Positions 1-64,000 of a DNA stretch of 64,000 bases are shown here, piece by piece. This DNA is from Roseobacter sp. (GTDB lineage: Bacteria; Pseudomonadota; Alphaproteobacteria; Rhodobacterales; Rhodobacteraceae). The stretch is from positions 1-64,000 of the forward strand of contig JAGXGZ010000004.1 of assembly GCA_024636495.1 (NCBI GenBank). Reading direction: 5' to 3'. Positions within the stretch are counted from its first letter, which is position 1; every line of letters begins with the position of its first letter. The position numbers and the translations under genes are program-made. Below the pieces are notes generated by a model, which worked only from the letters and a program-made list of their open reading frames with translations, had not been told where the DNA came from and did not search any database.

Positions 1-456
1 GTACAAAGCCGGATGGGTTTGAATTGTGCTCCTTTCAAGGCGATCAAATTCAGGACGATGACCTGCACGACAGAAGCCATCCGTGGGGCACATGATCCTC
101 TTGAAGTTAACAGGATTACGCGGCTTGGGAGCTTTTTGCGTAAGGCGCGGTTGGATGAAATACCGCAGATTATTAATGTTTTACGGGGCGAGATGAGCCT
201 TATTGGCCCCCGTCCTGACAGTTATGAACACGCCAAAACCTATGTTGATTTGGTCCCTGGTTATAAAGAACGTCATGTAATCCTTCCTGGTATCACCGGC
301 TTGGCGCAGACCGAAGTTGGGTATGTAGAAGGTGTTGACGGAACACGCCTAAAGGTCGCCGCCGATCTAGAGTACATCCAGAATCGGTGCTTTCGCCTTG
401 ATACGTGGATTTTTTGGAGAACGCTTCAGACCGTGGCTTGTCGGCGCGGGGCCTGA
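1..456 (+). CDS. Undecaprenyl-phosphate sugar phosphotransferase, C-terminal part (cut by window edge)
   Basis: This is the C-terminal part of a bacterial sugar transferase of the ExoY/WcaJ family. Such enzymes move a sugar-1-phosphate from a nucleotide sugar onto undecaprenyl phosphate and start a polysaccharide repeat unit at the inner membrane. The visible part has the family signatures KFRTM, a variant of RxxxLDEIPQ (RKARLDEIPQ), NVLRGEMSLIGPRP and a PGITG motif. The frame is open from base 1, and the residues before the first ATG at 13 already fit the family, so the N-terminal membrane helix lies outside the window. It is followed after about 440 bp by an epimerase and a UDP-sugar dehydrogenase, consistent with a capsule or exopolysaccharide locus. 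Confidence 0.85.
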   Translation, partial: VQSRMGLNCAPFKAIKFRTMTCTTEAIRGAHDPLEVNRITRLGSFLRKARLDEIPQIINVLRGEMSLIGPRPDSYEHAKTYVDLVPGYKERHVILPGITGLAQTEVGYVEGVDGTRLKVAADLEYIQNRCFRLDTWIFWRTLQTVACRRGA

Positions 457-863
457 AACACACGGGACGAAAGTCATCCGGTCGAATACTCAAAACCTGT
501 CTGACCAATAAACGCGATCGTGTTCGCGAGAAACCAACATGAGCTGCAATAGATAAGCGACGCCCGCCAGCATGTGGGGGATAAGATGGCATGGTATGTC
601 AGGTGATCTGCTAGACGCTCAGACTTTTTGAGCCCTCACATCACACAATGCTAAAACCAACAATGATTTGAACCCATCACTGTTAGCTCCGCTAACCGCC
701 AGAACGTATGTGCGTTCAAGTATTCAGGCGTGTGTTTTCTTGGGGTCTCAGATCGGATTGATATTTGGACTAACCCATTGACAAAAAACGCCATATGACT
801 TCAGCCAAGAATTGTGATAAGATGATAGTCGCTTTCTAGCGTCTAAAACCAACCTACCTAATT
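457..863. other. Intergenic region, about 400 bp, no gene seen
   Basis: No convincing reading frame lies here. Short frames on either strand lack family features. A small hairpin with perfect 6-bp arms and a 3-base loop lies at 682-696 (GTTAGC/GCTAAC), but no T-run follows it. The stretch looks more AT-rich than most of the window. It must hold the promoter of the downstream epimerase-dehydrogenase pair, but no -35/-10 pair with normal spacing could be assigned. Confidence 0.4.
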
Positions 864-896
864 GTGACAAAACAAATAAAACTGGATTCTCCAAAC

Positions 897-1907
897 GTGA
901 AAAAAATCTTCATCACCGGCACCGCTGGCTTCATCGGTTTTCACCTCGCGCAGCTGTTGCTTGCCGAAGGCTTTCGCGTCCATGGTTTTGACGGCATGAC
1001 GGACTATTATGATGTGACGTTGAAACAGCGCCGTCACCAGATACTGCTGCAGAACCCGCATTTTTCCATGACCGAAGGCATGCTTGAGGATGATGCGCTG
1101 ATCACCCAAGTGACGGATGACTTTGCCCCTGATGTGATCGTGCACCTCGCTGGCCAAGCCGGTGTGCGCTACTCGCTTGAGAATCCGCGCGCGTATCTCG
1201 ATAGTAATATCGTCGGAACCTTCAACGTGATGGAGGCCGCACGACGGCTGAAGGTCGATCATCTGCTGATGGCATCGACCTCGTCCGTTTATGGTGCCAA
1301 TGAAGAAATGCCCTTTATCGAGACGGAAAAAGCCGATACCGCCCTCACTTTCTATGCCGCCACAAAGAAGGCGAACGAAAGTATGGCGCATTCCTACGCC
1401 CATCTGTGGGATTTGCCGACGACGATGTTCCGCTTTTTCACGGTCTATGGCCCCTACGGGCGTCCCGATCTTGCGCTGTTCAAATTTGTCGACGCGATCC
1501 TTGATGGACGTCCCATCGATATCTACAATCACGGGGACATGTACCGCGACTTTACCTATGTCACCGATCTGGTGCGCGGCATCCGGTTGCTGATCGACAC
1601 GCCCCCCGTCCGCCCTGACAACCGCGAGGTGCCCGAAGGCGACAGCCTGTCGCCCGTAGCACCCTACAGAATCGTTAACATTGGCAATTCCGACAAAGTG
1701 CGTCTGCTAGATTTCGTCGACGCGATCGAGGAGGAGCTTGGTCAAAAGGCAATTCGCAACTACATGCCCATGCAGATGGGCGATGTGCCCGCCACTTGGG
1801 CCAATGCGGAACTGTTACAAACCCTGACGGGTTACAAACCCCAGACCGATATCAAGGACGGTATTCGGGAGTTTGTCGCCTGGTTCCGCGACTACTATGC
1901 CAAGTAG
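897..1907 (+). CDS. NAD-dependent epimerase, UDP-glucuronate 4-epimerase type
   Basis: An extended short-chain NAD-dependent sugar epimerase of about 336 residues, closest in look to UDP-glucuronate 4-epimerases, which interconvert UDP-glucuronate and UDP-galacturonate in the cytoplasm. The N-terminus has the Rossmann motif TGTAGFIG, followed by the family's DYYDV stretch, LAGQAGVRYS, a STSSVYG serine region and the catalytic YxxxK (YAATK). Length is normal for the family. Two GTG starts are possible, at 864 and 897. I prefer 897 because it places the Rossmann strand (KKIFITG) directly at the N-terminus; neither has a strong ribosome-binding site. The gene is followed 21 bp later by a UDP-sugar dehydrogenase, so the two probably supply uronic acid type precursors for a surface polysaccharide. 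Confidence 0.85.
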   Translation: MKKIFITGTAGFIGFHLAQLLLAEGFRVHGFDGMTDYYDVTLKQRRHQILLQNPHFSMTEGMLEDDALITQVTDDFAPDVIVHLAGQAGVRYSLENPRAYLDSNIVGTFNVMEAARRLKVDHLLMASTSSVYGANEEMPFIETEKADTALTFYAATKKANESMAHSYAHLWDLPTTMFRFFTVYGPYGRPDLALFKFVDAILDGRPIDIYNHGDMYRDFTYVTDLVRGIRLLIDTPPVRPDNREVPEGDSLSPVAPYRIVNIGNSDKVRLLDFVDAIEEELGQKAIRNYMPMQMGDVPATWANAELLQTLTGYKPQTDIKDGIREFVAWFRDYYAK

Positions 1908-1928
1908 GTCTTAGACGAGGAGCTTGCG

Positions 1929-3200
1929 ATGCCGACCCAGAAAGATGCCCCAATCGCCGTGATCGGCTTGGGCTATGTTGGGCTGCCTTTGGCCGTAGAA
2001 TTCGGCAAGCAGCGCAAAGTTATTGGCTTTGACATAAATGCTACGCGTATCGCTGACTTGCGCGGCGGCAAAGACAATACGCTTGAAGTAGAGCCGGAGG
2101 AAATGGCTAAGGCCGCGCATCTGTCGTTTACGGATCAGGTGGCTGATATGGCTGACTGCACGATCTTCATTGTTACTGTGCCCACGCCAATTGATGCGCA
2201 CAAACGCCCCGATCTAACCCCGCTGCTTAAAGCGTCTGAAACAATTGGCAAAGTTCTAAAGCGCGGCGATACCGTGATCTACGAGTCCACGGTTTATCCG
2301 GGTGCAACCGAGGAAGACTGCGTTCCAGTGCTCGAAAAAACCTCTGGGCTGATCTTTAACAAGGACTTCTTTGCCGGATACTCGCCTGAACGCATCAACC
2401 CTGCTGACAAAACCCACCGTTTGCCGAACATCGTCAAAGTGACCTCCGGCTCTACGCCGGAAATCGCGGATAAGGTCGATGCGCTTTATGCGTCGATCAT
2501 CACGGCGGGCACGCATAAAGCCCCCTCAATTCGGGTGGCAGAGGCCGCCAAGGTGATCGAAAATACCCAACGTGACGTGAACATCGCGTTGATCAACGAA
2601 CTGGCGTTGATCTTTAACAAGCTCGATATCGACACGCAGGATGTGCTTGATGCGGCGGGCACCAAATGGAACTTCCTGCCGTTCCGCCCCGGTCTGGTTG
2701 GGGGACACTGCATTGGCGTTGATCCCTATTATCTGACCCAAAAGGCGCAGTCTGTCGGCTATTACCCCGAAGTCGTTCTTGCGGGGCGCCGGATCAATGA
2801 CGGTATGGGCTGTTATGTGGTCAGCCGTACCGTCCGCGAAATGATTGCGCGCGATATCCCTGTAAAAGGTGCGCGCGTGCTTGTGATGGGCTTGGCCTTT
2901 AAGGAGAACTGCCCGGACCTGCGCAACACCCGCGTGGTGGACATCATGAAAGAACTTGAGAGCTATGGCATAGATGCCGATATCCACGATCCTTGGGTTG
3001 ATGCGGCCGAGGCCCAGCGCGAATACGGATTAGATATGACCGTTAAACCCGATCCGGAAATCTATGATGCTGTGATCGTCGCTGTGGCCCATGATGCGTT
3101 CTTGGGGGAAGAAAATATGGCGTTTTACGCCAAGCCAAATTCGGTGATCTTTGATGTCAAAGGTATCTTACCGCGACACCTTAAAGCACTTAGGCTTTAG
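1929..3200 (+). CDS. Nucleotide sugar dehydrogenase (UDP-N-acetylhexosamine dehydrogenase type, TviB/WbpO-like)
   Basis: A 423-residue UDP-glucose/GDP-mannose dehydrogenase family enzyme, which oxidises C6 of a nucleotide sugar to the uronic acid with two NAD+. Visible features are the N-terminal GLGYVGLPLA Rossmann motif, the central helical domain and the catalytic cysteine in GGHCIGVDPYY. The opening GYVGLPLAVEFG, the GFDIN stretch and the total length resemble UDP-N-acetylgalactosamine/glucosamine dehydrogenases (TviB, WbpO) more than plain UDP-glucose dehydrogenases. A GAGGAG ribosome-binding site precedes the ATG. It follows the epimerase closely and probably shares its transcript. It converges on regB, with only 22 bp between the stop codons and no obvious terminator. 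The exact substrate is inferred and not certain. Confidence 0.85.
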   Translation: MPTQKDAPIAVIGLGYVGLPLAVEFGKQRKVIGFDINATRIADLRGGKDNTLEVEPEEMAKAAHLSFTDQVADMADCTIFIVTVPTPIDAHKRPDLTPLLKASETIGKVLKRGDTVIYESTVYPGATEEDCVPVLEKTSGLIFNKDFFAGYSPERINPADKTHRLPNIVKVTSGSTPEIADKVDALYASIITAGTHKAPSIRVAEAAKVIENTQRDVNIALINELALIFNKLDIDTQDVLDAAGTKWNFLPFRPGLVGGHCIGVDPYYLTQKAQSVGYYPEVVLAGRRINDGMGCYVVSRTVREMIARDIPVKGARVLVMGLAFKENCPDLRNTRVVDIMKELESYGIDADIHDPWVDAAEAQREYGLDMTVKPDPEIYDAVIVAVAHDAFLGEENMAFYAKPNSVIFDVKGILPRHLKALRL

Positions 3201-3222
3201 GCAAATTCAATTCAGGTAACAC

Positions 3223-4614
3223 CTAGGCCGTAATTGGCGTGTTTTCGCCCTGTGGCACAGGGGTTTCGCCACTGACCGCATCAAGTTTGCGCCGTGGCCA
3301 GACCACTTCGACCACCGCACCCAATTGCGGGCTGCCGGAGTTCGCCATCCCGTCTGATCCGTTTGCAAAAGTAAGCTCGGCCCCGGAGCGTTCCAGCAGG
3401 GTCTTGGCGATAAACAGTCCAAGGCCCATCCCTTCATATTCAGGCCGTTCGGTTGAAGCTTTTTCAGCCGGGCGTCTGCGCATGAACGGGTCGCCGATCC
3501 GGCCAATCAGATGCGGGGGAAACCCCTTGCCATCATCCAGGATGCGGACGGACACTTGGGTTTCTGTCCAGTTTGCCTCGATCCAGACGGTGGTATGGGC
3601 AAAATCGACAGCGTTTTGAATCAGATTGCGCAAGCCATGAATAATCTCGGGCTTGCGCAGGATCGACGGTTGGGTTGTCGTCAGGCCGGCTGCTTCTGCG
3701 TGCAAGAATTCAATCGTCTTGCCGCGGCCACGGTGCGGCTCTGCCGCCTCCTCCAGCACGGCGATCAGCGGCGCTTGGCGCAAATGCAAATCGTCTTTGC
3801 CTGCGCGTCCCATGTCGCGCAGAATGTCACGGCAGCGGTCCGCCTGATCACGGATCAGGGCGGCATCTTCGGCAAGATCGGGCCTATCGCTAAGCTCGTC
3901 CAGCAGTTCGGTGCTGACCAGTTTGATGGTCGCAAGCGGCGTGCCAAGCTCATGCGCTGCGGCGGCAACCACACCGCCCAGATCGGTTAGCTTTTGTTCA
4001 CGCGCCAGCGCCATTTGCGTCGCGACCAGCGCATCGGACATCGAATGGATTTCAGTCGTAACCCTGCGCGAATAGGACGTCGAAAACAGGATCGAGATCA
4101 CAAGGGCCACCCAATGCCCGAACACGAAGATCCCCGGAATTTCCAGCGACCCACCATTTTGTGCGATCAGGGGCAGATGATACAGCGACAACAGCGTCGC
4201 AAGAATGATCGCTGTTCCACACAAGATCACAGTCGATCTTAGGCTTAGGGCGGTGGCAGAAATCGTCACGGGGCCCAAAAGCAGCAGGCAAAACGGATTG
4301 TGCAAGCCGCCAGTCAAAAACAGCAAAAAGCTAAGTTGCAGCAGATCGAACATCACCATCGACAAGTTTTCATATTCGGAAAGGCGCTTGCTTTCCGGGA
4401 ACACGAAAATGGCAACCAGATTACCCACAAGCGATACGCCGATCGCCAAATAACACAGCCCCAGTTCAAGCTGCAGGCCAAACATCCGCTCTGCCACAGT
4501 GATCGCAGTTAACTGCCCGGCGATGGCGACCCAGCGAAGCACAATCATGGTGCGCAGTCTGATCCAGTTTGCACGGGTACGATCGCCCAAGGGTCTGATT
4601 GTGGCCTGCGTCAT
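3223..4614 (-). CDS. regB: Redox-sensing histidine kinase RegB/PrrB/ActS
   Basis: Membrane sensor kinase of the global redox two-component system that controls photosynthesis, respiration, carbon and nitrogen fixation genes in Rhodobacterales. The 463-residue protein has about six membrane segments in residues 25-180, including the quinone-sensing GGLHNPF motif at 102-108. The H-box follows with phospho-acceptor His221 (AAHELGTPLAT). Cys261 sits at the place of the redox-active cysteine known from Rhodobacter RegB. A C-terminal ATPase domain has the N box (NLIQNAVDFA) and glycine boxes (DDGKGFP, GMGLGLFI). The gene is divergent from senC and regA, the classical arrangement. Its start leaves a 97-bp intergenic region shared with senC. 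Confidence 0.95.
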   Translation of the reverse strand: MTQATIRPLGDRTRANWIRLRTMIVLRWVAIAGQLTAITVAERMFGLQLELGLCYLAIGVSLVGNLVAIFVFPESKRLSEYENLSMVMFDLLQLSFLLFLTGGLHNPFCLLLLGPVTISATALSLRSTVILCGTAIILATLLSLYHLPLIAQNGGSLEIPGIFVFGHWVALVISILFSTSYSRRVTTEIHSMSDALVATQMALAREQKLTDLGGVVAAAAHELGTPLATIKLVSTELLDELSDRPDLAEDAALIRDQADRCRDILRDMGRAGKDDLHLRQAPLIAVLEEAAEPHRGRGKTIEFLHAEAAGLTTTQPSILRKPEIIHGLRNLIQNAVDFAHTTVWIEANWTETQVSVRILDDGKGFPPHLIGRIGDPFMRRRPAEKASTERPEYEGMGLGLFIAKTLLERSGAELTFANGSDGMANSGSPQLGAVVEVVWPRRKLDAVSGETPVPQGENTPITA

Positions 4615-4711
4615 CGGCGCACCTTTTCAATTTCGTTCATTGCATAGATAGCACGCATGCTTAGGTCTGCTATAAACAGGGATCAAGAGCACCAATTGGC
4701 GCAGGAGAAAG

Positions 4712-5332
4712 ATGATGACCAGGATAATTGCGATTTGTGCGGCAATTGCTGCACTGGGGTTCATGGCAATCACCTATGTCGTCGGTTTTGGCTCTGGTGA
4801 TGATGATAAATACGCCCAGTGCAAAAATTCGGCAGTCGCTGGGGGTGCCGATCTGGGTGGCCCGTTCGAGTTGGTAAATGCTGCCGGGCAAACCGTGACC
4901 GATGTTGATGTGATTACCGAACCCAGCTTGTTATATTTTGGCTATACCTTTTGCCCTGACGTGTGTCCGCTTGACGTGAGTAGAAACGCCGCTGCAACCG
5001 ATGTTCTGGAAGAGCGTGGCATGTCCCTTACGCCGATCTTTATCTCGGTCGATCCGGCCCGAGACACCCCCCAAGTGGTCGGCGAATTTGCGGATAATAT
5101 GCACCCCAAGATGATTGGTCTGACGGGATCACCCGAACAGGTCAAAGCCGCCAGTGAAACCTATCGGACCTATTACAAAGCGCATGAAGCCGTGGATGAC
5201 TATTATCTCGTTGATCATTCGACGTTCAGCTATCTTGTCATGCCCGGCGAGGGGTTCGTTGACTTCTTTCGGCGCGAAATCACCCCGGACCAGATGGCCG
5301 ATACAATCGGCTGTTTCATTGAAAACCAGTAG
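4712..5332 (+). CDS. senC: SenC/Sco1-type copper chaperone (PrrC)
   Basis: A 206-residue Sco1/SenC family protein, a membrane-anchored thioredoxin-fold copper chaperone that helps assemble the CuA or CuB centre of cytochrome oxidase and links respiration to the RegB signal. The N-terminus is one uncleaved membrane helix (residues 3-24). The copper-binding CPDVCP motif has Cys81 and Cys85, and the partner histidine is near residue 173 (LVDHSTF). A good ribosome-binding site (AGGAGA) precedes two adjacent ATG codons at 4712 and 4715. It lies between regB and regA, as in Rhodobacter species, and probably shares a transcript with regA. Confidence 0.93.
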   Translation: MMTRIIAICAAIAALGFMAITYVVGFGSGDDDKYAQCKNSAVAGGADLGGPFELVNAAGQTVTDVDVITEPSLLYFGYTFCPDVCPLDVSRNAAATDVLEERGMSLTPIFISVDPARDTPQVVGEFADNMHPKMIGLTGSPEQVKAASETYRTYYKAHEAVDDYYLVDHSTFSYLVMPGEGFVDFFRREITPDQMADTIGCFIENQ

Positions 5333-5410
5333 AAAATTTGACCTGCCCGATGCCGCGCTACATAGCATGGTATGGATATGACAACGAACCCGATAACCGT
5401 GAGGCACAAA

Positions 5411-5965
5411 ATGGCTGAGGATAAGGCGCTTGATCTGGGTGAAGATCGGTCTTTGCTGTTGGTAGACGATGACGAGCCATTTTTGCGGCGCTTGGCCAAA
5501 GCCATGGAAAAGCGCGGATTTGAAGTGGAAACGTCTGGCTCTGTCGCGGGGGGCAGCGCTATTGCTACCGCACGACCGCCGGCTTATGCCGTAATCGACC
5601 TTCGGCTTGAAGACGGGAATGGCTTGGACGTGGTCGAAGTCTTGCGCGAAAAGCGCCCTGACGCCCGCGTCGTTGTTCTAACGGGATATGGTGCGATTGC
5701 GACGGCGGTTGCTGCGGTCAAGATCGGTGCGACGGACTATCTTTCAAAACCAGCAGACGCCAATGACATCACCAATGCTCTTTTGGCGAAGGGGGATGAT
5801 TTGCCGCCTCCGCCAGAAAACCCCATGAGCGCGGATCGCGTGCGGTGGGAGCATATCCAGAGGGTCTATGAACTGTGTGATCGGAATGTGTCCGAGACCG
5901 CCCGCCGCCTGAACATGCACCGCCGGACCTTGCAGCGCATTTTGGCCAAAAGAAGCCCGCGTTAG
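5411..5965 (+). CDS. regA: Redox response regulator RegA/PrrA/ActR
   Basis: DNA-binding partner of RegB. The ATG at 5411 gives exactly 184 residues, the usual RegA length; an upstream in-frame start at 5372 would add 13 residues that do not fit the family. The receiver domain has the acidic pocket (VDDDEP), the phosphorylation site Asp63 (VIDLRLEDG) and Lys in LSKPAD. A proline linker (PPPPENP) separates it from the Fis-type helix-turn-helix (VSETARRLNMHRRTLQRIL), whose C-terminal part is nearly invariant in this family. The gene lies 78 bp after senC. Its stop is followed 3 bases later by the end of the convergent GNAT gene. Confidence 0.96.
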   Translation: MAEDKALDLGEDRSLLLVDDDEPFLRRLAKAMEKRGFEVETSGSVAGGSAIATARPPAYAVIDLRLEDGNGLDVVEVLREKRPDARVVVLTGYGAIATAVAAVKIGATDYLSKPADANDITNALLAKGDDLPPPPENPMSADRVRWEHIQRVYELCDRNVSETARRLNMHRRTLQRILAKRSPR

Positions 5966-5968
5966 GGT

Positions 5969-6454
5969 CTAGATATCGTAGCGCTTGCTGATCTTGTCCA
6001 CGACCTGACCGGATGCAAGCGTTACACCTTGATCAAAATGCCAGTCGCGGAATCCCCGGCTTTGATAATATGTCAGCCCGCCTGTGTTATCTGCCCGAAT
6101 GGTCGCATTGATCCAAACATAGCCCAAAGCTTTTGCTGCGGCTGTTGTTGCATCAAATAGGGCTGATCCGATACCCAGCTGGGTCCGCCCAACCTGAACA
6201 AACGTGGCGATATCGCAAGATTCCGTTGGCAACTCGGTATGGGGGCCAATCCATTGAAAACCGACAACCGTTTCGGTGTCATCCAAAGCGACTTGCCATG
6301 CGCTTTTCCCCGGGTTTGCCGCCATACGTTCGAGCAGGTCATCACCGGTAATTGGTCTTGTCATCGCGGTCGTCCCACCGATTTCGATAATCTCGTTCAA
6401 AAGCCGCGCCATGTGCGGGGCATCCAGTGGAATAGGATTTCTGACCTTGATCAT
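5969..6454 (-). CDS. GNAT family N-acetyltransferase
   Basis: A 161-residue acetyltransferase of the GNAT fold, probably cytoplasmic. Residues 60-130 hold the acetyl-CoA binding core with a VQVGRTQLGIGSALF loop (an R/Q-x-x-G-x-G/A type pyrophosphate loop) and the downstream YYQSRGF motif common to amino acid or small-molecule acetylating GNATs (phosphinothricin-acetyltransferase-like). Its substrate cannot be told from the sequence. The start codon overlaps the stop of the upstream HD gene by one base (TAATG), so the two are probably translated together. Confidence 0.8.
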   Translation of the reverse strand: MIKVRNPIPLDAPHMARLLNEIIEIGGTTAMTRPITGDDLLERMAANPGKSAWQVALDDTETVVGFQWIGPHTELPTESCDIATFVQVGRTQLGIGSALFDATTAAAKALGYVWINATIRADNTGGLTYYQSRGFRDWHFDQGVTLASGQVVDKISKRYDI

Positions 6455-7047
6455 TATACGTCCTTTAGCAAACTTGCATGGCGTTCGGTAAAATCGTTGC
6501 GTGTCTCAACGGGAGGGCGCAACACAATGGTAAGCCCCGCCAGAACGGCAGGGTCCGGTTTACCGAAAAATTTGGTGGCCTCGTCATTGGAAAATCCCGC
6601 GATCTGAGTGGCCTCCATCCAGGCGCTTATCTTATCGGCTTTTTTGATCTGCTGTTTGATGGTCTTTGGCAGGGCAGCGGGCAGCCCGAACCTGATGTGT
6701 ATCGCAGCCATCAACCGTTCATCTAGCGCGCCATAGCCGGGCCCGACCGCGGCCTTAACGGGCGAAATCATGTCACCGATAACATATTCAGGCGCGTCGT
6801 GCAGCAACGCGGCCAATTGCCATTTCACCGCTGCTTTGGGATTCAGGCGGGTAAAAAGCGTCTCTACCAATAGCGAATGTTCAGCAACGGAATAAGCATA
6901 GTCGCCCATCGTTTGGCCATTCCATCGCGCGACAAACGCCAAACCATGAGCGATATCTTCGATCTCAATATCGACTGGCGTGGGGTCCAGCAGGTCAAGC
7001 CTGCGGCCAGATAACATGCGCTGCCATGCACGGGGCTGTTGCGCCAT
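6454..7047 (-). CDS. HD-domain phosphohydrolase (YfbR-like)
   Basis: A 197-residue HD-domain protein resembling the 5'-deoxynucleotidase YfbR and related metal-dependent phosphohydrolases. Metal ligands are visible in AEHSLLV (first His), LLHDAPEYVIGD (HD pair) and a later acidic residue in the helical bundle. The N-terminus (RAWQRMLSGRRLDLLDP) is typical of the alphaproteobacterial members. The next gene, a GNAT, overlaps by one base. Upstream lies the promoter region shared with divergent ahcY. Nucleotide substrate is inferred from family only. Confidence 0.8.
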   Translation of the reverse strand: MAQQPRAWQRMLSGRRLDLLDPTPVDIEIEDIAHGLAFVARWNGQTMGDYAYSVAEHSLLVETLFTRLNPKAAVKWQLAALLHDAPEYVIGDMISPVKAAVGPGYGALDERLMAAIHIRFGLPAALPKTIKQQIKKADKISAWMEATQIAGFSNDEATKFFGKPDPAVLAGLTIVLRPPVETRNDFTERHASLLKDV

Positions 7048-7164
7048 TCAATTGCTCCATCGTTCAGGGTCGGGCTAACTTCCCATGAAGCAAACAATCA
7101 TGAAACCGGAAATGCACGAAAGCAAAACCTACGTTGAATGCTGCGCAATGATGTATAAAAATAA

Positions 7165-7178
7165 CAGGTATTTACCTG
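7165..7178. promoter_or_regulatory. Perfect inverted repeat upstream of ahcY
   Basis: CAGGTA-TT-TACCTG is a perfect 6-bp dyad with a 2-base centre, 83 bp before the ahcY ATG, in the gap between the divergent HD gene and ahcY. It is too short for a terminator and has no T-run, so a protein operator is more likely. The binding factor is unknown. I looked for SAH riboswitch features in this leader and saw none. Confidence 0.35.
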
Positions 7179-7260
7179 CGTCACCAATGACCGTTGAGAT
7201 TGTAGAACTAAAGTGCTACGCGACTGGCAAATATTCGACTTTTTGAACAAAGGAAGCCAC

Positions 7261-8649
7261 ATGGCCAACGATTATATCGTTAAAGACATTAACCTTGCCG
7301 CATACGGCCGCAAGGAACTTGATATTGCCGAAACAGAAATGCCAGGCCTGATGGCGCTGCGCGAGGAATACGGCGAGAAAAAGCCGCTTAAAGGCGCGCG
7401 CATCGTGGGTTCGCTGCACATGACGATCCAGACGGCTGTTCTGATCGAAACACTCAATGCTTTGGGTGCAGACGTGCGCTGGGCATCGTGCAACATCTTC
7501 TCGACCCAAGATCACGCTGCGGCTGCGATTGCTGCTGGCGGCACACCTGTTTTCGCGATCAAAGGTCAGTCGCTGGAAGAGCATTGGGATTATCTTGATA
7601 AATCCTTCATGTTCGAGGATGGCCCGAACCTGATCCTTGATGATGGTGGCGATGCGACATTGTACATCCTGTTGGGTGCCCGCGCCGAAGCAGGCGAAGA
7701 AATCATCCCCGTGCCAGAATCCGAAGAAGAGGTCGCAATCAAAGCGCAGATCAAAAAGCGTATGGAAGCGTCCCCGGGTTGGTTCACCAAAATGCGTGAC
7801 CAGATCAAAGGTGTTTCCGAAGAAACAACCACAGGCGTTCACCGCCTGTATGAACTGGTTAAGAACGGCCAGTTGCCTTTCCCTGCGATCAACGTAAACG
7901 ACAGCGTTACCAAGTCGAAGTTCGACAACAAGTACGGCTGTAAAGAATCGCTGGTCGACGGTATCCGCCGCGCCACCGACACCATGATGGCCGGTAAAGT
8001 TGCGGTTGTTATGGGTTACGGCGACGTTGGCAAAGGCTCCGCTGCATCGCTGGCCGGTGCCGGTGCCCGCGTTAAAGTGACCGAAGTCGACCCTATCTGC
8101 GCGCTGCAAGCCGCAATGGACGGTTTCGAAGTTGTTCTGTTGGAAGACGTTTTGGCAACTGCTGACATCTTCATCACCACAACTGGCAACAAAGACGTCA
8201 TCCGGATCGAGCATATGCGCGAGATGAAGGATATGGCGATCGTTGGAAACATCGGTCACTTTGACAACGAAATTCAGGTTGCCGCGTTGAAGAACCACAA
8301 ATGGACCAACATCAAAGAACAGGTAGACATGATCGAAATGCCAAACGGCAATCGCATGATCCTGCTCTCGGAAGGTCGTTTGCTGAACCTTGGCAACGCC
8401 ACGGGCCACCCTTCGTTTGTGATGTCCGCGTCCTTTACCAACCAGGTCTTGGCGCAGATCGAGCTGTGGGAAAACAACGGCAAGTATAAGAACGAAGTGT
8501 ATATTCTGCCCAAGCATCTGGATGAAAAGGTTGCACGTTTGCACCTTGACCGTATCGGCGTGAAGCTGACGCAGCTTAGCAACGAACAGGCATCCTATAT
8601 CGGCGTATCCGCCGATGGCCCGTTCAAGCCAGAGCATTATCGTTACTAA
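7261..8649 (+). CDS. ahcY: Adenosylhomocysteinase (S-adenosylhomocysteine hydrolase)
   Basis: Cytoplasmic NAD-dependent enzyme that splits S-adenosylhomocysteine into adenosine and homocysteine, clearing the inhibitor of methyltransferases. From the ATG at 7261 the protein has 462 residues, the normal bacterial length. An upstream in-frame start at 7213 adds 16 residues without family support, and AGGA lies 7 bases before 7261. Signatures include [13 protein letters not shown], the active-site [14 protein letters not shown], the Rossmann [20 protein letters not shown] and the C-terminal PEHYRY. It is monocistronic, with a strong terminator directly after it. Confidence 0.97.
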
Positions 8650-8673
8650 TTCAGGTCAAATCGCCTGAGATAG

Positions 8674-8709
8674 CGCCGCCTGAACATCCGTTCGGGCGGC
8701 GTTTCTTTT
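8674..8709 (+). terminator. Rho-independent terminator after ahcY
   Basis: A 12-bp stem (8674-8685 with 8690-8701, one G-T pair) with a 4-base loop ATCC, followed by TTTCTTTT. It starts 24 bp after the ahcY stop and touches the end of the convergent SDR gene. Confidence 0.85.
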
Positions 8710-9430
8710 ATCTTACATCGCGACCTTGGTTCAGGATGATCACATTCCCGCTTGAGACATCCCCGGCGGGCGAGATCAGAAAACCCACCCACGCGGCAAT
8801 CTCGGACGGTTGCATCGCACGGCCATGCGGCATCTGCGCGATGGCTTTTGCCAGCACTTCTTCGCTGACCACACCGAACAGCGGCGTTTCTGTCATCGCG
8901 GGCGCGATGGAATTCACGGCAATCTTGTCGGTGGCATAGCGTCGGGCCAGATCCTTGGTCAGCGTATCAAGTGCAGCCTTTGATGCGCGGTAGTGCGGCG
9001 GATCGAAGGCGTCGAAATTATACGCCCCGTTCGAGCTGATATTGACGATCTTGCGCACACCCTCGCGCCCCGCCATCAGCTTGATCGCCGCCTGACAGCA
9101 GTGAAACGCACCCGAGAAATTCAGCGCCATCTGACGCTCGAACTCTGCCTCGGGGATATCTGGGAATTCCGACATGAAACAGGTGCCGGCGTTGTTCACC
9201 AGCGCATCTACACCGCCATGCTGCGCCTTGATCCGGTCAAACGCGCTGGCAATCGCACCGGCGCTCGTCAGATCGACGGTCATTCCCTCGAATCTGTTAC
9301 GGGCCATGCTGTTCAGGCCTGCTTCATCAATGTCGAACCCAATGACGTGAAACCTATCCCCAACCAGACGATCCACAATGGCCCGCCCCATACCTCCGGC
9401 GGCCCCGGTTACGACTGCAATCTTTGTCAT
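8708..9430 (-). CDS. SDR family oxidoreductase
   Basis: A 240-residue classical short-chain dehydrogenase/reductase. Visible are the cofactor motif TGAAGGMGRA, the acidic residue after strand 2 (GFDIDEAG, favouring NAD), NNAG, the catalytic serine region NISSNGAY and YxxxK (YRASK). It is divergent from an aminotransferase and shares a promoter region holding a dyad that recurs upstream of the isatin-hydrolase-like gene. It therefore probably belongs to the catabolic cluster at 8.7-16.9 kb, where it could oxidise or reduce an alcohol or ketone intermediate. The substrate is not known. Confidence 0.85.
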   Translation of the reverse strand: MTKIAVVTGAAGGMGRAIVDRLVGDRFHVIGFDIDEAGLNSMARNRFEGMTVDLTSAGAIASAFDRIKAQHGGVDALVNNAGTCFMSEFPDIPEAEFERQMALNFSGAFHCCQAAIKLMAGREGVRKIVNISSNGAYNFDAFDPPHYRASKAALDTLTKDLARRYATDKIAVNSIAPAMTETPLFGVVSEEVLAKAIAQMPHGRAMQPSEIAAWVGFLISPAGDVSSGNVIILNQGRDVR

Positions 9431-9470
9431 CTTTCCCCCATGGCTTTTGATCTTCTGTCACGCTATCAAA

Positions 9471-9490
9471 ATAGATGTAAACGCATGTAT
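9471..9490. promoter_or_regulatory. Putative operator, site 1 of two
   Basis: An imperfect 20-bp dyad, halves ATAGATGTAA and ACGCATGTAT, lies between the divergent SDR and aminotransferase genes. Its core (TG-y-AAACGCAT) recurs in the second divergent gap at 11828-11847, also centred on a dyad. The cluster encodes a MarR regulator, whose family binds such sites. The shared pattern is seen; the assignment to that MarR is inferred. Confidence 0.5.
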
Positions 9491-9512
9491 TTCACCATGC
9501 AAGGAGAGCACG

Positions 9513-10673
9513 ATGCCCATTCGCCCCGCCCGCCGGATCACCGACACCAGCCCCAAGAATTTCGGCATGTTCGCAAAGGCTGTGGGGATGGAGGGCGATT
9601 TGATCCATCTGGAACTGGGAATGCCTGCCGAAGACACGCCGCAGCATATCAAGGATGCGACGATTGCGGCGTTGCAGGGCGGTGCCGTGCATTATTCGGA
9701 CCTGCGCGGCTTGCCCGAACTGCGGCAGGCGCTTGCCGACAAGCTCAATCGGCAGAACGGCATGGATGTAACGGCAGATAATGTGTTGATCACCAACGGC
9801 CTCACGCAGGGGTCATTTGCCGCCTTCATGGCCTTTCTTGATGACGGAGACGAGGCGCTGCTGCTTGCCCCCTATTACCCCCAACACATCGGCAAGGCCG
9901 AACTTGCGGGTGCAAAAGTGACCATTGCGCCGCTGGATGCTGAGGACGGGTTTTCCATCAAACGCGCCCTGATAGAGCCGCATATCACCCCTGCGACCCG
10001 CGTTATCGCGCTGATTAATCCCTGCAATCCGACGGGGCGCATCTACACCCGCGATGAACTCCAGATCATTGCCGATCTGGCGCAAGAACACGATCTTCTG
10101 GTGATCTCGGACGAGGTGTATGAAGAGATTACCTATGACGCGCAGCACATATCAATCGCGTCACTGCCCGGGATGGCGGAACGCACGATTTCAATGTTCG
10201 CCTTTACCAAAGCCTATGCGATGGATGGTTGGCGTTTGGGTTATGTCGTCGCCGACAGCGCGCTGATGGGGCCGCTGATGAAGATCACCACGAACGAAGT
10301 GACCCATGTAAATACCTTCATCCAACACGGCGCGCTGGCGGCGGTGACAGGCGACCCTGCCGTGCTGGCAGGCATGGTCGCGCGGGATCGTGAACGCCGC
10401 GATCTGGTGGTCGGTCGGCTGAACCAGATGCCCGGCGTGACCTGCGCCCCGGTTGAAGGGACGATCTATGCCTTCCCAAATATCAGCGCTACGGGGCTGA
10501 ATGCGCAGGACTGCGCCGACCGGCTGCTGGCTGAAACGGGCGTGGTTGTCGAGGCAGGCAGTTTCTATGGCGATGCGGGTGAAGGGCATCTAAGGGTGTG
10601 CTTTGGCTGCGCCGAGATTGACGTGTTGACTGATGCGATGGACCGGATGCAGCGCTTTTTCAACAGTCTCTAA
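9513..10673 (+). CDS. Class I/II PLP-dependent aminotransferase
   Basis: A 386-residue fold-type I aminotransferase. The ATG at 9513 has AGGAGA upstream; the frame is open further back but without family residues. It shows NPCNPTGRIY, the PLP-contacting SDEVYEEI, and the Schiff-base lysine in AFTKAYAMDGWRLGY, with a C-terminal LRVCFG substrate-carboxylate arginine region. It resembles aspartate/aromatic aminotransferases of subgroup I gamma. In this cluster a likely task is converting an amino acid to the 2-oxo acid used by the IorA/IorB enzyme downstream, but the substrate is unproven. It converges on the kynureninase-like gene, and the stops overlap by 4 bp. Confidence 0.85.
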   Translation: MPIRPARRITDTSPKNFGMFAKAVGMEGDLIHLELGMPAEDTPQHIKDATIAALQGGAVHYSDLRGLPELRQALADKLNRQNGMDVTADNVLITNGLTQGSFAAFMAFLDDGDEALLLAPYYPQHIGKAELAGAKVTIAPLDAEDGFSIKRALIEPHITPATRVIALINPCNPTGRIYTRDELQIIADLAQEHDLLVISDEVYEEITYDAQHISIASLPGMAERTISMFAFTKAYAMDGWRLGYVVADSALMGPLMKITTNEVTHVNTFIQHGALAAVTGDPAVLAGMVARDRERRDLVVGRLNQMPGVTCAPVEGTIYAFPNISATGLNAQDCADRLLAETGVVVEAGSFYGDAGEGHLRVCFGCAEIDVLTDAMDRMQRFFNSL

Positions 10674-11785
10674 ATAAGAGGCTTCAGTGCTTCGAACAGC
10701 CTGTCGACATGCGCTGGTGTTGTGATGACACCGGGCGATAGCCGCAGGATTTGCCCCCTGCAATCGACATGGATGTTCTGCCCCCGCAACGTGCCAACAA
10801 GCGCCTGCGCATCCGTGGATTTCGGTAGCTGGACCATCACCGATCCACCGCGCCGCGCGTCCTCGGGCGGGGTTGCCAGCATAAGCCCGGCATCGTCCGC
10901 CAATGCAATAATCTGATCGGTCAACGCGCGATTATGCGTCAGCAGATCGGTCTGCCCTGCATGCCAACGCAAGGCTGGTATAGACCCTAAACAAGCCATA
11001 ACGGACGGTGTGCCATGGTCGAACCGCCGCGCGTCGGGGGCGTAGGCGAACGCATCCAGATCCCACGAGAACGGATTGTCCTGCGAAAACCAACCACGCA
11101 GTTCGGGCGTGACCTGATCCATCAGGCCAGCGTCCATCTGGATGATCCCGGCCCCTGGCGTTCCGCAAAGCCATTTGAGGCTGGTGGAAATCACGAAATC
11201 TGCCGGATGATCGTTCAGTGAGAACGGGATAATCCCGATGCCTTGGGTCAGGTCCACCCCGACCAGAGACCCCATCTCACGTCCATGCGCGATCAGCCGG
11301 CCCAGATCACAGCGGTGCGAACTGGTCGAGGTGACGAAAGTCAGCAATGCCAACCCCACATCCGGCCCCCACGCGTCGATCATGTCATCATCCGTGACCC
11401 AGAACGCGCCGTCGCGCACCGAAACGGTGTGCAGGGTAAACCCCATCCGGTCCGCCAGCCCGTTCAGCAGGAAATGCAGGGACGGAAAGCAATCAGCCGC
11501 CACCAGCACGCGTTTGCCGCGCAATTGACCGTCAGGCAGGCCACCGAGGATGGAATAAAGCGCGACCGTCACATTATCGGCGCTGGTCAGCGTGCTGTCT
11601 GGCGCATCGATCAGCCCCCGCCAGAGAGACAGAAACTCTTGCCGCTGCTGCAGCACCGTCGGCCATTGCGCGTCGTCCGGCTGACCCCAGGCAACCGCGA
11701 AACTCGCCAGTGCCCCCGCCATGTCTTGCGCCTTGTTCGGATATTGGCCGATGGAGTGATACAGAAAATAAGCGTGATCGGTCAT
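10670..11785 (-). CDS. Kynureninase-like class V aminotransferase family enzyme
   Basis: A 371-residue PLP enzyme of the class V aminotransferase family. The order of motifs (TSADNVTVALYSIL, VGVDLTQGIG, then SLKWLCGTPGAG carrying the PLP lysine, and the C-terminal LRLSPG) is like kynureninases and related beta-carbon hydrolases. Kynureninase releases anthranilate and alanine from kynurenine. The ATG at 11785 is preferred over a TTG 12 bp upstream because GGGG lies at a good distance. It is divergent from the isatin-hydrolase-like gene, with a dyad operator candidate between them. This supports a role in a pathway ending in an aminobenzoyl compound, but the exact reaction is uncertain, and a cysteine desulfurase or isopenicillin-epimerase-like activity is not excluded. 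Confidence 0.7.
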   Translation of the reverse strand: MTDHAYFLYHSIGQYPNKAQDMAGALASFAVAWGQPDDAQWPTVLQQRQEFLSLWRGLIDAPDSTLTSADNVTVALYSILGGLPDGQLRGKRVLVAADCFPSLHFLLNGLADRMGFTLHTVSVRDGAFWVTDDDMIDAWGPDVGLALLTFVTSTSSHRCDLGRLIAHGREMGSLVGVDLTQGIGIIPFSLNDHPADFVISTSLKWLCGTPGAGIIQMDAGLMDQVTPELRGWFSQDNPFSWDLDAFAYAPDARRFDHGTPSVMACLGSIPALRWHAGQTDLLTHNRALTDQIIALADDAGLMLATPPEDARRGGSVMVQLPKSTDAQALVGTLRGQNIHVDCRGQILRLSPGVITTPAHVDRLFEALKPLI

Positions 11786-11827
11786 TGGCAGCCCCAAAAT
11801 GTTGGCCTCACTATGCCAGATGCAATT

Positions 11828-11847
11828 TTAGTTGCAAACGCATATAA
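11828..11847. promoter_or_regulatory. Putative operator, site 2 of two
   Basis: Imperfect 20-bp dyad with halves TTAGTTGCAA and ACGCATATAA in the gap between the divergent kynureninase-like and isatin-hydrolase-like genes. It matches site 1 at 9471-9490 at its core and at the outer TA positions, and is centred at the same base step. This would let one regulator control all four flanking transcripts. Confidence 0.5.
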
Positions 11848-11887
11848 CGCTGCCTAGCATCTTCCTATCACACACCAAAGGGGAGCG

Positions 11888-12685
11888 ATGAAGATGAGCG
11901 GCGCAGATACACTGACGAACCTGGCGATGATGTTGGCCTCTGGCAGCGTTGAAGTCGTGGATTGCACGGGCACACTGGGCCCCGACACGCCTATCCTTCA
12001 ACTGCCCGAGGATTTTGCCAAGAACACCCCCAAGGTCGAAATTCACAAAATCAGCGAATACGACAACGACGGCCCGTTCTTTGCCTGGAACTGGATGAAG
12101 CTGGGCGAACATTCCGGCACCCATTTCGACGCGCCGCATCACTGGATCACCGGCAAGGATTACGAAGACGGGTTCACCGACACGCTGGATGTGCAGCGGC
12201 TTGTCGCGCCGGTCAATGTCATCGACTGTTCAAAGCAGTCTGCCGAAGACGAGGATTTCCTGCTGACCGCCGATGGCGTGAAAGCTTGGGAGGCGGAACA
12301 TGGCGAGATCGGCAAAGGCGAATGGGTCGTCATGCGTACCGATTGGGACAAGCGCGCGAACGACGAGGCCAAGTTTTTGAACGCCGATGATACCGGCCCG
12401 CACAGCCCCGGCCCGACGCCTGATTGCATCGACTATCTGCTGTCCAAGGGGATCGTTGGCTGGGGCACGCAATGTATCGGCACAGATGCGGGACAAGCGG
12501 GCGGGATGGAACCGCCCTATCCAGCGCATAACCTGCTGCACCGGGACAACTGCTTTGGTCTGGCGAGCCTTGCAAACCTTGATAAGCTGCCTGCCAAAGG
12601 GGCGATCCTGATTGCCGCCCCGCTCAAGATTCAGCGCGGCACCGGCAGCCCGATCCGCGCGCTTGCCTTGGTCCCTAAAGGCTGA
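11888..12685 (+). CDS. Isatin hydrolase-like metal-dependent cyclase-family hydrolase
   Basis: A 265-residue member of the cyclase family (Pfam PF04199), which contains kynurenine formamidase and isatin hydrolase. The family metal motif HxGTHxDxPxH is seen at residues 75-85 (HSGTHFDAPHH), giving the Mn ligands His75, His79 and Asp81. From memory, the overall sequence, including the ISEYDNDGPFFAWNW stretch, GWGTQCIGTDAGQ and NLLHRDNCFG, closely resembles isatin hydrolase of the marine bacterium Labrenzia, which opens isatin to isatinate. A GGGGAG ribosome-binding site precedes the ATG. It heads an apparent operon with the MarR, iorA and iorB genes. Formamidase activity is the main alternative. 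Confidence 0.75.
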   Translation: MKMSGADTLTNLAMMLASGSVEVVDCTGTLGPDTPILQLPEDFAKNTPKVEIHKISEYDNDGPFFAWNWMKLGEHSGTHFDAPHHWITGKDYEDGFTDTLDVQRLVAPVNVIDCSKQSAEDEDFLLTADGVKAWEAEHGEIGKGEWVVMRTDWDKRANDEAKFLNADDTGPHSPGPTPDCIDYLLSKGIVGWGTQCIGTDAGQAGGMEPPYPAHNLLHRDNCFGLASLANLDKLPAKGAILIAAPLKIQRGTGSPIRALALVPKG

Positions 12686-12720
12686 AAATCCGCCCGCGCG
12701 ACCGCAGGAAGGACACGCAA

Positions 12721-13188
12721 ATGACTGTGAAACAGACGCTTCAGCCGCTCGACCAGCTGGGCCTCGATAATTTTGCGCCCTACCTCATGAATCGCATTAT
12801 GGGGCGCTATAATGCGGCCTTGCAGGAAGAAATGGCAAAATTGGGCCTGACCACGCCCCAAATGCGTGCGCTGGCGGTTTTGTCGGTGCGTGATGGCATC
12901 CTGATCCGCGAACTGGCGGTCTATGCGGTTGTGCAACAATCGACCCTAAGTCGGGGCCTTGATGGGCTTGCGCAGGGCGGGCTGATCCGGCGCGAACCAG
13001 ATCCCGACGATAGCCGCGCCACCCGTATTTACCTGACAGACGAAGGCCGCCGCGCCTATGAACGGCTGTGGCCGCATATGTCGGACGCCTATGATGCGAT
13101 GTTCGCCGGGATTGGGGACAGCGATAAACGCGCCTTTGTGGGTACATTGCAGAAGATGTTGAAAAACATCCGCAAGCACGATTTCTAA
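12721..13188 (+). CDS. MarR family transcriptional regulator
   Basis: A 155-residue winged-helix regulator. The recognition region (IRELAVYAVVQQSTLSRGLDGLAQGGLIRRE) and the wing (DPDDSRATRIYLTDEGR) are typical of MarR proteins, which usually repress catabolic genes until an aromatic ligand binds. It lies 35 bp after the isatin-hydrolase-like gene and 9 bp before iorA, so it is probably cotranscribed. It is the best candidate to bind the paired dyads at 9471-9490 and 11828-11847 and to respond to a pathway intermediate. Confidence 0.88.
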   Translation: MTVKQTLQPLDQLGLDNFAPYLMNRIMGRYNAALQEEMAKLGLTTPQMRALAVLSVRDGILIRELAVYAVVQQSTLSRGLDGLAQGGLIRREPDPDDSRATRIYLTDEGRRAYERLWPHMSDAYDAMFAGIGDSDKRAFVGTLQKMLKNIRKHDF

Positions 13189-13197
13189 GGGAATAAG

Positions 13198-15333
13198 ATG
13201 GCTGAACGATCCTTCAAAAAAGAGGTAGAGCATCTGCGCAAAGGCGACGGAGATGTGTTCACCGGCGAAGGCATTCTGGCGATCACCAAGGCGTTGCTGG
13301 AAAACGGCGTCGGTTATGTGGGTGGCTATCAGGGTGCGCCGATCAGCCACCTGATGGATGTGCTGGCCGACGCGCAGGATTTGCTTGGCGAACTTGGCGT
13401 CCGGTTCGAGGCGAACGCAAGCGAAGCCGCCGCCGCGGCGATGCTGGCCGCGTCCGTCCACTATCCGATTCGCGGTGCCGTGACCTTCAAGGGGCCAGTG
13501 GGGGTGAATGTTGCCTCTGACGCGCTGGCAAACCTCAGCTCCTCCGGTGTCACGGGGGGTGCGCTGGTCATCGTGGGCGAGGATTACGGCGAGGGATCGT
13601 CGATCATGCAGGAACGGTCCCACGGCTTTGCGATGAAATCGCAATTCTGGATGCTGGACCCGCGCCCCAACCTGCCCAGCATTACCAAGGCTGTGAAAGA
13701 CGGGTTTGAACTGTCCGAGGCCAGCAATACCCCCGTGATGCTGATGGTGCGCATCCGGTCTTGCCACGTCACCGGCAGCTTTGAGACGCGCGATAACGTT
13801 CCCCCGCTGCTTTCCGTGCGTGACGCGCTGTCGAACCCGCGGAGTGACTTCGCCCGCGTCGTCTTGCCCCCGATGAGCTATCTTCACGAGCAGGACAAGA
13901 TCAGGAACCGTTGGCCCGCCGCCGAAAAGTACATCATCGACAACAAACTGAACGAAGTCTTTGGTCCCCAAAAGGCACCGCTTGGCATCGTTGTGCAGGG
14001 GGGCATGTATAACGGCGTGATCCGCGCGTTGCAGCGTCTGGGGTTGGCGGATATCTACGGCAACAGCGAGGTGCCGCTCTATGTATTGAACGTCACTTAT
14101 CCGCTTGTTAGAGACGAATTTGACGCGTTCTGCAAAGGCAAGGATCACGTTCTGGTGGTCGAGGAAGGGCAGCCCGATTTCATCGAACAACAGCTTGGCA
14201 GTTTCCTTTACAAATCCCGCAGCAGTGTAAACCTGCACGGCAAGGACATGCTGCCGATGGCTGGCGAATACACCGGTCAGGTGATGCTGGATGGCATCAC
14301 CGCATTTCTGAAAACCGCAGCGCCCGATATATTGCCCGGTAAGGTGCGCGCACCCAATGCCGAAGTGCCGCAGATCCCGGATTTGTCCAAAACCGTACCG
14401 ATCCGCCCGCCGGGGTTTTGCACCGGCTGCCCCGAACGCCCCATCTTTGCCGCGATGAAGCTGACCGAACAGGAACTGGGCAAGCACCAGATCAGCGGCG
14501 ACATCGGCTGCCATCTGTTTGCAGCACTGCCCCCGTTTGAAATCGGCGGGTCGACAATGGGCTACGGCCTTGGCCCTGCGTCCAATGCTGCGTTTGATGG
14601 GGGCGGGGAACGGCGTGCGATCTCGATCCTCGGCGATGGCGGGTTCTGGCACAACGGGCTGAGTTCTTCGATCGGGAATATGGTGTTCAACAAGTCTGAC
14701 ACCGTGGCGGTGATCGTCGACAATTACTATTCTGCCGCGACGGGCGGACAGGATGTGCTGTCGAGCCGCGCGAAAAACGACACTAAATCGACGAATAACC
14801 CAATTTCGGCCGCGCTCAGGGGTGTTGGTGTCGAATGGATCCGCCAGATCGACCGGACCTATGACGTGGGCAAAGTCCGCGAGGTTCTGCGTGAGGCGCT
14901 AACTACAGATTACGCCGGGCCAAAAGTCATCGTTGCGTCGTCCGAATGTATGCTGAACAAGCAGCGGCGCGAAAAACCACTGCGCAATCAGGCGATCAAG
15001 GAAGGGCGGCGGGTCGATATCCCCCGCTTTGGCGTTGATCCCGATGTATGCACCGGTGATCACGCCTGCATCCGCCTGTCGGGTTGTCCGTCGCTGTCGC
15101 TGAAAAAGCTGGACGATCCCCTGCGCGATGACCCCGTAGCCCATATTGACCAGACCTGTGTCGGCTGTGGTAACTGTGGCGAGGTGGCGGATACCGCTAT
15201 TCTATGCCCGTCATTCTATCAGGCCGATGTCGTGCATAATCCCACGGGGTTTGAGGCATGGCGTGCCAAACAGCGCGGCAAGGTGATCGGTTGGCTGCAA
15301 TCGCGCCGTGCAGCGAAACGGCTGGCACTATGA
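13198..15333 (+). CDS. iorA: Indolepyruvate ferredoxin oxidoreductase, alpha-type subunit (TPP and Fe-S domains)
   Basis: A 711-residue 2-oxo acid:ferredoxin oxidoreductase subunit of the IorA type. These enzymes oxidatively decarboxylate aryl 2-oxo acids with CoA, giving aryl-acyl-CoA and reduced ferredoxin. Domains in order are the N-terminal pyrimidine-binding domain (residues 15-200), a transketolase C-terminal-like domain, the TPP-binding domain with GDIGCH and ILGDGGFWHNG, and a C-terminal ferredoxin-like domain with CVGCGNC plus another cysteine group (CTGDHAC). The 4Fe-4S cysteine pattern in the first group is looser than usual. The next gene, iorB, begins on its stop codon (ATGA). 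Next to an isatin-hydrolase-like gene, isatinate itself could be the substrate. Confidence 0.88.
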   Translation: MAERSFKKEVEHLRKGDGDVFTGEGILAITKALLENGVGYVGGYQGAPISHLMDVLADAQDLLGELGVRFEANASEAAAAAMLAASVHYPIRGAVTFKGPVGVNVASDALANLSSSGVTGGALVIVGEDYGEGSSIMQERSHGFAMKSQFWMLDPRPNLPSITKAVKDGFELSEASNTPVMLMVRIRSCHVTGSFETRDNVPPLLSVRDALSNPRSDFARVVLPPMSYLHEQDKIRNRWPAAEKYIIDNKLNEVFGPQKAPLGIVVQGGMYNGVIRALQRLGLADIYGNSEVPLYVLNVTYPLVRDEFDAFCKGKDHVLVVEEGQPDFIEQQLGSFLYKSRSSVNLHGKDMLPMAGEYTGQVMLDGITAFLKTAAPDILPGKVRAPNAEVPQIPDLSKTVPIRPPGFCTGCPERPIFAAMKLTEQELGKHQISGDIGCHLFAALPPFEIGGSTMGYGLGPASNAAFDGGGERRAISILGDGGFWHNGLSSSIGNMVFNKSDTVAVIVDNYYSAATGGQDVLSSRAKNDTKSTNNPISAALRGVGVEWIRQIDRTYDVGKVREVLREALTTDYAGPKVIVASSECMLNKQRREKPLRNQAIKEGRRVDIPRFGVDPDVCTGDHACIRLSGCPSLSLKKLDDPLRDDPVAHIDQTCVGCGNCGEVADTAILCPSFYQADVVHNPTGFEAWRAKQRGKVIGWLQSRRAAKRLAL

Positions 15334-16862
15334 ACGCCTTGCTACCTGGACAGCGGCAAGACGCCCGCATGGCGCAGATCACCAAGCTGGCGGTGATGGC
15401 CGTTGGCGGGCAGGGCGGTGGCGTACTGACCAATTGGATCGAAACGCTGGCCCGCGCCCAAAGCTATGATGTGCAGGCGACCAGCGTTGCGGGTGTCGCG
15501 CAGCGCACAGGTGCGACGATCTATTACATCGAGATGACGCCCAAGACCGCGCAACAGCCGATCTTTGCCCTTGCGCCCTCGGCAGGTGACGTCGACATCC
15601 TGATCGCGGCCGAGATGATGGAGGTGGGCCGTGCCGTGCTGCGCGGTTTTGTGACGCCGGACCGGACCACGCTGATCGGATCGACCCATCGCGCCCTTGC
15701 CGTGTCGGAAAAGACGGTGCCGGGTGACGGGATCGCCAACGCCGACGAAGTCCGCGCCGCCGCTGAAATCGCTGCACAGAGACTGATATTAGCGGATATG
15801 GAAGCGCTAGCCGTGGCCCAAGGCTCCGTCATTTCCGCGACACTTTTCGGGGCGCTTGCCGCATCGCAAACGTTACCCTTTCCCCGTGATGCATTCGAAA
15901 ATGCCATCCGCAGCAGTGGAAAGGGGGTGAAGGCGAGCCTGCGCGCCTTTGCAGCCGGATTTGACGCTGCAACGCACGGCGAGGCAATGCTTGAGGCCCC
16001 CCAGAAATCGACGCCCCATATCACTGGGCCAAAGGATAAACTTGCTGAATGGCAAAATCTAACGGGTCGGATTGAACGTTTGCCAAAGCCCGTGCAAGCG
16101 ATGGCTTTGGCCGGATTGCGCAAGGTGGTCGATTTTCAAGACGGCCCCTATGGCGCGGCCTATCTGGATCGGTTAGATGCAATAAATGCCAGTGATAGTG
16201 ACGCATTTGACTGGCATCTTAGCATCGAGGCCGCGAAATATATCGCCAACGCGATGGCGTATGACGACATCATCCGTGTGGCCGATATCAAAACGCGCGG
16301 CCCCCGGTTTGATCGGATCCGCGGTGAGATGGGCGCGGCATCGGGTCAGGTGATGCAACTGACCGAATACTTCCATCCCCGTGCAGAGGAGATTGCAGGG
16401 CTTATACCCGCATCCCTTGGCAAACGGTTTGAAGCGAACCCCAAAGTGATGGCGCGACTGGATCGTTGGTTTGGCAAGGGGCGTCGTTTGCGCACTGATA
16501 GCCTTCCCGCGTTTGTTCTGCTGCACGTGCTGGGTGGGCTGAAATCCTACCGCCTGAAAACGCACCGTCACGCTGTTGAAATGACCCATCTTGATACGTG
16601 GCTGGACCGGGCCCTTGCGCCATTGAACGATGATTATACTTTGTCGGTCGAGCTGATCAAATGCCGCCGTCTGATCAAGGGATATTCCGATACCCACGCG
16701 CGGGGGCTGACAAAGTTCGACACGGTTATGAACGCCGCCGATCTGCTGAAAGGGCGCGATGATGCCGCACAATGGATCGCCCGCCTGCGCGAAGCAGCCC
16801 TTCAGGATCCCGAAGGCAAGGCACTTTCCGGCGCGTTAGAGACTGTCCGCAGCTTTGCCTAG
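15330..16862 (+). CDS. iorB: Indolepyruvate oxidoreductase beta-type subunit, long form
   Basis: A 510-residue protein starting at an ATG that overlaps the iorA stop (ATGA). Residues 12-210 are the gamma/beta domain of 2-oxo acid oxidoreductases (VGGQGGGVLTNW, TSVAGVAQRTGATIYY). The remaining 300 residues are an added domain of unknown function (DUF6537-like) that archaeal IorB (about 200 residues) lacks. Long forms like this are known from aerobic proteobacteria. It must work with IorA. Its 3' end overlaps the convergent 2H phosphoesterase gene by 27 bp. A second ATG at 15369 (MAQITK) is also possible. Confidence 0.85.
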   Translation: MNALLPGQRQDARMAQITKLAVMAVGGQGGGVLTNWIETLARAQSYDVQATSVAGVAQRTGATIYYIEMTPKTAQQPIFALAPSAGDVDILIAAEMMEVGRAVLRGFVTPDRTTLIGSTHRALAVSEKTVPGDGIANADEVRAAAEIAAQRLILADMEALAVAQGSVISATLFGALAASQTLPFPRDAFENAIRSSGKGVKASLRAFAAGFDAATHGEAMLEAPQKSTPHITGPKDKLAEWQNLTGRIERLPKPVQAMALAGLRKVVDFQDGPYGAAYLDRLDAINASDSDAFDWHLSIEAAKYIANAMAYDDIIRVADIKTRGPRFDRIRGEMGAASGQVMQLTEYFHPRAEEIAGLIPASLGKRFEANPKVMARLDRWFGKGRRLRTDSLPAFVLLHVLGGLKSYRLKTHRHAVEMTHLDTWLDRALAPLNDDYTLSVELIKCRRLIKGYSDTHARGLTKFDTVMNAADLLKGRDDAAQWIARLREAALQDPEGKALSGALETVRSFA

Positions 16863-17525
16863 CGCAAACCTTGCAACTTCAACAAACCGCCCGTCCGTAT
16901 CCTCACCACATAGGGTCAGGCTATCGATGACAAAGGGTTGCGGTATCATATTGCCCAGATAATCCATCGCTGCCTCGCGGACGGGTTGCAGATCCGCTTC
17001 GGCAAGCGGGCCGGTCAGGGTAATGTGAAAGCGGAAATGCTCCATCACATGCGGATAACCCCATTCCCGCAAGTACTGCCGTTGCTGTGGCGAAAGTTGC
17101 GGTCTGTTCTTACGTGCATATTCCGCGTCTGTCATCGGCGCGCGAAAGCCGTCCAGCGTCTTGACCGTAGCTGCAGCAAGGTCCCCTAGCGCGTCCACGT
17201 CCCCGACAGTTGTCAGCGCCAGAAACCGACCGATCTGGGACAGCGCCAGACCGTCAAGTTGTACCGCGTCGCGACCGGCGCAGAACACCGTAAGCGCTTC
17301 TGCCAGCCCTGCCTCGCTTGTGCCATCCGCCAGAAAAAACGGGGCCTTCACAGTCCCGTGCAGCCCGTATTTGCGGGGTCTGTCAGTCGCTTTTGCAACG
17401 TCCACCGCAAGCGCGGGATGCGCCACAGCGATACCTCGCGCAACGTCCCACCCCAGCCAGGCGGCACCCAAGCGGGCCAGATCACCGGGCGGGGGGGTGT
17501 AATAGATGGCGTATCTGTTGAACAT
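16836..17525 (-). CDS. DUF1045 protein, 2H phosphoesterase superfamily
   Basis: A 229-residue protein of the DUF1045 family, often annotated as a phosphonate metabolism protein. It carries the two HxT/S motifs of the 2H phosphoesterase fold, HGTVKAPF near residue 55 and HITLTGPL near residue 167, which are expected to form a cyclic-phosphodiesterase-type active site. In many genomes it lies among phn (C-P lyase) genes, where it may process phosphoribosyl cyclic phosphate, but no other phn gene is in this window. Its end overlaps iorB by 27 bp, and xylA follows it downstream on the same strand's other side, divided by 45 bp. Confidence 0.82.
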   Translation of the reverse strand: MFNRYAIYYTPPPGDLARLGAAWLGWDVARGIAVAHPALAVDVAKATDRPRKYGLHGTVKAPFFLADGTSEAGLAEALTVFCAGRDAVQLDGLALSQIGRFLALTTVGDVDALGDLAAATVKTLDGFRAPMTDAEYARKNRPQLSPQQRQYLREWGYPHVMEHFRFHITLTGPLAEADLQPVREAAMDYLGNMIPQPFVIDSLTLCGEDTDGRFVEVARFALGKAADSL

Positions 17526-17570
17526 GGCGGTAATCCTTCCGGCGCAAACTAACCCCGGAAAGGTGGCAGT

Positions 17571-18869
17571 TTAAAGATAGCGGTTTACCAGATTTTCCAG
17601 CGCTTCCTGTCGCCCCGATGCGGGTTGCGGGTTCAGGCCATCAGCCTTGACCTGCGCGTTGATCGTCTCAAGATCGCTTTGCAGCAAGCCCTGACCGCGC
17701 GCCGATCCCCATCCGGCATACCGCGCGGCGCGTGCGTCTTCCAGCTTGCCGTCTTCCAGCATCGCGGCAGCGGCTTTCAGGCCCCGCACGCAGACATCCA
17801 TCGCACCGACATGGGCCAGGATCAGATCTTGTGCATCAAGCGATTGGCGGCGCAGCTTTGCGTCGAAATTGGTGCCGCCTGTCGTGAATCCGCCCGCTTT
17901 TAGCACTTCGTAATAGGCGAGCGCCACCTCGGGGACCGAGTTCGGGAATTGATCGGTATCCCAACCAGACTGGTAATCGTTCCGGTTCATGTCGATCGAC
18001 CCAAAGATGCCAAGCGCAGAGGCCAGCGCAAGCTCGTGCTCAAACGAATGCCCGGCCAAGATCGCGTGGCCCTGTTCGATATTGACCTTCACCTCGCCCT
18101 CAAGGCCGAAATCCTTGAGGAAACCGTAGACCGTAGCGACGTCATAGTCGTACTGGTGTTTCGTCGGTTCCTGCGGTTTAGGCTCGATCAGGATCGCGCC
18201 CTTGAAGCCAATCTTATGCGCATAATCGACGGCCATTTGAAGGAAGCGGCCCGCCTGTTCGCGCTCGCGCTTCATGTCGGTGTTCAGCAAGGTTTCATAA
18301 CCTTCGCGACCGCCCCAAAGAACGTAGTTTTCGCCGCCCAGTTTGTGCGTAACGTCGATACATTCCTTCACCGTCGCGGCGGCATAGGCAAACACATCAG
18401 GGTCGGGGTTCGTCGCAGCACCGGCCAAATAGCGGCGGTTGGAAAACAGGTTTGCGGTGCCCCAAAGCAGTTTAGTCCCTGTTTCTTCCATTTTAGAGCC
18501 GAAATAATCGGTAATCTCATGCAGGCGCGCAGTGCTTTGTGCAAACGTATCGCCTTCGGGGCGTACATCGGCGTCGTGGAAACAGAAATACGGCTGGCCC
18601 AAGATCTTGAACATGTCAAACGCGGCATCCGCCTTGATTTTGGCATGGTCCATCGTGTCGCCGAACCACGGGCGCAGGAATGTCTGCCCGCCAAACGGAT
18701 CGCCGCCTTCCCAGGCAAAGCTGTGCCAATACGCGACGGCAAAGCGCAGATGCTCGGCGATGGTTTTGCCCATCAGCACCTCATCAGGGTTGTAGCTGCG
18801 ATAAGCGAAATCATGGGTCGCGTCGGGATCAAAGGTGATTGTCGGAATGCCGTCGAAAAAGTCAGTCAT
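17571..18869 (-). CDS. xylA: Xylose isomerase
   Basis: Converts D-xylose to D-xylulose in the cytoplasm. The ATG at 18869 gives 432 residues; the frame is open 27 codons further upstream without family residues. Visible are FCFHDAD with the catalytic His, [13 protein letters not shown], the metal-binding [20 protein letters not shown] and the [15 protein letters not shown] region, all typical of class II xylose isomerases. It is the last gene of the xyl operon, 22 bp after xylB. Confidence 0.97.
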
Positions 18870-18891
18870 GGGTGGGATCCTTTGATGTGGT

Positions 18892-20325
18892 TCAGCGCAG
18901 GTCTTTGACTGCGCGATATGTCTCGGAATAGCGGGCGTGCGCGTCAGCAAAGGCGTGGACCAAGCTGGGATCAGGCTCTATTAAATGCGATATTGGGGGT
19001 GGTACGGCAAGGGCGGCCCCTTCACCGGTTGCGGCCATCCGGCCCAGACGGGCAGCGCCAAGGGCGGCGCCAAAGTCACCGGCCGCGGGCAGTTGGATCG
19101 GCATGTTCAGCGAAGTGGCAATTGCTTTCAGCCAATAGCCGGACTTTGACCCGCCCCCGACCGCGATCAGGCTGTCAATCTGCGTGCCGGTTTGCGTCAT
19201 CGCATCGAAACTGTCGCGCAGGGCGTGGGTTACGCCCTCCATCACGGCGCGGGTCATGGCGGCGCGGTCCGTCGCGTGACCCAGATGCAGGAAACCAGCC
19301 CTGATTTGCGCATCGTTATGTGGTGTTCGTTCACCGCCAAGGTACGGCATGAATATGGTCCGACCGGGCGCTTGCAGCGTGCCCAGATCGGCGGTCAGCG
19401 CCTGCGCCTGAACGTTCAATACGCCTGCGAGCCAATTCAGCGCATCGGTTGCCGACAAGATCACACCCATCTGATGCCAAAGCCCCGGCAGCGCGTGGCA
19501 AAAACTGTGCAGCGCGCTTTCAGGGGCGGCAGCATAGGCGGGCGTGGCGGCGAAAAGTACACCAGACGTACCCAGCGACACAAACGCCTGACCCGGTTTG
19601 ACAACGCCCATACCAATCGCAGACGCGGCGTTGTCTCCGGCACCGCCAGCGACCGGAATACCGGCAGGAAGGCCAAGTTTCCCCGCAATAGAGCCGATAA
19701 GGGTGCCAGAAACCGCAGACCCCTCAACCAGCGTTGGCATCTGTGCACGGGTCAGCCCCGACTTTGCCAGCAGATCATCGGACCAGTCGCGTTTGCCCAT
19801 ATCCAGCCATGACGTACCGGACGCATCCGACATATCCGACACCGCATCGCCCGTCAGCCAGAACCGCAATGCGTCCTTGGGCAGCAGGACCTTGTCGATC
19901 TGCGCAAACGCCAAGGGCTCGTTCCGGCGGACCCATTCAACCTTGGGGGCGGTAAATCCGGGGAAAACGATATTTCCTGTTACAGCGCGCCAAGCGGGAT
20001 CGCCGTCCATCTTGGCCGCCTCGACTGACGCGCGGGTGTCATTCCACAGCATACAGGGGCGCAGCATGTGGCCATCGCGGCAGATCAGCGTCGCTCCGTG
20101 CATGTGCCCGCTAAGGCCGATGCCGCGCACGCCGGTTAGATCAACGCCCAAACCGGCGATTGCAGCGGCGCAGGCGGTGAACCAATCGTCGGGGTTTTGT
20201 TCGCTCCACCCATCATGAAGGCGCGTCACTTGCAAGGGCGCAACCGCCTCTGCCACGATCCGTTCATTCTCGTCGACCAACAGGGCCTTTAGCCCCGATG
20301 TGCCCAGATCAAGGCCTAAAAACAT
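18892..20325 (-). CDS. xylB: Xylulokinase
   Basis: A 477-residue FGGY-family kinase that phosphorylates D-xylulose to xylulose 5-phosphate, feeding the pentose phosphate pathway. The N-terminal phosphate-binding [16 protein letters not shown], the GHMHG substrate region, [12 protein letters not shown] and the C-terminal ATP motif [11 protein letters not shown] are present. Length is normal. It sits between xylA and the transporter genes on the same strand, 21 bp from the ABC ATPase gene, so it probably lies on one transcript with the whole uptake and catabolic set. Confidence 0.95.
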
Positions 20326-20346
20326 GTTTTTCCCCTTTATCAGAGC

Positions 20347-21090
20347 CTAAGCAGCGTCGCGCGCCTTGCCCATGATGATCATGCTCAAGATGTCATCTTC
20401 GGTCACGTCACCGACCTTTTCGGTCCCGATCAGCGCGCCGTTTTTCATCACAGACACACGGTCGCACAGATCCAACATTTCGCGGGTGTCGTGGCTGATC
20501 AGGAAGATGCCCAGGCCTTGGGCCTTTAGCTCTTTGATCAGATCGGCAACCATCTTGCTTTCGTGCACACCCAAGGCGGCGGTGGGTTCGTCCATGATCA
20601 GGATCTTGGCGTTGAAATATACCGCCCGCGCAATCGCCACCGATTGGCGCTGACCCCCGGAAAGCGCTGAAACAGGCTCGCTTATTTTTCTGAAATTTGG
20701 GTTCAGACGCGCCATGATCTTGCGCGTCTCAGCCTCCATCTGGGCGTCATCGACCAGACCGAAACGGGTGGTCAACTCGCGCCCCAGAAACAGGTTGCTG
20801 GGCGCATCAAGGTTATCGGCCAGCGCAAGCGTCTGGTAAATCGTCTCGATATTGTGGCGGCGGGCATCGCGGGGGGACTGGATGTTGACTTTCTTGCCCT
20901 CGATCCAGATTTCGCCTTCGTCCATCTGGTACGCACCGGCCAAAATCTTGATCAACGTCGATTTTCCAGCACCGTTGTGACCCAGCAGGCCGACAACTTC
21001 GCCGGGATGCAGATCAAGCGAGACGTTATCGACAGCGCGCACGCCGCCGAACGACAGCGAGATATTCTTGAGCTCGACCAAAGGTGTCAT
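20347..21090 (-). CDS. xylG: Sugar ABC transporter ATP-binding protein (single-domain)
   Basis: ATPase of the xylose-type importer. The ATG at 21090 has a strong AGGAGGA ribosome-binding site and gives 247 residues. It has Walker [10 protein letters not shown], the signature LSGGQRQ, Walker [11 protein letters not shown] and the H-loop ISHD. It is a single ABC module, about half the length of the tandem-ATPase XylG/AraG/RbsA proteins, so it would work as a homodimer like the fructose transporter FrcA type. The start overlaps the end of the permease gene (ATGA), showing translational coupling. The gene symbol rests on context. Confidence 0.88.
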
Positions 21091-22406
21091 GATTTTCCTC
21101 CTGTGCGGCGGCGATAGACAATGTCGATCCAAACAGCGAGGACCAGAACAGCCCCCACAACGATATTTTGCAGCGGCGCATCAACGCCGACCATCGCCAT
21201 ACCCGATTGCAGTGATTGCATGATCAGCGCGCCAAGGATTGCGCCGTGAATAGTCCCTATTCCGCCAGCAAGGGCTGTTCCGCCGATGACCGCCGCGGCG
21301 ATCACCCGCAGTTCGTCCAGCGTACCGATATCGTTGGAATGGTTCGTCAAACGGGCCGATGCAACCACCGCAGACAACGCCACAAGCGCGCCCATCAGGG
21401 CAAAGATTTTGACCGTCAGCAAACGCGTGTTGATTCCTGACAGTTCAGCCGCATCAGGGTTTCCACCTGTCGCAAAGATATAGCGCCCCAGCCGCGTGCG
21501 TTTCGCCAAAACAGTCATCCCAATCGCGATCGCGATCAGCAGCAAAACCGAATAAGGAATGCCGTAAGCGGCTGCATAGCCGTCTGGCATCACCTCGCCG
21601 CGTGCCTCGAATTCGCGCAGCAGGCGGGCGGTCGGCACTTCGTATGAGTTCAGGATCGCGACAAAGCCCAGGATACCGACCGCGATAATCACAGCCACTA
21701 GCGCTTCGGCCCAAAGCGGCTTGACTGGAAATTCGTGGCTGATCTTGTTGCGCCGCGAAGACCACAGCGCCCAAAGTGCAACGATCACGGCAATAATACC
21801 GATGACCCAAGACCATGTTTCACCCAGCGTACCGTTAATGCCGCCGAATTTTTGAAAAGTATCATCCAAGGGTCCAATTGTTTGGCCGTCGGTCATGTAC
21901 CACGCGACGTTGCGCCAGATCAAAAGACCACCAAGCGTCACGATGAACGCGGGGATCGTCAGAAACCCGACAAGCCAGCCCTGAAATGCGCCGATAAGTG
22001 TTCCAACGATCAGACCGACTGCAATAGCAATCCAAGGAGTGAGCGGATGGCCCAGACCAAGCCCCAAAACCTGGGGCAGGATATCTGTTTGGGTGACGGC
22101 CATTGCCGCCGAACATGTGGCAAGCATTGCGCCGACGGAAAGATCAATGTGGCGGGTGACAATTACGAACACCATGCCCGTTGCCATGATGGCGACGCTT
22201 ACGGTCTGGATCGTCAGGTTAAAGATGTTGCGCGGTGTCAGAAAGCGGCCATCGGTCAGCACGTTGAACACAAGGCAAACCAGAATGAACGCTCCGATCA
22301 TGCCCAAAAGGCGTGTGTCGATCTCAAGTTGGTTCATAAAGGAACGCTTGGGCGCGGTTGGCGACGGACGGGTGTCGGTGCCGGTTTCTGTTGTGGTGTC
22401 TGTCAT
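21087..22406 (-). CDS. xylH: Sugar ABC transporter permease (XylH-like)
   Basis: A 439-residue inner-membrane permease of the ribose/xylose (BPD_transp_2) family with about ten to eleven hydrophobic segments. The family features [11 protein letters not shown] near TM3 and the late [21 protein letters not shown] and [20 protein letters not shown] segments (the EAA-like cytoplasmic loop) are visible. The N-terminus is a hydrophilic threonine-rich tail of about 30 residues. The length above 400 matches xylose permeases (XylH), while ribose permeases are nearer 320 residues. It lies between the binding protein and the ATPase, so it imports the sugar metabolised by xylA and xylB. Confidence 0.92.
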
Positions 22407-22472
22407 ATGATTGGCTTCCGGATTGGGACGCAGGGTCTTTCAGCGTCAGGGGCGTTTGCCCGCGCTTGAAAG

Positions 22473-22510
22473 GGAAAAGGGCGCATCCCGACGTCAGGGC
22501 CGGGATGCGC
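22473..22510 (-). terminator. Hairpin with T-run between xylF and xylH
   Basis: Perfect 10-bp arms (22481-22490 and 22501-22510) with a 10-base loop, followed on the minus strand by CCTTTTCCC. It lies just after the xylF stop and before the permease gene. Such an intra-operon element could stop part of the transcripts or protect the xylF message, giving more binding protein than membrane components. Confidence 0.6.
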
Positions 22511-22519
22511 GGATCGTGT

Positions 22520-23542
22520 TTATTCGCAGGCAGCTACACCGGAAACGCCTTGGCACAGCGCTTCTTTGGTGATCCAGCCAGCGTCAAGAACAGCATTCAG
22601 GTTGTCGATAGTGATTGGCATTGGCGCAAGAAACTTGGCCGACAAGGCTGTCCCAGCGGGCGATGTCCACTCGGATGCGCCATCAACGTCTGCCATGGCA
22701 GTACCGCCAGCAAGAGCAACAGCGATTTCGGCAGCATTCTTACCCAGATCGCGGGCGTCTTTCCAAACGCTGACGGTCTGTGTGCCCATGGCAACGCGGT
22801 TCAACGCAGCGTGATCGCCATCTTGGCCAGACACGGGTGTGCCTTCCATGCCTTGGGCTGTCAGGGCTGCAATCGTGCCGCCAGCTGTGCCGTCGTTCGA
22901 TGCAACAACTGCATCAACCTTGTTGTCTTGCGCGGTCAGGATCTGCTCCATGTTGCGCTGCGCGTTGGCAGGCAACCAGCCATCTGTGTAGGCTTCGGCA
23001 ACGATGGTGATATCGCCGGAATCAATGGCAGCTTGCAGTACTTCTTGCTGACCGCCACGCAGGAAATCAGCGTTCGGATCTGTTGGCGAACCCTTGATCA
23101 TCACGTAGTTGCCCTTTGGCATAACATTCATGACGGCTTGGGCCTGCATGCGACCGACTTCGACGTTGTCAAAGGTCAGATAGAACGCGCGAGGGTCTTC
23201 GATCAGACGGTCATAGCCGACCACCGGAATGCCTTCGTCAGCCGCGGCTGTGATGGCGGGGCCAATCGCTTGGCTGTCTTGTGCCAGAATGATCAGGGCA
23301 TCGACGCCTTGCGCGATCAGGCTTTCCACATCGGAAAGCTGCTTGGCGGAAGACGATTGCGCATCGGCGCTGACATATTTCGCGCCGGCAGCTTCAAGAG
23401 CCGCCTTGATGGCTGCTTCGTCTGTTTTCCAGCGTTCTTCCTGGAAATTGGACCAGCTTACGCCAACGGTAATGTCTTGGGCCGTGGCGGCTGTGGTGAA
23501 ACCAGCAGTGGCGACAGCCGCTGCGATAAAGAGTTTACGCAT
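22520..23542 (-). CDS. xylF: D-xylose ABC transporter substrate-binding protein
   Basis: A 340-residue periplasmic sugar-binding protein of the peripla_BP_4 family. The ATG at 23542 follows a GGAGGAAAG site and starts a Sec signal peptide ([14 protein letters not shown], cleavage after TAATA). The mature part begins with [15 protein letters not shown], a start typical of XylF proteins, and has [11 protein letters not shown] and [10 protein letters not shown]. The frame is open 30 codons upstream without support. First gene of the xyl transcript, divergent from the ROK regulator. Confidence 0.93.
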
Positions 23543-23619
23543 TTCTTTCCTCCCAGATGAAATGTTCCCGATGTCGTTGGTGGCACCGGATTCTTCGTGC
23601 ACTGAGGTTGCTCTTTTTA

Positions 23620-23693
23620 ATTCAGTTGTCAAAATAAATTTTTACATAACTGAATAATAATTTGACAGACGCGGGTAAAACACGGCCTATTTT
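23620..23693. promoter_or_regulatory. Divergent xylF/ROK-regulator control region with nested dyads
   Basis: Between the divergent xylF and regulator genes lie two nested inverted repeats: ATTCAGTT (23620-23627) with AACTGAAT (23648-23655), and TGTCAAA (23627-23633) with TTTGACA (23661-23667). The AT-rich middle resembles operators of NagC/XylR-type ROK repressors. TTGACA at 23662-23667 could be the -35 of the regulator gene, with CTATTT near 23687-23692. The repeats are seen; repressor binding is inferred. Confidence 0.45.
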
Positions 23694-23746
23694 GAGAGTT
23701 GAGCATCCATGGTTTTGGATTAAGCGATCTGATGGGGGTATAAAGT

Positions 23747-25021
23747 TTGGCTAGCGAACTAATTCGACAAGCCTCATTTGAAGGCACTGACACGGTCCCT
23801 TTGGGCTGTGGTCCACGTTTAACGCCTACCCAGGATGACACGCGGCCCCTGCGCCAACAGGTGTTTGAACAGGTCCGCGCTGCCGGTCATATGCCGCGGA
23901 TGGATGTTGCACGCGCGTTGGATATCAGCCCGGGGTCTGTCACCACGATCACCTCTGATCTGATCGCGCGCGGTCTGCTGCAAGAGGTCGAGGACAGCCA
24001 GCGTGGCCCCAGCCGTGGCCGCCCCCCGATCGCGCTGCGTGTTGCGCCGCGCAGTCGCTTTGTGATCGGGATGAAACTGTCGGACGAACGGCACACGGCT
24101 ATTTTGATTGATCTTGCAGGCACCGTCATCGCCGAAGCGCATTTAACCAGCGCCGCTTTGCGCCAGACACCCGAAGAGGTTCTGGCCGAAGTTTCGACCC
24201 TGTTCCAGCGGCTTTTAGCCAAATCCGGTCAGCGCCAAGATACGATCAGCGCCGTGGGGATCGGTCTGCCCGGTATTGTGGATGCCTGTACTGGCGTGGT
24301 GAAATGGTCACCCGTGATCACAGATACCGACGTTCCCCTGCGCGAGATGTTGATGCAAACGCTGGACCTGCCCGTATCGCTGGACAATGACACCAACCTT
24401 TTGACCTTGGCTGAATTATGGTTCGGGGCCGGTCGCGGGATATCAAACTTTGTGGTTGTGACGATCGAACGCGGCGTTGGCATGGGTCTTGTGCTGAACA
24501 ACCGAATTTTTCGGGGTGCCTTGGGTCCGGGAATGGAGCTGGGTCACACCAAAGTCCAGCTTGACGGGGCGCTGTGCAGATGTGGCCAGCGCGGCTGCCT
24601 TGAGGCGTATATCGCGGATTATGCGCTGGTCCGCGAGGCCAGCACCGCGCTTGAACGTGATCCCAGGGCAAACAACTCGGCCGTGACGATGATCGAAACC
24701 CTTTATGATGAGGCGAACGCCGGAAACGAGGCCGCTCTAGCGATTTTCCGCCGCGCCGGGCGGTTTCTAAGCTTGGGATTAGCCAACATTGTGCAATTGT
24801 TTGACCCTGAACGCATCATCCTAAGCGGTGAGCGGATGCGCTATGACTATTTGACAGCGGACGATATGCTGGCTGAAATGAACAGCATGATTCTTCCTTC
24901 GGGCCGTGCGCCCACACCCGTTGATATTCACGCTTGGGTCGGTTCTGTCTGGGCAAAGGGCGCTGCGGCCTTGGCGCTGTCAGAGGTTACGGACGCTCTT
25001 TTAGGCGAGGGGGCGGTATGA
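23747..25021 (+). CDS. ROK family transcriptional regulator (XylR/NagC type)
   Basis: A 424-residue regulator with an N-terminal winged helix (VARALDISPGSVTTITSDLIARGLL) and a C-terminal ROK sugar-kinase-like domain. The domain shows the phosphate motif GIGLPGIVD, the GxGxGL region and the zinc motif CRCGQRGCLEAY. It starts with TTG, preceded by GGGGG about 9 bases upstream; the next ATG would cut into the helix-turn-helix. It is divergent from the xyl operon and is the likely local xylose-responsive repressor. The next gene starts on its stop codon (ATGA at 25018-25021), which is unusual because that gene has no sugar-related features. Confidence 0.88.
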   Translation: MASELIRQASFEGTDTVPLGCGPRLTPTQDDTRPLRQQVFEQVRAAGHMPRMDVARALDISPGSVTTITSDLIARGLLQEVEDSQRGPSRGRPPIALRVAPRSRFVIGMKLSDERHTAILIDLAGTVIAEAHLTSAALRQTPEEVLAEVSTLFQRLLAKSGQRQDTISAVGIGLPGIVDACTGVVKWSPVITDTDVPLREMLMQTLDLPVSLDNDTNLLTLAELWFGAGRGISNFVVVTIERGVGMGLVLNNRIFRGALGPGMELGHTKVQLDGALCRCGQRGCLEAYIADYALVREASTALERDPRANNSAVTMIETLYDEANAGNEAALAIFRRAGRFLSLGLANIVQLFDPERIILSGERMRYDYLTADDMLAEMNSMILPSGRAPTPVDIHAWVGSVWAKGAAALALSEVTDALLGEGAV

Positions 25022-26532
25022 TTTTTCGTTTATCAATTCTAGGCGTATTAGCAGGAACAGTGGCCTTTGCGGATCCCGTGTTCGAGGACATTACCAGTGC
25101 GCTGCCCGATCATCAGTATACCGGCGGATGGGAACATTTCGTGGGCGGTGGCGTGTCTGCATTTGACTGTTCTGCGGATCGGTTTCCCGATCTGGTCGCT
25201 GCTGGCGGCACGACCCCGGCGATCTTGCTAAAAAACGTCTCTAATAAAGGCGAAATCGCTTTTGAACCGATGCCGCTTTTGGATGAGATGACGGGTATCA
25301 CCGGTGCCTATCCCATCGACATCGACGGGGATGCGTTGCTTGACCTTTATGTGATGCGGGTCGGGCCTGACAGCGTTTTGCGCGGCGGACCTGATTGCAG
25401 TTTTACGGACGTGACTGTCGCGTGGAATATTCCGCAGACCGACCAATGGACGACGGCGTTTACCGCGTGGTGGGATGATGGCGCCGATTTTCCAACGCTT
25501 GCCGTTGGCCACTATGTTGACCGGGCCAACCCCGACGGCCCCTTTGGCACCTGCGATACGCAGACAATTCTGACCCCCACCGGTGCAGACACGCCAAGCT
25601 ATACGTCCAAGGAACTTGCCCCCGGTTTTTGCACCCTTTCGATGTTGGCGTCAGTCGATGCAAGAGGGCGTAAATCGCTTAGAATTTCCAACGATAGACA
25701 CTACTATGTGTCGGGCGGGGCAGAACAGTTGTGGGACATTCAAGAGGGGCGGTTTCTGGGCCCAGATGATGGTTTTCCGACAGTTTCCTTGTGGGGCATG
25801 GGCATTGCAAGCCAAGATTTGAACGGCGATGGCAAGGACGAGCTGATGCTGACATCGATGGGCGATCAGTTGATGCAGATTGCCCAGACTGACGGTACGT
25901 ATGCCAACGCGCCCTATGATCTTGGCACTTACGCGCACAATCCATATCTCAAGGGTGACGGTCGCCCGTCGACCGGTTGGCATGCCACATTTGGGGATGT
26001 GAACAACGATGCCCGTCCCGATTTGTTCATCGCCAAAGGCAACGTTGACCAGATGCCTGGTATGGCGATGCGCGATCCGAACAACTTGTTGATGCAGGAT
26101 GCCAACGGGCGCTTTAGCGAGGCGGGCGAACGGGCTGGTTTGGCGGACACAGCACGCTCGCGCGGTGCCGCGCTGGCTGATTTTGATGGCGATGGGCTGC
26201 TGGATCTGGCTGTGGTCAACCGACGCGCACCCATGCGTCTTTACCGCAATGCGACGGCAGACGTGGGAAATGCGATTACCATCGCATTGGAAGGTGCTGG
26301 CGGTAACAAATTTGCGGTTGGCGCGCGGGTAAGCGTTACAGCAAGCGATATGGTTCAAAGCCAGCAGGTCACGATTGGCGGCGGCCACGCGGGTGGAACG
26401 GCCTTGCCGCTGCATTTCGGGATTGGCACGGGGGATCAAGCTCAGGTCTCGGTGCGCTGGCCGGATGGATCACAAAGCGATACCATCGTTGCCAAGGCCG
26501 GAGAGCGTTTGACGATCCGGCAAACTGATTAA
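25018..26532 (+). CDS. FG-GAP/ASPIC-UnbV domain exported protein (CRTAC1-like)
   Basis: A 504-residue exported protein with a Sec signal peptide (FRLSILGVLAGTVAFA). It holds a row of FG-GAP/VCBS beta-propeller repeats with calcium-loop motifs (DIDGDALLD, DLNGDGKDE, DVNNDARPD, DFDGDGLLD), and a C-terminal ASPIC/UnbV domain ending in VSVRWPDGSQSD. Function of such proteins is unclear; they bind ligands or partner proteins on the cell surface or in the periplasm. It overlaps the ROK gene by 4 bases. Its end meets the convergent di-heme peroxidase gene, also a common partner of CRTAC1-type genes. Confidence 0.85.
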   Translation: MIFRLSILGVLAGTVAFADPVFEDITSALPDHQYTGGWEHFVGGGVSAFDCSADRFPDLVAAGGTTPAILLKNVSNKGEIAFEPMPLLDEMTGITGAYPIDIDGDALLDLYVMRVGPDSVLRGGPDCSFTDVTVAWNIPQTDQWTTAFTAWWDDGADFPTLAVGHYVDRANPDGPFGTCDTQTILTPTGADTPSYTSKELAPGFCTLSMLASVDARGRKSLRISNDRHYYVSGGAEQLWDIQEGRFLGPDDGFPTVSLWGMGIASQDLNGDGKDELMLTSMGDQLMQIAQTDGTYANAPYDLGTYAHNPYLKGDGRPSTGWHATFGDVNNDARPDLFIAKGNVDQMPGMAMRDPNNLLMQDANGRFSEAGERAGLADTARSRGAALADFDGDGLLDLAVVNRRAPMRLYRNATADVGNAITIALEGAGGNKFAVGARVSVTASDMVQSQQVTIGGGHAGGTALPLHFGIGTGDQAQVSVRWPDGSQSDTIVAKAGERLTIRQTD

Positions 26533-27878
26533 TTCGGTGCACCGCCCACGGCTAAACCGCTCGGTACCGATTGTGGGATACCAAGCCGGCCATACAACGC
26601 GGTTTCGTCATCCAAGGTTCGCAAAAACGACACTAAAGCAGCGATATCTGAGGATGCCAGACCAACGGGTTCGCGAATCAAAGCGGCCTGAATAATATTG
26701 TCGCGCGCCAAAGCGTCATCCATTTCACGCCAATCATCGCCTTCAAGCGGGGGCAGGCGGACAGCACGTCGCGTTTTCGCATCCGCATAATGGTCAGCTG
26801 CTGCCACAGGGTCCAGGTGATCGCGCAAAAACCGCTCCATCACCATGTGCGCACCTGCGTGGCCCCAAGGCCCGGTTTGCATCACATTGCGCAGCGACGG
26901 CGTACGAAACGCAAAGGCATCAACCGGATCGCCAGTTACCCCCATCCGCCCCCTATCATGGGCATGATCCTCGAATGCTGCGGCTTTGCCAGGGCCCAGC
27001 TGGGGTGCGCCCATGGCGTGAAATTTGTGATCGGTCTGAAAAGACCCTGAATGGCAGACACTGCACCCGGCATCTGCATAAAACAGGTTCATGCCCTTTT
27101 CCGCCTCTAACGACAGTCCAATCGCAGGATCGCGCAGATAGGCGTCAAACCCCGAGGTATCAGACCGCCATTCATGCGCAATAAACACCGCAATTGCGTT
27201 TGATATGTCGGTAAACGAGATATCATCCGGGATTTTGATATGGTCGTAGACCCCTGAAAAACGTTGCGTATAGTCAGGCAGCGCCGAGATCCTGCGCGAC
27301 AGGATATCCCACGCACCGTCTTCGCCGGTAATCAAACCCTGACGCACAGCTTTTGAGACGTCGTTTTCCGCGCCATGGCCTGCCATTTCATCGGGGCTTA
27401 GGACAGGGAACATGGTTTGCGCCGACAAAAGCGATGCGAACCCGTCCAGCATGTCATCATCCAGCGGTGTTCTGAAACCCGACGCCATGGCGGGGTCGAC
27501 TTCGATCCGGCCATCGTGAAACAAAACCTTGAATTCGGAGGCCCCAAGATTGAACAACGCCGGTGAATTGCGCGGAATCCGGTGCGGCGGCATGTTGTCT
27601 GGTGCACCGCGCCGTTCCAGCCCCAAACCGATACCCCCCTCGCCAAGTCCCAATGACACACCATCGCTGGTCGCGAAATCTGGGTGGTGGCAGGTGGCGC
27701 AGGCAATGTTGCGATTGCCCGACAGGATCGGATCGTAGAACAACAACTGCCCAAGGATCGCCTCGTCTATGTCGACGGCAGCATAGGCCGAGGATTGAAC
27801 AGGGTCAGGAATCGGGCCTGAAAATGCAGCCGTTGCGCTAACGGCCATAAGAAATGCGAAGGGGCGTGCAAGTGTCAT
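26529..27878 (-). CDS. Di-heme cytochrome c peroxidase/MauG family protein
   Basis: A 449-residue periplasmic protein with a Sec signal peptide (first about 20 residues). It has two c-type heme motifs, CATCH at residues 60-64 and CSVCH at 272-276, the arrangement of bacterial cytochrome c peroxidases and MauG. These reduce hydrogen peroxide or oxidise protein side chains with electrons from cytochrome c. The ATG at 27878 was chosen because it starts the signal peptide; the frame runs on upstream without support. Its stop overlaps that of the convergent UnbV-domain gene by 4 bp. Confidence 0.88.
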   Translation of the reverse strand: MTLARPFAFLMAVSATAAFSGPIPDPVQSSAYAAVDIDEAILGQLLFYDPILSGNRNIACATCHHPDFATSDGVSLGLGEGGIGLGLERRGAPDNMPPHRIPRNSPALFNLGASEFKVLFHDGRIEVDPAMASGFRTPLDDDMLDGFASLLSAQTMFPVLSPDEMAGHGAENDVSKAVRQGLITGEDGAWDILSRRISALPDYTQRFSGVYDHIKIPDDISFTDISNAIAVFIAHEWRSDTSGFDAYLRDPAIGLSLEAEKGMNLFYADAGCSVCHSGSFQTDHKFHAMGAPQLGPGKAAAFEDHAHDRGRMGVTGDPVDAFAFRTPSLRNVMQTGPWGHAGAHMVMERFLRDHLDPVAAADHYADAKTRRAVRLPPLEGDDWREMDDALARDNIIQAALIREPVGLASSDIAALVSFLRTLDDETALYGRLGIPQSVPSGLAVGGAPN

Positions 27879-27918
27879 CCCATCACCATTACCCGATTCG
27901 GCCTTTCGGACAAGACAG

Positions 27919-29043
27919 CTAAGCCCAATCGCGCAGCGCCTGTGACAGCCTTGCGAGACCGTCTTGCAAGTTGACAGCAGCGCCGCCGCCCACGCCCAGC
28001 CGGATGTGGTTCGGCTGATCATAGGCGCTGCCGGGCAATAGAAACGTCCGGTAAGGGTCAGCAAGCAACCGGCGCGCAAAGGCATCGCTGTCAATTTCGT
28101 CCGGCAGCCGCGCAAGTCCGATCAAACCGGCACGCGGGGAAACCCAGCTTAGACCGTCTTGTGCATCGACCCATGCGTTCATCTCGGACAGGTTCGCGCG
28201 CCCTTCCTTGCGGGCTTTGTCCATCGAAGTGGCATAGCGCGCGGGGCGCAGGGCAATCTCGGCAATTACCTCGCCCATGATGTTCATGATCTCGGATGAG
28301 TTTTCGCGCAGGATCACGGCATCCATGATCATCTCTGCATCGGGGCAAATCATCCATCCGGTGCGCAACCCCTGAAGCCCCAAAGCCTTCGAGACAGATC
28401 CTGTTGTGATCCCTTTGTGATAGATCCCCGCCACCGATGGTGCGCGCGGCCCGTCCCACTCAAGCCCGGCGTAAACCTCGTCTATCAACAACCACGCGCC
28501 AACGCGGTCGGCGATTTTCACAAGCTGGCTGATCTCATCCGCGTTCAGCAAATCGCCGGTCGGATTGTTGGGGTTTGTCAGAAAGATCAATTTGGTCTGA
28601 TCGGTTACGACATCGGCAATCTGGTCAATCGGCAGGTGCCAGCCATCAGTCTCGTGCCGTGTGACCCGCGTGATCTTGGCCCCGATGGCTTTGGCCAGAA
28701 CCTCTGCCTGCGGCCAACCGGGTGTTTCAATCACGATCTCATCACCGGGTTGCAGCAGTTGCATGATCGCCAGATAATTCGCCTCGGCAGCGCCGGCGGT
28801 GACCAGCACATCGCCGCGTGCACAAATCCCAGTCAGCCCAGCCTGTTCCAGCACGTGATCACGCAGTTCGGGCAGGCCGCGAAAGTCGCGATTATTCCAA
28901 TCCAGAGACTGGTTTGGATCAAGATCTTCCAGATAATCGCCCAGCTTTGGCGACCCTGATAACGAAAACCCGACAATCGCTTCGGGGGCGGCATCGGTTG
29001 TTTCAAGCAAATATTGAAACAGCGTGTGTATCTTGACTTTCAT
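27919..29043 (-). CDS. Class I/II PLP-dependent aminotransferase
   Basis: A 374-residue fold-type I aminotransferase starting at the ATG at 29043; the longer open frame has no family features. It has NPNNPTGDLLN, the PLP aspartate in LLIDEVYAGLEW and the Schiff-base lysine in TGSVSKALGLQGLRTGW. The type resembles the small aminotransferases that act on neutral or aromatic amino acids. It is divergent from an MBL-fold hydrolase with only 42 bp between the starts. No biosynthetic partner is adjacent, so the substrate is open. Confidence 0.83.
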   Translation of the reverse strand: MKVKIHTLFQYLLETTDAAPEAIVGFSLSGSPKLGDYLEDLDPNQSLDWNNRDFRGLPELRDHVLEQAGLTGICARGDVLVTAGAAEANYLAIMQLLQPGDEIVIETPGWPQAEVLAKAIGAKITRVTRHETDGWHLPIDQIADVVTDQTKLIFLTNPNNPTGDLLNADEISQLVKIADRVGAWLLIDEVYAGLEWDGPRAPSVAGIYHKGITTGSVSKALGLQGLRTGWMICPDAEMIMDAVILRENSSEIMNIMGEVIAEIALRPARYATSMDKARKEGRANLSEMNAWVDAQDGLSWVSPRAGLIGLARLPDEIDSDAFARRLLADPYRTFLLPGSAYDQPNHIRLGVGGGAAVNLQDGLARLSQALRDWA

Positions 29044-29085
29044 GCGGCCCCTCTGGCTAACATGCCCGCAAACAGGGGCAGTTAT

Positions 29086-29844
29086 ATGAATATGCAAGTT
29101 TCGTTGAAAGGCAAACCCGTCCGGCTTGCGGTGCTTGATTATGGCTTTTTTCGTGTGCATGCAGGCCCGCGCGACATCGGCATTTGTGGATATGTCATTC
29201 AGACAGATGCGGGCGAAACCGTCTTGATAGACACTGGATTTCCGCAAAAATACGCCGAAGATGCTGATGCTGCAACAGCTCAGGATGATCTTGGCAGCTT
29301 TGGCCAGGTTCTGTCGGTGACGTCTGAAAACATGCCGGGGCCGCAACTGGCGAAACTTGGTCTGGCCAAACAAGATGTGACGCTGATGATACAAAGCCAT
29401 ACCCATATCGATCATGTGGGCGATATGGCCGGATACCCGCAGGCCCCGATCCTGATTGCGGCGGCAGAACGTGCTTTGCCAAGGCCGCTTTATTGGTCCG
29501 GCAAGCAGGCGATGGACTGGCCTGATGCGAATTATGCGCTTGTTTCACATGATTTTAATTTGGGTGATGGGTTTGACGTGTTGCTTTGCCCCGGTCACGC
29601 GCCGGGTCAGCTGGCATTTATGGTGCATTTGCCTGAAACGGGCTGGGTTTTGCTGACGTCAGACGCTATCAGCCGTGCCTCTGAGATTGACGAGAAATTT
29701 GCAGGTTCATGGGATGTTGATCAGGCAATCCATCATGGAGACCGTTTAATGAAGCTGGCAACCGAGCGGGATGCGTTCATCATCTTTGGTCACAGCCCCG
29801 AAGATTGGCCCACGCTGCAAAAAGCCCCGCATTGGTTTACTTAA
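29086..29844 (+). CDS. MBL-fold metallo-hydrolase (N-acyl homoserine lactonase-like)
   Basis: A 252-residue metallo-beta-lactamase fold hydrolase. The metal motif SHTHIDHVGD (HxHxDH) lies near residues 104-113, and later ligands include the His in PGHAPGQ and the final GHSPEDW. The ending and the DTGFP motif resemble the lactonase-type (AHL lactonase AttM/AiiA) group. The substrate is not established. The start ATG 29086 has GGGG upstream. It is divergent from the aminotransferase. Confidence 0.8.
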   Translation: MNMQVSLKGKPVRLAVLDYGFFRVHAGPRDIGICGYVIQTDAGETVLIDTGFPQKYAEDADAATAQDDLGSFGQVLSVTSENMPGPQLAKLGLAKQDVTLMIQSHTHIDHVGDMAGYPQAPILIAAAERALPRPLYWSGKQAMDWPDANYALVSHDFNLGDGFDVLLCPGHAPGQLAFMVHLPETGWVLLTSDAISRASEIDEKFAGSWDVDQAIHHGDRLMKLATERDAFIIFGHSPEDWPTLQKAPHWFT

Positions 29845-29950
29845 AGCGCCGGCTGGGTCACAAAAACTTCTTTTGTGGTGACAAATATGTGATTAGGGTT
29901 TCCCCCAAGGCCGAAAACATCGGTCAAAAACCAACGGTGGGAGTATTGTT

Positions 29951-30292
29951 GTGGGTAAAAGAGACGAATGGATCGCGAAGTACGCGGATGATTTGACAAA
30001 CAAGTGCGGCATGACGCCAGACATGGATCTGCTGACAAAGGTTACAATCGGCTGCGGGCCGTCGATCTATAATGCTGATGCGCAGACCGTCGCAGGATCG
30101 CAAGAAAGCGAACTTGAACTGGTCAAGAATAACTTCTTGATGAAAAAGCTGGGCATGGCGGACGGCCCTGAACTGATGGAAGCCATCCATAAAGTGATCG
30201 AGGTTTACGGCAAATCCGAACGCAACAAATACCGTGCAGTGGTCTATTATATGCTGACCAAGCATTTCGGCAAAGAAGCCGTTTACGGCTAA
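29951..30292 (+). CDS. DUF2853 family protein
   Basis: A 113-residue soluble helical protein of the DUF2853 family, found widely in Rhodobacterales. Recognised by the GKRDEWIAKY start, TIGCGPSIYNADAQTVA and the YRAVVYYMLTKHF end. It begins with GTG after a GGGAG site. No enzyme motif is seen and the function is unknown. It stands alone and is followed by a strong terminator. Confidence 0.85.
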   Translation: MGKRDEWIAKYADDLTNKCGMTPDMDLLTKVTIGCGPSIYNADAQTVAGSQESELELVKNNFLMKKLGMADGPELMEAIHKVIEVYGKSERNKYRAVVYYMLTKHFGKEAVYG

Positions 30293-30330
30293 GCCCAGCG
30301 TTTCAAATAAACCCGAAGTTTAAGCCCAGA

Positions 30331-30360
30331 ACGCCCGATTGGTTAATCGGGCGTTTCTTT
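30331..30360 (+). terminator. Rho-independent terminator after DUF2853 gene
   Basis: Perfect 10-bp stem (30331-30340 with 30345-30354), loop GGTT, followed by TTCTTT, 38 bp after the stop. Confidence 0.88.
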
Positions 30361-30492
30361 ATTGTAAGGCCTTTGAATTACTCGATTGTTGCGGTGAAGC
30401 GCCTGACGAAGTATACCAATCAAGTCGGCCAGGATGGCCAGAACAAATTTCGATACACGCAAGGTGGTCTTTAGGGATTAGCGTGGGGTGAG

Positions 30493-30523
30493 AAAGGGTT
30501 CTGGCGGGGTGCTGGAACCCTTT
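30493..30523 (-). terminator. Terminator after the EVE-domain gene
   Basis: Arms AAAGGGTTC (30493-30501) and GAACCCTTT (30515-30523), directly next to the stop codon of the minus-strand gene, so it closes the tsaD-gpsA-yciI-EVE operon. T-rich on both sides (TTTCT on the minus strand), so it may work in both directions. Confidence 0.7.
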
Positions 30524-30949
30524 TTACACATCAGCTTCGGTTTCGCCCAATGCGCAGATCTGCTGCCATTGCTGCTTTGTCACCGGTTGCACCGAAAGGC
30601 GCGGGCTTTTGACCAACGGCATGTCATCGAACCGCCCATCCGATTTCACCTGATCCAGCGTCACCAGCTTTGCAAAAGGGCGCACCGCTTTGATGTCAAC
30701 GCAGATCCATCGATCATCGTCAGTCGAGCTATCCTGATGCGCTTGGGCGCACACCTCGACAATCCCGACAATCGCGCGCTCCCCTTGGGAATGATAGAAA
30801 AACCCACGGTCGCCCAAGGCCATGTCGCGCATAAAATTGCGCGCTTGATAGTTGCGGACACCGTCCCATTCTTCGCCCGCATCGCCTTTGGCGATTTAAT
30901 CATCCCAACCCCAGGTGGACGGTTCGGATTTGAACAACCAATAGGCCAT
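30524..30949 (-). pseudogene. EVE-domain protein gene with an in-frame stop
   Basis: The frame from ATG 30949 to the stop at 30524 would encode a 141-residue EVE-domain protein, a small fold related to PUA and YTH domains that binds modified bases. It begins AYWLFKSEPSTWGWDD, the family's standard start. Codon 18 is TAA (30896-30898), where homologues I recall have Gln in WDDQ; a single C-to-T change would explain it. The rest is intact (EWDGVRNYQARN, GFFYHS, LSVQPVT). A restart at the ATG at 30832 would give 102 residues lacking the first strand and the ligand-pocket residues. The start overlaps the yciI stop (TGATG). Sequencing error is the main alternative to a true nonsense mutation. Confidence 0.8.
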
Positions 30950-31221
30950 CAGCCGATGACCTTGTTCCACGCGACAAGCTGCACATCTGCAAACAACCCG
31001 GCCTTGGCGTAGGGGTCATTATCAGCCCAGTCTTGCGCCGCAGCCATGTCGGCCACATCCAAAATCACCAGCGAACCGCACATTTGCCCATCATCATCCA
31101 GCAAAGGGCCAGCTTGCGCGACACATCCGGTTGATTTCAAATAATCGACGTGCGCGGGGCGGTTTTCTTGGCGAACGGGCAGCGCACCGGGTTTGTCATG
31201 GGCGAATAGGGCAACAAGCAT
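30949..31221 (-). CDS. YciI family protein
   Basis: A 90-residue YciI-like protein with a dimeric ferredoxin-like fold. The conserved His and Asp positions are present (FAHDKPGA, RPAHVDYL, and the DDDGQMCGSLVI strand). Proteins of this family may be small hydrolases, but most have no known role. It follows gpsA by one base, with GGAAG inside the gpsA end as ribosome-binding site, and overlaps the start of the EVE gene. In Rhodobacterales this order with tsaD and gpsA is common as far as I recall. Confidence 0.85.
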   Translation of the reverse strand: MLVALFAHDKPGALPVRQENRPAHVDYLKSTGCVAQAGPLLDDDGQMCGSLVILDVADMAAAQDWADNDPYAKAGLFADVQLVAWNKVIG

Positions 31222-31222
31222 A

Positions 31223-32176
31223 TCATTCTTCCTTTAACGGACGGTTCAAAAGCGCCTTCATCGCGCTGCGCACATCTAATCTGTTCTCGACCAACCCTGC
31301 AACGGCTGCCGTGATCGGCAAATCCAACCCTTGCTTTTGCGCAAGCGCATCAACGGCGCGGGCGGTGGCCGCCCCTTCAACCGTTGTGCTGCTGTCAAAC
31401 GCAAGGTTTTCACCGAACGCCAACCCAAGCCGATAGTTTCGCGATTGCGAAGACGTGCAGGTCAAGACAAGATCGCCAAAGCCCGACAGCCCCGCCAATG
31501 TATCGGGCTTGGCGTGCAAATGCTCGGCAAGCCGTTGCATCTCGGCAAAGCCGCGCGTCATTAAAGCCGCCCGCGCGCTTTCCCCCAGACCGGCACCAAT
31601 CGCCGCACCGCAGGCAATCGCAACCACATTTTTCAGCGCACCGCCCAGCTCCGCCCCGATTGTGTCGGTAGTGCGATAAAGCCGCAGGTTTTGCGTTGTT
31701 AGAGCCTGTTGTAGCGTTTCACCGATAGCAGAATCCGCACAGGCCAATGTCAACGCTGTCGGAAGCCCGCGCGCGATATCCGCGCCAAAGCTCGGGCCGG
31801 TCAAAATCGCTGGCACCGCCGTGGGAAGCGTATCACGGATAACAGCCAGCGGGCCTTTGCCAGTCTCAAGCTCGATCCCTTTGCAGCAGGCGACAATGGT
31901 TTTTCCGTCTAGAAGTCCCGCGTGATCGGTAAGAAACGCGCGGAGTTTTTGCATGGGCACGGCAACCAGCAGAATGTCGGCTTTGGCCGCGTCGGCCAGC
32001 GTATCAGTCACGAACAACGCCGTCGGAAAGGGACATCCCGGCAACCGGTTGGTATTCTCGCGTGCCTTATCCATGCCGCCCATCGTGCGCGCCCAAAGGC
32101 AAACCGGCCCCTTATGTGCCAACGAAATCGCCAATGCTGTGCCAAAGGCACCGGCACCCAGAACCGCGATGCTCAT
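31223..32176 (-). CDS. gpsA: Glycerol-3-phosphate dehydrogenase [NAD(P)+]
   Basis: A 317-residue cytoplasmic enzyme reducing dihydroxyacetone phosphate to sn-glycerol 3-phosphate for phospholipid synthesis. The N-terminal Rossmann motif [10 protein letters not shown], the middle KGIE stretch, the substrate region [14 protein letters not shown] and the catalytic lysine in [13 protein letters not shown] are present. The ATG at 32176 overlaps the end of tsaD (ATGA), so the two are translationally coupled; the open frame further upstream lies inside tsaD. Confidence 0.95.
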
Positions 32177-33258
32177 GCTTTTGCACCCTTCTTGCCACTG
32201 CCCAACATGGCAGGTTGGCTGGTATCCAGCGGCCAACGGGGTCGGGCCGAAAGGGTTAAATCGTCTGGTCCGCGCAAAGTGCTCTGCTCGATTGCGGCAA
32301 AAGCGATCATCGCGGCATTGTCAGTGCAAAGGGCAAGCGGCGGTGCGATAAAGGCAGCGTTAAAACTGCTTGAAACAGTCTCTAATCCTTGCCGAATTGC
32401 GCTATTGGCTGCAACGCCACCCGCGACACACAGGCTGGGTGTCATCGGCGCGGCCTCAAGGTAAATTTTCATCGCGCGGCGTGTTTTCTCGGCCAGAACA
32501 TCCACAACTGCGGCTTGAAATCCGGCGGCTAGATTGGCTTGATCCTGAACGGTCAGCCCGCCTTTTTCAGCGATGATTTTGTCACGCATCCGCAGCACTG
32601 CGGTTTTCAACCCTGAAAAGGACATGTCGCAATCGGCGCGATCCAGCAAAGGGCGTGGAAAGGCAAAATGTTTTGCATCACCTTTCAATGCGGCCTTTTC
32701 AATTTCCGGACCACCGGGTTGCGGCAAGGATATCAACCGTGCAACCTTGTCAAACGCCTCGCCTGGTGCGTCATCGATCGTGCCTCCCAGCCGCTCAAAG
32801 TGGTCAGGCGCGTGCACCAGCAAGAACTGGCAATGCCCGCCTGATACCAAAAGCATCAAATACGGATAGGCGACATCATCCGTAAGACGTGGTGTCAGTG
32901 CATGGCCCGCAAGATGGTTTACACCGTAAAGCGGCTTGCCCGTTGCAGCTGCCAGCCCCTTGGCGCACATCACGCCTGACAAAACGCCACCGATCAATCC
33001 CGGCCCAGCGGTTACCGCAAATGCATCGACATCTGCCAGTGTTAGACCCGCTTTTGACAAGGCCTGCTCCGCACAAAGGTCCAGCTTTTCGGCATGGGCC
33101 CGTGCTGCAATTTCAGGAACCACGCCACCGAACGCGGCGTGAAGATTGGTTTGCCCAACCACGACGGATGACAAAACGACAGGCTTTTCCCCCGGCTTGC
33201 GGCTTACCAGTGCTGCGGCGGTGTCGTCGCAGCTGCTTTCCAATCCAAGAACAATCAT
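32173..33258 (-). CDS. tsaD: tRNA N6-adenosine threonylcarbamoyltransferase
   Basis: A 361-residue TsaD, which transfers the threonylcarbamoyl group to A37 of tRNAs that read ANN codons. Typical features are [13 protein letters not shown] at the N-terminus, the metal-binding region around [47 protein letters not shown] and [10 protein letters not shown]. The start at 33258 fits the family; the frame extends 24 codons upstream without homology. First gene of the tsaD-gpsA-yciI-EVE operon, divergent from hemD across an 80-bp shared promoter region. Confidence 0.96.
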
Positions 33259-33338
33259 CGCCGTATCCGTTGCAAGGGTGCTTGCAGGCAAGTAACACCT
33301 TGGGGCAAGTGGAACAATCCTTGGGGCCAATCTGCCAG

Positions 33339-34025
33339 ATGACCAAGCCAGTGTTGATCATGACCCGGCCCACCCCAAGCGCTGAGGCGTTCTTGCAATC
33401 GTTGCCACCTGAGGTGCGCGCCAAGCTGTCGGTGGTGATCAGCCCGCTGTTACAGATCAACCCAACAGATGCTTTGGTCGATATGGCGGGGGTTGAGGGC
33501 GTGATCTTTACATCGGCAAACGGTGTCGCGCATGGCCCAAAGCCGCAAACCTGTCCGGCTTTCTGCGTTGGGTCAAAAACAACGCAGGCCGCGTTGGAAA
33601 TTGGCTGGCCTGCGCAAACGGCGGGCCGGGATGCGGATGAACTGGTTGAAACGTTGACGGCAATGCGACCGAATTTTCCCCTGTTACATATCTGTGGCGA
33701 ACACCAGCGCGGTGATATTGCAACCAGACTAACCAGGGTTGGCCTGCTGACCGAAACGGCGATTGTATATAAGCAAGCGCTTTTGCCGCTTTCGGCGTTG
33801 GCAAAGTCCATGCTGGCCAGTGGTACGCGTTGCATTGTGCCACTATTTTCACCACGAACAGCCGAACAGTTTGCTGCGCAATGGGATGACCTGCGCAACG
33901 TAAGCATTCTGGCGCTTAGCCCTGCAGTCGCACAAGCACTGGCCGAAAAAAGGCCGAAACAACTGTTAATTGCAGACAACCCAACAGCCGCTTCAATGCG
34001 TTTAGCACTTGAAACTCTGATCTAA
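33339..34025 (+). CDS. hemD: Uroporphyrinogen-III synthase
   Basis: A 228-residue HemD, which closes hydroxymethylbilane to uroporphyrinogen III with inversion of ring D. HemD is poorly conserved, but the start ([14 protein letters not shown]), [15 protein letters not shown]-like positions and the two-domain length fit well. The location divergent from tsaD and before mic60 and a HemY-N gene is the usual alphaproteobacterial arrangement. The ATG at 33339 is preferred; the longer open frame overlaps tsaD antisense and is not supported. Confidence 0.88.
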
Positions 34026-34114
34026 TGGGGCAGCTTAGCTTGAAGATCGACCCATATGCCGTCTAAGATTGTAAAAATAGCTGACAAACTGTCAGAATCG
34101 GAAAGGTTTTAAGC

Positions 34115-35527
34115 GTGGCGAAAGCGAAAACTCCAAGTACAGGCGGCGATAAAGCGACGCAAAATTCCACCTCGCGCGCGTCTTCGGCTGCTTCCAAGCC
34201 CAAAACGACGGCAAACGCACCCACGAAAGCAACAGGGTCAGCGGCCAAAGCAGCACCGGATAAAACACCCCAGACCGCTAAACCGACCGCCAAGACGTCG
34301 GCTGCCGCGAAGGTGCCGCAAGATATCACGACATCCGTGGCACCTGATGCAAAGAAGGATGTGGCCCCTGTTGCTGATCCTGCCAAGGCGGAAAGCGCCA
34401 AGCCTGCGGTTACGGCAGAAACCAAAGCCAACGTTGAAACGGCTTCGGTGGCTAAAAATGCCGACAACAAGGCAGAGCCGGCCAAGGATACGCAACCGCC
34501 CAAAGCTGCACCGACTGCAAGCCAGCCGCCGCAATCGACCACACCGGCACCCGCCAAAACCACAAAGGCCGAGCCGCATAAAAGCGGCAGCGTTTTCGTT
34601 CCAATGCTGCTGGGCGGGTTCATCGCCGGGGCAATCGGCTTTGCCGCAGCAGAGATGAATGTTCTGGGGTTGCGGTCAGATCCGGCGACGCAAACAGACG
34701 TTGAAACCACATTCGAGGCGGACCTGGCCGCACAAGAGGCCCGGATCGCAACGCTGGAGCAGGCAACGTCTGAAACTCTGGCAGTGACTGACATGTCTGC
34801 AACCGAAGCGGCCTTGGAAGAAATCACGGCAAACGTCGCGGCCCTCACCGCCCGCGTTGACGAGATCGCAAACCGTCCTGCTCCGACTGTTCCCGATGCG
34901 CCCGAAGTTGACACCAGCGCATTCGAGGCAGAGCTTGCCGGGCTGAAAACATCGGTCGAAACCCAGCGTGACGAAATACAAAAGCTGCTTGAAAACGCGC
35001 TAAGTGTGGAAGAGGCGACAGCCCAAGCCGCGCAGGCTGCCACTGCGCAATCTGCTATTGCACGGATCGTTGCCGCGATTACGACAGGCCAGCCTTTCGC
35101 AGCCGAGGTGACTGAATTACAGGCGAATGGTATACCAGATTTGCCTGCCGCCTTGCGCGATGTCGCCGAAACAGGAGTTGCCACCAGCGCCAATCTGCAA
35201 GACCGCTTTCCGGATGCAGCCCGCGCTGCGTTATCGGCGGCGCGGGCCAATGCGCCCGCAGATGCGGGTGGCGGCATTGGCAGCTTTTTGAAAAACCAGC
35301 TTGGTGCCCGGTCGGTCACCCCGCGTGAAGGCGATGATCCCGATGCGGTCTTGTCCCGCGCCGAGGCGGCAATGCGCGATGGCCGTCTGCAAGACGCGCT
35401 GACCGAGGTTCAAGCCCTTCCCGACGAGGCGAAAGCCCCATTGGCCGACTGGATTGCCGATGCGCAGGCCCGCCAAGCCGCACAAGATGCCGTAGATACC
35501 CTGACACAACGCCTGACGGCAAACTAA
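34115..35527 (+). CDS. Alphaproteobacterial Mic60/mitofilin homologue
   Basis: A 470-residue inner-membrane protein matching the COG4223 family, the bacterial relatives of mitochondrial Mic60, which shape intracytoplasmic membranes. Residues 1-155 are a low-complexity tail rich in Ala, Lys, Pro and Thr. A single membrane helix follows (about 158-180, FVPMLLGGFIAGAIGFAAAE), then a periplasmic coiled-coil stretch (195-330) and a C-terminal helical mitofilin-like domain. The place between hemD and the HemY-N gene is the known genomic signature of this family. The high-Ala composition produces long spurious antisense frames. Confidence 0.87.
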   Translation: MAKAKTPSTGGDKATQNSTSRASSAASKPKTTANAPTKATGSAAKAAPDKTPQTAKPTAKTSAAAKVPQDITTSVAPDAKKDVAPVADPAKAESAKPAVTAETKANVETASVAKNADNKAEPAKDTQPPKAAPTASQPPQSTTPAPAKTTKAEPHKSGSVFVPMLLGGFIAGAIGFAAAEMNVLGLRSDPATQTDVETTFEADLAAQEARIATLEQATSETLAVTDMSATEAALEEITANVAALTARVDEIANRPAPTVPDAPEVDTSAFEAELAGLKTSVETQRDEIQKLLENALSVEEATAQAAQAATAQSAIARIVAAITTGQPFAAEVTELQANGIPDLPAALRDVAETGVATSANLQDRFPDAARAALSAARANAPADAGGGIGSFLKNQLGARSVTPREGDDPDAVLSRAEAAMRDGRLQDALTEVQALPDEAKAPLADWIADAQARQAAQDAVDTLTQRLTAN

Positions 35528-35537
35528 GGAAACGAAT

Positions 35538-37046
35538 ATGCTTTGGTCACTGATTAAGATCGTTGTGTTTGTTGCGGTTATTGCCGCGTTGACATGGGGC
35601 GCTGGCTATCTGTTGGAAAGCTCGGGCGGGTTGCAGATTACTGTCATGGGGACCGAATTTAACTTTGGTCCGCTGCAATCGGTAATAGCAATCATCGTTT
35701 TGGTGATCGCGGTGTGGTTACTGCTTAAGGTGTTCGCGCTTCTGGTAGCCATCTGGCATTTTCTGAACGGTGACGAGACGGCGTTGACGCGTTATTTCGA
35801 CCGCAACCGCGAGAAAAAGGGCTATGAGGCACTGTCGGAAGGGCTGATGGCGCTGGCCAGTGGCGAGGGGCGGTTGGCGCTGGCAAAGGCTGCGAAGGCG
35901 GATAAGTATCTTGAAAAGCCCGAACTGACCAACCTGTTGATCGCCCAAGCGGCCGAGATGGCAGGTGATCGTCGCAAGGCCGAGGAATCGTATCGCAAGA
36001 TGATCACAAACGAGGCAACCCGCTTTGTGGGTGTGCGCGGTATCATGAAGCAAAAGCTGGCTGACGGGGATACGGACACGGCGTTGAAACTGGCCCAGAA
36101 AGCTTTTGCGCTTAAGCCAAAGCACGAAGAAACCGGCGATGTCTTGCTAAAGCTTCAAGCCGAAAAGGAAGATTGGAAAGGCGCACGCGAGACCCTGAAC
36201 ACCAAGCTGAAGAATGGCCAGTTGCCCCGCGATGTTCACAAGCGCCGCGATGCGGTTTTGGCCCTGTCAGAGGCGAAAGAAGTATTTGCCGATGGCAATA
36301 GCATCGAATCGCGTGAAGCAGCGATCGAAGCGAACAGGCTTTCGCCAGATTTGATTCCTGCAGCGGTCATGGCCGCGCACGGCTTTATCGAACAGGGCAA
36401 ACCGAAATACGCAGCCCGCCTTCTGAAAAAAGCATGGAGCGTGCAGCCGCATCCTGATCTTGCTGCTGCGTTTGCGGCAATTCAGCCCGACGAGACACCC
36501 AAGGAACGCCTGAAGCGGTTCACGATGTTGACGAAAGTGCAGGCAGATCATGCGGAAACCAAGATGCTTTTGTCGGAACTGAACATCGCTGCCGAAGACT
36601 TCCCTCAGGCCCGCCGATCTTTGGGTGATCTGGTCGAAACCAACCCGACTGCACGCTCTGTCACGTTGATGGCTGCGATTGAACGGGGCGAAGGTGCGTC
36701 TGATACCGTTGTCAAAGGCTGGCTGGCCCGCGCTTTGACCGTTTCGCGCGGCCCGCAGTGGATTTGCGAGAATTGTCAACATATCCACGCGGCCTGGAAC
36801 CCGATCTGCGAAAATTGCCAAAGCTTTGATACGTTGGCGTGGAAAACGCCGCCTATGTCCGAAGTCGCGATGCCCGGTGGGATGCAAATGCTACCGCTGA
36901 TCGTTGGCACGCTCGAAGATAACTCCGGTGCGGATGCCAAACCCCCCGTCGCCACGCGGGCCGACATCGAAGACGCTGAGCTGATCGTTGACCCGGTCGA
37001 CGGCGATGAAAAACCCAACGAACCTGCCGCTGCTACAGAAAAGTAG
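35538..37046 (+). CDS. HemY N-terminal domain TPR protein with a rubredoxin-like metal site
   Basis: A 502-residue membrane-bound tetratricopeptide protein of the HemY_N family, the partner gene of mic60 in many alphaproteobacteria (Orf52-like). Two membrane segments lie at about residues 1-28 and 46-75, then TPR-like helices to about 390. Near the end a paired-cysteine motif, WICENC at 408-413 and ICENC at 423-427, looks like the rubredoxin-type metal site of LapB/YciM. The last 70 residues are acidic and probably disordered. It begins 10 bp after mic60. The original HemY role in heme synthesis is not proven; a scaffold role at the membrane is more likely. Confidence 0.82.
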   Translation: MLWSLIKIVVFVAVIAALTWGAGYLLESSGGLQITVMGTEFNFGPLQSVIAIIVLVIAVWLLLKVFALLVAIWHFLNGDETALTRYFDRNREKKGYEALSEGLMALASGEGRLALAKAAKADKYLEKPELTNLLIAQAAEMAGDRRKAEESYRKMITNEATRFVGVRGIMKQKLADGDTDTALKLAQKAFALKPKHEETGDVLLKLQAEKEDWKGARETLNTKLKNGQLPRDVHKRRDAVLALSEAKEVFADGNSIESREAAIEANRLSPDLIPAAVMAAHGFIEQGKPKYAARLLKKAWSVQPHPDLAAAFAAIQPDETPKERLKRFTMLTKVQADHAETKMLLSELNIAAEDFPQARRSLGDLVETNPTARSVTLMAAIERGEGASDTVVKGWLARALTVSRGPQWICENCQHIHAAWNPICENCQSFDTLAWKTPPMSEVAMPGGMQMLPLIVGTLEDNSGADAKPPVATRADIEDAELIVDPVDGDEKPNEPAAATEK

Positions 37047-37067
37047 CTGTAAAGCCCGTTGAAAATC

Positions 37068-37105
37068 AGGCCGATATCAGCGATCCATGCTGATGTCGGC
37101 CTTTT
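37068..37105 (+). terminator. Rho-independent terminator after the hemD-mic60-hemY row
   Basis: A 14-bp stem with one G-T pair (37068-37081 with 37089-37102), 7-base loop, then TTT. It starts 21 bp after the HemY-N stop. Confidence 0.8.
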
Positions 37106-37191
37106 GCGTTGGACAAGACGTGATCCAACGATCCCCTGTGCAATCGGCTGGCAGAGGACTTATATCACTGACATGTCAAATTAGGACGCGG

Positions 37192-39441
37192 ATGATGGCT
37201 CTGGACCAAATACAAACGCTCTCTGTCAGCGGGATGACCTGCGGCGGCTGTGCAGCGCGGGTGGATAAAGCGCTGCGCGCTGTGCCCGGCGTGACCGAGG
37301 TTAGCGTGAATCTGGCGGATGATACGGTGATGGTTACCCATCCACAGGGTGCGTTGCGGATCGAGGCGCTGGCCAAAGCATCGACCGACGCAGGCTATCC
37401 CGCGACACCAGCCACGAAAACGACAGCGCAAGATCATGCCAGCCTAAAACGTGAAGAGGCAGACGAAGTCGGACGTGCCTTCAAGATCGCGGCGGCGCTG
37501 GCGCTGCCGGTCGTCGTGCTGGCCATGGGTGCGCATATGATCCCCGGCGTGCACATGCTGATTGGCAACACGATTGGCCATCAGGGCAGCTGGCTGATCC
37601 AGTTTGCGCTGACCGCGATCCTTATTCTTGGCCCCGGCCGACGGTTCTATGCCATCGGTATTCCCGCCTTGTTGCGCGGTGCCCCCGATATGAACAGCCT
37701 TGTGGCTTTGGGAACGGGTGCTGCGTTCACCTATTCGACCGTTGCGCTGTTCTTGCCGTCCGTGCTGCCCGATATCGCGCGCGAAGTCTATTTCGAGGCC
37801 GCCGCCGCGATTATTGCATTGATCCTGCTTGGCCGCTGGCTTGAAGCGCGTGCAAAAGGGCGTACGGGGGCCGCTATTCAAAAGCTGATCGGCCTTCAGC
37901 CGCGAACGGCGCGGGTCAAACGGGGGGCTGATTGGGTAGAGGTCGATATTGCTGATCTGCGTGTCGGTGATGAAATTCTGATCCGTCCGGGCGAAAGGTT
38001 GCCCACCGATGCGACCATAATCGCGGGCGACTCGCGCATTGACGAAAGTATGATCACCGGTGAACCGATGCCTTTGCGCAAAACCGTGGGCGCCAAGGTT
38101 ACGGGTGGAACCGTCAATGGCTCGGGCAGCCTGACCTGCCGGGTTACGTCTGTTGGCGATGATACCACGCTGGCGCAGATCATCCGCATGGTGCAGCAGG
38201 CCCAAGGCGCCCGCCTGCCCATTCAAGGGCTGGTCGACCGGGTGACGCTGTGGTTTGTGCCAGCCGTTCTGCTTTTGGCGACAGTGACCGTGCTGGTCTG
38301 GGCGATTTTCGGTCCGTCCCCGGTTCTGTCGCATGCCTTGGTCGCGGGCGTGTCGGTTTTGATTATTGCCTGCCCTTGTGCAATGGGCCTTGCCACGCCA
38401 ACGTCGATCATGGTTGGAACCGGTCGCGCCGCTGAAATGGGCGTGCTGTTTCGCAAAGGTGATGCCCTGCAAGCCTTGAGCGGCGTCGATATCGTGGCCT
38501 TCGACAAGACCGGAACATTGACCGAAGGCCGCCCTGCGATGACCGCGTTGATGCCGGTGCAGGGGCGTTCGCGTGACACGCTTCTGGCGCAGATCGCGGC
38601 CGTCGAGGTGCAATCGGAACACCCCATCGCACGCGCAATTGTTGCAGCGGCAAAGAACATGACCTTGCCGGATGCCAAGGGGTTTCACGCGATCAATGGG
38701 CAAGGTGTCACCGCGTCGGTCAACGGGCAGGACATTCATATTGGGAATGCCCGATTGATGGCAGATTTGGATATTGAAACCGAGATATTCCAAGATCAGT
38801 TCGATGACCGCGCAGCACGTGGTGAGACTGTATTTTTCGTGTCTGTGCAAGGTAACTTGGCAGGTTTGGTCGCGATCTCTGATCCGATCAAGGCCGACAG
38901 CAAGGCGGCGATTGCAGCGCTTCATAAACGTGGGCTGAAAGTGGCCATGATCACCGGCGATGACGCGAAAACAGCGCAAAGCGTTGCCGCAACCCTTGGC
39001 ATTGACCATGTCGTTGCGGGCGTGTTGCCGGATGGCAAGATTGCCGCGCTGGATTAGTTACGTGGCGCAGATAAGCAGGTTGCTTTTGTCGGTGACGGTA
39101 TCAACGACGCCCCTGCGCTGGCGCATGCCGATGTGGGTATTGCCATCGGCACGGGCACTGATGTGGCGATAGAATCGGCTGATGTGGTGTTGATGTCGGG
39201 CAGTTTAACAGGCGTGAACAGCGCAATTGCCGTGTCGCACGAAACCCTGCGCAACATTAGGCAAAACCTGTTTTGGGCTTTTGGCTATAATGTCGCGCTG
39301 ATCCCTGTCGCAGCCGGCGCGTTGTACCCGCTTTTCGGCATTTTGCTGTCTCCGATCCTGGCGGCATCTGCGATGGCGTTTTCATCGGTGTTTGTGCTGA
39401 CCAACGCGCTGCGATTGCGGCGGCTAAAAGTGCAGGTTTAG
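37192..39441 (+). pseudogene. copA: Copper-translocating P-type ATPase with an in-frame stop
   Basis: The frame from ATG 37192 (AGGACG upstream) to 39441 would encode a 749-residue copper exporter. The first 621 residues hold the heavy-metal domain (GMTCGGC, Cys17 and Cys20), the A-domain TGEP, the CPC motif in IIACPCAMG, DKTGT, SEHP and MITGDD. Codon 622 (39055-39057) is TAG. In the same frame the protein continues with [14 protein letters not shown] (GDGINDAP at 634-641) and the last two membrane helices. The stop removes Mg2+-binding hinge residues and the final membrane pair, so the truncated product is very unlikely to work. One base change from CAG or GAG would explain it; sequencing error is the alternative. 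Confidence 0.88.
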
Positions 39442-39510
39442 CGCTTACTGGGTGACGTGGGCAAGCATGGTGGCTATGTCTGTGTGTAACGACATTCAAA
39501 GGATCCGTTC

Positions 39511-40209
39511 ATGACTGATTATGCCTTCCCGCCGCCCGAACGCGCCAGCCTTGCGATACAGGGGTCGGATGCCCGTTTTCCCATTCGCCGCATCTTTTGC
39601 GTGGGCCGCAATTACGAAGCGCACGCCATCGAGATGGGCAAAGACCCAAGCCGCGAGGCCCCCTTTTTCTTTACCAAACCGGCTGATGCAGCGCTTGATA
39701 CTCCGTGTACCATCCCCTATCCGCCGCTGACCGAAAATCTGCATTACGAGATCGAGTTGATCATCGCCATCGGCAAAGGCGGCGCGAATATTGCTGAGGC
39801 CGATGTGATGGATCACGTCTGGGGCGCGTCTGTGGGTATCGATCTGACACGCCGCGATCTGCAAAACGAGGCCAAGACCATGGGACGCCCGTGGGATTGG
39901 GGCAAAGCGTTCGATCACTCAGCCCCGATCGGGCCGATTGTGCCCGTCGCCGACGTGCCCTCGGTCGAGAGCGCCCGTATCTGGCTGGCTGTGAACGGTG
40001 TGACAAAACAAGATGCCGACCTTGCGGATCTGATCTGGTCTGTGCGCGAACACGTAGCGATCTTGTCTCAGTCGATGACATTGGCACCGGGCGACATCAT
40101 CATGACCGGAACGCCAGCCGGCGTCGGTGCGATTGTGGCCGGTGACGTTATAACCGGGGGCGTTGACGGAATTGGTACGATCGAGGTGGCAATCGGCCCA
40201 AGGTCGTAA
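39511..40209 (+). CDS. Fumarylacetoacetate hydrolase family protein
   Basis: A 232-residue FAH-fold enzyme. The metal ligands are visible in YEIELIIAIGKGG (ExE) and a later Asp in GIDLTRRDLQ, followed by KAFDHSAPIGP and the GDIIMTGTPAGVG loop. Members include acylpyruvate hydrolases and 2-hydroxyhepta-2,4-diene-dioate isomerases of aromatic breakdown; this short form resembles acylpyruvase/oxaloacetate decarboxylase (FAHD1) types. An AAGGATC site precedes the ATG. It stands alone between the copper ATPase and cytochrome c genes. Confidence 0.87.
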   Translation: MTDYAFPPPERASLAIQGSDARFPIRRIFCVGRNYEAHAIEMGKDPSREAPFFFTKPADAALDTPCTIPYPPLTENLHYEIELIIAIGKGGANIAEADVMDHVWGASVGIDLTRRDLQNEAKTMGRPWDWGKAFDHSAPIGPIVPVADVPSVESARIWLAVNGVTKQDADLADLIWSVREHVAILSQSMTLAPGDIIMTGTPAGVGAIVAGDVITGGVDGIGTIEVAIGPRS

Positions 40210-40412
40210 ACCACCTTGCCGTTCAGGACGGTTGGATTGGCTAATCTTTGCCTATACGCACAAGTGATCGACAACACGCGTTTTCGAATGGATATGCCCC
40301 TTCCTTCAGCAATTCAGGGCGTCTATTCAAACGGTATGGCTGTTGCGGCGTTTGTCGACACGTCACCTTTCATTCAAGGGGATGCATTGCGAATTCATCT
40401 TTGATTGACGTG

Positions 40413-40439
40413 TTGACTCGCTGAAAAGAGCACTATCTT
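40413..40439 (+). promoter_or_regulatory. Possible promoter of the cytochrome c gene
   Basis: TTGACT (40413-40418) and TATCTT (40434-40439) lie 15 bases apart, about 30 bp before the start codon. The spacing is shorter than ideal; another TTGACG lies just upstream at 40405-40410. The rest of the 260-bp gap from 40210 holds no convincing gene. Confidence 0.35.
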
Positions 40440-40469
40440 ACTACCAAAGACCTAAACGGGAGAAGAAAA

Positions 40470-40934
40470 ATGAAACTGATTTATAGCGCACTTCTGGTAA
40501 CTGCATTTGCCGCACCGGCCTTTGCCGAAAGCCACAGCATGGGCGATGCCGCCGCTGGCGAAAAAGAGTTTGGCAAGTGCAAAGCATGCCACTCCATCGT
40601 CGATGACGCAGGCGAAATGATTCAAAAGGGCGGCCAAATTGGTCCGAACCTTTATAATGTCGTCGGTCGTCAGGCTGGTTCGGTAGAAGACTTCAAATAC
40701 GGCAAGTCACTTGTCGAGGCCGGTGAAGGCGGCTTGGTCTGGGATGAAGCATCTTTGACCGAGTACGTGACAGACCCCAAGGCGTTCCTTGTGAAAACAC
40801 TGGACGACAAGAAAGCGCGTTCGAACATGGCATTCAAGCTTAGAAAAGGTGGCGAAGACGTCGCGGCCTATCTGGCAAGCGTTTCCCCGGCAGCGGGCGA
40901 AGGCATGGCAGAAGAAGAGCCTAAAACAGAATAA
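40470..40934 (+). CDS. Cytochrome c2/c550-type soluble cytochrome c
   Basis: A 154-residue periplasmic class I cytochrome c. The Sec signal peptide (first about 19 residues, ending AFA) is followed by one heme motif CKACH near residue 40 (FGKCKACHSI). GPNLYNVVGRQAG and the sixth ligand methionine in KARSNMAFKL follow. The long insertion and overall form match c2/c550 cytochromes of Rhodobacterales (CycA type), which carry electrons between the bc1 complex and oxidases or reaction centre. A GGGAG site precedes the ATG. The acidic C-terminal tail (EEEPKTE) is like that of Paracoccus c550. Confidence 0.93.
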   Translation: MKLIYSALLVTAFAAPAFAESHSMGDAAAGEKEFGKCKACHSIVDDAGEMIQKGGQIGPNLYNVVGRQAGSVEDFKYGKSLVEAGEGGLVWDEASLTEYVTDPKAFLVKTLDDKKARSNMAFKLRKGGEDVAAYLASVSPAAGEGMAEEEPKTE

Positions 40935-40953
40935 TCAGCCCGTCGGTTGATCT

Positions 40954-40991
40954 AAATGGCCCGCCCTATCGCAAGACAGGGCGGGCCATTT
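40954..40991. terminator. Bidirectional terminator between cytochrome c and TTC38-like genes
   Basis: Perfect 14-bp arms (40954-40967 and 40978-40991) with a 10-base loop, A-run before and T-run after. It lies between two convergent genes and should serve both. Confidence 0.9.
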
Positions 40992-42368
40992 CTATTTGGA
41001 ATGTGCCATCGCAAGGGTTATGTCTGCACGCGCACGTGCCTTTGCAGCCTGATCCGGCAGGCCAGATCTATCATAAACCTGCCCCAAAAGCCTGTTCAAC
41101 GGAACGCCCTCGGGATCATAGGTGCGCCGCATCTCAAGCACCTGCTGGGCGGTGGACGCACGACCGTCTTTTACCAACGCGTCCAGATGTATCTGCTCGA
41201 ATAAATCGCGTTGGGCATGGCTGCCACCACATTCCGACATCCTTGGCAGGGCGCGCCCAAGTTCAGTGATTGCCGTGGGCCAATCCCCCTTGGTGTGGGC
41301 GATAATGCCGCGCGCAGCGGGCAAGGCCACCTCGGCCCATGCGGTGTGATCGTAATGCGCTGTGTCCGCGGCGCGACCTTTGATGGCGTCCATCAACGTG
41401 TCTACCTCGGGCCTCGCGGTGCGCCCCAAAGCATAAAGGTATTGCAGCGTCAGGAACGCGTTTACCGTATCCTTGCCGCGCAAGGCGATATGATCTGCAA
41501 CATCGACCCACCGATCCCCAACATCGACGCCCGCGAATTCCATCCGCGCCAACAATGACACGGCCCCGACTTGATCTTGCGAATAATCTTTGGCCAACCC
41601 CCATATATGCGTGTCATAGGCGCGACGAACATCTTGATGACGCCCCTGCGACAGATAGAACAACGCCAGATGCCACCAGTTATGGCTGCGCATGAACGAA
41701 TTAAGCGGCTGCCATGTATCGGCCACGCTTTCCAGAAACTGCGCTCCTTCGGCCACGCGGCCTTGGGTCAGCATCACATGTGCCAACGCGTGATGCGCCC
41801 AAGGTTCATCGTGGCGCAGTAACATTGCCTGTCGCGCTGCGGTTTCAGCATCCTCCAGCAGGTGGCATTGTTCAAAGCCAAAAGCGATCATGCCGTGGGT
41901 ATAGGCAATATCCGCAGCCTCTGGCAGCGCCTTCAGGGCCATGCGCAGCATCCCTGCGGCGTCACCAGTGTTGAACAGGTGATACTGTGCAAGCTTCAAC
42001 ATGACCACGTCACGGGGGTGTTCGGTCGTGATAGCGTCACAGCTTTCCAACATCGCGGGAATATCGCCATCAACCCAGTGGCCGATCGCTTTTATCACCT
42101 GCGCCTCGCGCTGGGTGCCATGGGCGGCGGCCCGGGCGCGCGCCAGATAGGGTGCCGCTTTGGCAGGCGCGATAGGTGCCTCCAGAAACATCCACAGCAT
42201 CGCGGCATAGGCATTTGCCAGCCCGCAATCAGGATCAGCGTCTGCGGTGGGGATGATGTTTGGCGCTTTCGATTCGTAGGCGATAAACCCGTGGATGAAA
42301 TCGTTGATCCCTTGCACCGTCGCGTCAGTGTTTGCGGTGATTGGCAGACCGTAAAGATCAGTTTTCAT
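40992..42368 (-). CDS. Tetratricopeptide repeat protein, TTC38 family
   Basis: A 458-residue cytoplasmic protein built of TPR-like helices. It lines up with the eukaryotic TTC38 group by its length and by the conserved RSHNWWHLALFYLSQGR segment near residue 228, together with the HHALAHVMLTQGR segment. No catalytic motif or membrane segment is seen. Function of the family is unknown. Its stop sits against the bidirectional terminator, and it lies 18 bp downstream of the P1 peptidase gene on the same strand, so the two may share a transcript. Confidence 0.8.
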   Translation of the reverse strand: MKTDLYGLPITANTDATVQGINDFIHGFIAYESKAPNIIPTADADPDCGLANAYAAMLWMFLEAPIAPAKAAPYLARARAAAHGTQREAQVIKAIGHWVDGDIPAMLESCDAITTEHPRDVVMLKLAQYHLFNTGDAAGMLRMALKALPEAADIAYTHGMIAFGFEQCHLLEDAETAARQAMLLRHDEPWAHHALAHVMLTQGRVAEGAQFLESVADTWQPLNSFMRSHNWWHLALFYLSQGRHQDVRRAYDTHIWGLAKDYSQDQVGAVSLLARMEFAGVDVGDRWVDVADHIALRGKDTVNAFLTLQYLYALGRTARPEVDTLMDAIKGRAADTAHYDHTAWAEVALPAARGIIAHTKGDWPTAITELGRALPRMSECGGSHAQRDLFEQIHLDALVKDGRASTAQQVLEMRRTYDPEGVPLNRLLGQVYDRSGLPDQAAKARARADITLAMAHSK

Positions 42369-42386
42369 AAGCTACCTTTGATCTGG

Positions 42387-43382
42387 CTAGGCATTTAGAT
42401 CGCTCCAACACGGCAGTTTGTCACCGGGCGCGGGGGTTGCATGATAGATCGCGCGACCAATGGCACGCGCCAGGCACAGCGATGCGGCATGGCCAATCAG
42501 CCCAAGAATGCTGGCATCGACCTCATGCCCACTGGTGCTGAGCGCAAACACCAGATCGCCGTCATGGGGCGTATGCGCAGGCACAGTCGCGCGCCCGATA
42601 CCGTCATGGGCGGCAACGGCCATACGTTGGCATTGGGCCTTTGTCAGGGTCGCATCCGTGGCCACAATCGCAATCGTCGTGTTTTCGCGCGGCGACATCG
42701 CAGCGCCTTTGCGGCTTTCCATGCTGAACCCCAAGCCGCTGCTGGGATCAGGCCCTAAACCGCCGAATTCGCCGTTCATCTCGAAGGGGGCGGCGTAGAA
42801 ATGCCTGTCGCCGGGCGTGGTGACTGCCCCCACCGGATTTGCCGCAACCAGTGCCCCCACCATCGTGCCGTCTGGCAATTGGACAGAAGCAGAACCAAGC
42901 CCTCCCTTAAGCATCGCGCTGAGCGCGCCAGTGCCCGCTCCGACGGTGCCCAGCGGGAAACTGTCGCTGGCCGCGTCATACGCACGTCGGCCAAGGGCGC
43001 GGTAAGGGTTGTCGGTCCAGTCTTTTTCGCCGCCATTGAGCAAATCAAACAGGATCGCCCCCGGCACCAAAGGGATCGTAGCACTGCCAACGCGAAAGCC
43101 ACGGCCCGCAGCGCGCAGCCCGTCCACCACACCAGAGCAGGCATCCAACCCGAAGGCCGACCCCCCAGAAAGCACCAGCGCATCAACGGCGGCGACGGAT
43201 TTGTCAGGGGCCAGCAGATCGGTTTCGCGTGTCCCCGGTGCGCCCCCCATCACATGAACAGAGGCGGTAAAGGGCGTGTCAGCCAACAGCACAGTTGCCC
43301 CGGATTTCAACGTATCGTCCTGCGCATTGCCGACACGAAGGCCAGCGATGTCAGTGATCAGATTTTTGGGGCCGGTCTGCAT
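42387..43382 (-). CDS. P1 family peptidase (DmpA/beta-peptidyl aminopeptidase-like)
   Basis: A 331-residue Ntn-hydrolase of peptidase family S58 (L-aminopeptidase/D-esterase, DmpA group). The start NLITDIAGLRVGNAQD, the SGGSAFGLDACSGVVDGL motif and GTVGAGTGA are typical. The enzyme is expected to cleave itself before a Ser or Thr in the middle, probably in the DGTMVGALV region. It removes N-terminal residues from amides or esters, and related enzymes act on beta-peptides or nylon oligomers. Physiological substrate unknown. Weak ribosome-binding site. Confidence 0.88.
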   Translation of the reverse strand: MQTGPKNLITDIAGLRVGNAQDDTLKSGATVLLADTPFTASVHVMGGAPGTRETDLLAPDKSVAAVDALVLSGGSAFGLDACSGVVDGLRAAGRGFRVGSATIPLVPGAILFDLLNGGEKDWTDNPYRALGRRAYDAASDSFPLGTVGAGTGALSAMLKGGLGSASVQLPDGTMVGALVAANPVGAVTTPGDRHFYAAPFEMNGEFGGLGPDPSSGLGFSMESRKGAAMSPRENTTIAIVATDATLTKAQCQRMAVAAHDGIGRATVPAHTPHDGDLVFALSTSGHEVDASILGLIGHAASLCLARAIGRAIYHATPAPGDKLPCWSDLNA

Positions 43383-43424
43383 ATATTAGAGCCTGTCTTT
43401 AAGGAAAAGGAATTCAATGTGCGA

Positions 43425-44171
43425 TCAGATGCACCGGCCACCATCGACCTCCATTGCGACACCGGTGATCATGCTTGCCTCGCCCGAGCACAAGAAAAGC
43501 GCAGCGTTTCCCATATCCTCGGGTTGGCTGAAGCGGCCCAAAGGGATGGTCGCGATGAACTTGGCCCGCATTTCAGGCGTATCTTCCCCCATAAAGGTTT
43601 TCAGCAACGGCGTTTCGCCCGCAACGGGGTTGATCGCGTTTACGCGTATCCCATAAGGGGCCAGTTCAACCGCCATCGTTTTGGTCGCGGTGATCATCCA
43701 GCCTTTTGAGGCATTGTACCAATTCAGGTTGGGGCGCGGCGACACGCCCGCGGTCGAGGCGACATTCAGGATCGCCCCCGCTTTGCGTTCTTTCATATGT
43801 GGCACGATGCTGCGCGCAGTGAGGTAAACGGACTTCATGTTCACCCGGTACACCCTGTCAAAGTCATCTTCCGTGATGGTCTCAAGCGGGGCAGGCATGT
43901 GCGACACGCCTGCGTTGTTGATCAAAATGTCGATGTGGCCCCAACCTTCAAGCGCGCTGGTCGTCATCGCCTGAACCGATGCACCATCGCTGACATCGAC
44001 TTGTTGGGCGACCGCGTGATCGCCCATTTCGGTGGCAAACTGAACGGCAGCAGTGCCGTTGATATCGGCCACCATCACCCGCGCGCCTTCTTGCAAAAAG
44101 CGGCGCACAATCCCCGCCCCGAACCCCGAGGCACCCCCAGTCACGATTGCGGTCTTTCCTGTCAGTCGCAT
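43425..44171 (-). CDS. SDR family oxidoreductase
   Basis: A 248-residue classical SDR. It has TGGASGFGAGIVRRF, VADING (acidic, favouring NAD), NNAGVSHMP, the catalytic NVASTAG serine region and YNASKGW (YxxxK), with the C-terminal VDGGRCI. It resembles the glucose 1-dehydrogenase and 3-oxoacyl-reductase-like group, common in Rhodobacterales near substrate-specific catabolic genes. The ATG has a GGAGACAC site. It is divergent from the glucosylglycerate locus; no shared function is evident. Confidence 0.85.
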   Translation of the reverse strand: MRLTGKTAIVTGGASGFGAGIVRRFLQEGARVMVADINGTAAVQFATEMGDHAVAQQVDVSDGASVQAMTTSALEGWGHIDILINNAGVSHMPAPLETITEDDFDRVYRVNMKSVYLTARSIVPHMKERKAGAILNVASTAGVSPRPNLNWYNASKGWMITATKTMAVELAPYGIRVNAINPVAGETPLLKTFMGEDTPEMRAKFIATIPLGRFSQPEDMGNAALFLCSGEASMITGVAMEVDGGRCI

Positions 44172-44364
44172 GAGTGTCTCCTTTTTTGGGTGTGGTTTGG
44201 TTTATGCTACGCAGGTTCTTGACCCTCGCCAAGTGGCGCGTTCACCAAGATGCGGCGTTCGGCTGTGCTGGCAAACGGCGCGATTTTAGGCATAGCGCAC
44301 CAGCGCGCCTAGTTTTATCGCTTTCGCAGTTGTGAATATGCCAGCGAATTGACAACTATATTCC

Positions 44365-45168
44365 ATGTCATCTGTACCCTTGTTTCCGATTTTAGTGTTT
44401 TCTGACCTTGATGGCACCTTGATTGATCACGTGCGTTACAAGGCGGATGCTGCCAAGCCTGCGCTTGATGCGCTTAGGGCGTCTGGTGGTGGATTGATTA
44501 TGGCCAGCAGTAAGACTGGCCCCGAAATCGCACGAATCCGCGATGCGCTGGGCTGGTCGGATTGGCCTGCAATTGTTGAGAACGGCGCGGGTGTTTTGGC
44601 GGCGCAGTCCCCTGATGATCAACTGCAAAAGGCCGACACATCGCAATATGACGCAGTGCGCGATGTTTTGGCAAAGACCCCAAAGGACCTGCGACAGTAT
44701 TTTCGCGGCTTTGGGGATATGACCGTTTCCGAGGTGGCTCAGATAACGGGCCTTGATGCCGATGCGGCAGGATTAGCATGCCAACGCGCCTTTTCTGAAC
44801 CGGGGATATGGCTGGGAGACGATGACCAGCGTCACGAATTTCTGGCATATTTGACAGAGCATGGCGTGGCGGCGCGTGAGGGGGGGCGTTTTTTGACCCT
44901 ATCGTTTGGTCAGACCAAGGCTGACAGAATGGCAGCGCTGATTGCGCAGTTCAAACCCGAACATACGGTCGCCCTGGGGGACGCACCCAATGACATCGAA
45001 ATGCTTGAGGCGGCTGATTTTGGCGTGATTGTCGCCAACCCCCATCGCGCAGCTTTGCCCGCGTTAAAAGGCGAAAACCAAGGGCGTATGATGCGGACGA
45101 CTTTGCCGGGACCGCATGGCTGGAACCTTGCGGTACTGACACTACTTTCAAAACTTGAGATTGAATAG
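44365..45168 (+). CDS. HAD phosphatase, glucosyl/mannosyl-3-phosphoglycerate phosphatase type
   Basis: A 267-residue HAD hydrolase of the mannosyl-3-phosphoglycerate phosphatase group. Motif I is FSDLDGTLIDH (nucleophile and acid Asp), motif II is IMASSKTG, and motif III/IV is VALGDAPNDIEML. It lies 12 bp before a glucosyl-3-phosphoglycerate synthase gene, so its substrate is most likely glucosyl-3-phosphoglycerate, giving glucosylglycerate. No Shine-Dalgarno sequence is visible before the ATG; the bases before it are AT-rich (TTGACAACTATATTCC), so leaderless translation or a different start is possible. Confidence 0.82.
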   Translation: MSSVPLFPILVFSDLDGTLIDHVRYKADAAKPALDALRASGGGLIMASSKTGPEIARIRDALGWSDWPAIVENGAGVLAAQSPDDQLQKADTSQYDAVRDVLAKTPKDLRQYFRGFGDMTVSEVAQITGLDADAAGLACQRAFSEPGIWLGDDDQRHEFLAYLTEHGVAAREGGRFLTLSFGQTKADRMAALIAQFKPEHTVALGDAPNDIEMLEAADFGVIVANPHRAALPALKGENQGRMMRTTLPGPHGWNLAVLTLLSKLEIE

Positions 45169-45180
45169 GATCGATGACGT

Positions 45181-46401
45181 ATGTCTGACTTTCATCAAAA
45201 TGGTAACATCGCGACGCTGCACAATCTGCGCACGCGGTCGCTGGACGAGCTGACATACGAGCTTGAAACCTTTGCACAGACCCGAAAAATGACCCTTATC
45301 CTGCCCTGTCTCTATTCAGAGCTTGAGACCGATGCGATGCCCGACATCCTCGCCGAGCTATCAAAGGTAAAGTATCTGCACCGGATTATCATCGGTCTTG
45401 ATCGCGCAGACGAAGCGCAATTTCGACACGCAAAACAGTTTTTCAAAGGTCTGAACCAGAACCATATCGTGATCTGGAACGACAGCCCCCGGATGCTGGA
45501 ACTTGGCGGGCGGCTGGATGCTTTGGGTCTTGCCCCGTCCGAGCAGGGCAAAGGCAAGAACGTCTGGACAGCGTTGGGGTATCTGATGTCATGTCAGGAC
45601 AGTTCCGTGATGGCGCTGCATGATTGCGACATCGTCACCTATACCAACGAACTTCTTGCGCGGCTGATCTATCCGGTGGCGAACCCCAATTTCCCCTATC
45701 AGGTTGCCAAGGGATATTACGCGCGGGTAGGCAATGACAGTCTGAACGGGCGGGTCACGCGGCTGTTGGTCAGCCCGCTGTTGATCGCGCTGAAAAAGGT
45801 TGTGGGCGACCGTGACTTTATCGATTACCTGCGCTGTTTTCGCTATCCTTTGTCCGGTGAATTCGCGATGCGGACGGGTATCTTGCCTGATCTGCGCATT
45901 CCGTCGGATTGGGGACTTGAGATTGGCGTTCTGTCCGAAGCATGGCGTAATCTGGCCCCAAAAGCCGTTTGTCAGGTCGAGATTTGTGACAACTACGATC
46001 ACAAACACCAAGACCTGTCGCCCGAAGATGCCAGTGCCGGGCTAAGCCGCATGTCGACCGACATTTGCAAGGCCATCTTTCGCAAGCTGGCCGCCGATGG
46101 CACGATCTTTACCAACAATGTGTTTCGCACCCTGAAAGCCACCTACTATCGCACGGCGCTGGACCTGCTTGAAGCGTATCACGCTGATGCGGTGATGAAC
46201 GGTTTGACGATTGATCGGCACAAGGAAGAACAGGCGATCGAGCTTTTTGCCGATAACATCATGCGTGCGGGCAGTTTCTTTTTGGAAAACCCGCACGAGA
46301 CGCCATTTATCCCGACCTGGAACAGAGTTCATTCTGCAGATCCTGGATTCCTGGCCGATCTTCATGCGGCGGCTGCAGCGGATGAAGCCGAATTTGTTTA
46401 G
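45181..46401 (+). CDS. gpgS: Glucosyl-3-phosphoglycerate synthase
   Basis: A 406-residue GT81-type glycosyltransferase, recognised by the ILPCLYSELETDAMP start, KGKNVWTALGYL, the metal motif ALHDCDIV and the RCFRYPLSGEFAM segment followed by SDWGLEIGVL. The family transfers glucose from an NDP-glucose to 3-phosphoglycerate, the first step in making the compatible solute glucosylglycerate. The gene follows the phosphatase by 12 bp as one operon. The stop overlaps that of the convergent phosphorylase by 4 bases. Confidence 0.85.
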   Translation: MSDFHQNGNIATLHNLRTRSLDELTYELETFAQTRKMTLILPCLYSELETDAMPDILAELSKVKYLHRIIIGLDRADEAQFRHAKQFFKGLNQNHIVIWNDSPRMLELGGRLDALGLAPSEQGKGKNVWTALGYLMSCQDSSVMALHDCDIVTYTNELLARLIYPVANPNFPYQVAKGYYARVGNDSLNGRVTRLLVSPLLIALKKVVGDRDFIDYLRCFRYPLSGEFAMRTGILPDLRIPSDWGLEIGVLSEAWRNLAPKAVCQVEICDNYDHKHQDLSPEDASAGLSRMSTDICKAIFRKLAADGTIFTNNVFRTLKATYYRTALDLLEAYHADAVMNGLTIDRHKEEQAIELFADNIMRAGSFFLENPHETPFIPTWNRVHSADPGFLADLHAAAAADEAEFV

Positions 46402-48146
46402 CCTCGGTTACTGATCCAGCGGCATTGATAAGGTTCAAGCGTGATGGTTTCAGCCGAGGCCGAAATCTGATCGCCTGACAAAAGATCGGTCCAGGTTTCG
46501 TCCTCGATCATATTGAGGGCGTTGGTGTGCACGTCTACGTTTTCATCGCTGACATTATGAATTGCAAAAATTGATTGCCGCCGGTCAAGGCTTTGCCGCC
46601 AGACACCAAAGACGCGCTCGTGCTCTAGATTAACGGTAAACTGCGTCGCATTGGGGTGAAATGCAGTTTGCTGCCCGCGCAGTTTCAACCTTTTCGTCAA
46701 GGTTTCAAGGGCCCGTGCCTGGATGGTCGTGGGATCGGCAAGCAGGCTTTCCAAAGTCGGATAGTCCCAGCGGTGGCGGTTGATGGCACGGTTCATGCCC
46801 CGGTGTTCAACCTGAGCATGGTCGTTTGATGTCGCAAGCAGCGAGTGAATGTAGAACGCAGGTATACCTTCAAGCGACATGACGATGGTTTGCGAGCAGA
46901 TAAACCGGTCAAAGTGATGCGCATCAGTCCCCTTGAACGTCCTGCCCATCGCCTCGAAAAATGTGGTGTTCAGCTCGTAGGGGGATTCGCCGCCATCCGG
47001 CAGGGCCCGCATCGAAACGAGCCCGCCTAGGTCACGCACGGTCTTGATCACCTTTTCCTTTTCGGCCTCGGGCAACACGCCTTCGGCAGGGCGCATTCCG
47101 ATGCCATCATGGCTGGCTGTAAAGTTCAGATAGGCGCATCCGTAAGGTGCCGGCGGCATGGCGCGTTGCCATTTATGCAGATATTTGGCCGAACCTGACA
47201 TCATCGCATGCAAAATCAGTGGCGGAAGCGGGAAGTTATAGATGGCATGCGCTTCGTCCCCCTCTCCGAAATAGCTAAGGTTTTCGGCTTTGGGCACGTT
47301 GGTTTCGGTCAGCAAAATGATCTTTTCCGGCGCATAATCGCACAACAGACGCATCAGTTTGATGATCGCGTGGGTTTGGGGCAGATGGATGGACGGGCTG
47401 CCAACCACCTTCCAAAGAAACGCAACGGCATCCAGACGGATGATCTGCACGCCATTGTCGACATGCAGACGAATGATGCGCAAGAATTCCAGCAAGACCT
47501 GCGGATTGCGGAAATCAAGATCGACCTGATCATGGCTGAACGTGCACCAGACGTGCCGGATGCCATCTGCCGTCTCTACTTCTTGCAGCAAGGGCGTCGT
47601 CCGGGGGCGCACCACCATGCTCAGGTTATCTTCGGGCGAGGCTTCGAAAAAAAACGTGTCATAAGGTGCTTTGCCTTGACGGTAGGCATTGAACCAATTG
47701 CTTTGGCTGGACACGTGGTTCAGCACCAGATCAGACATCAGCGTAAAGTCACCCGCAATCCGGTTGATATCCGGCCAATCGCCGAGCTGCGGATTAACCG
47801 CCCGAAAATCGGATACGGCAAACCCGTCATCCGAAGTGTAGGGGAAGAACGGTAGGATATGGACCGCGTTAACCGCGCCTTTAAGATACCGCACTAGGAA
47901 ATCATGCAGCAGATCCAAAGGCTTGTGCGCCCCGTCGATGATCGAATTCCCATAGGTGATGACCAGCGCGTCTTTTTCCGACCACAGATTGTTACCGCGC
48001 ACCCGCCCGCGCTTGCGCCGGGGTGCCTCGTCTGGCCAAAACGCGTCGATGATCATGCTTGCAAGAATATTGGCATCAAGATCGGGATAGATACCCCGGA
48101 CAATCTGCGCGACCTTCACGCTTAGTGACGGGGGGTTTTCAGCCAT
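46398..48146 (-). CDS. GH13_18 sugar phosphorylase, probably glucosylglycerate phosphorylase
   Basis: A 582-residue alpha-amylase-superfamily enzyme of the sucrose phosphorylase subfamily GH13_18. Key residues are visible: nucleophile Asp in IIRLDAVAFLWK, acid/base Glu in ILLTETNVP, and an active-site His-Asp pair (ASHDGIGM). The group includes sucrose, sucrose 6-phosphate and glucosylglycerate phosphorylases. Placed opposite a glucosylglycerate synthase and phosphatase, glucosylglycerate is the best substrate guess: phosphorolysis would yield glucose 1-phosphate and glycerate. It is in the reverse direction, so synthesis and breakdown could be separately controlled. Confidence 0.82.
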   Translation of the reverse strand: MAENPPSLSVKVAQIVRGIYPDLDANILASMIIDAFWPDEAPRRKRGRVRGNNLWSEKDALVITYGNSIIDGAHKPLDLLHDFLVRYLKGAVNAVHILPFFPYTSDDGFAVSDFRAVNPQLGDWPDINRIAGDFTLMSDLVLNHVSSQSNWFNAYRQGKAPYDTFFFEASPEDNLSMVVRPRTTPLLQEVETADGIRHVWCTFSHDQVDLDFRNPQVLLEFLRIIRLHVDNGVQIIRLDAVAFLWKVVGSPSIHLPQTHAIIKLMRLLCDYAPEKIILLTETNVPKAENLSYFGEGDEAHAIYNFPLPPLILHAMMSGSAKYLHKWQRAMPPAPYGCAYLNFTASHDGIGMRPAEGVLPEAEKEKVIKTVRDLGGLVSMRALPDGGESPYELNTTFFEAMGRTFKGTDAHHFDRFICSQTIVMSLEGIPAFYIHSLLATSNDHAQVEHRGMNRAINRHRWDYPTLESLLADPTTIQARALETLTKRLKLRGQQTAFHPNATQFTVNLEHERVFGVWRQSLDRRQSIFAIHNVSDENVDVHTNALNMIEDETWTDLLSGDQISASAETITLEPYQCRWISNRG

Positions 48147-48293
48147 GGAAAGGGTGCTCTTTGATTGGTGATTGCATCATTTTGGACCACTGCGCCTAGA
48201 AAGCAAAGTGTTTCAAAGGGATCGCGCCCCAATCGGGTGGTCACCGATGATGCCCGGGCCTAAGGATTGGGCGGTTTCGCGGCCATCCCTTGG

Positions 48294-49103
48294 TTAATCG
48301 TAGGTTCCATAGCCGTAGCCGGGCCCGTGATGGCGACATTTGTTCAGAATAACGCCCAGCATTTGTGTTTGCCCCGCAAGATCGCGTTCGCATTGATCGA
48401 TCTGTTTCGGAGTTGTGACCTCGGCCCCGGCAACCAACAGGACGCAATCCACATGTTTGGCCAAGGTCATGACATCATGGGTCAATAACATGGGAGGGGT
48501 ATCAAAAATCATCAGATCAGGCGCATAGGTATCTTCAAGGGCTCTCAGGGAAAGCGGCAAATAGCTGCCCCCGATAAGCTTTGCCGCATCTGCAACCGGT
48601 TTGCGGTTGGCCGCGACGGCAAGGTTTTCGCCCACGCGGACAGCGCTTTCGTCAAAGCGGGCTTCACCTGTCAGGAACGGTCCCAGATCACAATCGCCCG
48701 ATGCGCCCATCATTTGACCAAGGGACGGTCGGCGCAAATCCATGTCTAGCAGAACAGTACGTGTTTCCGGTTCTCGTTGAAGGCTAAGCGCAAGGTTCAG
48801 CGCCACTGTGCTTTTTCCGCATTGCGCAGTCGGGGACGTGATCGCGACGCGACGCCATCCCTGATCGCGCATGTGCTGCAAAAGCCGCGTGCGCATCATA
48901 TCAAATGCAAGTGCTTCGCTTTGTGCCAGATGTCCGATGATCCGGTGCTGCTCAAGATGTACCGGATCAAGGTCAATTCGACGGATCGAGTCCCAGGCAG
49001 CATTTATCCGAATGTTTTCCTGAACAGAGCGTTGGGGATTAAAGCGCGGCTTGGCTTTGAATTTCCCGGGTCCCTGGGCTTCGGTGGGGAGTGGCATATT
49101 CAT
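48294..49103 (-). CDS. Polysaccharide tyrosine autokinase ATPase domain (BY-kinase)
   Basis: A 269-residue cytoplasmic ATPase of the CpsD/CapB/ExoP C-terminal type, which phosphorylates itself on tyrosines and controls polysaccharide chain length. It shows Walker A with an unusual sequence SPTAQCGKST, Walker A' LLDMDLRRPS and Walker B DLMIFDTPP. The C-terminal tail has three clustered tyrosines (GYGYGTYD). Separate kinase and Wzz polypeptides resemble the Gram-positive CpsC/CpsD pair. The start at 49103 lies 8 bp after the wzz stop at 49111; an ATG at 49097 is also possible. Confidence 0.82.
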   Translation of the reverse strand: MNMPLPTEAQGPGKFKAKPRFNPQRSVQENIRINAAWDSIRRIDLDPVHLEQHRIIGHLAQSEALAFDMMRTRLLQHMRDQGWRRVAITSPTAQCGKSTVALNLALSLQREPETRTVLLDMDLRRPSLGQMMGASGDCDLGPFLTGEARFDESAVRVGENLAVAANRKPVADAAKLIGGSYLPLSLRALEDTYAPDLMIFDTPPMLLTHDVMTLAKHVDCVLLVAGAEVTTPKQIDQCERDLAGQTQMLGVILNKCRHHGPGYGYGTYD

Positions 49104-49110
49104 CCGAACG

Positions 49111-50676
49111 CTAGCCTTTCCGGGCTTGCAAATTTGGTGTTGCGCCAATTGGATGGGCCTCTTTTTGGACCAAGACGGCATCGTCGGAGTAGCTATTTAA
49201 GGCCCATATCCCGATAGGTATTCCCACGACGAACGTGGCGGCGGTGCCTAGGACAAGGGCACGCCGCCGCAGGATTTCGTTGCGCGTTGACAGGTACGGC
49301 AGCGTGGCAAAGGGTGTAATGCCCAATACATCAGCCAGGTCTTCTGCCCGGCGCAATCCCTTGCTTGTGACCTCAAGATAAAACACAAGGGCAAGCCCGG
49401 TAACAAGCCCGACAACAGCGCCAGCGGCGATGATAAGGGTAGGGCTTGGACCTTGGGGTCGCAACGGTGCCGTGGCGGGTTCAAAAAGTGAAATATGCTG
49501 GCCTTGGCGCAACGTCTCGATCGTCTTGCCGGTTTCAGCCCGCGCCCTGTTGGCAACGGCCTGATCATATTGCAGCCTTGTGTTTGCCTGATCAAGCTCA
49601 AGATTACCCAGGGTGATCGCATTGGCTGTCGTTGCTTCGATTGATGTTTCAAGCACATCAAGCGCGCCGTTAATCCGATCTTTCTGTTCGGTCAGAAAGG
49701 TCAAATCCCCGGCGATCTCAGCCCGTTGAAGATCGTAGTCGTTTACAACGTCAGACGCATCGCCAAGCAATTTTTGATCACGGCCCTGCGAGAGGACCCT
49801 TTGGTTCAGCGTGTCAACTTGCGCGCGCAAGATGTTGACCCTTGGGTTTTGCGGCGACAGCAAGGACGATTGCACTGCCAGCTCTTCCTGCATCTGCCCA
49901 AGCTGAACCTGCTCCGGTGTTTGCAAGCCATTAGAAGCACCAGACCTAGACGCGAGCAGAATTTCCTGACGACGCTCCATTTTGGCCCGTCGCTCTTGCA
50001 GGTTTCCGATCTGCCGCTCTACCTGCAAAAGACGTTCCTGTCCGGTGGTCAGTTGGGTGCGCCTAAAGGTCAGGCTGTCTGGCAGCGCATCTGAATTTTG
50101 CTGCCTGAACGCCAGAATGCGGTCGTCTTGCGCAGCCAGTTCGCTTTCCAGCCGTGCCGTTTCTTGGGTAAAGAATTCAAGCGTCTTGCGCGCGGTTTTT
50201 GTGCGCGTGGCGATGTCTTCCTCAAGGATCAGCCGCACCACGTCATTTGTCACATTCGCGGCAAGACCGGGTGACGACGCTTTGAACGTGATGCTGACAA
50301 GCGGAGGAGCGTCGCGCCCATTGGCCTGCGTCATGGCGATTCTTGATCGCATGTCTTGCACAAGGTTGTCCGGCTGGATCAGCTGTTGTTCGGTTTCTTC
50401 GTAGATATCTTGACGTTTCGCCAGATCCAAAAGGCTTTCGCGACCAAGGATGCGTTGCAAGGATAGTTCCAGTTGGGCCAAGGCCTGCGTGCGCACAGTC
50501 GATAAGGCAAGATCGCCCGGTATCTGTTCGGCCTCGACCAACAGCCGCGCCTGGGCCACATAAACCGGTGGCATCATCATCGCCAAACCGATGCCAGAGG
50601 CCAGGCCAGCGACGCCAAAGAAAACGATCCAATGTAGCCGCCGTAAAAGCCGTGAGAGATAGAATTGAACATCCAT
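49111..50676 (-). CDS. Wzz/GumC-type polysaccharide chain-length determinant
   Basis: A 521-residue inner-membrane protein with an N-terminal membrane helix (residues 15-37), a long periplasmic coiled-coil region (180-400) and two C-terminal hydrophobic segments (about 423-442 and 470-495). The N-terminal Wzz domain start (YLSRLLRRLHWIVFFG) and the C-terminal proline-rich PLRPQGPSPTLI are family features. It controls chain length and works with the kinase encoded downstream. Divergent from exoY, with a CtrA-type box between them. Confidence 0.87.
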   Translation of the reverse strand: MDVQFYLSRLLRRLHWIVFFGVAGLASGIGLAMMMPPVYVAQARLLVEAEQIPGDLALSTVRTQALAQLELSLQRILGRESLLDLAKRQDIYEETEQQLIQPDNLVQDMRSRIAMTQANGRDAPPLVSITFKASSPGLAANVTNDVVRLILEEDIATRTKTARKTLEFFTQETARLESELAAQDDRILAFRQQNSDALPDSLTFRRTQLTTGQERLLQVERQIGNLQERRAKMERRQEILLASRSGASNGLQTPEQVQLGQMQEELAVQSSLLSPQNPRVNILRAQVDTLNQRVLSQGRDQKLLGDASDVVNDYDLQRAEIAGDLTFLTEQKDRINGALDVLETSIEATTANAITLGNLELDQANTRLQYDQAVANRARAETGKTIETLRQGQHISLFEPATAPLRPQGPSPTLIIAAGAVVGLVTGLALVFYLEVTSKGLRRAEDLADVLGITPFATLPYLSTRNEILRRRALVLGTAATFVVGIPIGIWALNSYSDDAVLVQKEAHPIGATPNLQARKG

Positions 50677-50995
50677 GCCTAGCGACCGGACCGGTAGGGA
50701 AGGCGCAAAGACAGGGTGTTTTTCAATGCGTCGGTCATTTCAGATCTTTCCGGTCGGAGGGGCATTATCCAAGAAACGATAGCTTTGGCACCCTTTTTTT
50801 GCCGGACGCTCAGTTAAGGGACGGTTAACGCCAACGCACCGTAAGGTCGTTTTTGGCAAAATATTGAAAACGGCAGCGTTTTTAACGGTCTGGTAACCTC
50901 GTCAGCCTAGCACTTTAGCATTGCTTAACCATGAGAATCCCGTCGTTCACTGCCCTCGAGTGTGGATGACTGCTGTTGCAAAGGTGTACTGCCAT
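50677..50995. other. Divergent wzz/exoY regulatory region
   Basis: About 320 bp with no gene. It holds the CtrA-type box at 50814-50829 (listed apart), a T8 run near 50790 and an AT-rich stretch around 50860-50925. The exoY start is uncertain (TTG 50921, ATG 50966 or ATG 50996), so the gap could be as short as 244 bp. Confidence 0.5.
50814..50829 (+). promoter_or_regulatory. CtrA-type binding box TTAA-N7-TTAAC
   Basis: TTAA, seven bases (GGGACGG), then TTAAC: a full match to the classical CtrA recognition sequence of alphaproteobacteria. It lies 138 bp from the wzz start and 167 bp from the preferred exoY start. In Rhodobacterales CtrA controls motility, gene transfer agents and other surface traits, so control of exopolysaccharide genes is plausible. 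Confidence 0.55.
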
Positions 50996-51709
50996 ATGAT
51001 CTTTCAATCCTTTGAGGGGACCACGGCTTCGCTTGAGGTAACGCGTGCGGTTCAAATGACGCCTGATTGTGGGTTCGCGCAAAGCGGCAAACCGGTGGCG
51101 ACGGATCTTTACCGCAATGGCGGAAAGCGCATCTTTGATCTGGTGATCTGCCTGATTTTGCTGCCTTTCGCGGTGCCGCTGATCGGTCTTCTTGCCGCAA
51201 TGATCGGGCTGACTGGAAGCAAACCGTTTTATATGCAGAACCGTATTGGTAAGCACGGGCGTGTTTTCAAAATGTGGAAATTGCGGTCTATGATCCGTGA
51301 TAGTGACAGGGTTCTGGCATCGCATCTTGCAAGTGATCCGGTCGCCAGAATGGAGTGGAATTGCGCCCAGAAACTGCGTCGTGATCCACGGATTACAGTT
51401 TTCGGATCATTGTTGCGGCGGTCCTCGATGGATGAACTGCCACAGATCTGGAACGTCTTGAGGGGAGATATGAGCCTGATTGGCCCCCGTCCTATGATGA
51501 TCAGTCAAGAGCCGCTGTATCCGGGCCGCGATTACTATGACTTGCTGCCGGGTATCAGTGGAAACTGGCAGGTGTCCGCCCGCAATGACGCGCATTTCGC
51601 TGACCGCGCGATTTTCGATACGCACTACCATGCGGCTCTTTCCCTGCGCGAGGATCTGCGCATCTTGGTCAAGACTGTCGGTGTTGTCCTGCGTGCAAAC
51701 GGGCATTGA
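50996..51709 (+). CDS. exoY: Exopolysaccharide sugar transferase (ExoY type)
   Basis: Initiating sugar-1-phosphate transferase, about 237 residues from the ATG at 50996. It has one membrane helix (FDLVICLILLPFAVPLIGLLAA), KMWKLRSM, the catalytic stretch RRSSMDELPQIWNVL, RGDMSLIGPRPMM and GNWQVSARN at the end. In Sinorhizobium, ExoY transfers galactose-1-phosphate to undecaprenyl phosphate; the sugar here is unknown. Three starts are possible; 50996 has AAAGG upstream and keeps the N-terminal part short. The next gene begins 5 bases after the stop. Confidence 0.88.
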   Translation: MIFQSFEGTTASLEVTRAVQMTPDCGFAQSGKPVATDLYRNGGKRIFDLVICLILLPFAVPLIGLLAAMIGLTGSKPFYMQNRIGKHGRVFKMWKLRSMIRDSDRVLASHLASDPVARMEWNCAQKLRRDPRITVFGSLLRRSSMDELPQIWNVLRGDMSLIGPRPMMISQEPLYPGRDYYDLLPGISGNWQVSARNDAHFADRAIFDTHYHAALSLREDLRILVKTVGVVLRANGH

Positions 51710-51714
51710 AAGTG

Positions 51715-52683
51715 ATGGGGCCTGATCACGCGACAAAGCGGTCTGATCCGCCAGAATTGACCGTGATCATCATCAGCTACAATACCGTTGAGATGACGCT
51801 TAAAGCGATTGAAACGCTTTATGAGAACACATTCCATACCCGTTTTGACTGTGTGGTGTTCGATAACGCTTCGGTGGACGGGTCGGCAAAGCGTATCAGG
51901 CAGGCATTTCCCGATGTGCGGATGATTGCATCTGACGAAAACATCGGGTTCGCACAGGCGAACAACACCGTCGCGCAAAGCTGCACTACGCCATACCTTC
52001 TTTTGCTTAACCCCGACACCGAGACCCATCCGGGTGCCATTGATGCGCTGATGCAATTTGCAAAAAAACGTCCGCAGGCGGGGATATGGGGGGGGCGCAC
52101 AGTGTTTGCCGATGGTGGCCTGAACATTGCGTCTTGCTGGGCGGCCCCAACGTTGCGCAGCCTATTTTTCAGGGCGCTGGGGCTGACCACGGTCTTTCCG
52201 CGATCACACTTTATCAATCCCGAAACCTACGGGTCTTGGCAACGGGACTCTATCCGCGAGGTAGACATCGTTGTGGGTTGCTTTCTGCTGGTCGGGCGGC
52301 CGTTGTGGGAGAAACTCGGGGGGTTCGGGGCAAAATATCACATGTATGGCGAAGATGCCGACCTGTGTCTGCGCGCGCGCAAGTTGGGGTTTTGGCCTGC
52401 GATCACGCCAGACGCCCAGATCACACATCATGTCGGGGCTTCGACACCTAAAAACGAGGAAAAAGCGATCCTTGTAATGAAATCAAGGGCCACGCTGATC
52501 CGCGATCACTGGGCAGACGGGCAGATAGGTATTGGCATTTGTTTGATGTGGCTATGGGCAGCATTGCGGTTTGGAGTTACGCGCCCGTTCGCCAATTCAA
52601 TGCACGTTCAAAGACGCCAAAGCGCCGCGCGTTGGAAAGCAATCTGGCACCGACGCAACGAATGGTTATCAGGCTACGCATAG
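51715..52683 (+). CDS. Family 2 glycosyltransferase
   Basis: A 322-residue inverting glycosyltransferase with GT-A fold (GT2). The N-terminal VIIISYNTVEMTLKAIETL, FDNASVDGS and ENIGFAQANN are typical of rhamnosyltransferase-like members, with the metal motif LLLNPDTE and later GEDADLCLRARKLGF. It adds a sugar to a polyprenyl-linked repeat unit in the cytoplasm. The ATG at 51715 directly follows the exoY stop; GTG 51712 and TTG 51706 are alternatives. The 3' end overlaps the convergent NodZ-like gene by 10 bp. Confidence 0.88.
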   Translation: MGPDHATKRSDPPELTVIIISYNTVEMTLKAIETLYENTFHTRFDCVVFDNASVDGSAKRIRQAFPDVRMIASDENIGFAQANNTVAQSCTTPYLLLLNPDTETHPGAIDALMQFAKKRPQAGIWGGRTVFADGGLNIASCWAAPTLRSLFFRALGLTTVFPRSHFINPETYGSWQRDSIREVDIVVGCFLLVGRPLWEKLGGFGAKYHMYGEDADLCLRARKLGFWPAITPDAQITHHVGASTPKNEEKAILVMKSRATLIRDHWADGQIGIGICLMWLWAALRFGVTRPFANSMHVQRRQSAARWKAIWHRRNEWLSGYA

Positions 52684-53639
52684 GCTTGGATCCACCGTTT
52701 TGCCACAACAGCGGGCGCATATTTGTCAACGTCATCCAGCTGCGTGGGCGACATTTGGCCCAGATAGGACGAGGTCACCGAAAACGTCGAATGACGCGAA
52801 TAGATCAAGTGGGCGCAGCGCGACAGAAGCCACATGTCGATCAGTGCGTTTTCAGCCTCTGCCAGGCTGGACTGATGTGACGTAGGCACGTGCAACCTGC
52901 TGCCATCGGCGGGCAGATATTTCTGAATGTGGTGTACATTGGCAAATTCGCCCGAAATTTGTTGTTGAACGTCAGCATTGTCGGTGGCCAGAAAAATCGC
53001 GGCGTTTGGCATCGCGCGCAGCCTGCGCCGCAACCGGGTTTTTATTGGCTCAAGCGGGATTTTGCGGTCGGTATAGCGGATGTGAACGCCAATACAGGGC
53101 TGTTCAATCTGACCCGCCACAGCGTTGACCCGCCCAAGAATATGGCTATTCGGCATAAAGAAGCGGTCAAGATAGTCTTTTATTATGGTGCTTTCCGGCT
53201 TTCCGGCAAAGCGCGGAGTATGGCGTAGGTGGCGTGAAATTCTGCCAAACTTAGGCAGATACGACCAGAAAACCGCGATATCTTCGGGTGTGTCCAGACG
53301 CGATAGGTCGGTGCAAAGCTTGCGGTACGCTAACGGGTTGGAATGGCTTTTGGGCATGAATTTGTCGATCATGGTTTGCGGTGTCAGGCCAAGATGACCA
53401 GCCCACAGCGCCGGGGAAACGGGCGCTTCAACTGCGTCGAAAGCCTCGCAGGGCTGCTTTAGGGGAGTGTCGAACAGCAAAGGATAGGCGTTTGTGCCAA
53501 TGGGTGCATAGCTGCCGTCGCGCCAGTCGATGATGGCGCGACGCCCTGTTAAGTCTGCAAAAACCAGCCCGCAGACGGCCGAAAGGATCCGGTTTCCCAA
53601 GCCGCCTTTGCCTTTGATCAACAAGATGCGTGATGCCAT
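52674..53639 (-). CDS. NodZ-like/GT23-related fucosyltransferase
   Basis: A 321-residue protein with a GDP-fucose-type glycosyltransferase look. The N-terminal KGKGGLGNRILSAVCG glycine loop and the GVHIRYTDRK motif match the HxRxTD signature of NodZ, FUT8 and O-fucosyltransferases, and the C-terminal HLIYSRHSTFSVT fits their donor-binding end. It probably adds a fucose or other deoxysugar to the exopolysaccharide. It is the only minus-strand gene between exoY and the Wza gene, so it needs its own promoter next to that of wza. Acceptor and donor are inferred only. Confidence 0.7.
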   Translation of the reverse strand: MASRILLIKGKGGLGNRILSAVCGLVFADLTGRRAIIDWRDGSYAPIGTNAYPLLFDTPLKQPCEAFDAVEAPVSPALWAGHLGLTPQTMIDKFMPKSHSNPLAYRKLCTDLSRLDTPEDIAVFWSYLPKFGRISRHLRHTPRFAGKPESTIIKDYLDRFFMPNSHILGRVNAVAGQIEQPCIGVHIRYTDRKIPLEPIKTRLRRRLRAMPNAAIFLATDNADVQQQISGEFANVHHIQKYLPADGSRLHVPTSHQSSLAEAENALIDMWLLSRCAHLIYSRHSTFSVTSSYLGQMSPTQLDDVDKYAPAVVAKRWIQAYA

Positions 53640-53769
53640 GCCTTGGCCAAGGCTCCTTTCGTGTCGCGTGTTCCATTGCCCCGCAAGATCATGGTTAAGG
53701 CTTTACAATTCCTTAACTCTTAAAGGTCCAAGCTGGCGGTCAGAGATTGATCTGGCTGAAAGGAAACAA

Positions 53770-54378
53770 ATGCCACGCTTGATTGCCCATTTGCTGTTAG
53801 GGGCCACGTTGATTGTTGCGCTATCGCTTAGCGCTGACACCCTCAGCGCGCAGTCCTATCAGATCAGGGCGGGGGATATTTTGCGCATCGAGGTGCTGGA
53901 AGATCCTGAATTGAACCGGTCTGTCCTTGTGACCCCGGATGGGCGTATTTCTGTGCCTATGGCAGGGACATTGCGGGCCTCTGGCCAGCCGGTCGAAGAC
54001 GTGCAGCGCAACTTGACCAAGCGACTGGCTGGAAGTTTTGCCAATCCGCCAAATGTGTTTGTCTCGGTCGAGCGGCTGGCAGAACGGCGCCCGCAAAGCC
54101 AGCAACCGACCGGGCCAAAGCTGATCTCGGTCTTTGTTATGGGAGAGGCGAATAAACCCGGCATGATCGAAATTCCACCGGGGACGAATGTTTTGCAGGC
54201 CTTTGCGATGATGGGCGGCTTTACCAAATTTGCCGCTGTGAAACGGATACAGCTGCGCCGCGCGGAAAAGATCGTGCCCCTGAACTATCGCCAGATCGAA
54301 GCCGGTGCATCCGGTGCGCGCACCACGCTGGAAGACGGCGATGTGATCGTGGTGCCACAAAGACGCTTGTTTGAATAA
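53770..54378 (+). CDS. Polysaccharide export protein (Wza/GumB-like)
   Basis: A 202-residue periplasmic/outer-membrane export protein. A Sec signal peptide (about 28 residues, ending TLSA) is followed by the Poly_export domain (YQIRAGDILRIEV, TVTPDG-like VTPDGRISVPMAG) and one SLBB domain (ISVFVMGEANKPG). There is no lipobox cysteine, so it is not a typical lipoprotein like Wza; it resembles ExoF/GumB-type proteins. The ATG at 53770 has AGGAAA upstream. The next gene starts within its last codons. Confidence 0.88.
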   Translation: MPRLIAHLLLGATLIVALSLSADTLSAQSYQIRAGDILRIEVLEDPELNRSVLVTPDGRISVPMAGTLRASGQPVEDVQRNLTKRLAGSFANPPNVFVSVERLAERRPQSQQPTGPKLISVFVMGEANKPGMIEIPPGTNVLQAFAMMGGFTKFAAVKRIQLRRAEKIVPLNYRQIEAGASGARTTLEDGDVIVVPQRRLFE

Positions 54379-55624
54379 GTCTGTACTTATTTCGGGATGC
54401 TTGGCGGCTTTCTCGACCTTTATTCCTTTTTCTGTGAAGGCGCAGAATGACGGGGGAATAAAGCTTGGTTTTACGGTTGAAACAGGCGTTGAGGCGCAAA
54501 CAAATCCTAGTTTGCGGCCAACTGGCGGTGATGCTTTGCAACAAGCGAAAACCGCGCTTGGTTTTAGTTTTTCGACGCAAACCCGCAGTCAGACGTTAAC
54601 TGCCGAGACTGGGGTATCCCTGCGCAAATCGCAGGGTGGCGCGCGCACAAGGGTCAAAGGTGGTCTTGCTGATCCATTTCTGGCGCTGAAATACTCAAGA
54701 ATCGCCCGCAATGCCGCTTTGACGTTCGCTGCCACGGTCCGGGAAACGGACTACTCCCAAGAGAGACAAGGCGCTTTGGGCGCACCGTTGATCAGCGGGA
54801 CGGGAAAGCTGCGCAATACCGGGGCGGAAATCGTCATAAAGCTGCGTGAAGATGCGCCTTTCGGTTTTGGTTTTTTGGCGGCTTGGAACGACGTCAGTTA
54901 TCAAGATGGCATCGCCCTTGGCGTGGGGGGCAGGCGGCTGAATGACACAGGCCGCGGACGCGCCCAAATCAATCTGCGGTTTAATCTGGACGCTGTAACC
55001 CGTCTGATCACCGATCTGGAATACCGGACCTTTCGGGAGGCTGGTGTTACAGGCGCAAAAGACAGCTTTGACATCGCAACCACGCTTGAGATCGAGCGGC
55101 CTTTAGGCCAGATGGAGATCAGGGCGGGCTATGTCAAAACGCAAGATGGGTATCGGCTAAGCGGGTTTGTTCAGGGTGATTATGCCCTGCCCAAGGGCAA
55201 ACTGATCACTGGCTTGGGGCTTACCCGTACCGCGCTGGGGCGCCGCTATCTTACAGGTGGGCTGCGGTTTCAAACTGGGCTAAATAATCGCGCCTTCGAT
55301 TTAACGCTCAGGCGGGATGTCGCCAGCAGCGATCTGGACGATGCCGAACAAATTACCACTAATCTTGGTATCTTGTACCAGATTGACCTGACCCCGATGG
55401 ATGACGTGCAGTTGGTAATCGATTGGTCAGACGTGAAAGACACCCGGACGCGTCAAGGCAGCAGCTACCGCGTGATCGGGGTCGCTTATGGCAGGGCGTT
55501 GACCCCTGAAGCAAAGGTTAATCTAGGGATACGGCAGCGTCATATTCGTGACGATATTACGGGCACCGCGCGGTCGAACGAACTGTATCTATCCGTCACG
55601 CGTCAATTCAAATCACGGCACTAG
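54371..55624 (+). CDS. Outer-membrane beta-barrel protein of the polysaccharide locus
   Basis: A 417-residue outer-membrane protein with a signal peptide (VLISGCLAAFSTFIPFSVKA) and a long series of alternating-hydrophobicity strands, ending with a C-terminal aromatic-type strand (ELYLSVTRQFKSRH). It resembles the BBP2-like/putative beta-barrel porin-2 proteins that accompany exopolysaccharide export genes in Rhizobiales and Rhodobacterales, a possible outer pore. It starts with TTG overlapping the stop of the Wza gene by 8 bases, which suggests tight coupling. Confidence 0.8.
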   Translation: MNKSVLISGCLAAFSTFIPFSVKAQNDGGIKLGFTVETGVEAQTNPSLRPTGGDALQQAKTALGFSFSTQTRSQTLTAETGVSLRKSQGGARTRVKGGLADPFLALKYSRIARNAALTFAATVRETDYSQERQGALGAPLISGTGKLRNTGAEIVIKLREDAPFGFGFLAAWNDVSYQDGIALGVGGRRLNDTGRGRAQINLRFNLDAVTRLITDLEYRTFREAGVTGAKDSFDIATTLEIERPLGQMEIRAGYVKTQDGYRLSGFVQGDYALPKGKLITGLGLTRTALGRRYLTGGLRFQTGLNNRAFDLTLRRDVASSDLDDAEQITTNLGILYQIDLTPMDDVQLVIDWSDVKDTRTRQGSSYRVIGVAYGRALTPEAKVNLGIRQRHIRDDITGTARSNELYLSVTRQFKSRH

Positions 55625-55630
55625 TTTAAA

Positions 55631-56827
55631 CTACTTGGCGAAAAGACGGTCATAGGCCGCAAGAAGTTGGGGTTCTGAATGTGCCCAAGACAGTTCTTTG
55701 ATCACCCTTTGGCGCCCTGATTGCCCCATCTGTTGGCGCAAGCCGGAATCGTTCATCAATTTATCGATCTGTCGGGCGAAATGGACCGGACAATTCCCTG
55801 TGGCATAAAGCGATGACTGCATGGCAGAAACCCGCCCTTCGGTCAGGTCAAATTGCACAACCGGTTTTTCGAGGGTCATGTATTCCATGACCTTGTTCAT
55901 CGTCGAGATATCATTCATCGGGTTCTTCGGGTCCGGGGCCACACCGATGTCGATTGCATTAAGCGCGGCAAGAAGATCGCAATCGTAAAGCGGCCCGGCA
56001 AATGTAAAATAGGCGTCCAGCCCATGATCTGCGACGTCACGGACCATGTCACGCCTTGCCGGACCGAAACCGATAATCAGGAAATGGACGCTGGCGGCGA
56101 GCGTGTTCACCAGATGATCCGCGGCATGCACCAATAGATCCATCCCTTCCTGCTGGCCGATCACGCCGACATATCCGATAAGCGTGCGCGCCCCTTTGCG
56201 GTAAGTCTGATCGCCAGCTGCGGGCAGGAAATGTTCGACCCTGGGGGCGGATCGGACGGTAAAGACATCACGCGGGTGTTTATCACCCCGGTTGATTGCA
56301 ATGTCGCGAAAGCTGTCATTTGTTGCCATCGACACATCTGCAACCTTGAAACTGATACGCTCAAGGACGCGCATGAGGTGGTAAATGGGCCCGCGTTTCC
56401 CGAATTTTACCTCGTAAAGTTCGGGGCTGACATCGTGATGATCAAACATATAACGTACGCCGCGCCTGCGGTAGAAAAGCGCGAGCAGAAAGACCAAATC
56501 GGGCGGATTGCAGCCTTGGATCGCATCGAAAGGGCGTCTTTTCCAAACCAGCCGTGCAAGCCTGAACCAATGCCAAATGGCGTGCGAATATTCGCGCACA
56601 TAGGCGCGAACGCCTGAATGCGCTTCAACCGGCATCGCATGGCGGTAGATATGCACGCCTTCGATGACTTCGTAGGGTGCGTCCCAGCCGCGCCCCATCG
56701 GGGAAATGATCGATACCTCGTAGCCTGCATTCCTTAGCGAAGTCGCCTCGAGCCAGACACGGCGATCAAGCGGAACAGGCAGGTTTTCGACAACGATCAG
56801 GATGTGGTGATCTTGGGGTGTCGTCAT
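55631..56827 (-). CDS. Family 4 glycosyltransferase
   Basis: A 398-residue retaining GT-B glycosyltransferase. The N-terminal glycine-rich acceptor loop (NLPVPLDRRVWLEATSL) and the C-terminal donor-binding region (GYVGVIGQQEGMDLLV, IGVAPDPKNPMNDIS, then NKVMEYM with the usual glutamate) mark GT4. It is expected to add a sugar (often mannose or glucose) to the polysaccharide repeat unit. Transcribed opposite to its neighbours, with a 205-bp divergent region before the HlyD adaptor gene. Confidence 0.88.
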   Translation of the reverse strand: MTTPQDHHILIVVENLPVPLDRRVWLEATSLRNAGYEVSIISPMGRGWDAPYEVIEGVHIYRHAMPVEAHSGVRAYVREYSHAIWHWFRLARLVWKRRPFDAIQGCNPPDLVFLLALFYRRRGVRYMFDHHDVSPELYEVKFGKRGPIYHLMRVLERISFKVADVSMATNDSFRDIAINRGDKHPRDVFTVRSAPRVEHFLPAAGDQTYRKGARTLIGYVGVIGQQEGMDLLVHAADHLVNTLAASVHFLIIGFGPARRDMVRDVADHGLDAYFTFAGPLYDCDLLAALNAIDIGVAPDPKNPMNDISTMNKVMEYMTLEKPVVQFDLTEGRVSAMQSSLYATGNCPVHFARQIDKLMNDSGLRQQMGQSGRQRVIKELSWAHSEPQLLAAYDRLFAK

Positions 56828-56927
56828 CGGCTCAACTATGCTGGAAAAAGGTTTCCTCTATAGGGGTGGCCGGAAGTGAATATTCAGTAAATGCTGCTCA
56901 AATTATTATTAAACTGGCGGAAACAGG

Positions 56928-56944
56928 CCCCTGTTTGACAGGGG
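56928..56944. promoter_or_regulatory. Inverted repeat overlapping a TTGACA hexamer upstream of hlyD
   Basis: CCCCTGT-TTG-ACAGGGG, a perfect 7-bp dyad in the divergent gap between the GT4 and HlyD genes. The TTGACA at 56935-56940 inside it could be a -35 element, but no good -10 follows at 16-18 bp. It may be an operator. Confidence 0.3.
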
Positions 56945-57032
56945 TCTGCCGCGAAGATGACACAACTGCTTGGCGTTATCAGGCAAATGCAAAGCGCATA
57001 GTTTCCGTGTCCTTCAGTGTGAAAGAGAACCC

Positions 57033-58352
57033 ATGCAAACGATCATGCCGGTGCGGCCCGAAACAAGTTTGACCAAATTGATGCTGACAGGGTGTTTGGC
57101 GGTGTTTGTGCTGGTTGGAATCCTTGGGGGTTGGTCGGCAACGACGCTGATCAGTGGCGCGGTCGTTGCAAATGGGCAGGTAGAGGTGGCTGGAAAACCC
57201 AAGACGGTACAAACCTTGGATGGGGGTGTTCTGGAAGAGCTGCCTGTACGCAACGGTGACTACGTCGAAAAAGGACAGCTGTTGGCGCGATTTGATGCAA
57301 CCCTTTTGCAGATCAACCTTGATATCGCCCGCAGCCGTTTAGCGTCAGCCCTTAGTTTGCGCGCCCGGCTTGAGGCCGAGCGGGTTGGGGACGTTGACAT
57401 CATCTTTGACTATAATGATCTTCCGAAATCCATCAGCGATATGAATCTGGCAATGCCCAAGGCAGAGGCGGGACAAGTTGCGATATTTCAAGTGCGAATG
57501 GCAATGCGCAGCGGCAGTCTGGATAGAATGCATGGCTATCTGGCGGAACTCGACAGTCAATCCTTGGGGGTTCGTGGCCAGATCAAGGCCTTGGAGCAGC
57601 AAATATCCCTTCTGGATCAGGACCTTGTCAATATCACGGAACTGGTTGCCAAGGGCCTTGCCCGTCATGACCGGTTGACCGACGCCATGCGCAGACATGC
57701 AGTGTTGCAAGGGGAATTGGCGGGCCGGCGATCAGAGCTGGCAAGCCTGAACAACCGTCGGCTTGAGGTTGCGCTTGATGCCTCGCAAGATGAAAAGTCG
57801 TTTCAGGAACAGATTGTGACCGATTTGCGCGCCCTGACATCCGAGATCGAAGAGCTGGCGTTGTCGATTGTCACGCGGCAGGCCCAGCTTGACCGGATAG
57901 AGGTGCGTGCGCCCGAAAGTGGCGTTGTCCATGAAATGCAGATGACTACAGTTGGGGGGATCATTGCGCCGGGGGGTACGCTTTTGGATATCGTCCCGCA
58001 GGATGCAGGCTTTGAATTCGAAGTGCGCGTTCCGGCTCAATCCATCAACAAGGTGCATTACAACCAATCTGCGCAGATCGTGTTTGGCGCATTTGATCAG
58101 CGCAACACACCAAAGCTGGGCGGTTGGGTCAGGTCCATTTCGCCCGAGGCTATTCGGGATATTCAAACCGGTCAGCTATACTACCGGGTCGCGCTGGAGA
58201 TTCCGCAAGATCAGATCGACCGACTGCCCACGACGGCCAAGCTGATCCCGGGCATGCCGCTTGAGGCGTTTCTAAGGACGACGGATAGGACAGTTTTAAG
58301 CTACCTGACAGAGCCTTTGACGGCGCATCTGCGCCATGGGTTTCGGGAATAG
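57033..58352 (+). CDS. HlyD family type I secretion periplasmic adaptor
   Basis: A 439-residue membrane fusion protein of type I secretion systems (PrsE/HlyD type). One N-terminal membrane helix (about 14-36), a biotinyl/lipoyl-like half domain (VEVAGKPKTVQTLDGGVLEELPVRNGDYVEKGQLLARF), a long coiled-coil region and the C-terminal half (RAPESGVVHEMQMTTVGGIIAPGG). Its ABC ATPase and TolC partners are not in the window, which is unusual because they are normally adjacent. In Rhizobium, PrsDE exports exopolysaccharide glycanases, so a role in exporting a polysaccharide-acting protein is plausible. The ATG at 57033 was chosen; the longer frame reads through the promoter region. Confidence 0.85.
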   Translation: MQTIMPVRPETSLTKLMLTGCLAVFVLVGILGGWSATTLISGAVVANGQVEVAGKPKTVQTLDGGVLEELPVRNGDYVEKGQLLARFDATLLQINLDIARSRLASALSLRARLEAERVGDVDIIFDYNDLPKSISDMNLAMPKAEAGQVAIFQVRMAMRSGSLDRMHGYLAELDSQSLGVRGQIKALEQQISLLDQDLVNITELVAKGLARHDRLTDAMRRHAVLQGELAGRRSELASLNNRRLEVALDASQDEKSFQEQIVTDLRALTSEIEELALSIVTRQAQLDRIEVRAPESGVVHEMQMTTVGGIIAPGGTLLDIVPQDAGFEFEVRVPAQSINKVHYNQSAQIVFGAFDQRNTPKLGGWVRSISPEAIRDIQTGQLYYRVALEIPQDQIDRLPTTAKLIPGMPLEAFLRTTDRTVLSYLTEPLTAHLRHGFRE

Positions 58353-58419
58353 ATCAGATGAAGGCCAAATGCTGGAAGACGTTAGGATAAAATTTACCCA
58401 AATCGTTTCTTAAGGGAGG

Positions 58420-59343
58420 ATGAAGACAAAGCCCTCAGTCCTTTCTATTTCCGTCGTGATCCCGCATCTTAACCAGCGCAGTGGGTTGCTGCGGTGTCTG
58501 GCCGCCCTTGATGCAGGCACCAGAGCGGCAAATCAGATTATCGTCGTCGATAATGGGTCAAGCCATCCGCCCGATGATATTTGTGCTGAATTCGAAGGCG
58601 TTAGGTTGGTGCACCAACCTGCGCCCGGACCGGGTTTAGCGAGAAATCTGGGCGTTGCGCGGTCGACCGGCGATGTCCTTGCATTCATCGATGCAGATTG
58701 CATCCCTGCCCATGATTGGCTTGCCACCGCAGAGCAGGCAATGGGCGATCCCGATGTTGGGATTCTGGGTGGCAACGTTGGAATTGAATATGACGACCCA
58801 AACAGGCTGACCGTTCTTGAGGCCTACGAGAGCATCTTTGCCTATCGCATGGACCGCTATATCGCGCGCCAAGGGTTTACCGGGACGGGCAATCTTGTTG
58901 TCCGGCGAAATGTCTTTGATCAGGTCGGTGCCTTTGCAGGCATGTCGCTTGCAGAGGACCGGGATTGGGGGCAGCGGGCAACAAAGCTGGGCCATCGGAT
59001 AAGGTACTGCCCCGATCTAAAGGTGCTTCATCCAGCCCGCCAAAGTTTTTCCGAGCTACGTGCCAAATGGGACCGTCAGATTGCGCATGACACGCAGGGC
59101 TGCATTACATGGCGGGATCATCTGCGCTGGCTTGGCAAGGCAATGGCGCTGTCTGTTTCGCCGCTGGCAGAAATTCCGCGCATCGCCACCTGTTCTAGGA
59201 TCAATGGTTGGCGCAATCGTCTGCTGGCCTTTGGTGGGCTCACACGCATCCGGCTGTACCGGGCCGGGCGCATGATCCAGTTTTTCGTAGGGATGGACGC
59301 GGATCATATCGTGCGGCGTTGGAACCGGTCCGATGCAAGTTAA
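58420..59343 (+). CDS. Family 2 glycosyltransferase
   Basis: A 307-residue GT2 enzyme. SVVIPHLNQRSGLLRCL, IVVDNGSS, LARNLGVARSTGDVLAFIDADC (the metal DxD), LGGNVGIEYD and LAEDRDWG are typical. It should act on the exopolysaccharide repeat unit in the cytoplasm. The GGGAGG sequence sits immediately before the ATG at 58420, with almost no spacing, so the start may be inaccurate or translation may rely on other signals; no better in-frame start was seen. Confidence 0.87.
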   Translation: MKTKPSVLSISVVIPHLNQRSGLLRCLAALDAGTRAANQIIVVDNGSSHPPDDICAEFEGVRLVHQPAPGPGLARNLGVARSTGDVLAFIDADCIPAHDWLATAEQAMGDPDVGILGGNVGIEYDDPNRLTVLEAYESIFAYRMDRYIARQGFTGTGNLVVRRNVFDQVGAFAGMSLAEDRDWGQRATKLGHRIRYCPDLKVLHPARQSFSELRAKWDRQIAHDTQGCITWRDHLRWLGKAMALSVSPLAEIPRIATCSRINGWRNRLLAFGGLTRIRLYRAGRMIQFFVGMDADHIVRRWNRSDAS

Positions 59344-59411
59344 CCTTCCCGCGTGTGCAGTTGCCAGAATTGTCAACCAAACGGCCTGCACCGTCAGAAA
59401 AGGCTAGCGCG

Positions 59412-60809
59412 ATGACCCGAACGATTGGTTTGATTTTGTCCGGCAATATCGCAAGCGCTGTGTTGATGATGATCAGAACGCTATTGATATCGCGCCTGAT
59501 CAGCCTCGAAGACTTTGGTCTGGGATCCCTGTTTTTGTTGGCTCTGGCGATGATCGAAATGATGTCGACCTTGGGCTTTCAACAACAGATCATTCAGTCA
59601 CCCGATGGGGATTCGGAGCGATTTCAAGCGGCCGTCCAAGGGTTCTCGGTTTTGCGTGGTGTGATTTTGGGGGTCGTTCTTTTTGCATTGGCTGGGCCGA
59701 TCTCCTCGCTTTTTGCTGTTCCCGACGTGGCTTGGGCGTTTCAACTGATCGCGGTGGTGCCCCTCGTTTCGGGGTTTTTCCATTTCGACGCACACCGGTT
59801 AAGCCGGCGGATGCAGTTTGCCCCCTCGGTAATCCTCATATTGCTGCCCCCTTTGGGATCGCTTTTGTCAGTCGTGCCTCTTTATCATCTGTTTGGTGAT
59901 TACCTTGTACTTCTGTTCGCGATTATCTTGCAAATGGCGCTGTCTGTTGTCGTGTCACATGGCGTCTCGAAACGGCGCTATCGTTTACGATTTGATGGGG
60001 CCGTCATCCTTGGATCTGTGCGTTTTGGCTGGCCGCTGATGGTGAGTGGCGCGTTGATGTTTTTGGTCTTCAATGGTGAACGCGCAATCATTGGTCGCGC
60101 GCTTGGGCTCGAGACGCTCGCGCTTTTTTCAATGGCGCTGTCGCTGACCCTGACGCCTGCGCTGGTCCTGTCGCGCAGCACGATGAGCTTTTTCTTGCCG
60201 CAGCTATCCGCCGCATTTGGGACCGATCGCTATCGAAGTCTGTCGATGGCGGTTCTTCAATCCCATATCTTGCTTGGCGGGGGAATGGTTGCCGCCGTGG
60301 CCTTGTTGGGTGGACCCTTTTTGAATGCGGTTCTAGGCGAAAAATACGCCGCAGCGCTGCCGTTTCTGGTGTGGCTTGCCGCCCTGCAAGCGTTTCGCGT
60401 CTTTGAAGGGGGGTGCGCAATCTTGGCCCTTGCTGCGGGTCACACCAAGAATGAGCTCTTCGTAAATGTGGTCCGGGTCTCACTTCTGCCGGTTGCGTGG
60501 GTTGTCGTCACGAACGGGGAAGGGGTCATGACCGTGATCTGGATCGGCATCGTGGGCGAGGCGGCTGGTTTTGCGATTGGCCTTGGCCTTGTTCTTGGCA
60601 GACAAGGCCTGCCGCTGCGGCCACTTGTGCCACCTCTGATGCTTGCGGCGACTTTGCTTGTGGTCGCTTGCGTTCAGGATATTCGGTTTGGAATGATTGA
60701 AACAGCAATGGTGTTTATGGCGATTTTATCGGCAATGGTGCTGACGATGGCGGATTTGCAAGCTTATGCCCGTCGCAATGCCGCAACGGGTCATCTGCGT
60801 GAAACCTGA
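59412..60809 (+). CDS. Wzx-type polysaccharide flippase (MOP superfamily)
   Basis: A 465-residue polytopic membrane protein with about twelve to fourteen hydrophobic segments and a start (IGLILSGNIASAVLMMIRTLLISRLISLEDFGLGSL) that matches the polysaccharide synthesis family of the MOP superfamily. Such proteins flip the lipid-linked repeat unit from the inner to the outer leaflet. The ATG at 59412 follows an AGGCTAGCGCG region; the longer frame overlaps the previous gene. A Wzy polymerase gene is not visible next to it. Confidence 0.85.
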   Translation: MTRTIGLILSGNIASAVLMMIRTLLISRLISLEDFGLGSLFLLALAMIEMMSTLGFQQQIIQSPDGDSERFQAAVQGFSVLRGVILGVVLFALAGPISSLFAVPDVAWAFQLIAVVPLVSGFFHFDAHRLSRRMQFAPSVILILLPPLGSLLSVVPLYHLFGDYLVLLFAIILQMALSVVVSHGVSKRRYRLRFDGAVILGSVRFGWPLMVSGALMFLVFNGERAIIGRALGLETLALFSMALSLTLTPALVLSRSTMSFFLPQLSAAFGTDRYRSLSMAVLQSHILLGGGMVAAVALLGGPFLNAVLGEKYAAALPFLVWLAALQAFRVFEGGCAILALAAGHTKNELFVNVVRVSLLPVAWVVVTNGEGVMTVIWIGIVGEAAGFAIGLGLVLGRQGLPLRPLVPPLMLAATLLVVACVQDIRFGMIETAMVFMAILSAMVLTMADLQAYARRNAATGHLRET

Positions 60810-60822
60810 TGGGAAGCGTGAG

Positions 60823-61914
60823 ATGCGAATTAACTCAAGCGTTGCTATCATGCTAAGCGCAAAAATCAATCTGGGCGACGTATCTTGGGGACGCGATAAC
60901 AACTTTAATGTGATCCGGTTTATTGCGGCAATCGCGGTGCTGGTTTCGCATGCCTGGCCCGTCTCGCTTGGTCGTGGAACCGTCGAGCCGTTGACACAGA
61001 TGTTGGGCCATTCCATGGGCCAACTTGCCGTCTATGTTTTTTTCGCGCTTTCCGGGTTCTTTATTGCATCCAGCTTTGATCGATCTCGGTCGCCATTGGC
61101 CTTTATCACAGCGCGGGCTGCACGGCTTTTCCCGGGCCTCGCAGTGTCGTTGCTGTTCGTTGCGTTGGTCATCGGCCCCGTCGTGACCGACCTGCCGTTG
61201 CACGCGTACCTGTCTAGGCCTGAAACGTTAAATTTCATTTTTCAAAACATGATGTTGGTTACTCCACAATATACCCTGCCCGGTGTCTTCACAGACCTTC
61301 CCTATCCCAAGGTCGAAGGATCAATCTGGACACTTTTTCACGAGGTTGCCTGTTACGGGCTTATCTTTTTGCTCGGGATATCGGGCCTTTTGACACGGTA
61401 TTCTGCCCCGATTTTGGTGTTGGCTCTGTACGCCGTTTCGTGGTTTGCCCCGTTCGAGCTTCACCTGCGTTTGATCCAGTTGCAGGGCCTTGCCCTACCC
61501 TTTGTTATCGGTGCGGGATTCTGGCTTTGGCGTGATAAGATCGCCTTGTCGCTACCAATTTTGGTGATCCTGACGGTCATGGCGGGCCTGTTTCACGAAA
61601 CAGCGCTCGCCTATCCAGCGCTGATCGTCGCGCTGTGTTACAGCGTTTTCTGGCTGGGCCACGTGCCTGACGGGAAGATACGTTTGTTCAATCGTCTTGG
61701 GGATTATTCCTACGGAATTTATATCTATTCGTTTCCCTTGCAGGGTCTGGCGGTTTGGCTTTGGGGGCCGCAAAGCCCGTTGGAGAACGTGCTGTTCTCG
61801 TTCCCGATTGTACTGATCTGTGCAATAGCATCTTGGCATTGGATAGAACGGCCCGCGCTGGAACATGCGCGGGCCGGGCCTGGCAGAGGAAGTTCTCTTA
61901 AACGGCAATGGTGA
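60823..61914 (+). CDS. Acyltransferase family 3 protein
   Basis: A 363-residue integral membrane acyltransferase of the OafA/ExoZ family, which adds acetyl, succinyl or similar groups to surface polysaccharide sugars. The N-terminal NFNVIRFIAAIAVLVSHAWP has the conserved Arg and His, FFALSGFFIASSF follows, and about ten membrane helices are seen. It begins 13 bp after the flippase. The last 17 bases overlap the 3' end of the convergent beta-helix gene. Confidence 0.88.
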   Translation: MRINSSVAIMLSAKINLGDVSWGRDNNFNVIRFIAAIAVLVSHAWPVSLGRGTVEPLTQMLGHSMGQLAVYVFFALSGFFIASSFDRSRSPLAFITARAARLFPGLAVSLLFVALVIGPVVTDLPLHAYLSRPETLNFIFQNMMLVTPQYTLPGVFTDLPYPKVEGSIWTLFHEVACYGLIFLLGISGLLTRYSAPILVLALYAVSWFAPFELHLRLIQLQGLALPFVIGAGFWLWRDKIALSLPILVILTVMAGLFHETALAYPALIVALCYSVFWLGHVPDGKIRLFNRLGDYSYGIYIYSFPLQGLAVWLWGPQSPLENVLFSFPIVLICAIASWHWIERPALEHARAGPGRGSSLKRQW

Positions 61915-63991
61915 TCGCACCTACACGCGATTGCCCCTCGACCGTCTGGTTCCCCATAAGGTCCACTGGATAGGCCGCCATACCCACAGGCAATACGGGA
62001 ATATCGGAACCAGGGATTGGGCTATAGTTGCCGTTTCCCGCATTCGTTCCTTGATGTGATGCATCATTTTCAAAGGCAGCTGTGATCCCCGTCACCTCCC
62101 CAGCCGAAGTGATTTCCCCCAGCCAGGACGCCGGACCATAGTTCGCTGCGTTGTCCGATCCATTCAGAACTGCATTGTCTGACCAGCCTACCTTGAACCG
62201 GACAGGCCAATTCCCTGTATTCGCCCCCCGGCTGGCAAAGACATCGCCCTTGATATTGAGCCGATCAAACAAATTGAACCTGACATGGGCGGTTTTTGGC
62301 ACATTCACCGCACCATCGAGATACATCAGGTTCGTACGCTCTCCGACGACAGTGTTATGTTGAACAACCACGTTTTGGGCGGCGTTTGCGTCACTATCCG
62401 CATTCAGCCTGATTGCTGCATTGCTTGTAGTGCCCCAGCTTTCGACGATGTTGCCAACAAACGCGGCACCGCGCGGACCAATTGGCGCGCCAATGCTGAT
62501 GATCGGATTGTTGGTTGTTCCGTTTGAAAAGACGTTCCATCCCAGAAAAAGCCCTGTCATATCAGGTCTTGAACCGGTTGCCGCGCGCAACGTGAATTCT
62601 GGCAGATCCGAGCATCCCGCCGCCTGATAGGTAATCGTCCCTGCACAGCTTTCGCAGCCGACCGCCGTGACCATCGTTGCTTCTGTGGAAAAGAAGTTAC
62701 CTTGCCGTGGATCACCACCTTGACCGATGGCGCAGTTGATCTGGAAAAACCGCCCGACCCGATAGACCCAAGCGCTGTAATTTGACGTGCCATTTGCGTC
62801 CCAGATACACCCGTCAGTCACCAAAAGGCTGCTTACAGAATTTGCGCCGCTGTCAAGAAATACTACGCTGCCCCCGGTCTTGCGCAGGGTGAGGTTGCGC
62901 AGCTTTAACGTGGCTGGAATGCCGTTAAATTTGCTGCTGCCTCCATCTGACAGAATGGTGTTCTCACGCTTTGTGGGGTCCGCCGCTTCGATGATTAGTG
63001 GCACATCCACACTGCTCCCCTGGCTTTTGAAGGCGCTAAAGCTGTGCAAACCCTCAACCAGCCGAACAATCCCGCCACCTGCATCATTTGCGCGGCCAAA
63101 AGCCGACACGTTAAAGGCCCTTATCGCGGTGACAGCCGCTTGAATTGTTGCAAAAGGGGCCAGTTCCGCGTTTGGCGCTGTTGCAGACGCAAGTCCCGTA
63201 ACGTCATTGCCGGCGAAACTGTCCACATAGGCGAACGCTGTGCCATAGTCGCCCAAGTGATCATTCAGCAAACGCAATGTCGTCAGGTTGGGCGAAGGAT
63301 AGCTGTCGGCATCAACTGAAATGGTAAACGCGTCACCGACCCATGGGTAGATGGCAGCATCAATCGTCAAAAGCGCACCTTGGGCAAGCTCTGAAAGGTC
63401 TAGATCAGCAGCGAAATGGGGTATTGTCAGCCCAGATGCGTCAAAGCGCGTCGCCGTCATCGTAGAAACAACCTGCTCGACGGTGTTTTCCCCGTCAGTT
63501 GCGATAAACTTAACGGCAGCGACCGGACGACCGCCTCTCGCATGGGCATGTGCAACCGCCAGTCGCAGCGTATGCACCGCGATCTTTGCGTGTTCACGGT
63601 CGTGGTTCAGCCACATCGCAATCGGTTTGGGATAGTCACGGCTGCTATTGTTGGTGACGCCATCCGGAATGTCGCCCGCATAGATAAAATCAGACAAAGC
63701 AACTTGGTTGTCTGTGATCAATGCCTCTTCAGGATAGGGCAGGCGGACACGGGTTGTGATATTAACCATGTCGTCATGCAGGACGGGACTTGCAGAAGCG
63801 TCAAAGCCCTGCCTGCTTACTGTAAAGGTTTCCGGTTCAGCAGACAGGTCGTGACCCTCGGGCAAAACTCCGCGCCAGCCATCACTTAGAATTTGAATCA
63901 GATTGGTCTTGGGCAAGGCAACGGGCTTGGCGTCACTGCCGCCAGTTGCCGTCTGCCCCAGTTGCGTCCCTATTCCGATTGTCATTTGCAT
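61898..63991 (-). CDS. Large protein with a right-handed parallel beta-helix region, unknown function
   Basis: A 697-residue or longer protein with no Sec signal peptide at the ATG at 63991, which lies 9 bp from the window edge; the frame may extend further. Residues 1-265 form a mixed beta domain with no motif I recognise. From about 270 (YVDSFAGNDVTG, then APFATIQAAVTAIRAF) it looks like a parallel beta-helix with repeated short strands rich in Asn, Gly and Ser, as in polysaccharide lyases, epimerases and phage tailspikes. Next to exopolysaccharide genes, a role in cutting, modifying or binding the polymer is plausible, but a tailspike-like protein cannot be excluded. The C-terminus overlaps the acyltransferase gene by 17 bp. 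Confidence 0.65.
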   Translation of the reverse strand: MQMTIGIGTQLGQTATGGSDAKPVALPKTNLIQILSDGWRGVLPEGHDLSAEPETFTVSRQGFDASASPVLHDDMVNITTRVRLPYPEEALITDNQVALSDFIYAGDIPDGVTNNSSRDYPKPIAMWLNHDREHAKIAVHTLRLAVAHAHARGGRPVAAVKFIATDGENTVEQVVSTMTATRFDASGLTIPHFAADLDLSELAQGALLTIDAAIYPWVGDAFTISVDADSYPSPNLTTLRLLNDHLGDYGTAFAYVDSFAGNDVTGLASATAPNAELAPFATIQAAVTAIRAFNVSAFGRANDAGGGIVRLVEGLHSFSAFKSQGSSVDVPLIIEAADPTKRENTILSDGGSSKFNGIPATLKLRNLTLRKTGGSVVFLDSGANSVSSLLVTDGCIWDANGTSNYSAWVYRVGRFFQINCAIGQGGDPRQGNFFSTEATMVTAVGCESCAGTITYQAAGCSDLPEFTLRAATGSRPDMTGLFLGWNVFSNGTTNNPIISIGAPIGPRGAAFVGNIVESWGTTSNAAIRLNADSDANAAQNVVVQHNTVVGERTNLMYLDGAVNVPKTAHVRFNLFDRLNIKGDVFASRGANTGNWPVRFKVGWSDNAVLNGSDNAANYGPASWLGEITSAGEVTGITAAFENDASHQGTNAGNGNYSPIPGSDIPVLPVGMAAYPVDLMGNQTVEGQSRVGAITIAV

Positions 63992-64000
63992 GGCACACCT

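Follow-up and report, generated by a model that had tools for sequence, protein, structure and literature searches.

We asked what a two-subunit 2-oxo acid:ferredoxin oxidoreductase (IorA/IorB) does beside an isatin-hydrolase-like gene in Roseobacter sp. The window, a stretch of 64,000 nucleotides (contig JAGXGZ010000004.1), carries seven genes between positions 8708 and 16862. They are intact and lie in the order given by a preliminary description of this DNA: SDR, aminotransferase, kynureninase-like enzyme (KYNUL), cyclase, MarR, IorA and IorB; all seven frames are open and their families are backed by profile matches. The cyclase, an isatin hydrolase (IH), forms one operon on the + strand with MarR, IorA and IorB. 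We consider it likely, with a probability of about 0.68, that this operon encodes the lower steps of isatin degradation, from isatin to isatinate and on to 2-aminobenzoyl-CoA. Genome comparisons suggest that the cluster is probably a shortcut in the breakdown of indole and auxin.

The cyclase-family gene (11888..12685, + strand) is closely homologous to LaIHB of Labrenzia (Roseibium) aggregata, with 229 of 263 aligned residues identical (87%). The LaIHB gene lies in locus L027, and its product is the protein crystallised as PDB 4j0n, over 262 aa. The motif HSGTHFDAPHH at residues 75-85 fits HxG[T/A]HxDxPxH, the metal motif of isatin hydrolases according to the available part of PMC6117287, which also reports isatin hydrolysis for homologues; the fixed positions of this motif do not vary in any of the 99 aligned rows, two of which are the window's own sequence. 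The aromatic pocket is kept as well: Phe65, Trp67, Trp86 and Tyr211 correspond to LaIHB Phe63, Trp65, Trp84 and Phe209, so that the last position is a different residue, still aromatic, and the cyclase contains GLAS, of the isatin hydrolase GLAS/GLQC signature. It scores 540 bits to isatin hydrolase B versus 25.7 bits to KynB structures. Comparison with isatin hydrolases and formamidases places the cyclase with the former, as had been proposed; it is an isatin hydrolase B, with an activity predicted from close homology to the assayed enzyme, and would open isatin to isatinate (2-aminophenylglyoxylate). A kynurenine formamidase (KynB) was considered and rejected, the score being 36.4 bits against an arylformamidase cut-off of 223 and the protein being far closer to isatin hydrolase B. 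The assayed homologue of isatin hydrolase B is Mn-dependent.

IorA (13198..15333, + strand) matches IOR_alpha and keeps the thiamine-diphosphate motif, and an alignment of 100 rows, which includes the window's own sequence twice, shows no variation at 12 of the 13 IorA cysteines. IorB (15330..16862, + strand), whose start overlaps the end of IorA by 4 bp, matches the POR gamma domain and DUF6537. The TPP-binding and Cys motifs of IorA and the gamma domain of IorB give the pair IOR membership. IorB passes the NCBIfam cut-off for the IorB-like subfamily (663.6 versus 348 bits). The IOR_alpha score of IorA, 277.2 bits, is under the TIGR03336 equivalog cut-off of 650.9, so that the class reads "works like an IOR" and the model does not fix the substrate. 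A 2-oxo acid oxidoreductase that converts an aryl-glyoxylate to an aroyl-CoA is phenylglyoxylate oxidoreductase PadEFGHI, whose subunit make-up is unlike that of IorAB and which belongs to an anaerobic route. We propose that IorAB, with its thiamine diphosphate and iron-sulphur, would oxidatively decarboxylate isatinate onto CoA, giving 2-aminobenzoyl-CoA, CO2 and reduced ferredoxin. This step, already put forward in the preliminary description, fits the co-occurrence, neighbourhood and missing-ligase data given below, which support it at the level of sequence.

In the 80 IH loci compared (the best 80 of 385 relatives), IorA is present in 75, IorB in 72 and MarR in 74. Among the five with no IorA match, three (L013, L050, L058) have room for the gene and two (L022, L038) end at contig ends. 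The window IorA falls in a group that holds 41 of 46 IorA rows; nine of these 41 have no IH match within their stretch.

The third step would fall to ACMR, a fused flavin monooxygenase/Old Yellow Enzyme protein that we read as 2-aminobenzoyl-CoA monooxygenase/reductase. The genome's own copy (C1:64043-66325) is 78% identical to that in L010 and lies on contig C1 in the gene run ACMR-SDR-MarR-hydratase-dehydrogenase-ligase-TDO-KynU. It scores 1291.2 bits with NF006101, over the cut-off of 1078; NCBI names this family salicylyl-CoA 5-hydroxylase, and it is the operon setting that, despite the family name, points to 2-aminobenzoyl-CoA as the substrate. ACMR would hydroxylate and reduce 2-aminobenzoyl-CoA, and beta-oxidation-type enzymes would complete the breakdown. 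The kynurenine and isatin branches would meet at 2-aminobenzoyl-CoA, one step past anthranilate, and the isatin branch would dispense with the ATP-dependent anthranilate-CoA ligase that the kynurenine branch of the same genome would require. The junction had earlier been placed at anthranilate, by way of the kynureninase-like gene of the window; this is not supported, the true kynureninase being on C1 with tryptophan 2,3-dioxygenase, CoA ligase and ACMR.

A survey of 292 genomes of the order (Rhodobacterales) was performed, with IorA counted at 60% identity or more, the ligase ortholog at E<=1e-120 and kynureninase at E<=1e-60. The co-occurrence counts were taken over related genomes, and P values from them are too small; on these counts, IH occurs in 43 genomes, and IorA occurs in all 43 and in three others. 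ACMR occurs in 119 genomes, namely 43 of 43 with IH (in three as a 51%-identity form) and 76 of 249 without IH, and within the window's genus in 10 of 10 IH genomes versus 1 of 5 IH-less genomes. IorA and ACMR lie no more than 25 kb apart on one contig in 12 of the 45 genomes that have both, and IorAB adjoins ACMR with no IH match in G089 (L128) and in a Caballeronia plasmid (L106).

The anthranilate-CoA ligase ortholog is absent from only two of the 119 ACMR genomes, G084 and G157, each of which has IH-B, IorAB and ACMR clustered together. Against the benzoate-CoA-ligase family, their proteins reach at best 243.6 and 206.8 bits; the ligase of the window's genome scores 363.7 bits and its G223 ortholog 373.5 bits. 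A tryptophan dioxygenase search gave no match in either genome, and at E<=1e-60 no kynureninase was found in G157 and one in G084. The ligase also had no match in stretches with ACMR beside or near IorAB (L010, L098, L099, L100, L102, L104/L105). The IorA genes of G084 and G157 are sisters, and the ligase absence could be a single loss event. Other AMP-binding ligases gave six matches in G084 and five in G157, and one of these could activate anthranilate.

These data also bear on a different route, in which isatinate would pass through 2-aminobenzaldehyde to free anthranilate for activation by the CoA ligase, while IorAB takes another aryl 2-oxo acid in a shared regulon. According to the available part of PMC12633357, the Variovorax iadC-K2 region restored anthranilate, with iadA/iadB outside the region by gene numbering, so that isatinate can reach anthranilate without IorAB; a C7H7NO compound, which we read as 2-aminobenzaldehyde, was also seen in Variovorax. 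The ligase is kept in 41 of 43 IH genomes, so free anthranilate could still be formed in those, and the AMP-binding ligases of G084 and G157 might serve the same end. We nevertheless regard this route as unlikely, because IorA accompanies IH in every IH genome and because the ligase ortholog is missing where IH-B, IorAB and ACMR are found together (G084, G157) and the ligase gave no match in the ACMR/IorAB stretches named above.

Isatin conversion to anthranilate is itself the iad auxin route (PMC9613470, available part), with isatin and isatinic acid among its intermediates (PMC9613470 and PMC12633357, available parts). The remark in the preliminary description that its route was not known as an established aerobic pathway is therefore partly superseded. 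According to the available part of PMC9613470, IorA/IorB homologues mark auxin-degrading loci of the iad-like kind exclusively, with no reaction given for them, and among the papers listed in searches of the open-access literature none assigned IorAB to isatinate. The iad loci of Variovorax, Bradyrhizobium and Achromobacter, as described in the available parts of PMC9613470 and PMC12633357, resemble the window in having MarR, a cyclase-type hydrolase (IadI) and IorA/IorB homologues. The iad Rieske (IadDE) and thiolase (IadG) proteins had no match in the window with L073 queries at E<=1e-30 and 40% identity, and the window's gene list contains no acyl-CoA synthetase IadF.

The aminotransferase gene (about 9513..10673, + strand; class I/II PLP, Pfam Aminotran_1_2) was given its start at the ATG at 9513, and similarity searches used the sequence from 9510; its best solved relatives are aspartate/aromatic aminotransferases. 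It could make indolepyruvate from tryptophan, which IorAB would convert to indoleacetyl-CoA, feeding an auxin-type pathway through isatin. The family name of IorA/IorB, the adjoining aminotransferase in this genus and the marker role of IorAB homologues in iad loci agree with such a route, but it seems quite improbable, given that the aminotransferase (at 60% identity or more) is present in 9 of the 80 IH loci and IorA in 75 (best 80 of 385 relatives), and that IorAB lies near ACMR across genera; its link to IH would be indirect. Very improbable is the suggestion that ACMR is a true salicylyl-CoA hydroxylase of a gentisate route and IorAB acts on a 2-hydroxyphenylglyoxylate-like acid: the NCBI name of NF006101 and the cupin (read as gentisate-dioxygenase-like) and fumarylacetoacetate-hydrolase-family genes beside IorAB (Caballeronia, Ruegeria pomeroyi, L119, L120, L121, L127) agree with it, but the genome's own ACMR stands in a run with TDO, KynU and CoA ligase, a tryptophan/anthranilate set, and ACMR is found in all 43 isatin hydrolase genomes.

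The aerobic 2-aminobenzoyl-CoA pathway uses 2-aminobenzoate-CoA ligase and 2-aminobenzoyl-CoA monooxygenase/reductase, and here an ACMR-family protein and a ligase are both on C1; the difference is that 2-aminobenzoyl-CoA would also come, ligase-free, from isatinate. If IorAB makes 2-aminobenzoyl-CoA from isatinate, a marker gene of iad loci gains a function, isatin catabolism in sea and soil would enter the aerobic CoA-dependent anthranilate route with no ATP spent, and the "indolepyruvate" oxidoreductase label would be corrected in many genomes.

The MarR gene (12721..13188, + strand; MarR_2 domain) has 7kym, an auxin-locus MarR structure, as its second-best solved relative. An operator-like site, TGTAAACGCATGTA, lies at 9476..9489 (+ strand, exact match) in the divergent promoter of the aminotransferase and the SDR gene (8708..9430, - strand; Pfam adh_short), and another, TGCAAACGCATATA, at 11833..11846 (+ strand, exact match) in the divergent promoter of KYNUL and IH. 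The motif was derived from these two sites of the window, and the loci compared are related; of the nine loci having the aminotransferase, six carry it with up to one mismatch in the 130 bp preceding that gene, and of the 80 IH loci (best 80 of 385), 53 carry it with up to two mismatches in the 130 bp preceding IH, versus 4 of 800 random windows. Inside the window, two motifs with up to two mismatches were found versus 1.53 expected, which is the chance level; what speaks for the motif is its exact occurrence at other loci and the comparison of upstream regions with random windows. From sequence comparison, a conserved operator-like site is common to the aminotransferase/SDR and IH promoters and links the two. 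MarR is the probable, predicted regulator of this regulon and probably acts at the TGCAAAYGCATRTA site that precedes IH and, within this clade, at that preceding the aminotransferase. In several Sulfitobacter/Roseobacter loci the SDR gene accompanies those for the aminotransferase and the kynureninase-like enzyme; its product is at a guess a dehydrogenase at the dioxindole/isatin level.

Locus L027 of LaIHB shares MarR, IorA, IorB and a kynureninase-like gene with the window, and the metal ligands, aromatic pocket and GLAS are common to both hydrolases. The surroundings of IH differ: in L027 they comprise a peptide-type ABC transporter and two CrtO/CrtI-like flavoproteins, in the window the SDR, aminotransferase and kynureninase-like genes. 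Many relatives have such CrtO/CrtI-like flavoproteins next to IH, but these were rejected as a pathway requirement: one of the two was searched in the window's genome, which contains no close homologue of it, the best identity being 29%.

KYNUL (10670..11785, - strand) matches kynureninase 1qz9 (E=5.9e-18) and is of the same fold family. It scores 53.3 bits against the TIGR01814 kynureninase cut-off of 246.4, so that it is a distant relative and by this model no kynureninase; a second family member of the genome, on C1, scores 282.7 bits, above the cut-off. The Tyr before the PLP lysine is catalytic in kynureninase. In KYNUL, Leu203-Lys204 replaces Tyr-Lys (Tyr208-Lys209 in the genome's KynU), and both the His of DLAH and the second kynureninase His are Gln, in 43 of 43 rows; the PLP lysine, an Asp, a Trp and the C-terminal Arg are kept. 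The preliminary description had taken this gene for a kynureninase-like branch enzyme, but it is a different enzyme, and with these residues lost, the low score and a true KynU on C1 we rejected it as the kynureninase of the pathway.

KYNUL accompanies isatin hydrolase B, being present in 21 of 31 IH-B genomes and in none of 12 IH-A-only genomes, and in eight loci the two are fused in one open frame. M20 peptidase and peptide-type ABC genes adjoin the fusion in three of five fusion loci examined (L132, L135, L136). The fusions, the presence linked to IH-B, the peptidase/ABC neighbours and the retained PLP residues with an altered pocket suggest that KYNUL goes with isatin hydrolase B and may be a source of isatin. 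Against this are the 10 of 31 IH-B genomes without KYNUL, the 2 of 23 KYNUL genomes without IH-B, and a Caballeronia stretch with KYNUL and IorAB and no isatin hydrolase match. By a guess from chemistry, the substrate would be dioxindolylalanine, which KYNUL would split by retro-aldol Cbeta-Cgamma cleavage to isatin and alanine; the fused or adjoining isatin hydrolase would then open the ring, and IorAB would yield 2-aminobenzoyl-CoA. This full route from oxidised tryptophan, bypassing kynurenine, anthranilate and ATP activation, is possible but doubtful. The KYNUL/IH fusion would count as a possible new origin of isatin and might let bacteria use oxidised tryptophan. Dioxindolylalanine is a chemical oxidation product of tryptophan and possibly arrives as a peptide or N-acyl derivative.

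The gene listing of the window contained all seven genes of the cluster (8708..16862) at the places where the preliminary description had put them. Pfam and NCBIfam identified their products as an SDR, a class I/II aminotransferase, a class V PLP protein that weakly resembles kynureninase, a member of the cyclase family, a MarR protein, IorA with its thiamine-diphosphate domain, and IorB, which combines a POR gamma domain with DUF6537. The genes for the cyclase, MarR, IorA and IorB are co-directional, with spacings of 35 bp and 9 bp and then a 4-bp overlap, suggesting that they probably form a single operon. The kynureninase-like gene is divergent from the cyclase gene, and the aminotransferase gene from the SDR gene. 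A DUF1045/phosphonate-metabolism-type gene (16836-17525, minus strand) and iorB, encoded on opposite strands, share 27 bp at the iorB 3' end.

The cyclase matched PDB 4j0n, an isatin hydrolase B, with 540 bits versus 25.7 bits for kynurenine formamidase structures. 4j0n is encoded by a gene of Roseibium aggregatum IAM 12614 (locus L027; identical across 262 residues), and the window cyclase is identical to this protein at 229 of 263 aligned positions. His75, His79, Asp81, His85, Trp67, Trp86 and the GLAS motif, the metal/pocket residues and motif named as isatin hydrolase features in excerpts of PMC6117287, were retained in all 99 aligned cyclase rows (the window's own sequence counted twice). 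It is near certain that the cyclase functions as an isatin hydrolase (IH). The L027 locus also carries MarR, IorA, IorB and a kynureninase-like gene. The isatin hydrolase was the one cyclase-family match in the genome of the window (assembly 94.6% complete); tryptophan dioxygenase and kynureninase are present in this genome (L091:17153-19171), but no KynB-type formamidase was found, so either a different formamidase is used, or the gene falls in the portion absent from the assembly, or the isatin hydrolase also serves in this role.

Among the best 80 of 385 related IH loci, with copies cut by contig ends counted, IorA was present in 75, IorB in 72 and MarR in 74. Of these 80 loci plus the window, 57 had a member of a CrtO/CrtI-like flavoprotein family and 52 had a peptide-type substrate-binding protein; the DUF1045-type gene occurred in 5 of the 80. 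We used one set of 292 genomes from the order (completeness 90% or higher), drawn from a larger group, for all queries: IH, IorA, the kynureninase-like protein, true kynureninase, anthranilate-CoA ligase and ACMR. The label ACMR, read as 2-aminobenzoyl-CoA monooxygenase/reductase, covers NF006101, whose family name is salicylyl-CoA 5-hydroxylase/oxidoreductase. The IH query matched 118 genomes; counted at 45% identity or more (next-best matches were at most 38%), 31 genomes had IH-B and 12 had IH-A only, and 75 with weaker cyclases only were left out. ACMR was found in all 43 IH genomes, in three of them (G002, G199, G228) as a 51% form, versus 76 of 249 others; IorA (at least 60% identity) was found in 43 of 43 versus 3 of 249. 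Within the window's genus, all 10 genomes that carry IH had ACMR, as did 1 of the 5 that lack it. Of the 45 genomes having both IorA and ACMR, 12 had the two no more than 25 kb apart, for which random placement gives 2.6e-12, a figure that ignores the relatedness of the genomes.

The ACMR of the window's own genome (L091; NF006101, 1291.2 bits) is encoded in one run of genes together with SDR, MarR, enoyl-CoA hydratase and acyl-CoA dehydrogenase proteins. The run also contains a benzoate-CoA-ligase-like protein (363.7 bits, slightly below the 375.25 cut-off), tryptophan 2,3-dioxygenase (239.6 bits for PF03301; 382.2 bits for an equivalog model whose cut-off is 390.7) and kynureninase (282.7 bits, above the 246.4 cut-off). 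Because of the ligase-like protein, dioxygenase and kynureninase in this run, 2-aminobenzoyl-CoA is the likely substrate of ACMR. An anthranilate route via 2-aminobenzoyl-CoA ligase and a monooxygenase/reductase is described in passages of PMC6221969. Genes of a pathway of the aroyl-CoA type adjoin IH and IorAB in L010, L019, L064, L067 and L073, with varying subsets of acyl-CoA dehydrogenase, enoyl-CoA hydratase, SDR, MarR and thioesterase; L010 (1315.7 bits), L064 and L067 also contain ACMR.

The IorA tree (46 rows; midpoint root, as a drawing aid only) had a branch with 100/100 support that splits 41 rows, including the window and all 32 rows whose stretch gave an IH hit, from five distant IorAs (50-53% identity) with no marker genes in their stretches. 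The remaining nine of the 41 comprised three with Rieske and cupin genes, one with cupin only, one with ACMR, cupin and the kynureninase-like gene, one with ACMR and three with no markers. A Caballeronia plasmid has the order kynureninase-like gene, ABC genes, porin, IorA, IorB, thioesterase, ACMR-family gene, cupin and fumarylacetoacetate hydrolase family, and genome G089 (L128) has IorAB, thioesterase and ACMR with no IH hit. These arrangements show that IorAB accompanies ACMR even where IH is unseen. IorAB of the same group also lies beside a cupin dioxygenase and a fumarylacetoacetate-hydrolase-family protein (L106:30303-33113, L108:11862-14965, L119-L121, L127), with a carbon-nitrogen hydrolase in L106, L108, L119 and L127; these loci possibly represent a second lower route of the 5-hydroxyanthranilate or gentisate type.

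A ligase ortholog (E<=1e-120) was present in 117 of 119 ACMR genomes. The two ligase-free genomes, G084 and G157, hold ACMR, IH-B and IorAB together within roughly 15 kb (L098/L139 and L099). Neither had a benzoate-CoA ligase family match above the cut-off (best 243.6 and 206.8 bits; the ortholog of G223, at 373.5 bits, is likewise slightly under 375.25) or a tryptophan dioxygenase match; kynureninase (E<=1e-60) gave no match in G157 and one in G084. The IorAs of these genomes are sisters in the tree, so the absence may be a single event, and another ligase could substitute, since six and five further family matches (E<=1e-30) exist in G084 and G157, respectively. A ligase within 15 kb was lacking at 6 of 12 places with IorA within 25 kb of ACMR versus 11 of 108 without IorA near, as would be expected if IorAB itself forms the CoA ester.

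Isatin and isatinic acid are placed in the iad route, and iorB/iadB and iorA/iadA are called exclusive markers of iad-like operons, in parts of PMC9613470. Sections of PMC12633357 give roles to IadCDE, F, G, H, I and J, and the words iadA and iadB are absent from its main text; we found no assignment of isatinate to IorAB in the open-access papers searched. Taken together, the comparative data suggest, with a probability of roughly 0.7, that IorAB converts isatinate to 2-aminobenzoyl-CoA, so that the central proposal of the preliminary description is probably right. Its meeting point with the kynureninase branch, anthranilate, needs correcting, as does the role it gave to the kynureninase-like gene of the window; the true kynureninase lies in the L091 run.

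The closest solved relative of the kynureninase-like protein is a kynureninase (E = 5.9e-18). Its alignment (43 rows) retained the PLP lysine K204, D178, W232 and R348, and in 43 of 43 rows Leu replaces the Tyr that precedes the lysine in the own-genome kynureninase, and Gln replaces both the His of DLAH and a second His. Of the 292 genomes, 23 had the gene (21 of the 31 with IH-B, 0 of the 12 with IH-A only, and 2 others); it was also present in 18 of the best 80 of 385 IH loci (at least 50% identity and 95% coverage). In Sulfitobacter and Roseobacter relatives its set with the SDR and aminotransferase lies beside IH, as in the window, or separately. Eight loci (L077, L078, L079, L132-L136) have it in one open frame with isatin hydrolase, with M20 peptidase and peptide-type transporter genes as neighbours in L132, L135 and L136; an M20 peptidase also lies near it on a P. 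sabiae plasmid. The simplest reading is that the protein would produce the hydrolase's substrate. On chemical grounds, a kynureninase-type retro-aldol cleavage of dioxindolylalanine to isatin and alanine is a plausible proposal, though a doubtful one. Five genomes (G042, G098, G155, G171, G187) carry two isatin hydrolase B copies each, one stand-alone and one in such a frame.

The element TGYAAACGCATRTA has two exact copies in the window, one per divergent promoter. Of 158 loci, 24 held exact copies, 26 in all (one of these loci, L001, is the window's own sequence). Judged by position, 21 copies precede IH and 5 precede the aminotransferase gene, one of the latter on a Sulfitobacter plasmid that has IH about 13 kb away. 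When up to two mismatches were allowed, 53 of 80 loci had the site in the 130 bp upstream of IH, versus 4 of 800 random windows. In L101, where IorA and IH are apart in the same run, the site is directly upstream of IorA. The second-best solved relative of the window MarR is 7kym, one of the auxin-locus MarR structures according to parts of PMC9613470. We propose TGYAAACGCATRTA as a candidate operator of the MarR protein. Most kynureninase-like genes distant from IH and the aminotransferase gene have no such site nearby, which argues against a general link of these genes to the operator-like site.

IorA relatives (E<=1e-60) were on 50 plasmid records, of which 19 come from Sulfitobacter, including one from S. 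indolifex; the pathway may therefore travel on replicons. L101 (G167), L095 (G117) and L073 appear to be super-clusters in which a single stretch combines isatin hydrolase A with ACMR genes, IorAB, thiolase and an OB-fold/SDR protein, joined in L073 by a Rieske oxygenase; perhaps they encode a whole auxin-to-CoA-ester pathway. In several genera (L081:17243-19508, L096, L067) the isatin cluster has a luciferase-like flavin monooxygenase nearby, accompanied in L081 by a flavin reductase and a winged-helix protein; this monooxygenase may be a source of the isatin precursor.
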